This document shows, piece by piece, positions 1-46,329 of a DNA stretch of 46,329 nucleotides; position 1 is the first letter of the stretch; each line of letters starts with the position of its first letter. Made by a program: the position numbers and the translations under genes. Where the stretch lies: contig JAOPWV010000058.1 of NCBI GenBank assembly GCA_025965475.1, positions 1-46,329 of the forward strand, in the 5' to 3' direction. Source of the stretch: Frankiales bacterium (lineage in GTDB: Bacteria; Actinomycetota; Actinomycetes; Mycobacteriales; SCTD01). The notes below the pieces were generated by a model. That model saw only the letters and a list, made by a program, of their open reading frames with translations, did no database searches and was not told the DNA's origin.

Positions 1-123
1 ACGCTGGCCGGCGTCGGCAACCAGACCGGGGGCGCCGGCAACGGCGTGCGCGGCCTGGCCGCTGTCGTCGTCCTCGGCCTGGGGGCCGGCGCGGCCGGCC
101 TGCTGCGGCGTCGTCTGGGCTAG
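1..123 (+). CDS. C-terminal end of a membrane-anchored protein (partial)
   Basis: Only the last 40 codons lie inside the window, ending at TAG 121-123. The visible part is a Gly/Ala/Asn-rich linker followed by a single hydrophobic stretch (AAVVVLGLGAGAAGLL) and a positive tail RRRLG. That is the architecture of a C-terminal membrane anchor of an exported actinobacterial surface protein, with the basic tail staying in the cytoplasm. Whether an LPxTG sortase motif precedes the hydrophobic segment cannot be seen. The function is unknown. Confidence 0.6.
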   Translation, partial: TLAGVGNQTGGAGNGVRGLAAVVVLGLGAGAAGLLRRRLG

Positions 124-130
124 CCGGAAG

Positions 131-186
131 AACGACCGCTCACGACACCCGGATCAAGGTGAGGGGCCATGTCGTGAGCGGTCGTT
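131..186. terminator. Bidirectional hairpin terminator between convergent genes
   Basis: Bases 131-147 (AACGACCGCTCACGACA) and 170-186 are a perfect 17-bp inverted repeat with a 22-base loop. The repeat sits exactly between the stop of the plus-strand gene (123) and the stop of the last rhamnose-operon gene on the minus strand (200). No long T-run follows, which is common in high-GC actinobacteria. Confidence 0.8.
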
Positions 187-199
187 GCGGTCGTTGTTC

Positions 200-1072
200 T
201 CAGGCGCGGGCGGACAACCTCGCCGCCATGAACTCCCGGGCGTGCCGCGCGAGGTCCTCACCGTCGTCCCAGAGGTCGCGCCAGACGCCCAGCCGGTCCG
301 ACAGGTCCGGCGAGATCACGGCCCGCGAGAACGACTCGAACGTGATCGTCCCGTCGTACCCCACGTCGGCGAGCGACCGGAAGAGCCCGTCGAGATCGGC
401 CGAGCCGGTGCCGAGGTAGCCGCGGTGCGATTCGCCGACGTGCACGTAACCGAGGTGCTCGCCGCAGTCCGCAATGGCCTCGGCGACCGACCTCTCCTCG
501 ATGTTGACGTGGTAGATGTCGAGGTGGACGACGACGTTGCCCGCACCGACGTCGTCGATGAACTGCACCGCCTGCGCCGCCGTGTTGATCAGGTTGCTCT
601 CGTACCGGTTCACCGGCTCCAGCCCGAGGGTGACGTCCTCCTCCGCGGCCCGGGCCGCGACCCTGCCGATCGCCGCGACCGCATTGTCGCGACCCCGCGG
701 GTCCACCGGCCGGTTGTACTTGCCGAGGGCGGAGTACACGACCCCGCCGAGGTAGCCGCCGCCGAGACCCGCCGCGATCTCGAGTGCGTCGAACAGCCGT
801 TCCTCGCCGCGCTGAGCCACCGCGGGATCCGGGCTGGAGATGTCGGCGTCGATGTCGAGCCCGAGGGAGCAGACGCCGGTGAGTCCGGCGTCGTCGAGCA
901 CCCGGCGGGTGTCCTTCATGTCGATCGCGCTCGGGTCGAGCGCGGGGATCTCCAGGACGTCGTAGCCGGTGGCGCGGGCCGCGGACACCGCATGCCGGCA
1001 CTCCTGCGGCGACCACCCGCCCGCGAAGACGGCCGCGTGGATCCCGAGCGGATTGCGTGCACCGGTGCTCAT
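200..1072 (-). CDS. Sugar isomerase/epimerase of the D-tagatose 3-epimerase type
   Basis: This is a TIM-barrel, metal-dependent ketose 3-epimerase or sugar isomerase of 290 residues. The four metal ligands of the family are visible: Glu152 in LEPVNRYE, Asp185 in HLDIYHVN, His211 in YVHVGESHRG and Glu246 in ITFESFS. These have the same numbering as in Pseudomonas cichorii D-tagatose 3-epimerase. The ESHRG segment is typical of the family's substrate site. The ATG at 1072 overlaps the TGA of the upstream aldolase/dehydrogenase gene by four bases, which fixes the start. It is the last gene of the rhamnose operon. A 3-epimerase is not needed for the textbook rhamnose pathway, so it may feed another ketose or deoxyketose into the operon; that is inference. 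Confidence 0.85.
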   Translation of the reverse strand: MSTGARNPLGIHAAVFAGGWSPQECRHAVSAARATGYDVLEIPALDPSAIDMKDTRRVLDDAGLTGVCSLGLDIDADISSPDPAVAQRGEERLFDALEIAAGLGGGYLGGVVYSALGKYNRPVDPRGRDNAVAAIGRVAARAAEEDVTLGLEPVNRYESNLINTAAQAVQFIDDVGAGNVVVHLDIYHVNIEERSVAEAIADCGEHLGYVHVGESHRGYLGTGSADLDGLFRSLADVGYDGTITFESFSRAVISPDLSDRLGVWRDLWDDGEDLARHAREFMAARLSARA

Positions 1073-3138
1073 CGGAGGAACGCCTGCGCCACGCCGCCGT
1101 CGACGGGCACGAGCAGCCCCGTCGTACGGCTGAGCGAACCGTCCACCAGGGCCACGACGGCTGCGGCGACATGCTCGGGCAGGACCTCCTCCTTGAGCAG
1201 GGTCCGTTGCGCGTAGTACTTGCCGAGATCCGCCTCCGGTACGCCGTACAGCTGTGCGCGTTGCGCCCCCCAGCCGCCGGCGAAGATCCCGGAGCCGCGT
1301 ACGACGCCGTCCGGATTGACGCCGTTGACGCGGATCCCGTCGCCGCCGAGTTCGGCCGCGAGCAGCCTCACCTGGTGCGCCTGCGCAGCCTTGGCCGACG
1401 AGTACGCGACGTTCGCCGGTCCGGCGAAGACGGCGTTCTTGCTCGCGATGTAGACGATGTCGCCGCCGAGCCGCTGCTGGCGGAGGATGCGCGCCGCCTC
1501 CCGGGACACGAGGAACGAGCCGCGCGCCATGACGTCGAACTGGAGGTCCCACATCTGCGCGCTGGTGTCCTGCAGCGGGGCCGACTTCGACAGGCCGGCG
1601 TTGTTGACGACGAGATCGACGCCGCCGAAGGCGAGGCAGGCCGCGGCCAGCGACGCGCGGATCGAGTCCTCATCGGTCACGTCGACCGCTGCCGCAACGG
1701 CCACGTCCGGACCGCCCAGTTCCTTGGCCAGCTGCTCGGCGCCTTCGTCGTCCCGGTCGGCGATGACGACGCAGGCGCCCTGGGCGGCGAGGGCCTCGCA
1801 GGTGGCGCGCCCGATACCGGACGCGCCGCCGGTCACGTAGGCGACGCGGCCGGCGAGCGGCTTGGGTGCAGGGCGGAGCCGGAGCTTGCGCTCCTCGAGT
1901 TCCCAGTACTCGACCCGGAACTTCTCGCTCTCGGCCACCGGCTGGTACGTCGAGACCGCCTCGGCGCCGCGCATGACGTTGATCGCGTTGACGTAGAACT
2001 CACCGGCGATGCGTGCGGTCTGGGCGTCCGCGCCGAACGAGAACATGCCGACGCCGGGCACGAGCACGATCGCGGGGTCGGCGCCCCGCATCGGTGGCGT
2101 CCCCGGACCGGCGTACCGCTCGTAGTAGGCCCGGTACTCCTCGCGGTAGGCGGTGTGCAGCTCGCCGAGGCGTTGCTCGACGGTCTCGAGCGGCGCGTCC
2201 GGGGCCACGTCGAGCAGCAGCGGCCGGACCTTGGTACGCAGGAAGTGGTCAGGGCACGATGTGCCCAGCGGCACGAGTCGATCGAGCGCCTGCCTGGACA
2301 GGAAGTCGAGGACCACCTCGTCGTCACGGAACGCGCCGACCATCCTGCTGTCGGTGGAGGCGATGCCGCGCAGCAGGGGCGCGAGCTCGGCCGCCCGCGC
2401 CCGGCGGGCATCTGGCGGCAACGGCGCCCGATCGGGCCGGACAGCCCCGAACGGCTCGGCCTTGCCGGTGCGCACGAGGAAGTCCGCGGCCTCCCGGATG
2501 AGCCGCAGGGACCCTTCCTCGCAGGACGCGCTGGTCGATGCCCACGCCGTGAGCCCGTGGCCACCGAGGACGACTCCTTCCACCCGGGGGTCGGCCGCGA
2601 TCTCGCGGATGAGGCGGCCGAGTTCCCAGCCCGGCCGGATCCAGGGCACCCACCGGACGCGGTCGCCGAAGCAGTCCCCGACGAGTTGCTCGCCGTCCGC
2701 GGACGCTGCGAGCGCGATGATGCTGTCCGGGTGCAGGTGGTCGACGTGTGCCGGCTCGACGAGCCCGTGCATCGGGGTGTCGATGGACGGCGCCGCCCCG
2801 CCCGGGCCGAAGGCACAGAACGGGAACAGGTCCACCATCGCGTCCTCGGTGTCCTGCCCGCCGTAGCGGCCGTCGAGCCGCCGCAGACGGTCGAGCTCCA
2901 GGACCGCCAATCCCTTGTAGCGCAGGGTTCCCAGATCGCCGCCGGACCCCTTGACGTACAACAGGGTCACCGGCTCACCCGTCGCGGGATGGACCGCCGC
3001 CGCCTTGCAGGACGAGTTTCCCCCGCCGTAGTTGGTGACGGTCGGATCGGAGCCGAGGCGGTTGGCCCGGTCCAGCATGGCCGCCACCTCCGCGGAGACG
3101 CCGGTCGGAACGTCGTGGCGCGGCTGGAACTCGTTCAT
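1069..3138 (-). CDS. rhaEW: Bifunctional rhamnulose-1-phosphate aldolase / L-lactaldehyde dehydrogenase
   Basis: The 689-residue protein has an N-terminal class II aldolase domain (about residues 1-420) and a C-terminal short-chain dehydrogenase domain (about 430-689). The aldolase part shows the metal-site motifs HVDHLHPDS and LGGHGLTAW. The dehydrogenase part shows the nucleotide motif TGGASGIG, the NNAG motif and a YSSAK catalytic Tyr/Lys pair. Fused proteins of this type split L-rhamnulose 1-phosphate into dihydroxyacetone phosphate and L-lactaldehyde and then oxidise the aldehyde. I chose ATG 3138 because it forms an ATGA overlap with the isomerase stop and has a GGGTGGGG stretch upstream. 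A GTG three codons earlier (3147) is possible. It lies between the isomerase and epimerase genes of the rhamnose operon. Confidence 0.92.
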   Translation of the reverse strand: MNEFQPRHDVPTGVSAEVAAMLDRANRLGSDPTVTNYGGGNSSCKAAAVHPATGEPVTLLYVKGSGGDLGTLRYKGLAVLELDRLRRLDGRYGGQDTEDAMVDLFPFCAFGPGGAAPSIDTPMHGLVEPAHVDHLHPDSIIALAASADGEQLVGDCFGDRVRWVPWIRPGWELGRLIREIAADPRVEGVVLGGHGLTAWASTSASCEEGSLRLIREAADFLVRTGKAEPFGAVRPDRAPLPPDARRARAAELAPLLRGIASTDSRMVGAFRDDEVVLDFLSRQALDRLVPLGTSCPDHFLRTKVRPLLLDVAPDAPLETVEQRLGELHTAYREEYRAYYERYAGPGTPPMRGADPAIVLVPGVGMFSFGADAQTARIAGEFYVNAINVMRGAEAVSTYQPVAESEKFRVEYWELEERKLRLRPAPKPLAGRVAYVTGGASGIGRATCEALAAQGACVVIADRDDEGAEQLAKELGGPDVAVAAAVDVTDEDSIRASLAAACLAFGGVDLVVNNAGLSKSAPLQDTSAQMWDLQFDVMARGSFLVSREAARILRQQRLGGDIVYIASKNAVFAGPANVAYSSAKAAQAHQVRLLAAELGGDGIRVNGVNPDGVVRGSGIFAGGWGAQRAQLYGVPEADLGKYYAQRTLLKEEVLPEHVAAAVVALVDGSLSRTTGLLVPVDGGVAQAFLR

Positions 3139-4298
3139 GCGCCCCACCCCATCGCGGTGCCGCCGACGCGCTCGGCGACGACCTTCTTCTGGTAACCGGA
3201 GTCCCGGTACGCGGTGATCGGGTCACCGTGCAGCCCCATGTCCTCGCGCAGTTCTGAGAGCAACGGACGGACGTCCGTCGCAAACGCGTCCATCACGGCG
3301 GCATGCGCCGCGAGGACGTCACCCCGGGCCTGCGCGTCGGCAAGCAGCTCGGCGTCGACCAGGAGCGCCTTCGCCGTCGCCTCCTGCACGTTCATGACGG
3401 AGCGGATCAGCGCGGGGATCTTGCCTTCGATGTTGTGGCACTGGTCGAGCATGAACGCGATGTCGCCGTCGAGGCCGTTGCCCTGCACGATCTCGTGCAT
3501 GATCCGGAACAGCCCGAACGGGTCGGCCGATCCGACCATCAGGTCGTCGTCGGCGTAGTAGCGGCTGTTGAAGTGGAAGCCGCCCAGGCGGCCGGCCCGC
3601 AGCAGCACCGCGACGATCATCTCGATGTTCGTCCCCGGCGCGTGGTGGCCGGTGTCGACCAGCACCTTGGCCCGGTCGCCCAGTCGCAGGCAGTGGGCGA
3701 ACGAGGTGCCCCAGTCCGGCAGGTCCATCGAGTAGAACGACGGCTCGAACAGCTTGTACTCGACGAGCATCGTCATGTCGTCCGGCATCGCGGCGTACGT
3801 CTCGGCGAGCGCCGTGGCGAGCCGGTCCTGACGGGCGCCGATCGAGTCCTGCCCTGCATAGTTCGTTCCGTCGGCGAACCACAGTGACAGCTGTGGCGAG
3901 TCGGTCTGTACGGCGACCTCGACGCACTCGAGCAGATGGTCGGTCGCCTTGCGTCGGGTCGCCGGGTCGGGGTTGCAGACGCTGCCGAGTCTGTACTCGT
4001 TGTCCTGGAAGACGTTCGGGTTGATGGCCCCGATGCGGACGCCCTGGTCCTCGGCGTACCTGCGCAGGGCGGCGTAGTCGTCGACGCGGTCCCACGGGAT
4101 GTGCAGGGCGACGCTGGGGGCCACCCCGGTCATGCGGTGCACCATCGCGGCGTCGTCGATCTTCTCGTAGGGGTCCCTCGGCACGCCGGCCTCGGGGAAG
4201 ACCTTGAAACGCGTGCCGGAGTTGCCGTACGCCCACGACGGCGTCTCGATGTGCTGGCTGCGCAGGACGTTCTTCGCCTCGGTCGTCTGCATGGTCAT
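3135..4298 (-). CDS. rhaI: L-rhamnose isomerase
   Basis: The 387-residue TIM-barrel enzyme converts L-rhamnose to L-rhamnulose in the cytoplasm, the first catabolic step. Its sequence matches the Pseudomonas stutzeri-type RhaI rather than enteric RhaA. Diagnostic motifs are LWFADGTNYAGQDS, the metal-ligand Glu in VEYKLFEPSFY, VDTGHHAPGTNIE and GGFHFNSRYYADDDL. The start ATG 4298 overlaps the stop of the upstream kinase gene (ATGA). A second ATG two codons downstream (4292) is a weaker alternative. The stop overlaps the start of the aldolase/dehydrogenase gene, so translation of the three enzymes is probably coupled. Confidence 0.95.
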   Translation of the reverse strand: MTMQTTEAKNVLRSQHIETPSWAYGNSGTRFKVFPEAGVPRDPYEKIDDAAMVHRMTGVAPSVALHIPWDRVDDYAALRRYAEDQGVRIGAINPNVFQDNEYRLGSVCNPDPATRRKATDHLLECVEVAVQTDSPQLSLWFADGTNYAGQDSIGARQDRLATALAETYAAMPDDMTMLVEYKLFEPSFYSMDLPDWGTSFAHCLRLGDRAKVLVDTGHHAPGTNIEMIVAVLLRAGRLGGFHFNSRYYADDDLMVGSADPFGLFRIMHEIVQGNGLDGDIAFMLDQCHNIEGKIPALIRSVMNVQEATAKALLVDAELLADAQARGDVLAAHAAVMDAFATDVRPLLSELREDMGLHGDPITAYRDSGYQKKVVAERVGGTAMGWGA

Positions 4299-5725
4299 CC
4301 CTCGATCGGGTGGGGGGTGCGGGAGAACAACTCGGTCGTGAGCCAGCCGCGCTGCTCCAGCGCGCTGACGAAACTCTGGTAGCCGGACGCGAGGGCCGGC
4401 TGCTGGTCGGGGTCGGGTCCGACGATGCGCGCGAGGCGGACCATCGCGTCGACGGCGGCGCCCAGGCCGTCGTGCAGGCTTGCCGACGCCGCGAGCACCG
4501 CGGCGCCGAAACCGCTGGACGGCTGGGCCGGAACCTCCATCGACTCGCCGAGGACGCTGGCGCGGATCCGCAGCCACACCGTGCTGTTCGCGCCGCCCCC
4601 CACCGTCCGCACCGGACCCCTTCCCTGGGCGCCCCGGCGTGCCAGGACGTCGAAGCCGAGCCTCTCGACGTACGCGACACCGTCGAGGAACGCCCGGTGC
4701 GCCTCCGCGGCGTCCCGCGGCTCTCCCCGCAGTGGACCGCCGGCCGCCGCGGAGACGAACGGGAACCGCTCGCCGGGCTGCGGCACGGGATAGCGGAGGG
4801 CGGCCGCCGGTCCGCGCCGACCTGCGGCCTCATCCCGCGCGGGCAGATCGCCCTTCGTCGTACGGAAGACGCCGGCACCGGCATTGCTCGCGCCACCGGT
4901 CCACCAGGCGCCATCGGGGGAGAGGTGGCTGTAGACGCCCAGGGCGGGGTCGGTGACCGGCCGCGGTGCCACGGTTTTGAGGACGAGCGTCGTGCCGAGT
5001 ACCGACGCGCGCTGCCCCTGCAGTACCGCACCGGCGGCGACCTGCCCGGCGCAGCCGTCCGTCATGCCGAGCAGCAGCGGAGTGCCCTCCGGGATCCCGG
5101 TTGCGGCTGCGGCACTGCGCCCGACGGTGCCGGCGCGTCTGGTCGGCAAGGCGAGCTCCGGCAGTTGAGCGGCCACGATGCCCGCCGCGGCCAACAGGTG
5201 TGCAGGCCAGGACACGGTGCCGGGGTCGGCGCCCGTCTTGAGAGCGGTGCTCGTATCCGTCGGCACCGCACATCCGGCGAGGCGGGCCAGGACGACATCG
5301 CCCGCGTGCGCGTACCGTTCCGCGGGCCGGTGCAGCTGCAACCAGGCCACCCTGGCCAGCGCCGGCGCGGTGAGCGTGAGGGACGTGTCGACGCCGGACC
5401 CGGGATCCTCGGCACGGCGGTCGTCGTACAGCAGGGCCGGCCCGGTCGCGGCGAGCCGCCCCGAGCACGGGACCACGGTGCCGGAGGTCGCGGTGACCGT
5501 CACAGCCTCGGGCCGTACGGCCCCGCCCAGCTGGGCGGTCACGACGGCGAGCACCCGCTCAGCGGTGTCCGCGTGCACCGATCGCTGTTCGGACCAGCCC
5601 GGCCGGTCACGTCGTGGCGCCGGCAGCGGGCTGCTCGCCGACGCGAGCACCCGTCCGCCGGCGTCGACCGCGAGGACCCGCACGTCGGCGGTCGCGACGT
5701 CGACGGCGAGCACGAACGGTGTCAC
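4295..5725 (-). CDS. FGGY-family carbohydrate kinase (second kinase of the operon)
   Basis: This 476-residue FGGY kinase phosphorylates an unknown sugar or polyol with ATP. The N-terminal phosphate-binding loop is AVDVATADVR, in which the usual D-x-G-T has Ala in place of Gly. The likely catalytic Asp is in LLGMTDGCAGQ, and the C-terminal ATP-site glycines are in TVGGGANS. Its LLYDDRRAED segment resembles xylulo- and ribulokinases more than rhamnulokinase, and a clear rhamnulokinase exists at 12008-13501. GTG 5725 overlaps the HAD gene's TGA (GTGA), which fixes the start. With the adjacent class II aldolase and HAD protein it may form a second phosphorylation/cleavage branch for another ketose. 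The substrate cannot be read from the sequence. Confidence 0.85.
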   Translation of the reverse strand: MTPFVLAVDVATADVRVLAVDAGGRVLASASSPLPAPRRDRPGWSEQRSVHADTAERVLAVVTAQLGGAVRPEAVTVTATSGTVVPCSGRLAATGPALLYDDRRAEDPGSGVDTSLTLTAPALARVAWLQLHRPAERYAHAGDVVLARLAGCAVPTDTSTALKTGADPGTVSWPAHLLAAAGIVAAQLPELALPTRRAGTVGRSAAAATGIPEGTPLLLGMTDGCAGQVAAGAVLQGQRASVLGTTLVLKTVAPRPVTDPALGVYSHLSPDGAWWTGGASNAGAGVFRTTKGDLPARDEAAGRRGPAAALRYPVPQPGERFPFVSAAAGGPLRGEPRDAAEAHRAFLDGVAYVERLGFDVLARRGAQGRGPVRTVGGGANSTVWLRIRASVLGESMEVPAQPSSGFGAAVLAASASLHDGLGAAVDAMVRLARIVGPDPDQQPALASGYQSFVSALEQRGWLTTELFSRTPHPIEG

Positions 5726-6426
5726 GTCGAACGCTCGCCGGCCGCGCCGAGCACGAGCTCGGGGAGCGGGATGAGGTCGGGGACCGCTGCATCCGGCTCG
5801 GCCAGCTGCTCCGGCGTCGGGTGGTCCGGTGCCTCGCCCCGCAGCACCCACACGGTCTTCAGCCCCAGGGCCCGGGCCGGGCGTACGTCGGTGTCGAGCC
5901 GGTTGCCGACGTGGACGGTGCGCTCGGGGACGGAGCCGACTGCCTCCAGCGCCCACCGGAACAGTGCGGGATCCGGCTTCTCCAGCCCGACGAGCGCGGA
6001 CACGCCCCACACGTCGACGAAATCCGCGACGCCGTCGCGCTTGAGGGCGTCCACGACGGTGGCCTCCTGGTTGGCCAGGACGGCGATGCGGACCCGCCCG
6101 TGCAGCGCGCGCAGGCAGGGCAGGACGTCGGCGTACAGCGAGCCGGCGGGGTGCACCCAGTGCCGTGCGGTCCGCGCGTGCAGCACGTCCCGCAGTCCCT
6201 CGTCGCCGAGGAGTTCGGCCGCGAGTCGCCGCCGGAGCGAGCCGGACTGCTGGGCCCGCAGGTCGTCGTAGGTCCCGCGGAAGCTGGCCCGGTCCGCCGG
6301 TGGCTGCCCGCGCTCCGCGAGCAGTTCGTCGAGCGCCGCCAGGACGGCCCGGGCAAAGGCCTCGTCCGGGTACAGCGGACCTCCCACGTCGAAGAAGACG
6401 GCGTCGACATCGCGGAGACCCTTCAT
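5722..6426 (-). CDS. HAD-superfamily hydrolase with altered catalytic motifs
   Basis: The 234-residue protein has the Rossmann-like HAD fold with a subfamily I cap. Motif I is FFDVGGPLY: the nucleophile Asp13 is present, but the second Asp (general acid/base) is Gly15. Motif II, normally Thr/Ser, reads VLANQ with Ala118. The motif III Lys is Lys150 in GLEKPDP. Motif IV is VGNRLDTD, keeping Asp178 and Asp180 but with Asn175 at the usual first Asp. The same GNRLDxD pattern occurs across a known HAD group, so it may still be an enzyme, but ordinary phosphatase activity should not be assumed. ATG 6426 overlaps the upstream aldolase stop. Its role in the rhamnose operon is unknown; removal of a dead-end sugar phosphate is a guess. 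Confidence 0.8.
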   Translation of the reverse strand: MKGLRDVDAVFFDVGGPLYPDEAFARAVLAALDELLAERGQPPADRASFRGTYDDLRAQQSGSLRRRLAAELLGDEGLRDVLHARTARHWVHPAGSLYADVLPCLRALHGRVRIAVLANQEATVVDALKRDGVADFVDVWGVSALVGLEKPDPALFRWALEAVGSVPERTVHVGNRLDTDVRPARALGLKTVWVLRGEAPDHPTPEQLAEPDAAVPDLIPLPELVLGAAGERST

Positions 6427-7199
6427 GGGCGGCCCCCGGTGAGGCGCAGCCGCCGTTCGACCTCGTCGCCCCGCGCCGCCAGGTCGGCGCCCAGGCCGGC
6501 GTCCAGCCAGGCCGGCGTGCCCACGGACAGTGCGAGGGCACGCGTGCGGGCGGCCTTCACCGCCATGACGGTGATCGCCTCGACCTCCTCCGAGGAGGAG
6601 CCGAGCGCGACCAGGCCGTGGTTGCCGAGCAGGACACAGCGCGGCGGGACGCCGGTCAGCTCCAGGCGGTCGCGGATCGCGCCGGCCACCGCACGACCGA
6701 GGGCGAGCCCCGGCTCCTCGTACCCGACCCAGGCCGGCGTGCCGACCACGACGGCCTCGTCCGGGAACAGCGGGCCCTCCCACAGGGCCGGACCCTCCAG
6801 GGTGGACACCAGGCCGACGATCGCGGTCGGGTGCGTGTGCGCCACCCAGCTGGCCAGTCCCGTGGTCGCAGCCGCGACGTGCAGGAGCGTCTCGATCGAG
6901 GCGCGCCGGCCCTCGTACGGGCCGGACTCCACCGCGAGCAGCCGGGTCAGCTCCGCCTGCGTCGCTCCCGGGTCCGCCAGAACGGCGGCGGCCTCGTCCA
7001 GGTCGACGAGCACGAAGTCCGCGGCGACCGCCCTGTCCATGCGGGCCCCGCTCGCCTTGACGGCCAGCTGGTCCGTGCCGACGAGCGTCGAGGTGTTGCC
7101 CTCGGCCAGCACGACCAGGTCACGGGCGGGGTCGCCGAGCCGGGACGTCAGCCGCACCAGCTCGGCCGGCACCTTCGAGGCGTCGAGACGAACCGTCAT
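6423..7199 (-). CDS. Class II aldolase/adducin-family protein
   Basis: The 258-residue protein belongs to the class II (zinc) aldolase/adducin family, which includes L-fuculose-1-phosphate aldolase and ribulose-5-phosphate 4-epimerase. Visible motifs are the phosphate-binding segment LAEGNTSTLV near the N-terminus, the Zn-site HTHPTA and the second His motif LLGNHGLVALG. The usual catalytic Glu/Asp in the middle is less clear. The start ATG 7199 is set by an ATGA overlap with the permease gene. Since the operon already has a rhamnulose-phosphate aldolase domain, this protein probably acts on a different phosphorylated ketose, perhaps the product of the neighbouring FGGY kinase. Confidence 0.85.
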   Translation of the reverse strand: MTVRLDASKVPAELVRLTSRLGDPARDLVVLAEGNTSTLVGTDQLAVKASGARMDRAVAADFVLVDLDEAAAVLADPGATQAELTRLLAVESGPYEGRRASIETLLHVAAATTGLASWVAHTHPTAIVGLVSTLEGPALWEGPLFPDEAVVVGTPAWVGYEEPGLALGRAVAGAIRDRLELTGVPPRCVLLGNHGLVALGSSSEEVEAITVMAVKAARTRALALSVGTPAWLDAGLGADLAARGDEVERRLRLTGGRP

Positions 7200-8290
7200 C
7201 CTGCGCTCCGGCCGCGGCGCAGCGTCCAGGCATTGAGCAGGGCGGAGCTGACCAGCAGCGCACCGAGCGCGAACAACTGGAACTGGCTGCCGTCCGAGCC
7301 CTCGAAGAACAGCAGGATGCCGGCGTTGAGCCACACGACGAGCAGCCCCGCGATGACCACCCCGGCCACGCGCCCGATTCCGCCCGCGACGACGACACCG
7401 CCGAGGACGGCGATCGTGATGGCCGGCAGCGCCATGCCGTTGCCGACGCTGCCGGCATCCGGCCGCGCCGAGGCGAACTGGGCGACGATCACGACCGCCG
7501 CGACGCCGGCGAGCAGGCCGGACGCGACGTACGCCCGGAACCGGGTCTGGCGCACGTTGATGTTCGCGAACCGGGCGGCGACGTCGTTGGTGCCGATCGC
7601 GTAGAGCTTGCGCCCGTACGTCGTCCGGTTCAGCACCAGCCAGACGACGAGCACGACCGGGACGAGGAAGGTGATCACCTGCAGCGGGAAGCTCGGGATC
7701 TGCGGCGAGAGGTCCACTGCTGAGGTGAGCGCGTGCAGGTCCTGTACGGGCTTCGTGGAGATGGGCGCGTTCTGGTTGCTGACCAGGGCCAGGGAGCCGA
7801 AGGCGTAGAAGGTCGCCAACGTCGCGATCAACGCCGGGAACCCGAGGTAGGCGACGAGGGTGCCGTTCACCGCGCCCAGCAGGCCGCCGATGAGAATTGT
7901 CGCCGGAACGGCCACCGCCACCGGCCAGCCCCAGTGGCCGACCATGAAGCCGAAGCACATGCCGGCCAGGCTCACGATCGAACCCACCGACAGGTCGATC
8001 CCGCCGCGTCCGGAGACCATGACGATCAACTCGGCGAGCGCCAGGATGGAGAGGGGCACGAGCGTGTCGAGGGCGGCCGCGAGGTAGTCGGAGTCGTAGC
8101 GCGCGATCAGGTACCCGTTGTCGCCGAGGATCCAGAACCACGTGACGACGACGACCAGCAGCACGGTGAGCAGGGCAACCCGCTCGACCAGGATCAACCG
8201 GAGGAGTCTGCCGAGCCCGCCTCGGGCACCGGCCCGTGCCGGGGCCGGTGCCCGAGGCGTGGGCGGGGGGGCGACCGTCGGCGTGGTCAT
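7196..8290 (-). CDS. rhaQ: Sugar ABC transporter permease (RhaQ/RbsC type)
   Basis: The 364-residue inner-membrane protein has a cytoplasmic Pro/Ala-rich N-terminus, about eight to ten hydrophobic segments and the BPD_transp_2 family signature around GGIDLSVGSIVSLAG. It pairs with the adjacent permease (8287-9288), the double ATPase and the binding lipoprotein to form a rhamnose-type CUT2 importer. ATG 8290 overlaps the upstream permease stop (ATGA). The gene symbol follows the Rhizobium rhaSTPQ importer and rests on operon context; ribose- or other monosaccharide-importing paralogs look similar. Confidence 0.88.
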   Translation of the reverse strand: MTTPTVAPPPTPRAPAPARAGARGGLGRLLRLILVERVALLTVLLVVVVTWFWILGDNGYLIARYDSDYLAAALDTLVPLSILALAELIVMVSGRGGIDLSVGSIVSLAGMCFGFMVGHWGWPVAVAVPATILIGGLLGAVNGTLVAYLGFPALIATLATFYAFGSLALVSNQNAPISTKPVQDLHALTSAVDLSPQIPSFPLQVITFLVPVVLVVWLVLNRTTYGRKLYAIGTNDVAARFANINVRQTRFRAYVASGLLAGVAAVVIVAQFASARPDAGSVGNGMALPAITIAVLGGVVVAGGIGRVAGVVIAGLLVVWLNAGILLFFEGSDGSQFQLFALGALLVSSALLNAWTLRRGRSAG

Positions 8291-9288
8291 GCTGACCTCC
8301 TGCGCCGTTCGCGGAGCAGGTCGACGCCGACCGCGACGAGGATGAAGACGCCGATGAAGAGTTCGGTGAGCTCACTGCGCCAGCCGAGCAGCGTGATCGC
8401 GCTCGTGACCGTTCCCACGAGCAGGGCCCCCAGCAGGGTGCCGAGCACGGTGCCGCGCCCGCCCAGGATGCTCGTCCCGCCGATGACCACGGCGGCGATG
8501 ACCTGGAGTTCGAGTCCCGTCCCGGCGTTCTGCTGCACCAGGCCGCCGCTGCCGATCAGCACGCAGGCCGCGAGACCGACGAGCAGCCCGGTGAGTGCGT
8601 ACGCCGCGACGAGCCTGCGGTGGACCCGGATGCCGGCAAGGCGGGCGGCCGCGGGGTCTCCGCCGACGGCGTACCAGTGTCGTCCGGTCGGCCAGTGCCG
8701 CATGTAGACCCACATGACTGCGGCGACCGCCATCGCGAGCCACCAGGCGTTCGGCACCCCGATGCTCAGCCCCGTCTCGCCGCCGCCGAACCACTGGAGC
8801 GTCGACGGGACGCCGGTCACCTGCTTGTTCTCGAACAGTCGCAGGGCGACGAACCGGAACAGGTTCAGCGTGCCGAACGTGACGATGATCGGGTGGATGC
8901 CGCCGAGGGCCACGAGCAGCCCGTTGACCGTGCCGAGCAGCACCCCGAGCACCAGGGCGACGGCGATGGCCTCGACCATCGGGACGCCGCTGTCGCGGAT
9001 CAGCTTCGCGACGACGACCATGACCACCGCCGCCGCGCTCCCGACGGAGACGTCGATGCCGCCGGTCACGATGATCGCGGTCATCCCAATGCCGATCAGG
9101 GCGACCGGCGCGACCGCGAACACGATGTTGCTGAGGTTGCCGGCCGTCAGGAAGGTGTTCGTACCGAACGAGAGCGCGACCCATAGGGCGGCGATGACGG
9201 CGACCAGCGCCAGTTCCTGCCCCTCCACGGCCCGCGCGACCGGACGGCGGCGGCTGCGCAGAGCAGCCGGTTCGACGAGTGCGGTCAT
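8287..9288 (-). CDS. rhaP: Sugar ABC transporter permease (RhaP/RbsC type)
   Basis: The 333-residue multi-span membrane protein of the CUT2 importer family carries the family motif GGIDVSVGSAAAVVM and a C-terminal basic tail RERRRRSA. It is a paralog of the next gene downstream, and the two would form the heterodimeric channel of the importer. ATG 9288 overlaps the ATPase stop (ATGA), so the start is clear. The name is assigned by context with rhamnose isomerase, kinase and aldolase genes. Confidence 0.88.
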   Translation of the reverse strand: MTALVEPAALRSRRRPVARAVEGQELALVAVIAALWVALSFGTNTFLTAGNLSNIVFAVAPVALIGIGMTAIIVTGGIDVSVGSAAAVVMVVVAKLIRDSGVPMVEAIAVALVLGVLLGTVNGLLVALGGIHPIIVTFGTLNLFRFVALRLFENKQVTGVPSTLQWFGGGETGLSIGVPNAWWLAMAVAAVMWVYMRHWPTGRHWYAVGGDPAAARLAGIRVHRRLVAAYALTGLLVGLAACVLIGSGGLVQQNAGTGLELQVIAAVVIGGTSILGGRGTVLGTLLGALLVGTVTSAITLLGWRSELTELFIGVFILVAVGVDLLRERRRRSA

Positions 9289-10844
9289 GAGAGCGACACC
9301 TCCTCGACCGTCTGGTCGTCGCCGGCTGCCGCGGCGAGCACGTCGGCCTGTCCGGCACCGCGGGGGAACTCCGCGGTCAGCCGGCCGCCTCGCACGACGA
9401 GAACGCGGTCGGCGAGCTGGAGCACCTCGGGCAGGTCGGACGACACGACGACGATCGCGCTGCCGGCATCCGCGAGCTCGAGCACGATGCGGTGGATCTC
9501 GTCCTTCGCGCCGACGTCCACGCCCTGGGTGGGTTCCTCGAGCAGGAGGATGCGCGGACGTTCGACGAGCTGACGGGCCAGCACGACCTTCTGCTGGTTC
9601 CCACCTGACAGGTTGCCGACGAGGGTGGCGACGCTCGGTGCCTTGATGGCGATCCGGGTGAGGAACTCCTCGGCCACCCGGCGCTCGCGCGAGCGGTCGA
9701 GCCACAGGCCACCGCGACTCAGCAGCCGGAGGTGGGCGCTGGAGATGTTGAAGGCGATGCTCTTGGAACCGAACACGCCCTGCACCTTGCGGTTGGCCGG
9801 CAGCATGGTGATTCCGTGACGGACCGCGTCGGCGGGGGAGTGCAGCGCGACGGGCTTCCCCGCGAGCGTCACCGTGCCGGAATCTGCCGGATCCACGCCG
9901 TACAGGGCGCGCGCGATGTTGCCTGCGCCGGAGCCGACGAGACCGTAGAGCGCGACCACCTCGCCGGCGCGTACGTGCAAGCTCACGTCGGTGAACCGGC
10001 CGCCCCGGCACAGGTGCGCGACCGCGAGCACCGGCGGGGTGTCCGGGATGCTGCGGTCGACGACGTCGGACTGCAGCGCGTGTCCGACCATCAGTTCGGC
10101 GACTGCGCGCACGGACAGCTCCGTCGTCGGCTTGCTCGCCACCACCTCGCCGTCGCGCAAGACCGTGACGCGGTCGGTGATCTGCGCGAGCTCGTCGAGC
10201 CGGTGACTGATGTAGATGACGGCCACGCCGCTCTCGCGCATGGCCCGGACGGCGCGGAACAACGTCCCGATCTCGCGGTCGGTGAGGATCGCGGACGGCT
10301 CGTCGAGGATGAGGATGCGCGGCTCCTGCGAGAGAGCTTTGGCAATGCTGACGAGCTGCTGCTCGGCCACGGCGAGGTCGGCGACGCGGACATCGGCGAG
10401 CTCGGGGTCGAGCCCGATGCGCTCGAGCAGCTCGACGACCCGGCTGCGTTGGGTGCCCCGGTCCACCGCCCCGTGGCGTCGCAGCTCCCGGCCGAGGAAC
10501 ATGTTCTCCGCGACCGTGAGCTCGCCGAACAGTTGAGGTTCCTGGTACACCGTCGCGATGCCGGCGCCCAACGCGGACGTGGTGCTTCCGAACGGCTGCG
10601 GTACACCGTCGAGCTCGATGGCGCCCGCGTCGGCGACCTCGGCGCCGGAGACGATCTTGATGAGCGTCGACTTTCCGGCGCCGTTCTCGCCGACGAGCGC
10701 ATGCACCTCGCCGGCCGCGACCTCGAGCCCGACGCCACGCAGCGCGTGGACGCCGCCGTACCGCTTCTCGATCCCGGTGAGCCTCAGGATCGGGGGTGCG
10801 GTGGCGGAAGACCCGTCCGCTCGATCACTGTCGGTCACGGTCAT
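9285..10844 (-). CDS. rhaT: Sugar ABC transporter ATP-binding protein (RhaT/RbsA type)
   Basis: The 519-residue protein contains two fused ABC domains, as in RbsA. Domain 1 has a full Walker A (GENGAGKST), a signature-like segment AVAEQQLVSIA and Walker B ILILDEPSA. Domain 2 has the usual degenerate Walker A of this family (GLVGSGAGNIA) but a full signature LSGGNQQKV. It energises rhamnose import from the inner face of the membrane. ATG 10844 is preceded by GGAGG seven bases upstream. The gene is separated from the binding-protein gene by 58 bp containing a stem-loop. It is the first of eight genes joined by four-base overlaps. Confidence 0.92.
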   Translation of the reverse strand: MTVTDSDRADGSSATAPPILRLTGIEKRYGGVHALRGVGLEVAAGEVHALVGENGAGKSTLIKIVSGAEVADAGAIELDGVPQPFGSTTSALGAGIATVYQEPQLFGELTVAENMFLGRELRRHGAVDRGTQRSRVVELLERIGLDPELADVRVADLAVAEQQLVSIAKALSQEPRILILDEPSAILTDREIGTLFRAVRAMRESGVAVIYISHRLDELAQITDRVTVLRDGEVVASKPTTELSVRAVAELMVGHALQSDVVDRSIPDTPPVLAVAHLCRGGRFTDVSLHVRAGEVVALYGLVGSGAGNIARALYGVDPADSGTVTLAGKPVALHSPADAVRHGITMLPANRKVQGVFGSKSIAFNISSAHLRLLSRGGLWLDRSRERRVAEEFLTRIAIKAPSVATLVGNLSGGNQQKVVLARQLVERPRILLLEEPTQGVDVGAKDEIHRIVLELADAGSAIVVVSSDLPEVLQLADRVLVVRGGRLTAEFPRGAGQADVLAAAAGDDQTVEEVSLS

Positions 10845-10866
10845 GACGCCTCCGTGGAGAAGGGCC

Positions 10867-10890
10867 GGGACGGCGGGACACGGCCGTCCC
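10867..10890 (-). other. Stem-loop between rhaS and rhaT
   Basis: GGGACGGC (10867-10874) and GCCGTCCC (10883-10890) form a perfect 8-bp GC-rich stem with an 8-base loop. It sits just after the binding-protein stop and before the ATPase ribosome site. Such intercistronic hairpins commonly protect the abundant binding-protein mRNA and cut readthrough, giving more binding protein than membrane components. This role is inferred from position. Confidence 0.6.
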
Positions 10891-10902
10891 CGCTCTCCAT
10901 CG

Positions 10903-11940
10903 TCAGTAGTTGAACTGGTCGACGTTGGCCTTGGTGATCCGCAGCGGTTCACCGAGGAGCAGCATCTTCTGAGCGGCGGTGTAGGTGGCGCCGTCGATGC
11001 CCCCGCCGACGGCGGGCTTGGCGTCGATCGTCTTGCCGTTCGCGAGCTGCGCACCGGCCCACACCGTGAGGTAGCCGAGGTTCTCGACGTTCCAGAGGAT
11101 CGACGAGCTCGACGATCCGTCCGTGAGGTACGGCTTCATCGCCTGCGGCGTGCCGAGCCCGACGGTGAAGACCTTCCCGATCTTCCCGGCCTCGCGGACC
11201 GCCTTCGCCACGCCGGGAGCGGAGGAGGTGCACTCGCCGACGAGCCCGGTCAGGTCCGGGTGCGCGTTCATCAGGTCCTTGGCCATGGACACGGCCTTGG
11301 CCTCGTCCTCACCGGCATAGACGGTGTCGACGATCTGGGCGTTCGGGTACTTCTCCGCGGTGTACTTCTTCTGCACCGCAATCCAGGCGTTCAGGTTCGC
11401 CGCCGTCTGGCCGCAGGAGACGATGGCGTACTTGCCCTTGCCGCCCATCTTCTCGAGCAGCGCGTCGGTGAGGGCCTTGCCGATCCCGTCGGCCGTCGCC
11501 TGGTTCACGAACACCTCACGGACCGAGTTCGGCGCGTCGGTGTCGGAGGTCATGACCTTGATGCCCTTGGCCTTGGCGTCGGCGAGCACCGGCGCCATCG
11601 AATCGGGGTCGTTGGGGGCGACGACGAGGACGTCGACCTTCTGCTGGATGAGGGACTTGACGATGTCGGTCTGGGCGCCGGGATCGGCGGTCGTCGACCC
11701 CTTGTAGATCCACTGGACATTCAGATCCTTGGCGGCCTTCTGGCCGCCGGCGTTCATCGCCTCGAAGTACGGGATGCCCTGCAGCTTGGGGACGAAGGCG
11801 ATCTTGAGCTGCTTGGCCCCGCTCGTCCCGCCCGTCCCGGTGGCGGCCGTCGTCTCCGACTTCTTGCTGCAGCCGCTGACCGCGACCACGGCAACGAGCG
11901 CTACTGCGAGCACGCTCGTCGTCCTCCTGGTGTTTCGCAT
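10903..11940 (-). CDS. rhaS: Rhamnose ABC transporter substrate-binding lipoprotein
   Basis: The 345-residue protein starts with a basic, hydrophobic signal peptide ending in the lipobox VSGC, followed by a Ser/Thr/Gly linker. The mature part is a periplasmic-binding-protein fold of the ribose/rhamnose family (KIAFVPKLQGIPYFEAMN at its start, then VDVLVVAPNDPDSM). It would be tethered outside the membrane and deliver sugar to the permease pair. ATG 11940 has AGGAG seven bases upstream; a more upstream in-frame start is less likely because it would displace the signal peptide. Stem-loops flank it on both sides. Confidence 0.92.
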   Translation of the reverse strand: MRNTRRTTSVLAVALVAVVAVSGCSKKSETTAATGTGGTSGAKQLKIAFVPKLQGIPYFEAMNAGGQKAAKDLNVQWIYKGSTTADPGAQTDIVKSLIQQKVDVLVVAPNDPDSMAPVLADAKAKGIKVMTSDTDAPNSVREVFVNQATADGIGKALTDALLEKMGGKGKYAIVSCGQTAANLNAWIAVQKKYTAEKYPNAQIVDTVYAGEDEAKAVSMAKDLMNAHPDLTGLVGECTSSAPGVAKAVREAGKIGKVFTVGLGTPQAMKPYLTDGSSSSSILWNVENLGYLTVWAGAQLANGKTIDAKPAVGGGIDGATYTAAQKMLLLGEPLRITKANVDQFNY

Positions 11941-11956
11941 GTGCGCTCCTTCCGTG

Positions 11957-11978
11957 CCTGCACCCACGGTGGGGCAGG
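11957..11978 (-). other. Stem-loop between rhaB and rhaS
   Basis: CCTGC (11957-11961) pairs with GCAGG (11974-11978), and CCC (11963-11965) pairs with GGG (11971-11973), leaving a five-base loop and one bulged A. It lies in the 67-bp gap upstream of the binding-protein gene, close to its ribosome site. It may mark a processing point or partial terminator; this is inference from position. Confidence 0.35.
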
Positions 11979-12007
11979 ATCTGCAGCTGCTGGGCGGCGA
12001 AGACGGG

Positions 12008-13501
12008 TCAGGCCAGGTCGGCCGGTGCCACGGCGATCAGCTCGTGCAGTCGTGCGTAGGCGTCGTCCCAGCGGGCGGCTGCGGACGGGTCGGGGTCGAT
12101 GTCGCGCGTGGGTTCGGTGGCCCGTACGACGTCTCTGATGTCGTCGAGGCCGCCCAGCTCCCCGAGCGAGCAGAGCTGGACGAGCAGGTTCCCCATCGCT
12201 GTCGCCTCGACGGGACCGGCGATCACCGGCAGTTGCGTCGCGGCGGCGGTGGCGCGATTGAGGACGTCGTTGCGGGAGCCGCCGCCGACGACGTGGACCG
12301 CGGTCACCGGCGTGCCGGTGACCTTGGCGATCTGGTCGAAGGCGTAGCGGTAGCGCAGCGTGAGGCCCTCCAGGACGCAGCGGCTGATCTCACCGACCGA
12401 CGAGGGCACCGGCTGGCCGGACCGCCGGCAGAACTCGCGGATCCGCTCCGGCATGTCGCCCGGTTCGACGAACGCGGGATGGTCGACGTCGACCACCGCG
12501 TGATGCGCGGGCGCGTCCTGCGCGAGCTGGACGAGGTCGGGGTACGAGAGCGTCATGCCCTCGCGCTCCCACTGCCGGCGGCATTCCTGCAGGATCCACA
12601 GGCCCATCACGTTGCGCAGCAGGCGGACCGTCCCCGCCACGCCGCCCTCGTTGGTGAGGTTCGCCGTCTCCGCCGCGGCGTTGATGACAGGTCGCTCGCG
12701 CTCCACACCGACCAGCGACCAGGTGCCGGAGGAGATGTACCCCGCGTGCGGGTCCAGGAAGGGCACAGCCGCGACGGCGCTGGCGGTGTCGTGGCTACCG
12801 GGGGTGATCACGCGGGTGGCGGCGAGCCCGGGCGCGTCGGCCAGCTCCGGCTGCAGCGAGCCCAGGTCGGTCCCCGCATCGACCACCTCGGGCAGCAGAT
12901 CCGTCCGCACGCCGAGGTCCTCGAGCAGGTCGACCGCCCACGTGCGGGTCGCCATGTCGTACGCGCCGGTGGTGCTCACGGCGGTGTACTCCGCGACGCG
13001 GGAACCACTGAGCAGATGGTGGAAGATGTCGGGCACCATCAGCAGCGTGCGCGCCTCGCCCGGGAGGCCCTCGTTGCGCGTCTCGGCCATCAGCTGGAAG
13101 ACCGAGTTGATGTGCATGATCTGCGTGCCGGTGTCGTGGTAGAGCCGGTGGCCCACGAGCTTGTCCGCGAGTTCGACGAGGTGCCGGGTCCGGCCGTCGC
13201 GGTGTGAGACGGGATCCGCGAGCAGCCGGCCCTGGCCGTCGAGGAACCCGAAGTCGATGCCCCAGGTGTCGACGCCGACAGAGTCCACCACTCCCTGCTC
13301 ACCGGCAGAGCGCAGCCCGGTGCGGACGTCGTCCCAGAGCCGCTGCATGTCCCAGCGCAGGTGGCCGTCCCGCTGGCGCGGCACGTTGGCGAACCTGTGC
13401 ACCACCTCGGTGTGCAGCCGCACGCCGTCGAAGCTGCCGACGACGACCCGGCCGCTCTCCGCGCCCAGGTCGACGGCGACGCAGCGGTGGCTGGCGCTCA
13501 T
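12008..13501 (-). CDS. rhaB: Rhamnulokinase
   Basis: The 497-residue FGGY kinase phosphorylates L-rhamnulose at C1. It shows the RhaB-type motifs VAVDLGAESGRVVVG at the N-terminus, SVGVDTWGIDFG, TPGSHDTASAVAAVP with the catalytic Asp, and VVGGGSRNDVLNR at the adenine-side glycines. The length matches the family. ATG 13501 overlaps the stop of the DeoR regulator gene (ATGA), so regulator and kinase are translationally coupled. It is clearly distinct from the second FGGY kinase at 4295-5725. Confidence 0.94.
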   Translation of the reverse strand: MSASHRCVAVDLGAESGRVVVGSFDGVRLHTEVVHRFANVPRQRDGHLRWDMQRLWDDVRTGLRSAGEQGVVDSVGVDTWGIDFGFLDGQGRLLADPVSHRDGRTRHLVELADKLVGHRLYHDTGTQIMHINSVFQLMAETRNEGLPGEARTLLMVPDIFHHLLSGSRVAEYTAVSTTGAYDMATRTWAVDLLEDLGVRTDLLPEVVDAGTDLGSLQPELADAPGLAATRVITPGSHDTASAVAAVPFLDPHAGYISSGTWSLVGVERERPVINAAAETANLTNEGGVAGTVRLLRNVMGLWILQECRRQWEREGMTLSYPDLVQLAQDAPAHHAVVDVDHPAFVEPGDMPERIREFCRRSGQPVPSSVGEISRCVLEGLTLRYRYAFDQIAKVTGTPVTAVHVVGGGSRNDVLNRATAAATQLPVIAGPVEATAMGNLLVQLCSLGELGGLDDIRDVVRATEPTRDIDPDPSAAARWDDAYARLHELIAVAPADLA

Positions 13502-14310
13502 CCCGCCTCCACCCGTGACAGTCGTGCGGAGGGCTGGTCCGGCGCGACCCGGTGCACGGGCACGCCGCACTCCGCCCACTGTCCGACCGTGTCGTCGCCG
13601 AGGCCCTCGTCGCTCACGAGGCCCGCGATCCGGTCGCTGGTGACGAACGGGTGCAGCGCGAACCGGCCGACCTTCGAGGAGTCGAAGAGCCCGTAGATGT
13701 CGGTGCACGCCGCCGCGAGCCGCCGCTTCACGGCCGTCTCCTCGGAGCTGAGCTCCATGAGCCCGTCAGCCGGCGCCAGCGACCGCAGGCCGAAGAAGCC
13801 GGAGTTCAGGCGGGCGCGGCTCGAGAAGACGTCGCCGAAGTCACCGACGATCGACTGCGAGGACCTGCGGACGGTGCCGCCGGGGAGTACGACGGTGACG
13901 GCGTCGGACTCGCTGAGGACGTCGGCCGCCCGCAGCCCGTTGGTGACCACGACCAGACCCCGGCGCGAGCGGATCTCGAGGGCGAGGTAGTAGCAGGTGG
14001 TGCTGCAGTCGAGCGCGATCGCGTCGCCGTCCTGGACGAACGTCGCGGCCTTGCGGGCGATCGCCTGCTTCTGGGCGGTGGCGTGCCGGAGCCGCATGTC
14101 GAACGCACCCTCGTCGGCGCCGACGAGGGCGACCGCGCCGCCGCGTACGCGGCGCAGCAATCGACGGCGCTCGAGCGCCTCCAGGTCCTTGCGGATGGTG
14201 ACCGCCGAGACCCCGAACCGGTCCATCAACTCACCGACGCCGACCTTGCCCGCCTCGTCCAGAAGACGGAGGACGGCCTGTTGGCGGTCGCGCTCCGCGA
14301 TCCCCGCCAT
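13498..14310 (-). CDS. DeoR/GlpR-family transcriptional regulator of the rhamnose operon
   Basis: The 270-residue protein has an N-terminal winged helix-turn-helix (about residues 7-60, VGELMDRFGVSAVTIRKDL) and a C-terminal sugar-phosphate sensor domain with the family motifs DGDAIALDCSTTCYYLA, VVTNGLRAADVL and LPGGTVRRSS. It is the first gene of the operon and overlaps rhamnulokinase, so it probably represses its own operon and responds to a phosphorylated intermediate such as rhamnulose 1-phosphate; the effector is inferred. AGGGG lies a few bases before ATG 14310. Confidence 0.9.
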   Translation of the reverse strand: MAGIAERDRQQAVLRLLDEAGKVGVGELMDRFGVSAVTIRKDLEALERRRLLRRVRGGAVALVGADEGAFDMRLRHATAQKQAIARKAATFVQDGDAIALDCSTTCYYLALEIRSRRGLVVVTNGLRAADVLSESDAVTVVLPGGTVRRSSQSIVGDFGDVFSSRARLNSGFFGLRSLAPADGLMELSSEETAVKRRLAAACTDIYGLFDSSKVGRFALHPFVTSDRIAGLVSDEGLGDDTVGQWAECGVPVHRVAPDQPSARLSRVEAG

Positions 14311-14372
14311 GGTCGCCCCTGTCGTCGTGGCAGTGGGCCCGTCATGTGACGTGGACCACAGCCCCTGTCAGG

Positions 14373-14462
14373 AAGTTGGCACCGGTGAAACAAGACGTCA
14401 ACAAGCGAAGGAGAAGTCGCCATCGGGACGCTTTCGTTCGCGCGAGTTCGACTTTCGCAACG
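14373..14462 (-). promoter_or_regulatory. Rhamnose operon control region with a direct repeat
   Basis: The region 14311-14773 between the DeoR gene and the divergent transporter holds no convincing gene. On the minus strand TTGACG (14401-14396) is followed after 17 bases by a weak -10, CAACTT (14378-14373). Upstream of it the sequence CTTTCGTTCG (14432-14441) is echoed by CTTTCGCAAC (14453-14462), 21 bp or two helical turns apart. Direct repeats with such spacing are common in DeoR-family operators. The assignment is tentative. Confidence 0.35.
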
Positions 14463-14773
14463 ACGTGCCGTGGGGGTGCACCGCCGCAGAAACGTGGGCA
14501 GAAGCAGCCTTCGCGCTGGCGGCCGAAACCTCCGGTCTCGCCACGTTCGCCGGCGCCGGCGTCGACCTGATGACGTCCGCCGTCCCGAGTGGGAGGCTGG
14601 GGGTCTGCACGTGAGCGCAAGGAGGGGCCGCGGCCCGGCAGCCGAGACGACGTCGCCCGTGTGGTTGTGCGGCGACCCGACCGGCGGTGCGAGACAGCCG
14701 CGCGGCATGACCGGAGCAGAGGGCAGCACCGGCTGAGCAGCAGCCGGCGCATCCGGGAGAAGGAGTCGCTCCG

Positions 14774-15442
14774 ATGACCGAAAGCCGAGTCTCCGCGACC
14801 CAGCAACGCGGGATGGTCACGCCCGAACCACAGGCCCCGCCCGCAGCGGCCGCAGCCGACATCGGGGTCGCCGACCCCGCACCGCTGGGCCTCGCCGGTT
14901 TTGCGATGACGACCTTCGTCCTCAGCGTCTTCAACGCCGGCATCCTGCCGACGACCCTCGAAGCCACGACGCTGGGACTGGCGCTGTTCTACGGCGGGAT
15001 CGCCCAGGTGCTGGCGGGGATGTGGGAGTTCCGCAAGGGCAACACCTTCGGTGCCCTTGCGTTCACCTCGTACGGCGCCTTCTGGCTGTCGTTCTGGTAC
15101 TACGTGACAAGCGTCCTGCCCACCCTGCCCGCAGGCGACGCACACAGGGCGACGGGGGTCTTCCTGCTCGCGTGGACGATCTTCACGGCCTACATGACGG
15201 TGGCGAGCCTGCGCACGACCGGGATCGTGGTGACCGTGCTCGTCGCTCTGACGGCGACGTTCCTCGTGCTCACGATCGCCGCCTTCGCCGGCAGCAGCGG
15301 GATGACCAAGGTCGGCGGCTACCTCGGGCTGCTGACTGCCCTGCTGGCCTGGTACGCGTCCTTCGCCGGGGTCACGAACGCGACGTTCAAGCGCACCGTG
15401 CTGCCGACCTGGCCGCTCACCGAGGTCGCCGTTCGGCCCTGA
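14774..15442 (+). CDS. GPR1/FUN34/YaaH-family acetate/succinate transporter
   Basis: The 222-residue membrane protein has the family signature in the form DPAPLGLAGFAMTTF at about residue 34, and six predicted transmembrane segments. The SatP/YaaH family moves acetate and succinate with protons. AAGGAG lies about nine bases before ATG 14774. A Pro/Ala-rich cytoplasmic N-terminus precedes the membrane part. It is transcribed divergently from the rhamnose operon; its product could export or recapture short-chain acids formed from sugar or C5-acid breakdown, but no direct link is visible. Confidence 0.88.
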   Translation: MTESRVSATQQRGMVTPEPQAPPAAAAADIGVADPAPLGLAGFAMTTFVLSVFNAGILPTTLEATTLGLALFYGGIAQVLAGMWEFRKGNTFGALAFTSYGAFWLSFWYYVTSVLPTLPAGDAHRATGVFLLAWTIFTAYMTVASLRTTGIVVTVLVALTATFLVLTIAAFAGSSGMTKVGGYLGLLTALLAWYASFAGVTNATFKRTVLPTWPLTEVAVRP

Positions 15443-15531
15443 CCGGGCCCTGAGCCGCCCTGACCGGCACAGCTAGGCTCGGGAGCATGAGGTGCGTCTT
15501 CTCCCCGGTGCCCGGTAGGACCGACTGAGCG

Positions 15532-15705
15532 ATGCGCCACTTGTTGCACCGGGTTCGTCGTGCCTACCACCTGCTCTGCGCCCGCGAGGACGTACGCGTC
15601 CGCGACATCGTCGTCCCACTCGGTGTCTGGACCTGTCACCACTGCCCGCACGTGAGCCTCGATCAGCTGACCTTCATCAACCACATCGGCGAGGTCCACG
15701 CCTGA
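15532..15705 (+). CDS. Small CHHC-containing protein (hypothetical)
   Basis: A 57-codon open frame fills most of the 288-bp gap between the acetate transporter and the hydratase gene. It encodes a basic, His-rich peptide with TCHHCPH at residues 34-40 and another Cys at residue 16, a pattern suited to metal binding. GC is high at third positions. The ribosome site is weak (TAGGA, about 11 bases upstream). I do not recognise a family. It could be a real small protein or chance. Confidence 0.35.
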   Translation: MRHLLHRVRRAYHLLCAREDVRVRDIVVPLGVWTCHHCPHVSLDQLTFINHIGEVHA

Positions 15706-15730
15706 TCCGGTACGCATCAACGGCGCTCCG

Positions 15731-16540
15731 TCAGCGCAGGGTGCTTGTGGCCGTGAGCCGGCCAGCGGCGTCCGTGACCCGCGCGGAGATCCCGCGCTCA
15801 CCGTTCTCCGTGGCCACGCGCATGCGCTGCTCCCCGAACATCGGGGCGACCAGTCGGTAGGCGAACTCCTGACCGACTGCTGACACCCCCGACCGCCTGA
15901 TCAGCTCGCCCATCATCAGCGCCTGCAGCGGCCCGTGGATGACGAGACCGGGATAGCCCTCCTGCGCGGCGTACGCCGCGTCGTAGTGGATCCGGTGTGC
16001 GTTGTAGGTCAAGGCGGAGAACCGGAACAGCAGCACGGAGTCCACGTCAAGGCTGAGGTCGCAGGCGCCGGGGGCAGAGGCCCCCGGCGCCGGATCCTGG
16101 GGCAGGGTCGAGCCGGGGGCGCGGTAGACGATGTCCTGCTCGTCGCCGATGGCAAGCCGGCCGCCCTGCTCGATGTCGCTGCGGACCGTGACGAAGGTCA
16201 GCCGGCCGGACCTGCCGTCCTTCTCCGCGGTGTGCACCACGCGGGTGGTGCGGGTCGCCGGCTCGCCGAAGCGCAGCGGCGTGTGCAGGGTGACCCGGCC
16301 GCCGGCGAACATGCGCAACCGGCCGGGCCCGGGCGGCGCCGGGATCCCGTCGGTCGGATGGCCGTCGGGGCCGAGGTCGCTCTGCCTGCGTCGCTCGAGC
16401 AGGTAGACCCAGTGCCAGAGCGCAGGCAGATCTCCCTCGCCGGCAGGCGGATCGAGGTCCAGCATCCCGGCCAGCGCCTCGGCCGGCTCCGGCGTGATGA
16501 GCTCCGTGCGGGTGCTGACGTCCGGTTCACCCGAGGTCAT
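15731..16540 (-). CDS. Hotdog-fold hydratase, mesaconyl-C4-CoA/itaconyl-CoA hydratase type
   Basis: The 269-residue protein belongs to the FAS1-like/MaoC-type dehydratase group that includes mesaconyl-C4-CoA hydratase (Chloroflexus) and itaconyl-CoA hydratase. An N-terminal hotdog carries LWHWVYLLERRRQSDLG; the C-terminal hydratase motif is SALTYNAHRIHYD followed by GLVIHGPLQALMM. It would add water to an unsaturated C5-dicarboxyl-CoA to give citramalyl-CoA. The start at 16540 overlaps the CoA-transferase gene by 14 bases; no closer in-frame start exists. Its neighbours are a CaiB-type transferase and a CitE-type lyase, the same trio as in known itaconate and mesaconate pathways. Confidence 0.8.
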   Translation of the reverse strand: MTSGEPDVSTRTELITPEPAEALAGMLDLDPPAGEGDLPALWHWVYLLERRRQSDLGPDGHPTDGIPAPPGPGRLRMFAGGRVTLHTPLRFGEPATRTTRVVHTAEKDGRSGRLTFVTVRSDIEQGGRLAIGDEQDIVYRAPGSTLPQDPAPGASAPGACDLSLDVDSVLLFRFSALTYNAHRIHYDAAYAAQEGYPGLVIHGPLQALMMGELIRRSGVSAVGQEFAYRLVAPMFGEQRMRVATENGERGISARVTDAAGRLTATSTLR

Positions 16541-17693
16541 GGCGGTCCTTTGTGCGGCGGGGGGCGAACTCGTCGCGGACGGCCGCGGTGTGCTCGCCCA
16601 GCGCGGGGATCGGGCCCATCGCCGCCTCGCGGCCGGTCACGGTGACCGGGGGTAGCAACGAGCGCACCGGCCCGGCGGGGGAGTCCACCTCGCGCCAGCG
16701 GTCGCGGGCCGCGAGTTGGGGGTGCTCGGCGAACTCGTGCATCGTGCGCATGCGGGCGTTCGCGATACCGAGCTCGTCGAGGCGCTCGGTGACCTGCTCG
16801 GCCGTGAGGTGGGACAGCGCCTCCTCGAGCAACACGCGCAGCTCGGCGTCGTTCGTGACCCGGCTGGAGTTCCGGAGGAAGCGGGGGTCCTGCGCCAGCT
16901 CAGGTTGACCCAGCGCGTGGGCGCACAACGCCGCCCACTCCCGCTCGTTCTGCACACCGATGAAGACCTGCCCGCCGTCACCGGCGCGGTAGGGCCCGTA
17001 CGGGGAGATCGAGGCATGCCGGGCTCCCGTGCGCTCGGGCGGGGTGCCGCCGTATGTGGCGTAGAGGTAGGGCTGGCTGGCCCACTCGCCGAGGGCGTCC
17101 AGCATGGCCACCTGGAGACCCGTGCCCTCGCCGGTGCGCTCGCGCTCGTAGAGGGCGGTCAGCACCCCCGAGAACGCGTACATGCCGGCCGAGATGTCGG
17201 CGACCGAGATGCCGGCCTTGGCGGGGGAGTCGGGTGAGCCCGTCACGGACAGCAGGCCTGCCTCGCACTGGACGAGCAGGTCGTACGCCTTCTTGCTGCT
17301 GTACGGCCCGCCGGCTCCGTAACCGGAGATGGAACAGGTGATGAGCCGCGGATGCGCCGCGCGCAGAGTCTGTTCGTCCAGCCCCAGGCGGTTCGTCGCG
17401 CCGGGCACGAGGTTCTGCACGAAGACATCGGCTTGGGCCAGCAGCGCGTCGAGGAGCGCGCGGTCGTCGGGGTCCTTGATGTCGAGGGCGACGCTCTCCT
17501 TCCCGCGGTTGAGCCATACGAAGTAGCTCGACATGCCCTTGACCGTCTCGTCGTAGCTGCGGGCGAAGTCACCGCTGCCGGCCCGCTCGATCTTGATGAC
17601 CCGGGCGCCGAGGTCGGCGAGCTGCCGGGTGGCGAACGGCGCGGCCACCGCCTGCTCGAGCGCTACGACGGTGATGCCGCTCAGAGGGTGCAT
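16527..17693 (-). CDS. CaiB/BaiF family (type III) CoA-transferase
   Basis: The 388-residue protein is a family III CoA-transferase. The family opening LSGITVVALEQAVAAPFA is present, the catalytic Asp is Asp166 in ISVADISAGMYA, and the typical GEGTGLQVAMLDAL follows. It would move CoA from a donor such as succinyl-CoA onto a dicarboxylate, or within mesaconyl-CoA. ATG 17693 shares one base with the TGA of the lyase gene (TGATG). Between a hydratase and a lyase its most likely substrate is a C5 diacid (itaconate or mesaconate type); donor and acceptor are inferred from context. Confidence 0.87.
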   Translation of the reverse strand: MHPLSGITVVALEQAVAAPFATRQLADLGARVIKIERAGSGDFARSYDETVKGMSSYFVWLNRGKESVALDIKDPDDRALLDALLAQADVFVQNLVPGATNRLGLDEQTLRAAHPRLITCSISGYGAGGPYSSKKAYDLLVQCEAGLLSVTGSPDSPAKAGISVADISAGMYAFSGVLTALYERERTGEGTGLQVAMLDALGEWASQPYLYATYGGTPPERTGARHASISPYGPYRAGDGGQVFIGVQNEREWAALCAHALGQPELAQDPRFLRNSSRVTNDAELRVLLEEALSHLTAEQVTERLDELGIANARMRTMHEFAEHPQLAARDRWREVDSPAGPVRSLLPPVTVTGREAAMGPIPALGEHTAAVRDEFAPRRTKDRHDLG

Positions 17694-18562
17694 CAGGACC
17701 TCCGCGCGGGGCCGGGACGGGGCTCCACGCCGGCCTGTCGCAGGACCTGCCGCGCACGTTCCACGACCGGCCGGTCGACCATCTCCCCGTCCAGACGCCC
17801 TGCTGAGCCATCGCTGACGCTGTCCAGGAGACGGCGGGCCCGGCGCACGTCCTCCTCGCTGGGGCTGAATGCGCCGTTGACGGCCGCCACCTGGCGCGGA
17901 TGGATGCACAGCTTGCCGCCAAAGCCCAGGCCGGCCGCTGCGGCCGCGTCCGCCTCGATCACCAGCGGGTCGTCGAAGGCCCGCGTGACACCGTCCACGG
18001 GCGCGGCAACCCGGGCGGCACGGGACGCCACCACCAGGGAGGTGCGCGCGAACAACAGCGTTGCTGCCGTTTCCGTCGCGCCGATGTCGAGCGCGAAGTC
18101 GAGGGAGCCGAAGGCGAGGCGGACAACGCCCTGCGCGCCGGCCAGGTCGTACGCGCGGTGCACGCCCAGCGCGGTCTCGACGAGCGGGACCACCGGCGTG
18201 TGCGGACCCACGGTCTCGCTGAGCTCGGTGACCGCTCGGGAATCCTCGGCCTTCGGCACCATCACGGCACGCAGGCCCGGTAGTCCGGCCAGCGCGGCGA
18301 CGTCGGCGTCATAGTGCGGCGTGCCGCGGGCGTTGATCCGTACGCATGCCACACCCCCCTCCTGCAGCCAGCGGACGACCTCCGTACGGGCTGCCGTCTT
18401 GCGGTCGGTGGTGACCGCGTCCTCGAGGTCGCAGATCACGAGGTCCGCGCCGCTCGTGGCAGCCTTGCCGAACCGGTCTCGCCGGTCGCCGGGGACGAAC
18501 AGCCACGACCGGGCTTCCGCCACGGCCGGCAGCAGTGCGCGCGCCTCGGTGTCGCGATCCAT
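17693..18562 (-). CDS. CitE-family beta-hydroxyacyl-CoA lyase (citramalyl-CoA lyase type)
   Basis: The 289-residue TIM-barrel protein has the CitE/malyl-CoA lyase motifs RSWLFVPGDRRDRF, VICDLEDAVTTDRK, AVMVPKAEDS, the Glu-containing PLVETALGV, LAFGSLDFALDIGA and KLCIHPRQVAAV. It is near the length of stand-alone lyases rather than citrate lyase subunits, and no citrate lyase alpha or gamma subunit is nearby. It would cleave citramalyl-CoA to acetyl-CoA and pyruvate. ATG 18562 lies one base after the stop of the dehydrogenase gene, which sets the start; a longer in-frame version would overlap that gene. Confidence 0.87.
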   Translation of the reverse strand: MDRDTEARALLPAVAEARSWLFVPGDRRDRFGKAATSGADLVICDLEDAVTTDRKTAARTEVVRWLQEGGVACVRINARGTPHYDADVAALAGLPGLRAVMVPKAEDSRAVTELSETVGPHTPVVPLVETALGVHRAYDLAGAQGVVRLAFGSLDFALDIGATETAATLLFARTSLVVASRAARVAAPVDGVTRAFDDPLVIEADAAAAAGLGFGGKLCIHPRQVAAVNGAFSPSEEDVRRARRLLDSVSDGSAGRLDGEMVDRPVVERARQVLRQAGVEPRPGPARRS

Positions 18563-18563
18563 G

Positions 18564-19721
18564 TCAGGGGGCCACCGTTCCCCGGTCCACCAGCTGCCGG
18601 ACGATGACATTGCGCTGGATCTCGTTCGTCCCCTCGCCGACGATCATCAGCGGCGCGTCCCGGAAGTACCGCTCCACGTCGAACTCGGTGGAGTAGCCAT
18701 AGCCACCGTGGATCCGGATGGCATCGAGCGCGATCTGCATCGCCGTCTCGGAGGCGAACAGTTTGGCCATGCCGGCCTCCATGTCCGCGCGCTCCCCGGC
18801 GTCGAAGCGACGGCACGCGTACAGCACCAGTTGGCGGGCAGCGGTCAGCCGGGTCACCATGTCCGCGAGGTAGTTCCCGATCGACTGGTGCTTCCAGATC
18901 GGCTTGCCGAAGCTCTCACGTTCCTGCGCGTACTGGAGTGAGTCCTCCAGGGCGGCCCTGCCGACGCCCAGCGCCCGGGCGGCGACCTGGATACGGCCGA
19001 TCTCCAGCCCGCGCATCATCTGCCCGAATCCCTGCCCCTCCTGCTCGCCGAGCAGGGACGAGATGGGGACGCGGAAGTCGTCGAAGGAGATCTCGCAGCT
19101 CTCGACGCCCTTGTAGCCGAGCTTGGGCAGGTCACGGGAGAGGGTGAACCCCGGACCCTTCTCCGCCAGCAGGATGCTGATGCCCTGGTGCGCCGGTTTC
19201 GCGGCCGGGTCGGTCTTGCAGAGCAGCGCGACGAGACCGGCCCTGCGGGCGTTGGTGATCCAGGTCTTGGAGCCGTTGACGACGTACTCGTCGCCCACCC
19301 GGGCGGCGGTGGTCCGCATCGCCTGCAGGTCGGAGCCGCCCCCTGGCTCGGTGAGAGCCATCGTGGCGCGCAGCTCTCCGGTCGCCATCCGCGGCAGGTA
19401 GGCGTCCTTCTGCTCCTGCGTGCCGTAGTCGAGGATCAGCTTCGCCACCACGGTGTGCCCGCCCATGGCGCCGGCCAGGCTCATCCAGCCACGCGACAGC
19501 TCCTCGGTGACCAGCGCGTAGCAGGGGGTGCTCACGTGCCCCTGGCCCCACGGCTCGGGGATCGCCAACCCGAAGATGCCCAGCTGCTTCATCTGCTCGA
19601 TGAGCTTCTCCGGGTAGGTGTTCGTGTGGTCCAGCTCCTGCACCACCGGCTTCACATCGCGGTTCACGAAGTCGCGGACGGTCTCCACGATCGCCTGCTC
19701 TTCACCGTTCAGCCCCTCCAC
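18564..19721 (-). CDS. Acyl-CoA dehydrogenase
   Basis: The 385-residue flavoprotein has all three domains of the family. Signatures are ALTEPGGGSDLQAM, WITNARRAG in the middle domain, ESFGKPIWKHQSI and the C-terminal HGGYGYSTEFDVERYFRD. The catalytic base is the Glu of VGEGTNEIQR. It would introduce a double bond into a saturated acyl-CoA; in this cluster a branched dicarboxyl-CoA such as methylsuccinyl-CoA is plausible but unproven. GTG 19721 has GAGGAG five bases upstream. It is shorter than the Rhodobacter methylsuccinyl-CoA dehydrogenase I recall, so the substrate remains open. Confidence 0.9.
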   Translation of the reverse strand: MEGLNGEEQAIVETVRDFVNRDVKPVVQELDHTNTYPEKLIEQMKQLGIFGLAIPEPWGQGHVSTPCYALVTEELSRGWMSLAGAMGGHTVVAKLILDYGTQEQKDAYLPRMATGELRATMALTEPGGGSDLQAMRTTAARVGDEYVVNGSKTWITNARRAGLVALLCKTDPAAKPAHQGISILLAEKGPGFTLSRDLPKLGYKGVESCEISFDDFRVPISSLLGEQEGQGFGQMMRGLEIGRIQVAARALGVGRAALEDSLQYAQERESFGKPIWKHQSIGNYLADMVTRLTAARQLVLYACRRFDAGERADMEAGMAKLFASETAMQIALDAIRIHGGYGYSTEFDVERYFRDAPLMIVGEGTNEIQRNVIVRQLVDRGTVAP

Positions 19722-19770
19722 GGGGACTCCTCTCGGGTTGGGGTGGTGCCTGGTTCGCGGCGACAGCGGA

Positions 19771-20958
19771 TCACAGATGGTCACGCAGGATCTGCCCCGC
19801 GGTCGGCCAGTCGATGGTGTCCGGGTCCAGTGAGGTGCCGGACAGGCAGTCCTGCAGCTTGCGCGCCATCTCCGACGGCGTAGGAGGCCGCTGCGGCGAG
19901 CCGGGTGGAAAGCGCTGCCGTGCGCGGAGGACCTGAACGCCGACGTGGACCTCCGCCTCCAACTCGCCGGCGAGCAGCCAGTCGCCGCCCTCGACGAGCT
20001 CCACGTCGACAAGATCCACCAGCCGGCGGGCCGCCGGCCGCTGGGCCGCCTGGTCGGTGAAACTGGCGAAGCCCTGATAGGCGTCGAGCAGAGCCGTCGC
20101 CGCGGCGTACTCGATGCTGAACTTGGCCTGCAGGCCGGTGTCCGGGCGGTGATGGATCAGCGGCATCACCGTGCCGGCCGGCGTCCTGATCACGATGCGG
20201 CTGATCTCGGCCGGATCCAGCCCCTCGCCGACCAGCTGGGACAGCGCGCTGATCGGGCGCTGCAGTGCATAGCAGCAGGGGAAGATCTTGATGGCCAGGC
20301 CGCCCGGTACCGCCGGCCCTGCCAGGTCCAGGGCGGATACGTCGCCGCCCACGAGCCGGAGCCAGCTGTCGAGGGCATGCGGGTCGGCGGTTGCGCCGGC
20401 CGCGGCCAGGTGCGCAGCCCGTACGCCGGCCTCGGCGGCGAAGCCGACCTGCAGTGACTTGGCGTCCGTACCGAACGCACGTTGGACGCCACCCGCTGCC
20501 GGGACCGCCAGGGCCATGGCGATCGCGATCCGCTCGGTGTCGAGGCCGAGGGCGATGGCCGCGCCGACGGCGGCTGCCGGGGCGCCGGCCGTGGTCGTGG
20601 CGTGCCACCCGGCCGAGTAGTGCGACCAGCCCAGCGCCGAGCCGAGCCGCGCCATGACACCTGCCGCGGCGAGGTAGGCGCGGGCGCCACCCCCGGTCGC
20701 CAGGACGGCGGGTACGCACACGGCGCTGATGTGGGTCGTCGACTGCATGTGCAGGTCGTCGAAGTCCAGGACATGGCCCGCCACGGCCCAGCGCCCGGCC
20801 TCGGACAGAGCCGCCGACGCGCGCACGACAGGCTCGGCGCGCGCGGCCACGGCCACGGCCACCGTGTCGAGGAGAGAGCGCTCCGCCAGCTCGAGGTCCG
20901 CAGCGGTCGGCTCGAAGTCGGTGGCCCACCGGGCCAGTCCGGCGGCAACGGAGCTCAC
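19771..20958 (-). CDS. MmgE/PrpD family protein
   Basis: The 395-residue protein belongs to the MmgE/PrpD superfamily, which contains 2-methylcitrate dehydratase, cis-aconitate decarboxylase and iminodisuccinate epimerase. Typical elements are HVLDFDDLHM near residue 65, KSLQVGFAAEAGVRAAHL, FPCCYALQRPI and the C-terminal KFSIEYAAATALL. It is shorter than PrpD (about 450-480) mainly at the C-terminal side. GTG 20958 has a strong GGAGGAGG site just upstream, so I prefer it to an ATG 15 codons earlier. It is the first gene of the five-gene CoA operon. Making itaconate, dehydrating or epimerising a C5/C6 acid are all possible. Confidence 0.85.
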   Translation of the reverse strand: MSSVAAGLARWATDFEPTAADLELAERSLLDTVAVAVAARAEPVVRASAALSEAGRWAVAGHVLDFDDLHMQSTTHISAVCVPAVLATGGGARAYLAAAGVMARLGSALGWSHYSAGWHATTTAGAPAAAVGAAIALGLDTERIAIAMALAVPAAGGVQRAFGTDAKSLQVGFAAEAGVRAAHLAAAGATADPHALDSWLRLVGGDVSALDLAGPAVPGGLAIKIFPCCYALQRPISALSQLVGEGLDPAEISRIVIRTPAGTVMPLIHHRPDTGLQAKFSIEYAAATALLDAYQGFASFTDQAAQRPAARRLVDLVDVELVEGGDWLLAGELEAEVHVGVQVLRARQRFPPGSPQRPPTPSEMARKLQDCLSGTSLDPDTIDWPTAGQILRDHL

Positions 20959-21006
20959 ACGCCACCTCCTCCAGGACAGGACAGCGCTGCATGAGTGCGC
21001 CATACG

Positions 21007-21047
21007 TAATGTACGGCCATTAGGCTGGCCTTGGCTCGTCCTGTCAA
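21007..21047 (-). promoter_or_regulatory. Promoter and dyad operator 1, upstream of the MmgE/PrpD operon
   Basis: On the minus strand a perfect -35 TTGACA (21047-21042) is followed after 17 bases by -10 CCTAAT (21024-21019). The dyad TAATGTACGGCCATTA (21007-21022) covers the -10; its arms TAATG and CATTA are exact inverted repeats. Two close copies of this sequence lie in the GntR and MFS promoters. Confidence 0.7.
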
Positions 21048-21105
21048 GGGCGCCGCAGCGTCCGGGGCGCGGACGTCTGGCTGCCCAGGGCCGCGCGGCG
21101 CGTGC

Positions 21106-21852
21106 CTAACTCGGGTTGCGCCGGAGCCGGACCCGGTAGGAGTACCGGTCCGGGTGGAAGTGGCTGATGGCCAGCTCGACCGGCTCTCCGTCGGCGTCGA
21201 AGTACATGCGGTCGATCCGCAGCAACGGAGTGCCGGGCTCCAGGCCCAGGCCCTCGGCCGCCTCGCCGCGGGCGGTCCCCACTGTGATGCTCTGCTCGGC
21301 GTCCTGGATCGGGGAGGCGAGCACCCGGTCCAGCAGACCGATGAGCGTGACCGGACTGACGGTGCCGGCGGAGGCCAGTTCCTTCACGTCACCGAGTCGG
21401 GCGGCGACCCGTGGCGGCAGCGCGACACTGGTGTGGGAGAAGGCCTCGCCGTGGTGGAGCCGGAGGAACGTCGTCGTCGTGATCCGGTCGTCCGGCAGGC
21501 GCAATCTGCCCGCGGCGGTGGGATCAACCGCTGCGGCAAGGGGACGGAGGACCCGCAGCTGGCTGTCCGCGGACAGGGCCATGAGGTCTTCGACGGAGCC
21601 GAACTGTCGCAGGTACCGCCCCGAGGTGGGCGTCACGAACGTGCCTCGCCCCGGAACCCGGAACACGAGGTCCTCGGCGACCAGGTCCTGGAACGCGCGC
21701 CGCACCGTCTGACGGCTGACGGAATACTTGCTCGCGATCTCGGCCTCGGTGGGCAGTGCCGCGTCGGGGCCGAACTCGTGGCCGAGGATCTGCGAGCGCA
21801 AGTCGCTCCAGACGCGCCGGAAGGCGGGTTCGCGCCGGCCCGGTGTGCCCAC
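21106..21852 (-). CDS. GntR-family (HutC subfamily) transcriptional regulator
   Basis: The 248-residue protein has an N-terminal GntR winged helix (about residues 10-75; PTEAEIASKYSVSRQTVRRA, then GRGTFV) and a C-terminal UTRA ligand domain (about 100-240; LRIDRMYFDADGEPVELA near its end). HutC-type regulators usually repress until a small ligand binds the UTRA pocket. GTG 21852 has AGGAG six bases upstream and gives the normal family length; the frame stays open further upstream through its own promoter. It lies between two divergent catabolic arms, both preceded by the same dyad, and also by a copy in its own promoter, so it probably controls both arms and itself. Confidence 0.92.
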   Translation of the reverse strand: MGTPGRREPAFRRVWSDLRSQILGHEFGPDAALPTEAEIASKYSVSRQTVRRAFQDLVAEDLVFRVPGRGTFVTPTSGRYLRQFGSVEDLMALSADSQLRVLRPLAAAVDPTAAGRLRLPDDRITTTTFLRLHHGEAFSHTSVALPPRVAARLGDVKELASAGTVSPVTLIGLLDRVLASPIQDAEQSITVGTARGEAAEGLGLEPGTPLLRIDRMYFDADGEPVELAISHFHPDRYSYRVRLRRNPS

Positions 21853-21884
21853 GTCTCGCTCCTGTCCTGGGACTGAACAAGCTG

Positions 21885-21924
21885 ATATGTCAGGCCAGAT
21901 AGGTACTGGTACTGCCCTCTGCAA
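21885..21924 (-). promoter_or_regulatory. Promoter and dyad operator 2, upstream of the GntR gene
   Basis: On the minus strand TTGCAG (21924-21919) and TATCTG (21901-21896) are spaced by 17 bases. The dyad ATATGTCAGGCCAGAT (21885-21900) covers the -10. It matches operator 3 at 18 of 21 positions over the extended site, in the same orientation to its promoter, which suggests autoregulation. Confidence 0.65.
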
Positions 21925-22066
21925 CGCCTGCGCATCAGCGCCAACGGCAGTTTAGGGCCCGCCCAGCGTCCCCGTGGCCAGGTGGAAACAGCTGGGCCAC
22001 AAGAACGTCTGGTGCGTGGCCCGGCTCGCGGCGAGGGGCAGAGCGCTGTTCTGTTCGCGGAAACTC

Positions 22067-22108
22067 TTGACCGGGCCTGGGACCATCGCTATATATGGCC
22101 TTACATAT
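22067..22108 (+). promoter_or_regulatory. Promoter and dyad operator 3, upstream of the MFS operon
   Basis: TTGACC (22067-22072) and TATATA (22090-22095) are spaced by exactly 17 bases. The dyad ATATGGCCTTACATAT (22093-22108) begins inside the -10; its arms ATATG and CATAT (read on the minus strand) are perfect. Transcription should start near 22102, leaving a leader of about 177 bases before the MFS start. Confidence 0.7.
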
Positions 22109-22278
22109 CGGCTACCGGACGACGTACTCGCAGGGCGTGCGCGGCGCTGGACAGACATCACCTTCCTCGTAGATCGGCCGCGCGTCAGATCGGTTCTGCC
22201 ACTCCGGCAGAACCGCTGGGTGTCGCGCACCACCCATGTCCTCGGACCGGGTGCGGACTCTACGAACGGGACAGAGTC
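22109..22278 (+). other. Structured 5' leader of the MFS operon
   Basis: This untranslated stretch holds two perfect hairpins. The first is CGGTTCTGCC (22191-22200) with GGCAGAACCG (22206-22215), a 10-bp stem and 5-base loop. The second is GACTCT (22256-22261) with AGAGTC (22273-22278), whose 11-base loop contains the only purine-rich ribosome site (ACGGGAC) and whose stem ends directly at the ATG. The stretch upstream to 21960 shows nothing else that I recognise. Confidence 0.5.
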
Positions 22279-23646
22279 ATGGACGTAACTGATCAGCTGG
22301 TCTATGAGGCGCCTCAGGTCACCGACAGGGATGTGAGGATCGCGACCTGGGTGTGCTTCTTCGCGTGGACGTTCGCGGTCTACGACTTCGTACTGTTCGG
22401 CAATCTGCTTCCCAAGCTGGCCGCCGACCTCGGCTGGTCGTCGGGCCACTCCACGGGCGTGAACACCTGGGTGACGGCCGGTACCGCGCTCGTCGCGTTC
22501 GGTGTCGGTCCGCTGGCTGACCGGCTCGGTCGGCGCAAGGGCATCATCATCGCTGTCGTGGGCGCCGCCGTGGCTTCGCTCCTGACCGCGTTCGCGGGAT
22601 GGCTGATCGGCGTGATCGCTGGTGTCGGTCTCGTCGTCCTGGTCCTGGTGCGCTCTCTTGCCGGCCTCGGGTATGCCGAGCAGGCGATCAACGCGACCTA
22701 CCTCAACGAGCTGTTCGCCCACGTCTACTCCGACCCGGCCAAGGCGCGTCGCCGCGGGCTCATCTACTCCCTGGTGCAGTCGGGCTGGCCCATCGGCTCC
22801 GTGCTCGCGGCCGCGTCGATCTACCTGCTGTTCCCGATCGGCGGCTGGTCCCTGTGCTTCATCGTCGCCGTGTTCCCGGCCATCTTCATGGTCTGGGCGG
22901 GCCGCTACCTCAAGGAGAGCCCGCAGTTCGTGATGCGTCACCGGGCCGAGTCGCTGCTGGCCGACGGGCGCACGGAGGAGGCGCACGCGCTGGCGGCCCA
23001 GGCCGGCGTCGACCTGTCGGACCAGTCGACGCCGCTGGCGTCCGCGTTCAAGGGCGAGTCGTTGCGGTCCACCGTCGTCATCGGTATCGCCTTCCTGCTC
23101 AACTGGCTGGGCGTCCTCGCGTTCGCGATCCTCGGCACCTCCCTGCTGACCGCGAAGGACGGCAAGGGCATCGCGTTCGACAGCGCGCTGGCGATCCTCA
23201 TCGTCTCCAACGCGACCGCGTTCGCCGGCTACCTCTTCCACGGCTGGCTCGGCGACCAGATCGGCCGGCGCAACGCGATCGCGCTCGGGTGGATCCTGTG
23301 CGGGGCCTCCTTCAGCGGGATGCTGCTCGCCCCGAACGGGAACTTCGGCCTGATCATCGCCCTGTACAGCGCGGGACTGTTCTTCCTCATCGGCCCCTAC
23401 TCGGCGCTGCTGTTCTTCAACGGCGAGAGTTTCCCGGTCCACACCCGCGCGACCGGCGGCTCCATCATCAACGCTGCCGGCCAGGTCGGGGCGATCATCG
23501 GCGGCCTGCTCATCACCTGGGCGCTGAACAACGGTCAGAGCTGGACGCAGGCGACGTTCCTGTTCGGCTGCCTGCCCATCTTCGCGTCGGGCCTGATCAT
23601 CCTCGGTGCCCGCAATGTCGACCCGCGCAAGGTGCGGCTCGACTGA
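22279..23646 (+). CDS. MFS transporter (sugar/acid porter type)
   Basis: The 455-residue permease has 12 predicted transmembrane segments and the MFS loop motif GPLADRLGRRKG between segments 2 and 3, repeated in weaker form as GWLGDQIGRRN in the second half. The LKESPQF segment after TM6 is typical of the sugar-porter and acid-symporter groups. It probably imports the substrate of this regulon by proton symport. ATG 22279 is the first start after the promoter; the upstream extension of the frame runs through the promoter and operator and is not coding. Two bases after its stop the amidohydrolase gene begins. Confidence 0.88.
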   Translation: MDVTDQLVYEAPQVTDRDVRIATWVCFFAWTFAVYDFVLFGNLLPKLAADLGWSSGHSTGVNTWVTAGTALVAFGVGPLADRLGRRKGIIIAVVGAAVASLLTAFAGWLIGVIAGVGLVVLVLVRSLAGLGYAEQAINATYLNELFAHVYSDPAKARRRGLIYSLVQSGWPIGSVLAAASIYLLFPIGGWSLCFIVAVFPAIFMVWAGRYLKESPQFVMRHRAESLLADGRTEEAHALAAQAGVDLSDQSTPLASAFKGESLRSTVVIGIAFLLNWLGVLAFAILGTSLLTAKDGKGIAFDSALAILIVSNATAFAGYLFHGWLGDQIGRRNAIALGWILCGASFSGMLLAPNGNFGLIIALYSAGLFFLIGPYSALLFFNGESFPVHTRATGGSIINAAGQVGAIIGGLLITWALNNGQSWTQATFLFGCLPIFASGLIILGARNVDPRKVRLD

Positions 23647-23647
23647 G

Positions 23648-24310
23648 ATGCCGGGGAACAGCGAGGTCGACGCGCTGACGCACGAGACCTACCGCAGGGC
23701 GGGGTTCACGGGCTCGTTCGAGTTCGGGGTCCGGCCGGCCCTGCTGGTGGTGGACTTCTGCCGCGGTTTCACCGACCCTGCATGTCCGCTGGGCTCGGAC
23801 ACGACCGCGGAGGTCGAGCGCACTCGGGTGCTGCTCGACGTCGCCCGGGCACGCTCGACTTTCGTCGTCTTCACGACCATCGCGTACGACGAGGGGGCGC
23901 GCGCGACCACCACGTGGCTGCGCAAGGTCCCGTCCCTCGGCGAGCTGACCGTCGGTTCCCCGTGGGTCGACATCGACGTGCGGCTGGGGCGGCTCGACCA
24001 CGAGCCGGTCGTGGCCAAGCACGGCGCCTCCGCCTTCTTCGGGACGCCGCTGCAGGCCCTTCTCGTGGCCGCCAGGATCGACACCGTCCTCGTCATGGGT
24101 GCGACCACGTCCGGCTGCGTGCGCGCCTCGGTCGTGGACGCGGTCCAGTACGGCTTCCCGACCTTCGTGGTCACCGACTGCTGTGCGGACAGGTCGGCCG
24201 GTCCGCACGACGCGAACCTGTTCGACATGACGGCGAAGTACGCCGATCCCCTCACCTCCGAGGAGGTGGTGAGCCACCTCCAGCGACTGCCCGAGACCGC
24301 GCTGCGCTGA
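23648..24310 (+). CDS. Isochorismatase-fold amidohydrolase (N-carbamoylsarcosine/maleamate amidase type)
   Basis: The 220-residue cysteine hydrolase has the full catalytic triad: Asp36 in [10 protein letters not shown], Lys124 in [13 protein letters not shown] and Cys157 in [12 protein letters not shown]. The N-terminal extension with [18 protein letters not shown] matches the N-carbamoylsarcosine amidase and maleamate amidase branch, which hydrolyse terminal amides of small acids with release of ammonia. ATG 23648 follows the MFS stop by one base. Beside an imidase-fold protein it would be the natural half-amide hydrolase of a cyclic imide pathway; the exact substrate is inferred. Confidence 0.85.
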
Positions 24311-24408
24311 CCCCGGCGTCCCGACACCGCAGCAACGCAGTCCGTGCGTTCCCGCCCCACCCAGCCACTGCTCGGCGCCGCCGCGTGCGCCACCTACGAG
24401 GAGATGAC

Positions 24409-25323
24409 ATGCCCAAGGACATCAAGTGCGTATTCGGCGTCGACGTGGACGCCGTCGGAGGATGGCTCGGCTCGTACGGCGGTGAGGACTCGCCGTCGGA
24501 CATCCAGCGGGGGATGTTCTCGGGCGACATCGGGACGCCGCGCATGCTGAGGCTCTTCCAGAAGTACGGCGTACCTGCCACCTGGTTCATCCCGGGCCAC
24601 TCGATCGAGACCTTTCCGGACTCGGTGAAGCAGATCGTCGACGCGGGCCACGAGATCGGTGCGCACGGCTACTCGCACGAGAACCCGGTCGCGATGACGG
24701 CGAAGCAGGAGGAGGACGTCCTGTCGCGCTGCGTGGAGCTGATCGAGAAGGTCAGTGGGCAGGCGCCCCGGGGCTACGTCGCGCCGTGGTGGGAGATGTC
24801 GAACGCCACCGCGTCGCTGTTGCAGAAGTACGGCTTCACGTACGACCACAGCCAGGGCTTCCACGACTTCACGCCCTTCTACGCCCGGGTCGGCGACACC
24901 TGGACCAAGATCGACTACACCCAGGAGGCCAGCACGTGGATGAAGCCGCTCGAGCGCGGCGAGGTGATCGACCTCGTCGAGATCGGCGCGAACTGGTACA
25001 TGGACGACCTGCCGCCGATGATGTTCATCAAGAAGGCGCCGAACAGCGGCGGCTGGGTGAATCCGCGTGACGTCGAGCAGTGGTGGAAGGACGAGTTCGA
25101 CTGGGTGTACCGCGAGCAGGACTACGGCGTCTACGCGTTCACGATCCACCCGGACGTCTCGGGTCGCCCCCAGGTTCTGCTCATGCTCGAGCGGATGATC
25201 GAGTACATCAACGGCCACGAGGGCGTCAGCTGGGTCACCATGGAGGACGCGGCGAACGACTTCCGCAAGCGGTACGCCTTTCCGGGATCGCAGGGCAGCC
25301 CGTTCATGCCCGGTTCGGTCTGA
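24409..25323 (+). CDS. Polysaccharide-deacetylase-fold hydrolase (imidase/PuuE/HpPgdA type)
   Basis: The 304-residue metalloenzyme has the CE4/NodB fold without signal peptide, so it acts in the cytoplasm, unlike true peptidoglycan deacetylases. Metal and catalytic residues are Asp12/Asp14 in GVDVDAV and His86/His90 in HGYSH, with YVAPWWE and a late His in FTIHPDVSG. Cytoplasmic members of this branch include PuuE-type allantoinases and a Pseudomonas putida imidase that opens cyclic imides. GAGGAG lies just before ATG 24409. Next to an amide-hydrolysing cysteine hydrolase and an importer, opening of a cyclic imide or related ring is the most economical role, though unproven. Confidence 0.82.
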
Positions 25324-25400
25324 TCGGCCGGCCGGGGGGCGCCCGCCGACGCCCCCCGGCCGAGGCTCGTCACCCGCCGCGACCGAGGGATGCTGACGTC

Positions 25401-25718
25401 ATGTGTGTGCTCTGCTACGAGCTGGCCCCGGACGACCACTGGTCGGACGGGGTCTCGGACGATGCCGCGCGGACCCTGCCGGGCCGGGCGCGGTACCGGC
25501 GTACGCGCCTGCTCTCCGTGGTCCTGGCCCCGTACGGCCTGACCGTGTCCGACCCGGGCAGCGGCCCGCAGTGCGTGGTCGCCGACCGCAAGGGGGCGGC
25601 CGTCGTGGCGGCCGGCCTGCCCGCCGTCTGGCGGGCTGCCGACGAGCTGTCGCCGAGAAGGCTCGACGTGCTCGACCCGACACTCCTCGCGGCGCTGAGC
25701 CCGGACGTCGCGGAGTGA
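25401..25718 (+). CDS. Small CxxC protein paired with CobW GTPase
   Basis: The 105-residue protein begins MCVLCYEL, placing a CxxC pair at residues 2-5, followed by an Asp/His-rich segment DDHWSD and a basic RYRRTR. The rest (VVLAPYGLTV, VVADRKGAAVVAAGL) looks like a compact alpha/beta domain. I do not know a named function. Its TGA overlaps the GTG of the CobW gene (GTGA), so the two are co-translated. A CxxC partner of a metal-handling GTPase suggests metal binding or transfer. Confidence 0.75.
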   Translation: MCVLCYELAPDDHWSDGVSDDAARTLPGRARYRRTRLLSVVLAPYGLTVSDPGSGPQCVVADRKGAAVVAAGLPAVWRAADELSPRRLDVLDPTLLAALSPDVAE

Positions 25719-26701
25719 CACTGCTCAGCCTGCCGGCGGTCGCTGAGCCGGCCGCCGACGGTCAGGGCCGGCGCCGGGTGACGCTGCTCAGCGGCTTTCT
25801 CGGGTCGGGCAAGACGACGCTGCTACGGCGCGAGTTGGACCGCGACACGGGCCGGCCACCGGCCGTGATCGTCAACGACTTCGGGCGGACCATGGTCGAC
25901 GACGTGCTGCTCACGGTCGACGGGGAACGTCCGGTCGTCCTGTCCGGCGGCTGCGCGTGCTGCACCCGGCGGGACGACCTGGCCCAGGCCCTCGCCGGTC
26001 TGCTGGACGCCGAGCAGCGCGGCCGAGCGCCGCGCCGCGAACACGTCGTGATCGAGACCAGCGGCCTGTCCGACCCGGGGCCCATCGCGTTCACGATCGC
26101 GAACGACCCCGTCCTGAAGCACCACTACGCACTGGCCCGGGTGTGCGTCACCGTCGACGCCCTCACCGGCCTGGCCAGCCTCGAGCACCACGAGGTGGCG
26201 CTGCGGCAGTTGCTCGCGGCCGACGACGTGCTGGTCACCAAGGCGGACCTGGTCGAGGCCGAACAGGTCGAAAAGCTGGTCGGCCGGCTGCGCGAGCTCA
26301 ATCCGTCGGCCCGGGTGAGCGTCACGGCCGCCGGTGAGCTGCTGCGCACCACGGCCCCGACAGCCGGCGCCCGGCCGGCACCGCGGCCGGTCATGGCGGC
26401 GCACACCAACGGCATCTCCACGTTGGAGCTGGTCACCGACGACCGTTGGGACTGGCAGGCGTTCTCGATCTGGCTCAGCCTGTTGCTGCACCGGCACGGC
26501 CAGGACGTGCTCAGGGTCAAGGGTGTCCTGGACGTCCGTGACGTCGGGCCGGTCGCCCTCAACGGGGTGCAGCACGTGGTGCACCGGCCCGAGCACCTCA
26601 CCGGTACGGTGCCGCCGGGCACCCGGCTCGTCTTCATCGTCCGCGACATCGACACCGCACTGCTCGAACGTTCCTTCCACACGTTCGTCGGCCTCGGATG
26701 A
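25715..26701 (+). CDS. CobW/COG0523 GTPase, putative metallochaperone
   Basis: The 328-residue GTPase has Walker A GFLGSGKT (residues 27-34), the diagnostic metal motif GGCACC (78-83), a Walker B-like ETSGLSDPGP and the guanine motif TKAD. The C-terminal CobW domain follows (RVKGVLDV and later). COG0523 proteins load zinc, iron or cobalt into client enzymes using GTP. GTG 25715 is fixed by the four-base overlap with the CxxC gene. The client may be the adjacent metal-dependent imidase-fold hydrolase; this is inferred from adjacency. No typical His-rich loop is apparent. Confidence 0.9.
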   Translation: MTLLSLPAVAEPAADGQGRRRVTLLSGFLGSGKTTLLRRELDRDTGRPPAVIVNDFGRTMVDDVLLTVDGERPVVLSGGCACCTRRDDLAQALAGLLDAEQRGRAPRREHVVIETSGLSDPGPIAFTIANDPVLKHHYALARVCVTVDALTGLASLEHHEVALRQLLAADDVLVTKADLVEAEQVEKLVGRLRELNPSARVSVTAAGELLRTTAPTAGARPAPRPVMAAHTNGISTLELVTDDRWDWQAFSIWLSLLLHRHGQDVLRVKGVLDVRDVGPVALNGVQHVVHRPEHLTGTVPPGTRLVFIVRDIDTALLERSFHTFVGLG

Positions 26702-26715
26702 GAGGCGAAGGGACC

Positions 26716-27765
26716 ATGGCTGCACAGGCTGAACTGCCCCGCGTGACGGTCTTCTCCCTCGGCGGCACCATCGCCTCGACGAGTTCCGGCGGCGGGGGAG
26801 CGGCAGGCGGGGTCAGGCCACGCCTGGGGGCCCAGGAGCTCGTCGAGGCTGTGCCGCAGCTGCGCGATGTCGCGGAGCTGGAGGCAGTGGCCTTTCGCCA
26901 GGCCGCCTCGGGCGACCTGACCCTGCCGGACATGATCGCGCTGGCCGCGGAGATCATCCGGCGGTTCGACGCCGGCTCCAGTGGAGTCGTGGTGACCCAG
27001 GGAACCGACACGATCGAGGAGACGTCGTTCGCGCTGGACCTCCTGGTCCGGAGTCCGCGCCCGGTCGTCGTCACGGGTGCGATGCGCAACCCGACCCTGG
27101 CGGGCGCCGATGGCCCGGCGAACCTCCTCGGTGCGGTGCAGGTGGCGGCGGCACCGGAGGCGGGCGGCCTGGGCACCCTGGTCGTGCTCAACGACGAGAT
27201 CCATGCCGCGCGGTTCGTGCGCAAGACGCACACGTCCAGTCCCGCCACCTTCCGTTCTCCCACGGCCGGTCCGCTCGGCTGGATCGTCGAGGGCCGCCCG
27301 CGCATCGCCCTGCGTACGCCGGTGCTCGACGGCCTGCCGTCGGTCCTCGACCAGGACGTGCCTCCGGTGGCGCTGGTCACCGCGGTCCTCGGTGACGACG
27401 CCCGGCTGGTCGAACGCGTCGAGGAGGCCGGGTACGCCGGCCTGGTACTCGCCGGCTTCGGTGGCGGTCACGTCCCGGCGCAGGTCGTCCCTGCCTTGGC
27501 GGACCTGGCCAGCCGGCTGCCGGTGGTGCTGGCCTCCCGTACCGGCGGCGGCGAGCTCCTGCAGGAGACGTACGGCTTCCCCGGCTCCGAGCGTGACCTG
27601 CTGGCGCGCGGGCTGATCCCGGCCGGCTTCCTGGACGGGCTGAAGGCCCGCATCCTGCTCAGCCTGCTGCTCGCAGCCGGAGCGGACCTGGAGGGGGTGC
27701 GCAAGGCGTTCGAGCAGATCAACGCGTCCGTCTCCTCAGCCGGTGCAGGAGAAGCGGGCCGCTGA
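26716..27765 (+). CDS. L-asparaginase (classical amidohydrolase family)
   Basis: The 349-residue protein shows both threonine motifs of the classical asparaginase family: SLGGTIAS with Thr18, and VVTQGTDTIEE with Thr97/Asp98/Thr99. The catalytic-lysine region is RFVRKTHTSS. It lacks a signal peptide, so it acts in the cytoplasm. I chose ATG 26716, preceded by GAAGGG, over ATG 26698, which overlaps the CobW stop (ATGA) but lacks a good ribosome site. It ends the operon started by the MFS gene, and may hydrolyse asparagine or another amide formed by the pathway. Confidence 0.9.
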   Translation: MAAQAELPRVTVFSLGGTIASTSSGGGGAAGGVRPRLGAQELVEAVPQLRDVAELEAVAFRQAASGDLTLPDMIALAAEIIRRFDAGSSGVVVTQGTDTIEETSFALDLLVRSPRPVVVTGAMRNPTLAGADGPANLLGAVQVAAAPEAGGLGTLVVLNDEIHAARFVRKTHTSSPATFRSPTAGPLGWIVEGRPRIALRTPVLDGLPSVLDQDVPPVALVTAVLGDDARLVERVEEAGYAGLVLAGFGGGHVPAQVVPALADLASRLPVVLASRTGGGELLQETYGFPGSERDLLARGLIPAGFLDGLKARILLSLLLAAGADLEGVRKAFEQINASVSSAGAGEAGR

Positions 27766-27925
27766 CAGCCGGCATACAGAACCCCTGCTGTCGGGCACGG
27801 TCAGGGCCTCGACGTGCCCTCGCCGGAGGAACAGCATGGCAACCGTGGCCCAGTGGGCCGGACTCGACGCAGTTCCGCGAGTGGCGCGATCTGCGGGGCC
27901 TGCAGCACGTCCGCGGGAGGGCGAG

Positions 27926-29065
27926 ATGGCAGAAGGTGGCACGGTCGGCTCGGGTGCGGCGGACACCTCGGCAGCCGCCATACCCGCTCCGCGCGAGGGT
28001 GCCGCGCCCGCGCGGGAGATCGACCAGGATCGGCTCGACGGGCTCCTGGGACAGGTGATCGGCGATCTGGGTGCCGCCGTCACCGTGCCCCTCGTACGGC
28101 TCGGGGACAAGCTCGGGCTGTTTCAGTCCATGGCAGGCACCGGCTCCGTCAGCGCTGACGAACTGGCCGAGCGCACCGGGCTTTCCGCCCGGTACGTGCA
28201 GGAATGGCTGCTGGCGATGGCGGCCTCCGGCTACGTCGACTACAAGGGGGATGGGCAGTACGAACTGTCGCCCGAGCAGGCAGAGCTGTTCGCCAACCCG
28301 GACAGCCCGGCCTACGTGGCAGGGGGGTTCCAGAACATGACAGCCGCCGTCCGCTCGCAGGACCGACTCGCCGATGCGTTCCGCACCGGGGACGGCATGG
28401 GCTGGCACGAGCACCACCCCGACATGTTCGAGGGGACCGAGCGCTTCTTCCGCCCGGGCTACCTCGCGAACCTCACCAGCTCCTGGATCCCGTCCCTCCC
28501 CGGACTCGAGGCGCAGCTTCAACAGGGCGGCCGGATCGCCGATGTCGGGTGCGGGCTGGGCGCCTCCACCAGGATCATGGCGGACAGCTACCCGGCGGCG
28601 ACGCTCGTGGGAATCGACTACCACGACGCATCCGTGGAGCAGGCCCGCGAGAAGGCGGCGGCCGCCGGGCTGTCGGACCGGGTCACCTTCGAGCAGGCGG
28701 GAGCGCAGGAACTCACCGGCGAGTACGACCTGATCACGTTCTTCGACTGCCTGCACGACATGCCGGACCCCCTGAGCGCGCTGCAGTCGGCCAGGGCAGC
28801 CCTGCGCGAGGAGGGGTGGGTGATGCTGGTGGAGCCGATCAGCGGTGACATGGTCGAGGACGTCCTCAACCCCGTCGGGCGACTGTTCGCGGGGGCCTCG
28901 GTGCTCATCTGCCTACCGAGCGGGCTGTCCGCTGAACCGCGGGCCGGTCTCGGGAACCAGGCAGGCCCGGTCAAGACGCTGGCGCTTGCGGAGCAGGCGG
29001 GCTTCAGCCGGGTGCAGGAGGCGACCCGCACCCCGTTCAACATCATCTACGGACTGCAGCGGTAA
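27926..29065 (+). CDS. Class I SAM-dependent methyltransferase with N-terminal winged helix
   Basis: The 379-residue protein has an N-terminal helical/winged-helix dimerisation region (about residues 45-110, ADELAERTGLSARYVQEWLL) and a Rossmann methyltransferase domain with the SAM motif IADVGCGLGASTR, an acidic ribose contact in GIDYHDAS, and LITFFDCLHDM. The architecture resembles O-methyltransferases of natural-product type and conserved mycobacterial proteins of unknown substrate. ATG 27926 has GGGAGGGCGAG upstream. ATG 27836 also has a good GGAGG site, but the 30 codons between have poor third-position GC and look non-coding. No pathway partner is visible. Confidence 0.82.
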   Translation: MAEGGTVGSGAADTSAAAIPAPREGAAPAREIDQDRLDGLLGQVIGDLGAAVTVPLVRLGDKLGLFQSMAGTGSVSADELAERTGLSARYVQEWLLAMAASGYVDYKGDGQYELSPEQAELFANPDSPAYVAGGFQNMTAAVRSQDRLADAFRTGDGMGWHEHHPDMFEGTERFFRPGYLANLTSSWIPSLPGLEAQLQQGGRIADVGCGLGASTRIMADSYPAATLVGIDYHDASVEQAREKAAAAGLSDRVTFEQAGAQELTGEYDLITFFDCLHDMPDPLSALQSARAALREEGWVMLVEPISGDMVEDVLNPVGRLFAGASVLICLPSGLSAEPRAGLGNQAGPVKTLALAEQAGFSRVQEATRTPFNIIYGLQR

Positions 29066-29131
29066 GCACCGCGCGGACGCTCCCGGCAGCCCCGGTGCCT
29101 CACCTGCGCCACGGCTGGATCGGTCGGGTCC

Positions 29132-29280
29132 CCCGTACACCGCTGTCGTACGGGCACGGGCAAGCGGCCCGATGTACCCCGGTATCACCTGCTCCCGGAC
29201 GGACTCCCTCTGTGTGTTCGTCTGATGCCAGGGAGGACGCAGGTGCCCGCCAAGGGCACTGGCGCCGCCAGGTCGGCGCC
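29132..29280 (+). terminator. Three short hairpins downstream of the methyltransferase
   Basis: CCCGTAC/GTACGGG (29132-29138 and 29148-29154), GTGCCC/GGGCAC (29243-29248 and 29254-29259) and GGCGCC/GGCGCC (29261-29266 and 29275-29280) follow the methyltransferase stop. Any may terminate transcription before the iron-uptake promoter. None has a T-run. Otherwise 29066-29290 shows no gene. Confidence 0.4.
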
Positions 29281-29290
29281 TGACGCATAG

Positions 29291-29324
29291 TTAGGTTGGC
29301 TTTACCTAAGTCGACGTGTAGGGT
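29291..29324 (+). promoter_or_regulatory. Iron box and promoter of efeO
   Basis: TTAGGTTGGCTTTACCTAA (29291-29309) matches 15 of 19 bases of the IdeR/DmdR iron-box consensus, with both outer arms perfect. It overlaps a -35 TTGGCT (29296-29301) spaced 17 bases from a -10 TAGGGT (29319-29324). Iron-loaded repressor binding here would shut off efeO-efeB when iron is sufficient. Confidence 0.85.
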
Positions 29325-29372
29325 CCAGCGACCCGCTCACATGATCACGTCGACGAGGAGACGCGCCGCACC

Positions 29373-30557
29373 ATGACCAGTTCCCTGACACCCGCTCGCA
29401 GCAGCCGCGTCCGCACCGGGACCGCTGCCGTGGGCCTCGTGTCCGTCCTGGTGCTCAGCGCCTGCGGTGGTGGCTCGTCGACGACCATCGGCGCCGGCGG
29501 TGACAGGCCGACGGTCACCGTGTCCCTCACCGACAAGGGCTGCGACCTCGACCGGACGACCATCCCCGCCGGTCCGGTGACCGTCACGATCAAGAACACC
29601 GGGACCAGCAAGGTCACCGGCGTCGCACTCGTCGCCGGTGAGCGCACCCTGGCGGAGAAGGAGCGCATCGCCCCTGGAGGGTCGGGCGCCTTCACACTGA
29701 CGGTCAAGGAAGGCAGCTACGCGCTGCGCTGCCTGGGCGGCAGCCCCCAGGACCAGCCGGTCACCGTCACGCGGGCACAGGCTGGCGCGACGGGCGCCAG
29801 CACGATCGACGACAGCGCCGAACAGGCCGCGGCCGCCGCGGCGTACGCCGAGTACGTGCGTGGTCAGGTCGCGCAGCAGGTCACGGCGACGAAGGCGCTG
29901 ACCGACGCGGTCCGCGAGGGCAACCTGGCGGCGGCAGCCGCGGCCTACCCGGCGGCGCGGGTCAACTACGAGCGGATCGAGCCGGTGTCGGAGTCGTTCG
30001 ACGACCTCGACCCCCGGCTCGACGCGCGGATCGCCGACGTCGAGGACGTGGCAGGTTGGACCGGCTACCACCGCCTCGAGAAGGCCATTTTCGCCGACAA
30101 GTCACTCGCCGGGATGGCCGCCGTCGCCCAGGCGCTCCAGGCAGATGTCTTCACGCTGCAGTCGCTCGTGCAGACGGTCAGCTTCACGGCGTCGGACCTC
30201 GCGAACGGTGCCGGGTCGCTGCTCGACGAGATCGGAAAGTCCAAGATCACGGGTGAGGAGGAGGCCTACAGCCACATCGACTTCGTCGACTTCCAGGGCA
30301 ACGTCGACGGCGCCCGCAGGGCGTTCGACCTGCTCACCCCGGCGTTGCAGAAGCGGGACGCCACGCTCGTCACCACGATCACCGAGCGGTTCACGGCGCT
30401 GGACAAGGCGCTGTCGGCGTACCGGACCGGCAGTGGCCCGACGGACTTCCACCCGTACAGCGCGGTGCCGGTCGGCCAGCACCGGGTGCTGGCGAACCTG
30501 GTGGACGCGCTCGCCGCACCGATGTCCCAGGTCGGCGGGCTGCTGGTGAGGAAGTAG
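29373..30557 (+). CDS. efeO: Iron uptake lipoprotein EfeO (cupredoxin plus M75/imelysin domain)
   Basis: The 394-residue protein has a signal peptide with lipobox LSAC, a cupredoxin-like domain (about residues 45-130) and a C-terminal M75 imelysin domain with the HxxE motif in GYHRLEKAIF. It would bind ferrous or ferric iron at the outer face of the membrane as part of the Efe system. ATG 29373 has GAGGAG 12 bases upstream. An 11-codon open frame starting at ATG 29341 ends in an ATGA overlap with this start. The iron box upstream gives direct evidence for iron regulation. efeB follows after eight bases; no efeU permease is present. Confidence 0.92.
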   Translation: MTSSLTPARSSRVRTGTAAVGLVSVLVLSACGGGSSTTIGAGGDRPTVTVSLTDKGCDLDRTTIPAGPVTVTIKNTGTSKVTGVALVAGERTLAEKERIAPGGSGAFTLTVKEGSYALRCLGGSPQDQPVTVTRAQAGATGASTIDDSAEQAAAAAAYAEYVRGQVAQQVTATKALTDAVREGNLAAAAAAYPAARVNYERIEPVSESFDDLDPRLDARIADVEDVAGWTGYHRLEKAIFADKSLAGMAAVAQALQADVFTLQSLVQTVSFTASDLANGAGSLLDEIGKSKITGEEEAYSHIDFVDFQGNVDGARRAFDLLTPALQKRDATLVTTITERFTALDKALSAYRTGSGPTDFHPYSAVPVGQHRVLANLVDALAAPMSQVGGLLVRK

Positions 30558-30565
30558 GGGGCGGC

Positions 30566-31801
30566 GTGGCGGACCTGTCCCGTCGGGGCTTCCTGTCCGC
30601 GGTGGGTCTGGCCGGCGGTGGTGCGGCGCTCACTGCCTGCAGCTGGGCGTCGTCCGGGCCGCGAGCGTCGACCGCGGCGGCGGCTACCGGTCTCGTCAGT
30701 CCGTACGGCGCGCACCAGGCCGGGATCGTGACGCCCCAGCAGCACTCGCTGGCCTTCGCAGCGTTCGACCTGACCGCGGCCTCGCAGGCCGATCTGGTCT
30801 CGCTGCTCTCGACCTGGTCCTTCGCGATCGGCCGGATGACGGCGGGCGAGGCCGTGGCCGACGACGAGGGCGACCCCGGGTCACCGCCCCGCGACACCGG
30901 CGAGGCGATGGGGCTGTCCGCGGGCAACCTCACGGTGACGGTCGGCTTCGGGCCGAGCCTGTTCGACGGGCGCTTCGGACTGGCGTCCCGGCGACCCGCG
31001 GCGCTGGCCGACCTGCCGAGGTTTCCGAGGGACGCCCTGCAGGAGCCCCGCAGCGGAGGTGACCTGTGCGTGCAGGCGTGCGCCGACGATCCCCAGGTCG
31101 CCTTCCACGCCATGCGGAACCTGCGCCGGCTGGCCGAGGGCACGGCGGTGCTGCGCTGGACCCAGCAGGGGTTCGGCCAGACGAGCAGCACCAGCGAGGC
31201 CCAGGCCACGCCGCGCAATCTCATGGGCTTCATGGACGGCACCAACAACCTCAAGAGCGAGCAGGCGACGGAGGTCGACCGGCACGTCTGGGTCGGCGCG
31301 GAGACCGACCAGCCCTGGATGCGCGGCGGCAGTTACCTTGTCGCCCGGCGGATCCAGATGCTTCTCGAGTCCTGGGACCGCGACCGCCTGTCGGACCAGG
31401 AAGCCGTCATCGGTCGCCGCAAGGACACCGGGGCGCCGCTGACCGGGCACAGGGAGCACGACCCCGTGGACCTCGAGGCCACAGGCGCCGACGGCGAGCC
31501 GGTCCTCCCGCTGACGGCACACGTCCGGCTCGCCAACCCGGCCTCGAACGGCGGCATCAAAATGCTGCGTCGCGGCTACAGCTTCACGGACGGCATCCGG
31601 CCGGACACCGGGCAGTTGGACGCCGGGCTGTTCTTCATCGCCTTCCAGAAGGACCCGCGCAGCCAGTTCGTGCCGCTGCAGCGCAACCTGGGTGCGCATG
31701 ACGCGCTGAACGAGTACATCCGCCACACGGGCACCGCGGTCTTTGCGTGCCCGCCGGGGATAGCTCGCGGCGAGTCGCTCGGTGCTGCGCTGTTCGCCTG
31801 A
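30566..31801 (+). CDS. efeB: Dyp-type haem peroxidase EfeB, Tat-exported
   Basis: The 411-residue protein begins with a Tat signal peptide (SRRGFLSAVGLAGGG), so it is exported folded. The Dyp-family GxxDG motif is GFMDGTNN, the proximal haem His lies in TAHVRLANP and the late AFQKDPRSQFVPLQ segment is typical. EfeB is thought to oxidise ferrous iron or help release iron from haem, acting with EfeO. GTG 30566 lies eight bases after the efeO stop. A tatA gene lies 2.1 kb away on the other strand. Confidence 0.93.
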   Translation: MADLSRRGFLSAVGLAGGGAALTACSWASSGPRASTAAAATGLVSPYGAHQAGIVTPQQHSLAFAAFDLTAASQADLVSLLSTWSFAIGRMTAGEAVADDEGDPGSPPRDTGEAMGLSAGNLTVTVGFGPSLFDGRFGLASRRPAALADLPRFPRDALQEPRSGGDLCVQACADDPQVAFHAMRNLRRLAEGTAVLRWTQQGFGQTSSTSEAQATPRNLMGFMDGTNNLKSEQATEVDRHVWVGAETDQPWMRGGSYLVARRIQMLLESWDRDRLSDQEAVIGRRKDTGAPLTGHREHDPVDLEATGADGEPVLPLTAHVRLANPASNGGIKMLRRGYSFTDGIRPDTGQLDAGLFFIAFQKDPRSQFVPLQRNLGAHDALNEYIRHTGTAVFACPPGIARGESLGAALFA

Positions 31802-32046
31802 ACTGTTCTGCCCCTTCCGTGTTGCCAGGGAAGCGGACGCCACGGAGCATGGTCTGCAGCAGAGGAGCCGTCATGACCTCACCCAGCAGGGCGTGCGGAG
31901 CACGCCGACCATCCTTATGTTCACGCGGACGGTTGCTGCCACGACACCTTCGCCCACGGGGCCCGGCATTCAACACTGCTCGCAAGCGACCCGGCCCGAA
32001 GATGATCCCCTCTGGCCTGTCTGCGGGCTACACGGCGGGTTGACCG
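31802..32046. other. Intergenic region between efeB and the alcohol dehydrogenase gene
   Basis: The 245-bp gap has one tight hairpin, GCGTGC (31891-31896) with GCACGC (31900-31905). A 56-codon frame from ATG 31873 has a good AGGAG site and ends just before the dehydrogenase GTG, but its codon composition is unlike its neighbours. I see no recognised promoter or regulatory site. Confidence 0.4.
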
Positions 32047-33048
32047 GTGCGCGCCTGGGTGGTCGAGGGCCCGGCGCCCATCGACGAACATCCCCTGCGG
32101 CTGGTGGACCGTGACCAGCCGGAGCCTGGCCCGCATCAGGTGCGCGTGCGGATCAGCTGCTGCGGGGTGTGCCGTACCGACCTGCACCTTGCCGAGGGTG
32201 ACCTGCCACCGCGCCGGCCCAGGGTGGTGCCCGGGCACGAGGTGGTCGGCACCGTGGAGGCGCTCGGCCCGCAGGCCTCCCGCTTCGGCCTTGGCGACCG
32301 CGTGGGCGTGCCCTGGCTGGGCGGGACCGACGGCACCTGCCGGTTCTGCCGCGACGGACACGAGAACCTGTGCCTGGCGCCGACGTTCACCGGCTGGGAT
32401 GTCGACGGCGGTTACGCCGACGCCTGCGTCGCCCACGAGGCGTTCGTCCTCCGCTTGCCCGACGGCATCACCGACGAGCAGGCTGCACCGCTGCTGTGCG
32501 CCGGCATCATCGGGTACCGCGCACTGCGTCTTGCGGACGTACCGCCGGGTGGCCGGCTCGGCATCTACGGCTTCGGCGGCAGTGCGCACCTGACGGCGCA
32601 GCTCGCCGTCAAGCTCGGCATGCGGGTGCACGTTTTCACGCGCGGTGAGCCGCACCGCAAGCTGGCCGCCGAGCTCGGCGCCGACTCCGTCGGCGGGCCG
32701 GCGGATCCATCGCCCGAACCCCTGGACGGGGCGATCCTGTTCGCCCCCGCAGGTGATCTGGTGCCGGTCGCGCTGCGTGCCCTGGACCGCGGCGGCAGCC
32801 TGGCGGTGGCCGGCATCTGGCTGTCGGACATTCCCGTGCTGCACTACACCGACGAGCTGTTCCTCGAACGGCAGCTGCGCAGCGTCACGGCGAACACCCG
32901 GCGCGATGCCACCGAGTTCCTGCGCCTGGCCGAGCGCACCGGCATCCGGGCCCGGACCGTGAGCTACCCGCTGGAGCAGGCCGACCGTGCCCTGGCAGAT
33001 CTCGCAGCCGGCCGGTATGCCGGGGCCGCCGTCCTGGACACCACGTGA
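32047..33048 (+). CDS. Zinc-dependent alcohol dehydrogenase
   Basis: The 333-residue MDR-family enzyme oxidises alcohols with NAD(P). Catalytic zinc ligands are in CCGVCRTDLH (Cys), PGHEVVG (His) and LLCAGIIGYRAL (Cys). The nucleotide fold follows at IYGFGGSAHLTAQ. The structural zinc lobe reads TDGTCRFCRDGHENLC: it has three Cys, and the first of the usual four is Asp. GTG 32047 has only a weak ribosome site. It resembles the AdhA group of bacterial dehydrogenases acting on primary alcohols or aldehydes. No operon partner is visible; the next gene is convergent. Confidence 0.88.
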   Translation: MRAWVVEGPAPIDEHPLRLVDRDQPEPGPHQVRVRISCCGVCRTDLHLAEGDLPPRRPRVVPGHEVVGTVEALGPQASRFGLGDRVGVPWLGGTDGTCRFCRDGHENLCLAPTFTGWDVDGGYADACVAHEAFVLRLPDGITDEQAAPLLCAGIIGYRALRLADVPPGGRLGIYGFGGSAHLTAQLAVKLGMRVHVFTRGEPHRKLAAELGADSVGGPADPSPEPLDGAILFAPAGDLVPVALRALDRGGSLAVAGIWLSDIPVLHYTDELFLERQLRSVTANTRRDATEFLRLAERTGIRARTVSYPLEQADRALADLAAGRYAGAAVLDTT

Positions 33049-33103
33049 TCGCCGCGCCGGTTAGATCGCCGGCACGGCGTCACACCCTTCAGCCCGCGGG
33101 GGA

Positions 33104-33877
33104 CTACTTGAGGATGTTCACGGCGCGCGCCAGGACGAGGGCCACAGTGATCAGGCTGACTGCCGACTGGACGCTCATGAGCATTTTCGCCCAGCGCGAC
33201 AGGGGCATCGTGTCGGTCGGGGAGAAGGCGGTCGCGTTGGTGAACGACACGTACAGGTAGTCGAGGAAACGGGGCTCCCAGTCGGGGTCGGCCGTCTCCA
33301 GCGCGGCCATCTGCGGGAACAGGAAGTCCCCGTGCGGACGCTGCCCGCGCCGGCGCGCGAAGGGCCCGCCGCGGTCGTACTCCCAGTACCAGAGCCCGAA
33401 GGCGATGATGTTGGTCAGGTAGATGCTGGCGCCGGCACGCAGCAACAGGGCGGCGTCCTGCCCGGCCTGGCCGGCGACCAGGCGTTCAGCCAGGAGGGCC
33501 GCGGAAACGGCGTTCGCGAGCGTGATCAGTCCGACCAGCATCCTGCTCGCCGCCCTCAGCGCTGGGTGCTCGCGGTCCAGGCGCACCGGATTGGCCCAGC
33601 TCAGCGCGACGAGCAGCAGCAGCTCGAGCGCCGGCAGCAACTCGCGCTGCGGGAGGCTGAGCTGCCGGGGCAGGGTCAGCTGCAGCCCGATCGCGACCAG
33701 CACCGCGGCCGTGACCGGCAGCCGGTTCTCGGGCGCGGTACTGCGTAGCCATGCCGGGATGGCCGCAGCGGCCTCGCGGGCGAGTTGCTCGCCGGTCTGG
33801 CCCAGCAATCCGAGGCGCCGCTGCAGGTGGAACGGCAGATGTGCGTGGGCGCTGACGGGCTCGCCCGAGTCGCTCAT
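33104..33877 (-). CDS. Conserved membrane protein, channel-like, function unknown
   Basis: The 257-residue protein has a soluble N-terminus of about 50 residues and then four or five transmembrane segments. The C-terminal part carries the distinctive TAFSPTDTMPLSRWAKMLM between two helices and ends ARAVNILK. Similar proteins occur widely in actinobacteria as unnamed membrane proteins resembling DUF1345; the re-entrant look of the Thr/Ser-rich loop suggests an ion channel, but this is only an impression. It lies upstream of nothing on its strand and is convergent with the dehydrogenase gene (55-bp gap). Confidence 0.75.
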   Translation of the reverse strand: MSDSGEPVSAHAHLPFHLQRRLGLLGQTGEQLAREAAAAIPAWLRSTAPENRLPVTAAVLVAIGLQLTLPRQLSLPQRELLPALELLLLVALSWANPVRLDREHPALRAASRMLVGLITLANAVSAALLAERLVAGQAGQDAALLLRAGASIYLTNIIAFGLWYWEYDRGGPFARRRGQRPHGDFLFPQMAALETADPDWEPRFLDYLYVSFTNATAFSPTDTMPLSRWAKMLMSVQSAVSLITVALVLARAVNILK

Positions 33878-33930
33878 GCCGGGCAGGCTGGTGTCGCAGG
33901 GTGTCCCCGCGCTGCTGGTGCCAGGCTGGC

Positions 33931-34221
33931 TCAGGGCGACGTCTCCGTGCGGACCGGGACGGGCTCGGCCGAGGCATCCTGCGGAGTCGACGTGTTCAAC
34001 GGAAGACCCGTGTGGCCGTCGAATCGCGGCTGGACCGTCGACGTCCCGGCGACCGGGGCGCCGGTGGCCTGCTCGGCGCGCAGCCCGCGCGTCTCCGCCT
34101 TGAAGATGCGCATCGACTGACCCAGCGACCGCGCGGCCTCCGGGAGCCGCTTGGCGCCGAAGAGCACCAGGAACACCACCGCGACCACGATGATGTGCCA
34201 GGGTGCGAGAGCCCCCTCCAC
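33931..34221 (-). CDS. tatA: Twin-arginine translocase subunit TatA/TatE
   Basis: The 96-residue protein has one N-terminal membrane helix (WHIIVVAVVFLVLFGAKRLP), the FGxxRLPE hinge in the form FGAKRLPEAARSLGQSM, an amphipathic helix and a disordered Pro/Thr-rich tail. It multimerises to form the Tat export path. GTG 34221 has GGAAGGGG six bases upstream. tatC is not in the window, so this is a stand-alone copy. One likely passenger, EfeB, is encoded nearby. Confidence 0.92.
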   Translation of the reverse strand: MEGALAPWHIIVVAVVFLVLFGAKRLPEAARSLGQSMRIFKAETRGLRAEQATGAPVAGTSTVQPRFDGHTGLPLNTSTPQDASAEPVPVRTETSP

Positions 34222-34433
34222 GCTGCGCCCCTTCCGTGAGCGGAATCTTCGGGCCCGACGCTACAGATGTCGGTCGCGTGGTGCCTGAGCTGACGCTGAG
34301 ACGGCTCCTCCATGTGTGTATCGCCCGATGCAGGCTGATCCCTGGTGGCGCAGGCTGTCCGGTAGGGGTCGGTGTTCCCGACCGCAGGGATCGATCGTTG
34401 AGCCGTACTCGTACCCTTGCTGGGGGATTGATC

Positions 34434-35400
34434 GTGACTGCCTTCGTGCCGGCCTCGAGTGGTTCTGCGGCCGGCTCGGCGTAGGCCGTACGCCGCCACG
34501 CCGACTGGCAGCTGCTGCTGTCCGCAACCGTCCTGTACGTGATCGGGGCGCTGAGCGTCTATGCGGCGACGCGCAACAGTTTGGTAGCGGGCGGCCGACC
34601 CGGGACCGCCTACCTCAAGCGAGACCTGATCAACCTCGCCGTGGGGTTGGTGATGGCTGCGCCCGTGCTGTGGGTGGGGCTGCGTCGGCTGCGCGCGTTC
34701 GCTCCGATCCTGTACGCGGTCAATTGCCTCTTCCTGGTGCTCGTTCTCAGCCCGCTGGGCTCTACGGTCAACGGCGCGCACGCCTGGCTCTCGTTCGGCC
34801 CGGTCCAGCTGGAGCCGAGCGAGTTCATGACGGGGGTGGCTCTGCTCGTCGGCTACCTCGCGGCGACGCTGCACCTGCTCAAGCCCTACCAGGAGCAGCG
34901 GTTCACGGCGTTCACGTCGGATCATCCGGCCAGCACCAGTACCGGATACCAGATCCAGCAGTCCCTCATCGCCATCGGCTCGGGCGGGTTGACGGGCCAG
35001 GGCTTCCTGGCCGGCTCACAGACCGACGGCGGGTTCGTCCCCGAGCAGCAGACCGACTTCGTGTTCACTGTCGCGGCCGAGGAGGGGGGCTTCGTGGGTT
35101 CCTCGGTCCTGCTCGCCGCGCTGGGGGTACTGCTGTGGCGCGGCCTGACCATCGCTCAGAACGCGCAGGACCTGTACGGCCGGGTCGTCGCCGGCTGCAT
35201 CGTGGCCTGGTTCGGGTTCCAGGCCTTCGCCAACTTCGGCATGACCCTCGGGACCATGCCCGTGACGGGGTCTCCCGCTGCTCTTCGTGTCCTACGGCGG
35301 GTCCGCCCTGTTCGCGGACCTGCTCGCAGTGGCCCTGCTGCTCGACATCTCCCGGGACCGCGCCCGTGAGGACGGCGACGGCCGCGGCCCGCAACGTGAA
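34434..35400 (+). pseudogene. FtsW/RodA-family gene with nonsense and frameshift lesions
   Basis: Homology to SEDS glycosyltransferases spans the segment: DWQLLLSATVLYVIG, QLEPSEFM, QQSLIAIGSGGLTGQGF, PEQQTDFVFTVAAEEGG and NFGMTLGTMPVTG. Two lesions break it. A TAG at 34482-34484 follows a plausible GTG start (34434, with GGGGG upstream) and precedes the first membrane helix. A four-G run at 35267-35270 has one G too many: removing it restores TGLPLLFVSYGGSALFADLL, the conserved C-terminal motif. No in-frame stop follows until the antisense of the IclR gene. A GTG at 34539 would give an open frame but lose helix 1 and the conserved C-terminus. Confidence 0.72.
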
Positions 35401-36228
35401 TCAGAGCAGGACGGCGGGCTCGGTGTCCGGCGCGCCGAGGCTGCGGCTCAGGGACGAGGCGGCGGCGAGGACCACCCGGCCGACCTCGTCTGTCCGGGCC
35501 GTGACGTCGTGCCTGTCCCTGCCGGTGCTGACGAAAAGGGCCGCGACGATGCCGCCGCGGAAGTCGCGCACGGGGGCGGCGACCGCGAACCGGCCGGGGC
35601 CGGCGGTCTGGTCCATCACCGTGTAGCCCTGCGCCCGGGCTCGCACGATCGCCGCGTGCAGCTCCTCGACCGACGCCGGTGTCGTGGGTGACTGCTGAAC
35701 CCACGGCCGATGGGCGAACACCTTCCGTAGCTCCGCGAGGGTGACGTCCAGGAGCAGCGCCTGGCCGGACTCGCTGGAGTAGGCGGGGAAGGACCGACCC
35801 AGCCACGACGTGATCTGCATCGTCCGCTGCGGGTACGCCTCGGCAAGGGTCACCGTCGCATCTCCACGCAGGACCGCGACGCGGGCAACGACGTCGAGGT
35901 CCTCGGCGAGCCGGCTGGCGACCGCCCGGCCAGCCCGCTCGAGGCGCACGGCGGCCGCCTGGGAGGCGAGCACCGCCAGCCGGGCGCTGATGCGGTAGTC
36001 GAGCGAAGCCGGGTCACGGTCGGTGAACCCGGCCTCGGTGAACGAGCGCAGCCGCCGGGAGACCTGGCTCCGGTCGCGCCCGAGCTGCGCTGCCACGGAG
36101 GCTGCGGTAGCGCCTTCAGGCCGTGTCGCGACGGCGAACAGCACGTCGAGACCACCGCCGACGGTCGTGACCGTGCTCACCGGTGCCACGGTAGCCGGGG
36201 CGGTGCGGCCCGGTGCCGCGAGGCTCAC
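35401..36228 (-). CDS. IclR-family transcriptional regulator (operon-internal)
   Basis: The 275-residue protein has an N-terminal winged helix (about residues 25-85, [21 protein letters not shown]) and a C-terminal IclR effector domain ending with [21 protein letters not shown] 36228 overlaps the stop of the ABC ATPase gene (GTGA), making it the last gene of the amidohydrolase/ABC operon, so it is expressed with its likely targets. A second IclR gene lies divergently at the other end of the operon. Confidence 0.88.
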
Positions 36229-37004
36229 AGCACCTTGGACAGGAACGAACGTGTCCTCTGGTGCTGGGGGTCGGTGAGCACTGCCTGCGGCTCGCCGGAC
36301 TCGACGACGACCCCGTCGTCCATGAAGACGACTGTGTCGGCGACCTCGCGTGCGAAGCCCATCTCGTGCGTGACGACAACCATGGTCATCCCGTCCTGGG
36401 CGAGCGCCTTCATGACGTCCAGCACCTCGCCGACGAGCTCGGGATCCAACGCGCTCGTCGGCTCGTCGAAGAGCATGAGCTTGGGCTCCATGGCGAGCGC
36501 CCGGGCGATGGCCACCCGCTGCTGCTGTCCGCCGGACAGTTGGGCCGGGTAGGCGTCGGCCTTGGAAGTCAGGCCGACCCGGTCCAGCAGGGCCATCGCG
36601 CGCCGTGCGGCGTCGGCTCGCGGGACCCCCTTGACCCGGAGCGGCGCCTCGACGACGTTCTCCAGAGCCGTCCGGTGGCCGAAGAGGTTGAAGCGCTGGA
36701 AGACCATGCCGATGTCACGACGCTGGGCGGCTGCGTCCCGCGGGTGCATCTCGTGCAAGCGGCCCCCGCGGTCGTGGTAGCCCATGACCTCGCCGTCGAC
36801 GTAGAGCCGGCCTGAGGTGATCCGCTCCAGGTGGTTGATGCAGCGCAGGAACGTGGACTTGCCCGAGCCGGACGGCCCGATGAGGCACATGACCTCGCCG
36901 CGGGCCACCTCCAGGCTGATGCCCTTGAGGACGCGCAGGGAGTCGAACTCCTTGCACACCTGCTCTGCCCGCAGCATCGGCGGGGCGCCGGTCGGCGAGC
37001 TCAT
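36225..37004 (-). CDS. Polar amino-acid ABC transporter ATP-binding protein
   Basis: The 259-residue ATPase has Walker [10 protein letters not shown], signature [15 protein letters not shown], Walker [15 protein letters not shown] and the switch His in [15 protein letters not shown], all typical of the GlnQ/HisP group. It pairs with the permease gene, whose stop overlaps its ATG 37004 (ATGA). A slightly long loop ([14 protein letters not shown]) follows the first strands, as in several amino-acid importers. Confidence 0.93.
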
Positions 37005-37945
37005 GCCTGCTCCTTCTGGGCGGCGCGGGACAGGGCCCGGGCGCGACGGCTGGGCCGGGCGCGGGTGCTGCCGTGGGCGAAGTGTCGCTCCAGGTAGAAC
37101 TGCCCGACCATGAGCAGGGAGGTGAACAGCAGGTACCAGGCCGAGGCGACGAGCAGCATCGGGATCGGGTTGAACGTCTCCGAGGCGATGTCGCGGGTGC
37201 GGGTGTAGAGCTCCAGGCTGTACGGCACGGCGGTCACGAGCGAGGTGGTCTTGAGCATTGAGATCACCTCGTTGCCCGTTGGCGGGATGATGACCCGCAT
37301 CGCCTGGGGCAGCACGATGCGCGACATCGTCTGCCACCAGGACAGGCCGAGCGCCGTCGCCGCCTCCGACTGGCCGTCTTCGACGCTGCTCAGGCCGGCC
37401 CGCACGATCTCGGCCATGTACGCGGCCTCGTTGAGGGCCAGGCCGATGACGGCGAGGTGGAACACCGTCAGGCCGGACTCGGTGCTGAGGGTGGCGAAGG
37501 TCGGGCCGAACGGGATCCCGAGGCGGAGTTCCTTGTAGATCGTGGAGAACAGGCCCCAGAACACCAGCTGCACGTAGACCGGCGTCCCGCGAAAGATCCA
37601 CAGGTAGACCCACGAGCTGGACTGCAGCACCCGGTTCGGCGACAGGCGCATCACCGCGAGCGAGACACCGATGACGACGGCGCCGAGCATCGCGAACACC
37701 GTCAGCAGCAAGGTGTTGCGGGCGGCCTCGATGACCCGCCAGTCGAACAGGTACCGGGCGAAGTCCGACCAGCCGTACGTCGGGTTCGTCGCCGCGCCGT
37801 AGAGGAACAGCGCGGCGGCGACGACCAGCACGACTGCCGCGGCGGTGTTGCCGGGGCGGCGGCGGCGCACCACGTCGATCCGCTCCTGCAGGTACGCCGG
37901 ATCGGTCTCGGTGGCTGCCGGGGCGGGCTGGCCGGACCTCGCCAC
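37001..37945 (-). CDS. Polar amino-acid ABC transporter permease
   Basis: The 314-residue membrane protein has a charged N-terminal extension, about six transmembrane segments and the HisMQ-family features [15 protein letters not shown] and the EAA loop [20 protein letters not shown]. Only one permease gene is present, so it may form a homodimer. GTG 37945 lies two bases after the binding-protein stop. A long first periplasmic/cytoplasmic section (residues 1-75) is larger than in minimal GlnP. Confidence 0.92.
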
Positions 37946-37947
37946 GG

Positions 37948-38850
37948 TCAGCTCTTCGCGCCGTTGACGCCGAACGTGCTGACCGCACCGGTGGACACGC
38001 CGTACTTGTCGAGGATCGCCTTGTAGGTGCCGTCGGCGGACAGGCTCTCCAACGCCGAGACCATGGCCTTGGCGAGGTCGGCGTTCTCCTTCGCGATCGG
38101 CATGCCGTAGAGGACGACGTCGTAGACGTCACCGGCCAGCTGCAGCTTCCCCTTGCTGTTCTTGACCTGGTACTGGGTCACAGGGGAGTCGGCGACGAAG
38201 GCTGCGACCCGCCCCGTGGCGACCGCCGACGTGGCCGCGTCCTGGCTGTCGAACTTCAGCTTGGTGATCGCGGGCTTGCCGGCCGCGGTGCACTTGGCCG
38301 ACCGGGCCGGGATCTCCTTGAGGTCGGGGGTGGTCTGCGCCTGAACGGCGACGCTGAGCCCGCAGGCGTTGTCCGGGTCGACCTTGTCGCCTGCCCGGGA
38401 CGCCCACTGGGTGCCCGCGGTGTAGTAGTTGACCATGTCGACGATCTTCTCCCGTTCCTTCGTGTCGAAGAACGAGGAGAGGCCGACGTCGTACTTACCG
38501 CCGGTGAGGCCGGGGATGATTGTGTCGAAGCTGGCCTGCTGGTAGGTCGTCTTGACCCCGAGCTTGGCGGCGACCGCGTCGAGCAGTTCGACACCCCAGC
38601 CCGTCGCCTTGCCGGAGGGGTCCTTGAACTCGTTGGGTGCGTAGGTGGCGTCGATGCCCACCTTGATGACCCCGGCCTTCTTGATCTTCTCCGGAACGCC
38701 GCCCGCCGCAGCCGTGTCCGCGCTGACGCTGGCCACGGGCGCAGCCCCGGTGGTGGTGGCGGGTGCGTTGTTCGAGCAGCCGACCAGCGCGAGGGAGGCG
38801 AGCACGACGGCCCCCAGGAGGCGGGTGGTGGCGGGCTTTCGCAGGTGCAT
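37948..38850 (-). CDS. Polar amino-acid ABC transporter substrate-binding lipoprotein
   Basis: The 300-residue protein has a lipoprotein signal peptide with lipobox LVGC, a Ser/Thr/Ala linker and a family 3 solute-binding domain ([46 protein letters not shown]). It would capture an amino acid or related amide/acid outside the cell for the adjacent permease. ATG 38850 gives a standard signal peptide. The ligand cannot be deduced; the operon also encodes an amidohydrolase. Confidence 0.92.
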
Positions 38851-38908
38851 GGCAATTCCGTTTCCTGGTGCGGTCGGCAGGCGGGGTGGGCGAAGGGGTA
38901 CGGCGGGC

Positions 38909-40549
38909 TCAGGCGTGATGGACCAGGCGCCCCCCGACGTACGTGGCGACGACAGCGGTGGTCGCGATCTCCTCGGCCGGTCCTGTGAACGGGTCGCGGC
39001 TGGCGAGAACCAGGTCGGCCCGGGCACCGACCTCGATGCGGCCGGTGTCATCGGCGTGGTTGATCCAGGCCGAGCCGGCGGTGTACGCCGTCAGCGCGGT
39101 GGCCAGGTCCAGTGCCTGCTCGGGCAGGAACGGCTCGTAGGCGCGGTCGACGAGCTGCTCGGGCAGCTGCCGGTTGACCGCCACGTGCAGCGCGTCCCAC
39201 GGGTCGGGGCTCGTCACCGGCCAGTCCGAACCGGCGCACAGCCGGGCCCCGGAGCGGGCGAGGTCGCCGAACGGGTACTGCCAGCGGGCCCGCTCAGGGC
39301 CGAGGAACGGCACGTTGAGCTCGAGCATCTGCGGGTCGTTCGCCGCCCACAGGGCCTGCATGTTGACCGCCACGCCGAGTCCGGCGAAGCGGGGGACGTC
39401 GTCGGGGTGCACCACCTGGACATGGGCGATGTGGTGTCGCAGATCGTGGGGCCCGTTGGCGCGGCGCCCCGCGGCGAAGGCGTCCAGGGCCTCCCGGACG
39501 GCTCGGTCACCGATCGCGTGGACGTGCACCTGGAAGCCGTGCCGCTCGAGCTCGACGACGTGCTCGGCGAGCGCCGCCGGGTCGAGGAACGACAGCCCGG
39601 CGTTGGCGGTGCGGCAGCCGCAGGCATCGAGGTAGGGCTCGGTCATCCCGGCGGTGAAGTTCTCCGGTACGCCGTCCTGCATGATCTTCACCGTGCCGGC
39701 GGAGAGTCCCGGGCCGGTCATCACCTCGCGCCGGGCGAGCAGATCCTCGACCTGCTCGGCGCCGCGGTGCCGGTCCCAGAACAAGGCGCCGACGACCCGG
39801 GCGGTGAGCAGCCCCCGCTCGGACGCCTCCCGGTAGGTACCGCTGGCGTCGAGGAGGTTGGTGTGGTTGCCGATGATGGCGTCCTGCCATCCGGTGACGC
39901 CCAGGGAGTGCAGGTGGTCCTGCGCATCCAGCAGCGCAGCGAGCATCTCAGCGGGGGTGTCCTGCGGGAGCAGGTCGCCGACGAGGCGCATCGCGCCCTC
40001 GTGGAGCGTGCCGGTCGGTCGGCCGTCGGCGTCGCGCTCGATCCTTCCGTCCACCGGGTCCGGCGTCCGTGCGTCGATACCGGCGAACTCGAGAGCGCGG
40101 GAGTTGACCCAGGCGCTGTGGTGGTCACGGTTGGGCAGGAAGACGGGCCGGTCCGGGACGACCGCGTCGAGCAGTTCGGCGTGCGGTGCGCCGCCCGGGA
40201 AGGCCGCCATGGCCCAACCCGCCCCGGCTATCCAGGACCGGTCGGGATGAGCGGCGGCATAACAGGCGACAGCCTCGACGTACTCGGTGGCGGTGCGGCC
40301 GGCGGACAGATCGCAGCGCATCCGCTCCAGCCCGGCCTGCACAGGGTGGACGTGTGCGTCCACGAACCCCGCGTGCAGGAGGCCGCCGCGAGCCCCGACG
40401 ACGTCGGTGCGCGGCCCGGCCAAGGCGCGGACCGCGTCGTCGCCGCCGATCGCCACGATCCGCCCATCGCTGACCGCCACGGCGCTCGCACCGCCCGGGG
40501 CGAAAACGCGCGCGCCGACGACGACAAGGTCGGCTCCCCGGGTGCGCAT
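38909..40549 (-). CDS. Amidohydrolase family 3 (YtcJ-like) metal-dependent hydrolase
   Basis: The 546-residue protein is a composite-domain amidohydrolase. The metal site HxH is in GFVDAHVHPVQAG, later His residues lie in HVHAIGDRAV and HHIAHVQVV, and the catalytic Asp is in CAGSDWPVTS. The C-terminal beta-sandwich closes with VGARADLVLASRDPF. Family members hydrolyse N-acyl and cyclic amide bonds. It opens the operon that also encodes an amino-acid importer, so its substrate may enter by that importer. ATG 40549 is preceded by AAGGG. It is divergent from an IclR gene, with a 71-bp shared control region. Confidence 0.9.
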   Translation of the reverse strand: MRTRGADLVVVGARVFAPGGASAVAVSDGRIVAIGGDDAVRALAGPRTDVVGARGGLLHAGFVDAHVHPVQAGLERMRCDLSAGRTATEYVEAVACYAAAHPDRSWIAGAGWAMAAFPGGAPHAELLDAVVPDRPVFLPNRDHHSAWVNSRALEFAGIDARTPDPVDGRIERDADGRPTGTLHEGAMRLVGDLLPQDTPAEMLAALLDAQDHLHSLGVTGWQDAIIGNHTNLLDASGTYREASERGLLTARVVGALFWDRHRGAEQVEDLLARREVMTGPGLSAGTVKIMQDGVPENFTAGMTEPYLDACGCRTANAGLSFLDPAALAEHVVELERHGFQVHVHAIGDRAVREALDAFAAGRRANGPHDLRHHIAHVQVVHPDDVPRFAGLGVAVNMQALWAANDPQMLELNVPFLGPERARWQYPFGDLARSGARLCAGSDWPVTSPDPWDALHVAVNRQLPEQLVDRAYEPFLPEQALDLATALTAYTAGSAWINHADDTGRIEVGARADLVLASRDPFTGPAEEIATTAVVATYVGGRLVHHA

Positions 40550-40575
40550 CGGCCGACCCTGACAAAGTGGTGCGC

Positions 40576-40588
40576 CATTGTCAATGGA
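40576..40588. promoter_or_regulatory. 13-bp palindrome in the divergent IclR/amidohydrolase control region
   Basis: CCATTGTCAATGG is a perfect palindrome around a central T. Read on the minus strand it contains a consensus -35 TTGACA directed at the amidohydrolase operon. Location and symmetry make it the best candidate operator for one of the two IclR regulators. Confidence 0.55.
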
Positions 40589-40620
40589 CGTTGCGAATCG
40601 CGCCCGGATAGCCTTCGGGC

Positions 40621-41382
40621 ATGGCGAGTGACGCGGGTACCGGGACGCTTGCCCACGCCCTGCAACTCGTCCTCGAGATCGTCGAGACCGAGGTCGTCGG
40701 CGGATCCCCGCCGGGTGTCGCGCGGCTCGCGTCCCAGCTCGGCCTTCACGAGAGCCAGGTGTCACGGATCCTCAAGGATCTCCAGGCCCTGGAGATCGTC
40801 GAGCGCGACGAGCCGACCCGCGGCTTCCTCGCCGGCCCGCGCTACTTCCGCCTCGCGGCGGCCGGCCTCGACCCTGGCCTCACGGAGCGGGCCCGACCGG
40901 CCCTGCGCGCCCTCGCCGCCCGGTTCGGGGCGCCCGCTCTGCTCGCGGTGCGCAGCCACGACCTTGCTCTGACCATCGGTGCCGAACTGCCGCGCGGGGT
41001 ACTGCGCCTGGCCTCGAGCGCCTGGTGGCGCTCCTGTTGGTGCACCGGCGCCGGCCGGGCGCTTCTCCTGGACCACTCGGCAGAGGCCCTGCACGAGCTC
41101 TTCCAGGGGGAGGCGTTCGACGAGGGCGGCCCGGAGGCCGCACGGGACCTGGCCGACCTCGCAGCTCGCATAGCGGACGACGCCGAGCAGGGGATTGTCG
41201 TCGCCGAGTCGGAGTTCGAGCACGCGGTCATCGAGGTCGCCGCGCCGGTCCGTGACGCAGCCGGGGCCATCCGGGCGGCGGTTGCCGTGGCGATTCCGCT
41301 GCCGGGTGCCGACCGGGTCCGGGACGAGCTCATCGCGGCGGTCCGGGAGGCCGCCGTACAGCTGGGCGACTGGCATGGCTGA
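40621..41382 (+). CDS. IclR-family transcriptional regulator (divergent)
   Basis: The 253-residue protein has an N-terminal winged helix (about residues 10-70, ARLASQLGLHESQVSRILKDL) and a C-terminal effector domain (RALAARFGAPALLAV to VIEVAAPVRDAAGAIR). It is transcribed away from the amidohydrolase/ABC operon, the usual position of a local regulator. ATG 40621 has no strong ribosome site and may be close to the transcription start. It is related to, but clearly different from, the IclR protein at 35401-36228. Confidence 0.88.
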   Translation: MASDAGTGTLAHALQLVLEIVETEVVGGSPPGVARLASQLGLHESQVSRILKDLQALEIVERDEPTRGFLAGPRYFRLAAAGLDPGLTERARPALRALAARFGAPALLAVRSHDLALTIGAELPRGVLRLASSAWWRSCWCTGAGRALLLDHSAEALHELFQGEAFDEGGPEAARDLADLAARIADDAEQGIVVAESEFEHAVIEVAAPVRDAAGAIRAAVAVAIPLPGADRVRDELIAAVREAAVQLGDWHG

Positions 41383-41391
41383 GCCCGGGGG

Positions 41392-42351
41392 TCAGGGCAG
41401 CCGCAGCGCACGGACCTCCCCCACCGGCACTCCGCCACCGAGCACGGGAGCGGCCACGAGCTCGTCGAGGACGTCGGCCCGGACGCCGAGCTCGCGCAGC
41501 ACCTGGGCCATGACGGCCTCGGCCGCGCGCGCCGCGCCGTCGTCCACCTTGACCGCGACACCGGTCCCGTCGGGCAAGCTGGCCGCGAATACGCCCTCCG
41601 CCCCATCCTTGGCGACGAGGCCGGGGACTGCTCGCAGAAGTCGCGTCACTGCCTCGGCGTGGCCTTCGACGAGCGCTGGGTGGGCCTGCATCGCGGCGAC
41701 GACTGCCTGCTCCGGACCACCGGTTGCCGTCGCCAGCCGGGAGTAGGCGCGCGCGACGCCGGTGAGCGAGACCCCGAACAGGGGCGCCCCGCAGCCGTCA
41801 ACCGCGGTCTCGGCGACGGGCTCTGCGCACGATTCCGCCACGGTCGCTGCGAGCGCCTGCTGCAGTGGGTGGGCGGGATCCAGGTACGTCGCGGTCGCCC
41901 AGCCGTTGACCAGGCACGTGCGCAGCATCGCCGCGTGCTTGCCCGAACAGTTCATTGCCAGCCTGGACGGGCCGAGCCCGGCGGCCAGGTGCGCCCGCTG
42001 CTCGGCGGTGCCCATCGGCAGTTCCGGCGGACAGCCGAGGTCGTCCTCATCGAGTCCGGCCGAGGTGAGCGCGGCGGCGATCCGCTCCCGGTGCATGGCC
42101 GAGCCGACGTGCGAGGCGCACGCCAGCGCGAGGTCGCCGTCGTCGTCCGGGCGCCAGCCGGCGCGGAGCATGCCGAGCGCCTGCAGTGGCTTGAGCGCCG
42201 AGCGGGCGAAGAACGTGCCGTCCGGGTGGCCGGCGCGGCGGCGCACCTGTCCGGACGCGTCGACCACCACGACGTGGCCGGTGTGGACTGACTCGACAAT
42301 GCCGCAGCGGCGCACTTCGACAAGCCGGACCCCGGCTCGGTAGTCGTTCAT
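41392..42351 (-). CDS. Rhizobium etli-type L-asparaginase (class 3)
   Basis: The 319-residue protein belongs to the R. etli asparaginase family, unrelated to classical asparaginases and built on a Ser/Lys-based fold. The Ser-xx-Lys pair is Ser51/Lys54 in RSALKPLQ. The zinc-site residues are Cys135 and Lys138 in NCSGKHA, at the same numbers as in the R. etli enzyme, and Cys187 in DGCGAP. It would hydrolyse asparagine to aspartate and ammonia in the cytoplasm. ATG 42351 lies near the divergent glutamine-amidotransferase gene. It ends nine bases from the convergent IclR gene. Together with the classical asparaginase at 26716 it gives the window two unrelated asparaginases. Confidence 0.88.
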   Translation of the reverse strand: MNDYRAGVRLVEVRRCGIVESVHTGHVVVVDASGQVRRRAGHPDGTFFARSALKPLQALGMLRAGWRPDDDGDLALACASHVGSAMHRERIAAALTSAGLDEDDLGCPPELPMGTAEQRAHLAAGLGPSRLAMNCSGKHAAMLRTCLVNGWATATYLDPAHPLQQALAATVAESCAEPVAETAVDGCGAPLFGVSLTGVARAYSRLATATGGPEQAVVAAMQAHPALVEGHAEAVTRLLRAVPGLVAKDGAEGVFAASLPDGTGVAVKVDDGAARAAEAVMAQVLRELGVRADVLDELVAAPVLGGGVPVGEVRALRLP

Positions 42352-42420
42352 GAGGCGGCACCGTAGCTCCCCGCCCGCGACGCCGCTGTCGACGCGGCCC
42401 CGCCGCACCGCTGTCGGGTT

Positions 42421-42439
42421 AGGGTCCAGCGCGGACCCT
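42421..42439 (+). other. Hairpin in the leader of the glutamine amidotransferase gene
   Basis: AGGGTCC (42421-42427) and GGACCCT (42433-42439) form a 7-bp stem with a 5-base loop, upstream of the leader open frame. Nothing else is recognised in 42352-42492 except purine-rich sequence leading to the leader ribosome site. Confidence 0.4.
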
Positions 42440-42492
42440 GGACCGGCGGCGCGATGCCAAGCTCGAGGAGATGGAGGAGGGGGGTGGACATC

Positions 42493-42525
42493 ATGCGGCT
42501 CCTGAATTCCCCAGAGCTGCCATGA
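42493..42525 (+). CDS. 10-residue leader peptide ahead of the glutamine amidotransferase
   Basis: ATG 42493 has an excellent GGAGGAGGGGGG site eight bases upstream. The frame encodes MRLLNSPELP and stops at TGA 42523-42525, overlapping the ATG of the next gene by four bases. That ATG has no good ribosome site of its own, so its translation would depend on the leader. Confidence 0.5.
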   Translation: MRLLNSPELP

Positions 42526-43286
42526 CGGGGGCATTGTCAGCCGCCCGCATCCTGGTGATCGAACACGAACGGGACGCAGGAGCATCGCTGGTTGGGGAGT
42601 GGTTGCGCGAGTGCGGGGTGCAGCTGGACGTCTGCCGCCCACACCTGGGGGGCGCGGTTCCCGAACTGGTCGCCCACGACGGGCTGCTGGTGCTCGGCGG
42701 AGCGATGGGCGCTCTGGACGACGATGTCGCGCCGTGGCTGCCGGCCGTCCGGTCGCTCCTTCGCCAGGCGGTGCATGACGGGATCCCGGTGTGGGGCATC
42801 TGCTTGGGCGCCCAGTTGCTCGCCGCGGCGTCGGGTGGGCAGGTCGGCCTGGGAGCGGCCGGTCCGGAGGTGGGCGTCGTGCCGCTGCAGTTCGACGCCG
42901 GCGACGATCCCGTGTTCGGGGCCATGCCGGACGTGGCGCACGCGGTGCAGTTCCACCAGGACTCGGTGAGCCTCCTGCCGGAAGGGGCCACGCTGCTTGC
43001 CCGCAGTTCGGCGTACGCGAACCAGGTCTTCCGCGTCGGTTCCTGCGCGTGGGGGGTCCAGTGCCACCCGGAGGTGACCGCAGCCCAGGTCGAGGAGTGG
43101 ACCCGGGATGGGTCCGAGTTGCTCGGGCGCGCCGGGGTGGATGCCTGGGAGCTCGTCGACGAGGTGCGCTCCCGCCAGGAAGAGATCCAGGCGGTGTGGG
43201 AGCCGGTCGCTCGCAGGTGGGCAGCGCTGGCGCACGCCCGGGCTCAACAACGACCAGCACTCGAGGACACGGCTCCCGCCTCCTGA
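42522..43286 (+). CDS. Class I glutamine amidotransferase domain protein
   Basis: The 254-residue protein has the class I triad: Cys94 in GICLGAQLLA and His182/Glu184 in VQCHPEV. It resembles stand-alone amidotransferase-like proteins of the GuaA/YfeJ type and the gamma-glutamyl hydrolase-related group, which cleave glutamine or gamma-glutamyl compounds. I chose ATG 42522 because it is coupled to the leader peptide. An ATG 17 codons earlier (42471) has no usable ribosome site spacing. No synthase partner is adjacent, so the acceptor is unknown. Confidence 0.85.
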   Translation: MTGALSAARILVIEHERDAGASLVGEWLRECGVQLDVCRPHLGGAVPELVAHDGLLVLGGAMGALDDDVAPWLPAVRSLLRQAVHDGIPVWGICLGAQLLAAASGGQVGLGAAGPEVGVVPLQFDAGDDPVFGAMPDVAHAVQFHQDSVSLLPEGATLLARSSAYANQVFRVGSCAWGVQCHPEVTAAQVEEWTRDGSELLGRAGVDAWELVDEVRSRQEEIQAVWEPVARRWAALAHARAQQRPALEDTAPAS

Positions 43287-43476
43287 GCGGGAAGTCTCCA
43301 ACAAGTCCTCGTCGGTGCCGAGCCCCGATGGTCCCGCGCGGTGCCGGATGCGCCGGGGGGTTGCGGAACGGCGCTAGTGACTTTGTCGGGATGCCTGTGG
43401 GCGCGCATACTCGAACAGGGCAACGGCGTCGGGCGGTGTTCGCGCACCTAGGGGGTCGGATCTGCAGAGGAGGTGG

Positions 43477-43557
43477 GCATGGCTTCCGGTAGCAGTTCTG
43501 AACACAGGCGCCGCTCATCCGTCTCCTCCTCGTGCCGCCGGCCGTCGTCCTGCTGCT
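43477..43557 (+). CDS. Possible 26-residue peptide
   Basis: ATG 43477 follows a perfect AGGAGG (43466-43471). The 26-codon frame encodes a Ser/Arg/Cys-rich peptide ending SSCC. In another frame the same DNA reads APLIRLLLVPPAVVLLLM, like a membrane helix, then TAG and RRARKRG, so this may instead be a damaged small membrane protein gene. The rest of 43287-43610 shows nothing recognisable. Confidence 0.25.
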
Positions 43558-43610
43558 GATGTAGCGGCGCGCGCGCAAGCGCGGGGCAATCGTCCGCTTG
43601 GAGGTGCGTC

Positions 43611-43988
43611 ATGCGCACCACGTTCTTGCACCCGCACGCTTCTTCCCGTGCTGGCTTTCGGGTGGCGCCTGCCGACCCGTACGCCGCAGCTTTCGGCTTC
43701 CATCCCCGCGGGGCCACAGCGGGCCCAGCCGGCCGTGCGCGGGCTCGAGCGGATGACCCAGGCGAGCCCCTGTTCCCCGGCAGTGACTATTTCGAGCGGA
43801 TCGGTTCGACGGAGGTGCAGCATCTGCTCGGGCCGCAGTGGACGGTGAGCGACGTTCGGCTGCAGGTGGCCTGGCAGCTGGCCCGGCACGGGCACCATGC
43901 CGACTGGCTCGCGGCGCACTTCGGGATCTCGCCGGCGTTCGCCCGGTTGCTCGTCGCCCGAGCCGACGTGCCGCTGAGAAGTCGCTAG
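43611..43988 (+). CDS. Hypothetical protein with helix-turn-helix-like C-terminus
   Basis: The 125-residue protein has a low-complexity, Ala/Arg-rich first half and a more structured second half. The end, WLAAHFGISPAFARLLVA, has the spacing of a helix-turn-helix (Ala-xxx-Gly turn and hydrophobic positions). A strong TTGGAGG lies seven bases before ATG 43611, which supports it as a real gene. I do not recognise a family. It could be a small DNA-binding protein. Confidence 0.6.
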   Translation: MRTTFLHPHASSRAGFRVAPADPYAAAFGFHPRGATAGPAGRARARADDPGEPLFPGSDYFERIGSTEVQHLLGPQWTVSDVRLQVAWQLARHGHHADWLAAHFGISPAFARLLVARADVPLRSR

Positions 43989-44307
43989 CTCCACTCGCGC
44001 TGTCCGACGCCCCCGCTTGCCCACGCCGATCTGCTGCGGCGCCGGCGCACCCTGCCCGTCCCGCCATGTCGTCGAGGGCCACCGTGTCTGCCTTCGGCTC
44101 CGCCAAGCCGAGCGGGCGTTCCGACGGACGCGAACAGTGCGCCGGCCGTTGCGGCGCTACCCGCCTTGCCGGTCACGGGTCGCGAGCGTCTGGACGACAT
44201 GTCGGTCTAGACGAGCTCGCAGGCCGAGGCGCCGCAGCTCATCCTGGGCGCCGCTGTAGCGCCCCGCGCGCCGCCGGCCCGGCCGGCCGTCGCGCGGGTG
44301 GGGTGCG
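43989..44307. other. Gene-poor region with GC hairpin before the epoxide hydrolase stop
   Basis: No frame here has a ribosome site or recognisable motif. CGCGCG repeats at 44265-44270 and 44291-44296 flank a CCGGCCCGGCCGG core, giving a strong imperfect hairpin just beyond the epoxide hydrolase stop (44308) that may act as its terminator. Confidence 0.45.
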
Positions 44308-45474
44308 TCAGCCGCGACCGCGCAACGGCCGGAAGACTTCGCGGAGGGTCTGAGCCAGCAGGTGGGGCTCCGCGGCGGCTGGGAAGTGACCGCCGCGGTC
44401 GTGCTCGTGCCAAGCGGAGATCTGGAAGTAGCGTTCGGCGAGCTCGCGGGGTGGCTTGGGAAACGGGACCCGTTCGCCGCCGAAGACGCTGACGGCGGTG
44501 GGGACCGGGGACGGGTCGCCGGCTGGTAGCGCGGTGCCGGCGGTGTGTCGGTAGGCCCAGTAGGGCTGGAGCGACGAGGTGATGGTCCCGGTGGACCAGT
44601 ACAGGCTCAAGGTGCCCAGCAGAAGGTCACGGTCGAACGCGGGGTGCCCGTCGTTGTTGGTGCTGCTCCAGGCCATGACCTTCTCTCCGATCCAGGCAGC
44701 GAGCCCGGCGGGAGAGTCGTGAAGGGCGACGCCGAGTGTCGCGGGCTTGGTGGCCTGCAGGTGGGCGTAGCCGCCCTCCTCGCCGGTCCAGGTCTCGATC
44801 TCGGTGAAGTGGGCCTGCTCGGCCGTGGTCCACGGGCGCGGAGGAGCGGGCAGCCCGGGGGTGGCCAGGTGGATGGCGGCGACGGCCTCCGGGTGGCTCC
44901 GGGCCAGCCAGGCGGTCACCCCGGCGCCGAGGTCGCTGCCATGGGCGGCGTAGCGCGGGTATCCCAGGCCGTCGGCCATGAGCCGGTGCCACAACGCGGC
45001 GACCGCCGCGGCGGTGAGCCCGCCAGGCGGCGGCGGGGCGGAGAAGCCGAACCCGGGTAGCGAGGGCACCACGACGGTGAACGCGTCCGCGGGGTCGCCG
45101 CCGTGCGCGCCCGGATCGGTCAGCAGCGGCAACACGTCGAGGTACTCGCAGAACGAGCCGGGCCAGCCGTGCGTGAGTAGCAGCGGCAGTGGCTGCGGGC
45201 CCCGGCCGGGCAGGTGCAACAGGTGCACCAACTGGCCGTCGATCCGGGCCTGCAGGTGGGTCAGCCGGTCCAACCTGGATTGGAACCTCGCCGTGTCGAA
45301 GGCCCGCCAATCCGCGAGCAGGTCGGCCAGCCACGCTCCGGGCGTCCCTCGCTCCCAGCCGCGGCTGTCCGGCGTAGGAAGCCGGCTGCGGCCCAGCCGC
45401 TCGCGCAGGTCGTCCAGCGCCTCCCGATCGAGCGTGGCTCGGAACGGTTCGACCGACACCTGGGCACTCTTCAC
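44308..45474 (-). CDS. Epoxide hydrolase (EHN-domain, alpha/beta hydrolase)
   Basis: The 388-residue protein has the N-terminal EHN domain (VEPFRATLDREALDDLRERL) seen in microsomal-type epoxide hydrolases, then the alpha/beta hydrolase fold. The oxyanion motif is THGWPGS, the nucleophile Asp is in HGSDLGAGVTAW, and the catalytic His is in EHDRGGHFPA near the C-terminus. It would open epoxides to diols in the cytoplasm. GTG at the 45474 end gives a normal N-terminus; no strong ribosome site is seen. No neighbour suggests a pathway, so a detoxification role is likely but inferred. Confidence 0.9.
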   Translation of the reverse strand: MKSAQVSVEPFRATLDREALDDLRERLGRSRLPTPDSRGWERGTPGAWLADLLADWRAFDTARFQSRLDRLTHLQARIDGQLVHLLHLPGRGPQPLPLLLTHGWPGSFCEYLDVLPLLTDPGAHGGDPADAFTVVVPSLPGFGFSAPPPPGGLTAAAVAALWHRLMADGLGYPRYAAHGSDLGAGVTAWLARSHPEAVAAIHLATPGLPAPPRPWTTAEQAHFTEIETWTGEEGGYAHLQATKPATLGVALHDSPAGLAAWIGEKVMAWSSTNNDGHPAFDRDLLLGTLSLYWSTGTITSSLQPYWAYRHTAGTALPAGDPSPVPTAVSVFGGERVPFPKPPRELAERYFQISAWHEHDRGGHFPAAAEPHLLAQTLREVFRPLRGRG

Positions 45475-45681
45475 CCGCCCAGCATGTCAGGCCCCAGGTA
45501 CGGGGCCGCTCCCTCGGCCGCCCTCCGGCCTGGACACGGCCTGATGCGCATGCCCATGCTCGTCGTGTGGCTCTGCCAACGAGCGCCACGACGAGCACCG
45601 GCCGGTTGACACAGAGGCGAGCCCCTCCGGGGTTGGCGACCGCAGAGCGGCATCGCTCGCTGAGGAGCCCGGATGAACGGA

Positions 45682-45713
45682 CGCCGGGACCGCCCGGGGT
45701 GGCGGTCCCGGCG
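45682..45713 (-). terminator. Strong hairpin terminator after the PepSY-like gene
   Basis: CGCCGGGACCGCC (45682-45694) and GGCGGTCCCGGCG (45701-45713) form a perfect 13-bp stem with a 6-base loop, 19 bases beyond the stop of the minus-strand gene. No T-run follows, as usual in such genomes. Confidence 0.8.
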
Positions 45714-45731
45714 CCTGACCGGGGCCGGCGA

Positions 45732-46079
45732 CTACTCGGTGCCGGTGATCGCGTAGGCCTTGTCGAGCGCGACGGTGAGCTGCTGGTCGGCTGCGGTGAC
45801 GATGTGGGCCTCGTACACGCCGCCGTTGTCGGTCTCGACGCGGGTGAAGGTCGCACCGGCGTACTTCGCGAGGACCGCGGCCTTGACCTTCGCGAGGACG
45901 TCGCCGGTCAGCGCGGTCTCCGTGGTGTTCGACGTGCTGCTCGAGCTCGTGGTGGAAGTGACAGAGTCGGCCGCGTTCGCAGTGCCGACGGCAGCGAGAG
46001 TGCCCCCGGCGACCAGCCCGCAGGCGACGAGGGACAGGCCGGCGAGGGTCCGGCGGACGGGGAGGGTGCGGACGTTCAT
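45732..46079 (-). CDS. Secreted PepSY-like small protein
   Basis: The 115-residue precursor has a signal peptide (MNVRTLPVRR, hydrophobic core, cleavage after ANA) followed by a Ser/Thr linker and one PepSY-like domain of about 55 residues (KVKAAVLAKYAGATFTRVE, YEAHIVTAADQQLTVALD). PepSY domains often inhibit or sense proteases or sit in cell-wall regulators. ATG 46079 has AGGAG seven bases upstream, and the frame upstream of it overlaps a transposase remnant, so the longer version is unlikely. It stands alone, followed by a strong terminator. Confidence 0.82.
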   Translation of the reverse strand: MNVRTLPVRRTLAGLSLVACGLVAGGTLAAVGTANAADSVTSTTSSSSTSNTTETALTGDVLAKVKAAVLAKYAGATFTRVETDNGGVYEAHIVTAADQQLTVALDKAYAITGTE

Positions 46080-46133
46080 GGAGGGCTCCTGGATCGGGGT
46101 CAGGGGTCCGTGGTGGACCGGTGAGGAGAGATT

Positions 46134-46329
46134 CCTACGTCGGCCTGGGGTATCCCAGGGAGCCGCCTGGACGTTCCCTGTGAGGTCCGTGCCGAGGTGG
46201 TCCACCGCGGCCGCGACGTCACATCGAGGTGGGTATCGACGCCGCCGGTGGCATTTCCCGGCTCGGCTGTTGGTCGCGAAGACCGTGATGCGCCAGCCGT
46301 CGGCGCCTCGGTCGGGCGCAGCTGCGCGC
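46134..46329 (-). pseudogene. Remnant of an IS110-type transposase, frameshifted and cut by the window edge
   Basis: On the minus strand one frame reads TGGVDTHLDV (46249-46220), and the next frame continues VAAAVDHLGTDL, then DTPGRRR. Together they match the N-terminal DEDD-domain opening of IS110-family transposases (GGVDTHxDxHVAAxxD). One base is missing near 46218: GTG-AC-GTC where GTG-CAC-GTC is expected. Similarity fades by about 46134, just upstream of the PepSY-like gene. The rest of the element is not present on this side. Confidence 0.5.

Follow-up and report, generated by a model that had tools for sequence, protein, structure and literature searches.

Three pseudo-palindromic sites predicted as operators of a GntR/HutC regulator set between two catabolic arms in a Frankiales genome

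HutC repressors whose operators lie over promoters are already known. NagR (YvoA) of Bacillus subtilis and DasR of Streptomyces bind 16-bp pseudo-palindromic dre-sites, the natural copies of which are imperfect palindromes (PMC4333415). In NagR, Arg38 reads the G at position -5, Arg48 reads the G at -4, and Gly69, in the wing, reaches into the minor groove (PMC4333415). For the HutC subfamily as a whole, the main text of a comparative study gives the motif N(y)GTMTAKACN(y), with GT and AC 4 nt apart, describes divergent operons as often controlled, and makes no mention of itaconate (PMC4494728). The itaconate regulator ItcR is LysR-type (PMC9636186), and the itaconate cluster of Pseudomonas aeruginosa uses a TRAP transporter (PMC12599236). 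From P. putida with PA0878-PA0886 it was concluded that the acyl-CoA dehydrogenase acts on methylsuccinyl-CoA and that the MmgE/PrpD protein isomerises methylsuccinate (PMC9875883).

We analyzed a 46,329-nt stretch of DNA from a Frankiales bacterium (hereafter the window) in which a GntR/HutC gene lies between a prpD arm and an MFS arm, an arrangement that shares divergent-operon control with the HutC-subfamily regulons as described in the main text of that study (PMC4494728). Three dyads at this locus are very probably the operators of the regulator encoded between them, which would repress both arms and possibly its own gene; the binding, the repression, the inducer and the substrate are predicted from comparison. 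No description of the regulator or of its site was found in a search of open-access literature. Regulator and operator here form a precisely defined pair, open to experiment, for a catabolic pathway that occurs in Streptomyces, Saccharopolyspora, Streptosporangium, Modestobacter and other genera.

The regulator and three matching sites

The regulator gene (21106..21852, minus strand; start chosen by ribosome-binding site and homologues) encodes a 248-aa protein with a winged helix and a UTRA domain. Its Pfam matches, to GntR at the N terminus (2.1e-18) and to UTRA at the C terminus (7e-17), are both above cut-off. The nearest relatives in the PDB are NagR/YvoA and DasR, which have the same domain layout and likewise 16-bp pseudo-palindromic sites; identity to them is low and, unlike theirs, the target genes here are not for N-acetylglucosamine.

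A first-pass annotation had proposed three copies of a 16-bp dyad, and all three sequences are found where it placed them. Site 1 (21007..21022, minus strand) reads TAATGGCCGTACATTA toward prpD and lies over the -10 element of the prpD-arm promoter; site 2 (21885..21900, minus strand), the weakest copy, reads ATCTGGCCTGACATAT toward gntR; and site 3 (22093..22108, plus strand) reads ATATGGCCTTACATAT toward the MFS arm. Their common core, ATGTNNGGCCA (ATGTnnGGCCA), is found exactly three times in the window, where 0.20 copies would be expected, and 0 of 100 shuffles reach that count. The arms are symmetric or nearly so, as annotated: WWWTG-N6-CAWWW matches sites 1 and 3 exactly (0.02 expected in the window), and site 2 has a single arm mismatch (ATATG/CAGAT). 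The reported identity of sites 2 and 3 at 18 of 21 positions was reproduced by hand alignment.

In the whole 3.89-Mb genome, a pattern search returned 13 copies of ATGTNNGGCCA, and the W-rich arms are absent from all 10 that lie outside the window. Across the genome, the full pattern WWWTGNNNGGCCAWWW is matched perfectly twice, each time inside the window, and with a single mismatch in three places, site 2 among them. With the window and its near relatives left out of the matrix, sites 1 to 3 still rank highest in the window (site 1, 25.1 bits; site 3, 23.9 bits; site 2, 12.6 bits), the next best place scoring 6.2 bits. The occurrence of the dyad is real and far above chance.

We compared the residues that would contact DNA with the site itself. 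Across 84 regulator sequences, the equivalents of Arg48 and Gly69 are invariant (84/84), and the Arg38 equivalent has been lost in every one, being Ala, Ser or Glu. Both half-sites carry G at -4, which the Arg48 equivalent would read as in NagR and DasR, and both carry T at -5, unlike the G of the dre-sites. The recognition residues thus fit the site, with Arg48 kept alongside G-4 and Arg38 lost where T replaces G-5. This agreement played no part in finding the site and lends independent support to the pairing of regulator and site.

The site has the HutC layout GT-N4-AC with G at -4 in both halves, with AC in one half and CC in the other. Its centre is CG instead of TA, which makes it a deviating member of the GntR/HutC operators. 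The asymmetric GGCCGTAC core around this CG sets it apart from the sites of NagR and DasR, and its GKMC-GTAC-like form distinguishes it from the HutC motif given in the main text of the comparative study (PMC4494728).

Promoter registers and orientation of the site

Each site had been described as overlapping the -10 element of a promoter with a 17-base spacer, and three such -35/-10 pairs do exist, all weak by the E. coli consensus. The predicted prpD-arm promoter (21019..21047, minus strand) pairs TTGACA (21047-21042) with CCTAAT (21024-21019) over 17 bp, and the predicted MFS-arm promoter (22067..22095, plus strand) pairs TTGACC with TATATA, also over 17 bp; at both, the -35 phase is conserved. 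A possible gntR promoter (21896..21924, minus strand), with TTGCAG, 17 bp and TATCTG, is weak. A strict sigma-70 scan reports 0 promoters at the three sites, so the promoter claim rests on comparison, namely on a -35 element at a fixed position relative to the site in other genomes.

Read along the downstream gene, the site consensus is WWWTGGCCGTACAWWW. We had counted orientation by known target genes, and replaced that count by a test on the -35 element because divergent promoters blurred it. Upstream TTGAC is found at 88/102 sites in their native orientation, against 4/102 with the site flipped, and with near-duplicates removed it remains phased at 70/84 sites against 4/84. This phasing in one orientation ties the asymmetric core to the direction of transcription, an unusual feature. 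Where the first-pass annotation saw a dyad, a more apt description is a pseudo-palindrome whose asymmetric centre is conserved and whose orientation is fixed.

Distances from TTGAC to the core fall into clusters of 15-16, 26-28 and 37-38 bases. Judged by eye, the right arm can act as the -10 element in the 15-16 class, the left arm can do so in the 26-28 class (which includes sites 1 and 3 of the window), and the site lies downstream of the -10 element in the 37-38 class. Many other genera show different registers of overlap between site and promoter.

All three registers suit a repressor, and it is this position of the site that leads us to infer repression. Even in the 26-28 class the direction of the asymmetric core is fixed. 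One site direction relative to transcription in all three registers could instead reflect contact with RNA polymerase by a regulator that activates or has a dual role. We consider this improbable: in every register the site overlaps the spacer, the -10 element or the start region, and a dimer sitting there should obstruct polymerase; among solved structures the nearest relatives, NagR and DasR, both act by repression. As a repressor, the regulator dimer would bind WWWTGGCCGTACAWWW across each promoter's -10 region, blocking RNA polymerase, and a pathway metabolite bound to the UTRA domain would release it.

Conservation of the pair and the status of site 2

The first-pass annotation had suggested looking for the dyads at homologous GntR loci, and they are kept in relatives that keep the gene and both arms. 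Among related genomes, four hold five regulator orthologues of about 50-56% identity; a strict pattern finds the site in L045, L047 and L048, and in L046 it is visible as TTGGTACGGCCAATG. In a collection scan of actinobacteria, the site scores at least 20 bits in 78/80 orthologue loci, a set that includes related, non-independent genomes and whose sites trained the matrix, and in 0/25 loci of paralogous GntR genes, a smaller control.

Among 395 genomes of the class, 14 have the exact site, 18 the regulator and 13 both. Of the exact sites in this set, 14/15 lie in regulator-bearing genomes, most within a few kb of the gene; three of these genomes, the window's own, G030 and G055, had helped define the pattern. 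The site is absent nearby in 15 genomes that have an imidase-type gene and lack such a regulator. These counts bear on whether the dyads, which overlap -10-like sequence, could be core-promoter sequence or AT-rich chance matches. We regard this as extremely unlikely: conservation within the site is highest in its GC-rich centre TGGCCGTACA, which tracks the regulator across the 395 genomes and which lies at varied registers to the -35 element. Chance or plain promoter sequence was rejected on the rarity of the full pattern in the genome together with this co-occurrence.

Among the closest relatives (73-80% identity), the site precedes prpD in L049-L052 and L054, and mfs in L049, L050, L052 and L054. 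The mfs arm of L050 and L054 no longer faces gntR, and its site is still kept. In Modestobacter L051 the MFS arm is replaced by a TRAP transporter (DctP, DctM), with the site facing it, and this is of note because the itaconate cluster of P. aeruginosa, PA0878-PA0886, also relies on a TRAP transporter (PMC9875883, PMC12599236). In many Streptomyces, gntR is the last gene of a regulated operon.

Two further loci drew attention in the collection. Metagenome bins titled Bifidobacterium breve (L088, L096, L108) have the regulator together with its sites; the DNA there is 63-65% G+C, and the species label may be wrong. At L044 (4969-7506), a paralogue of the regulator lies behind the same operator with an apparent thiamine-diphosphate-dependent enzyme and no dicarboxylate genes, so this regulator subgroup may control more than one pathway.

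The annotation had one GntR repressor acting on both arms and on itself. Sites kept in relatives bear this out for the arms, and the case for self-control is weaker, as site 2 is the weakest copy. It scores 20.0 bits, falling to 12.6 with the matrix built from distant loci, under which controls and shuffles reach 16 to 17 bits; on that test alone, site 2 therefore does not reach significance. L049-L052 and L054 yielded no site oriented toward gntR, which leaves direct autoregulation uncertain and suggests that autoregulation through site 2, if it occurs, may be special to this genome.

The regulator might thus act through sites 1 and 3 only, with site 2 a chance or decayed copy, or an auxiliary site of the MFS promoter, and gntR not directly autoregulated. 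We take this to be a serious possibility, if not a probable one. The lack of a gntR-oriented site in the closest relatives, a distant-loci score inside the range of the controls, and the weak -35 and -10 elements at site 2 all speak for it. Against it, site 2 departs from the full pattern at a single position, resembles site 3 closely, and lies 40 nt from the gntR start, oriented and roughly in register as a site of a gntR promoter should be; moreover, the site stands directly before gntR at some distant loci. Our preferred reading keeps control of both arms by the regulator, with its own gene as a possible third target.

The two arms and their predicted pathway

The prpD arm, on the minus strand, encodes an MmgE/PrpD family protein (19771..20961), methylsuccinate isomerase-like by analogy with PA0881 (PMC9875883); an acyl-CoA dehydrogenase (18564..19874), methylsuccinyl-CoA dehydrogenase-like by analogy with PA0879 (PMC9875883); a CitE/RipC-like C-C lyase (17693..18610), a candidate citramalyl-CoA lyase; a CaiB/BaiF family III CoA-transferase (16527..17699); and a MaoC-type hydratase (15731..16540). 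The hydratase has itaconyl-CoA hydratase 8khg as its best solved-structure match (8e-51), the lyase best matches the acyl-CoA lyase entries 9nzb and 8khl, and the PrpD protein is nearest to iminodisuccinate epimerase, as reported for PA0881. The CoA-transferase, hydratase and lyase genes are adjacent in one operon, as in degradation clusters. The best NCBIfam match of the lyase, RipC_Ccl, reaches 167.5 bits against a curated cut-off of 375, so we call it RipC-like, not RipC, and assign its substrate by analogy. Further CitE/RipC-like lyase genes lie in this genome outside the window (G000 contig C179:1262-3003).

Likened by enzyme type, this arm resembles PA0878-PA0886 of P. aeruginosa, in which a hydratase, an acyl-CoA dehydrogenase, an MmgE/PrpD protein, a CoA-transferase and a lyase also occur together. 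It differs from that cluster in having a GntR/HutC regulator in place of the LysR-type ItcR (PMC9636186) and in the added MFS and amidohydrolase arm, and no counterpart of the lactonase PA0880 was seen at the present cluster. Taken together, the enzyme types and the hydratase, lyase and PrpD matches point to a methyl-branched C5 dicarboxylate as our best guess for the substrate. Release of the regulator would turn on CoA activation and cleavage of this compound by the prpD-AcDH-citE-caiB-maoC arm, which would yield pyruvate and acetyl-CoA from, for example, methylsuccinate or itaconate; gntR itself might be turned on as well.

Uptake and amide or imide hydrolysis would be turned on in parallel from the MFS arm. 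On the plus strand, it encodes an MFS transporter (22279..23646), an isochorismatase-family amidohydrolase (23648..24310), a PuuE/polysaccharide-deacetylase-type hydrolase that is a candidate cyclic imidase (24373..25323), a CobW-like GTPase reading frame (25403..26701, the limits of the open frame; named from its sequence alone), and an asparaginase-type amidohydrolase (26698..27765). We infer that this arm would import a precursor and then deamidate or de-imidate it.

A broader reading, offered tentatively and judged possible more than probable, is that the locus belongs to an undescribed, actinomycete-wide GntR/HutC regulon for methyl-branched dicarboxylates. Its operator would be asymmetric and direction-locked, and either of the two AT arms could supply the -10 element. 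In the present genome and related ones, the regulon would also have taken in a cyclic-imide arm, through which imides, methylsuccinimide for example, would enter the pathway. The regulator-operator model itself, if right, would tie breakdown of the itaconate/methylsuccinate type to a GntR repressor instead of a LysR regulator, predict substrates for unassigned operons and offer a biosensor part.

Two features of the MFS arm deserve mention in their own right. The isochorismatase-family gene, present in the window and in L052, was not detected in L049, L050 and L054, which keep the rest of the arm; the arm may therefore do without it, or the asparaginase-type enzyme may have taken its place. 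The imidase-type protein, which belongs to a subfamily whose activity merits re-examination, aligns over nearly its full length with 3qbu/4ly4, the H. pylori-type "peptidoglycan deacetylase" (3.7e-144), far above any other deacetylase.
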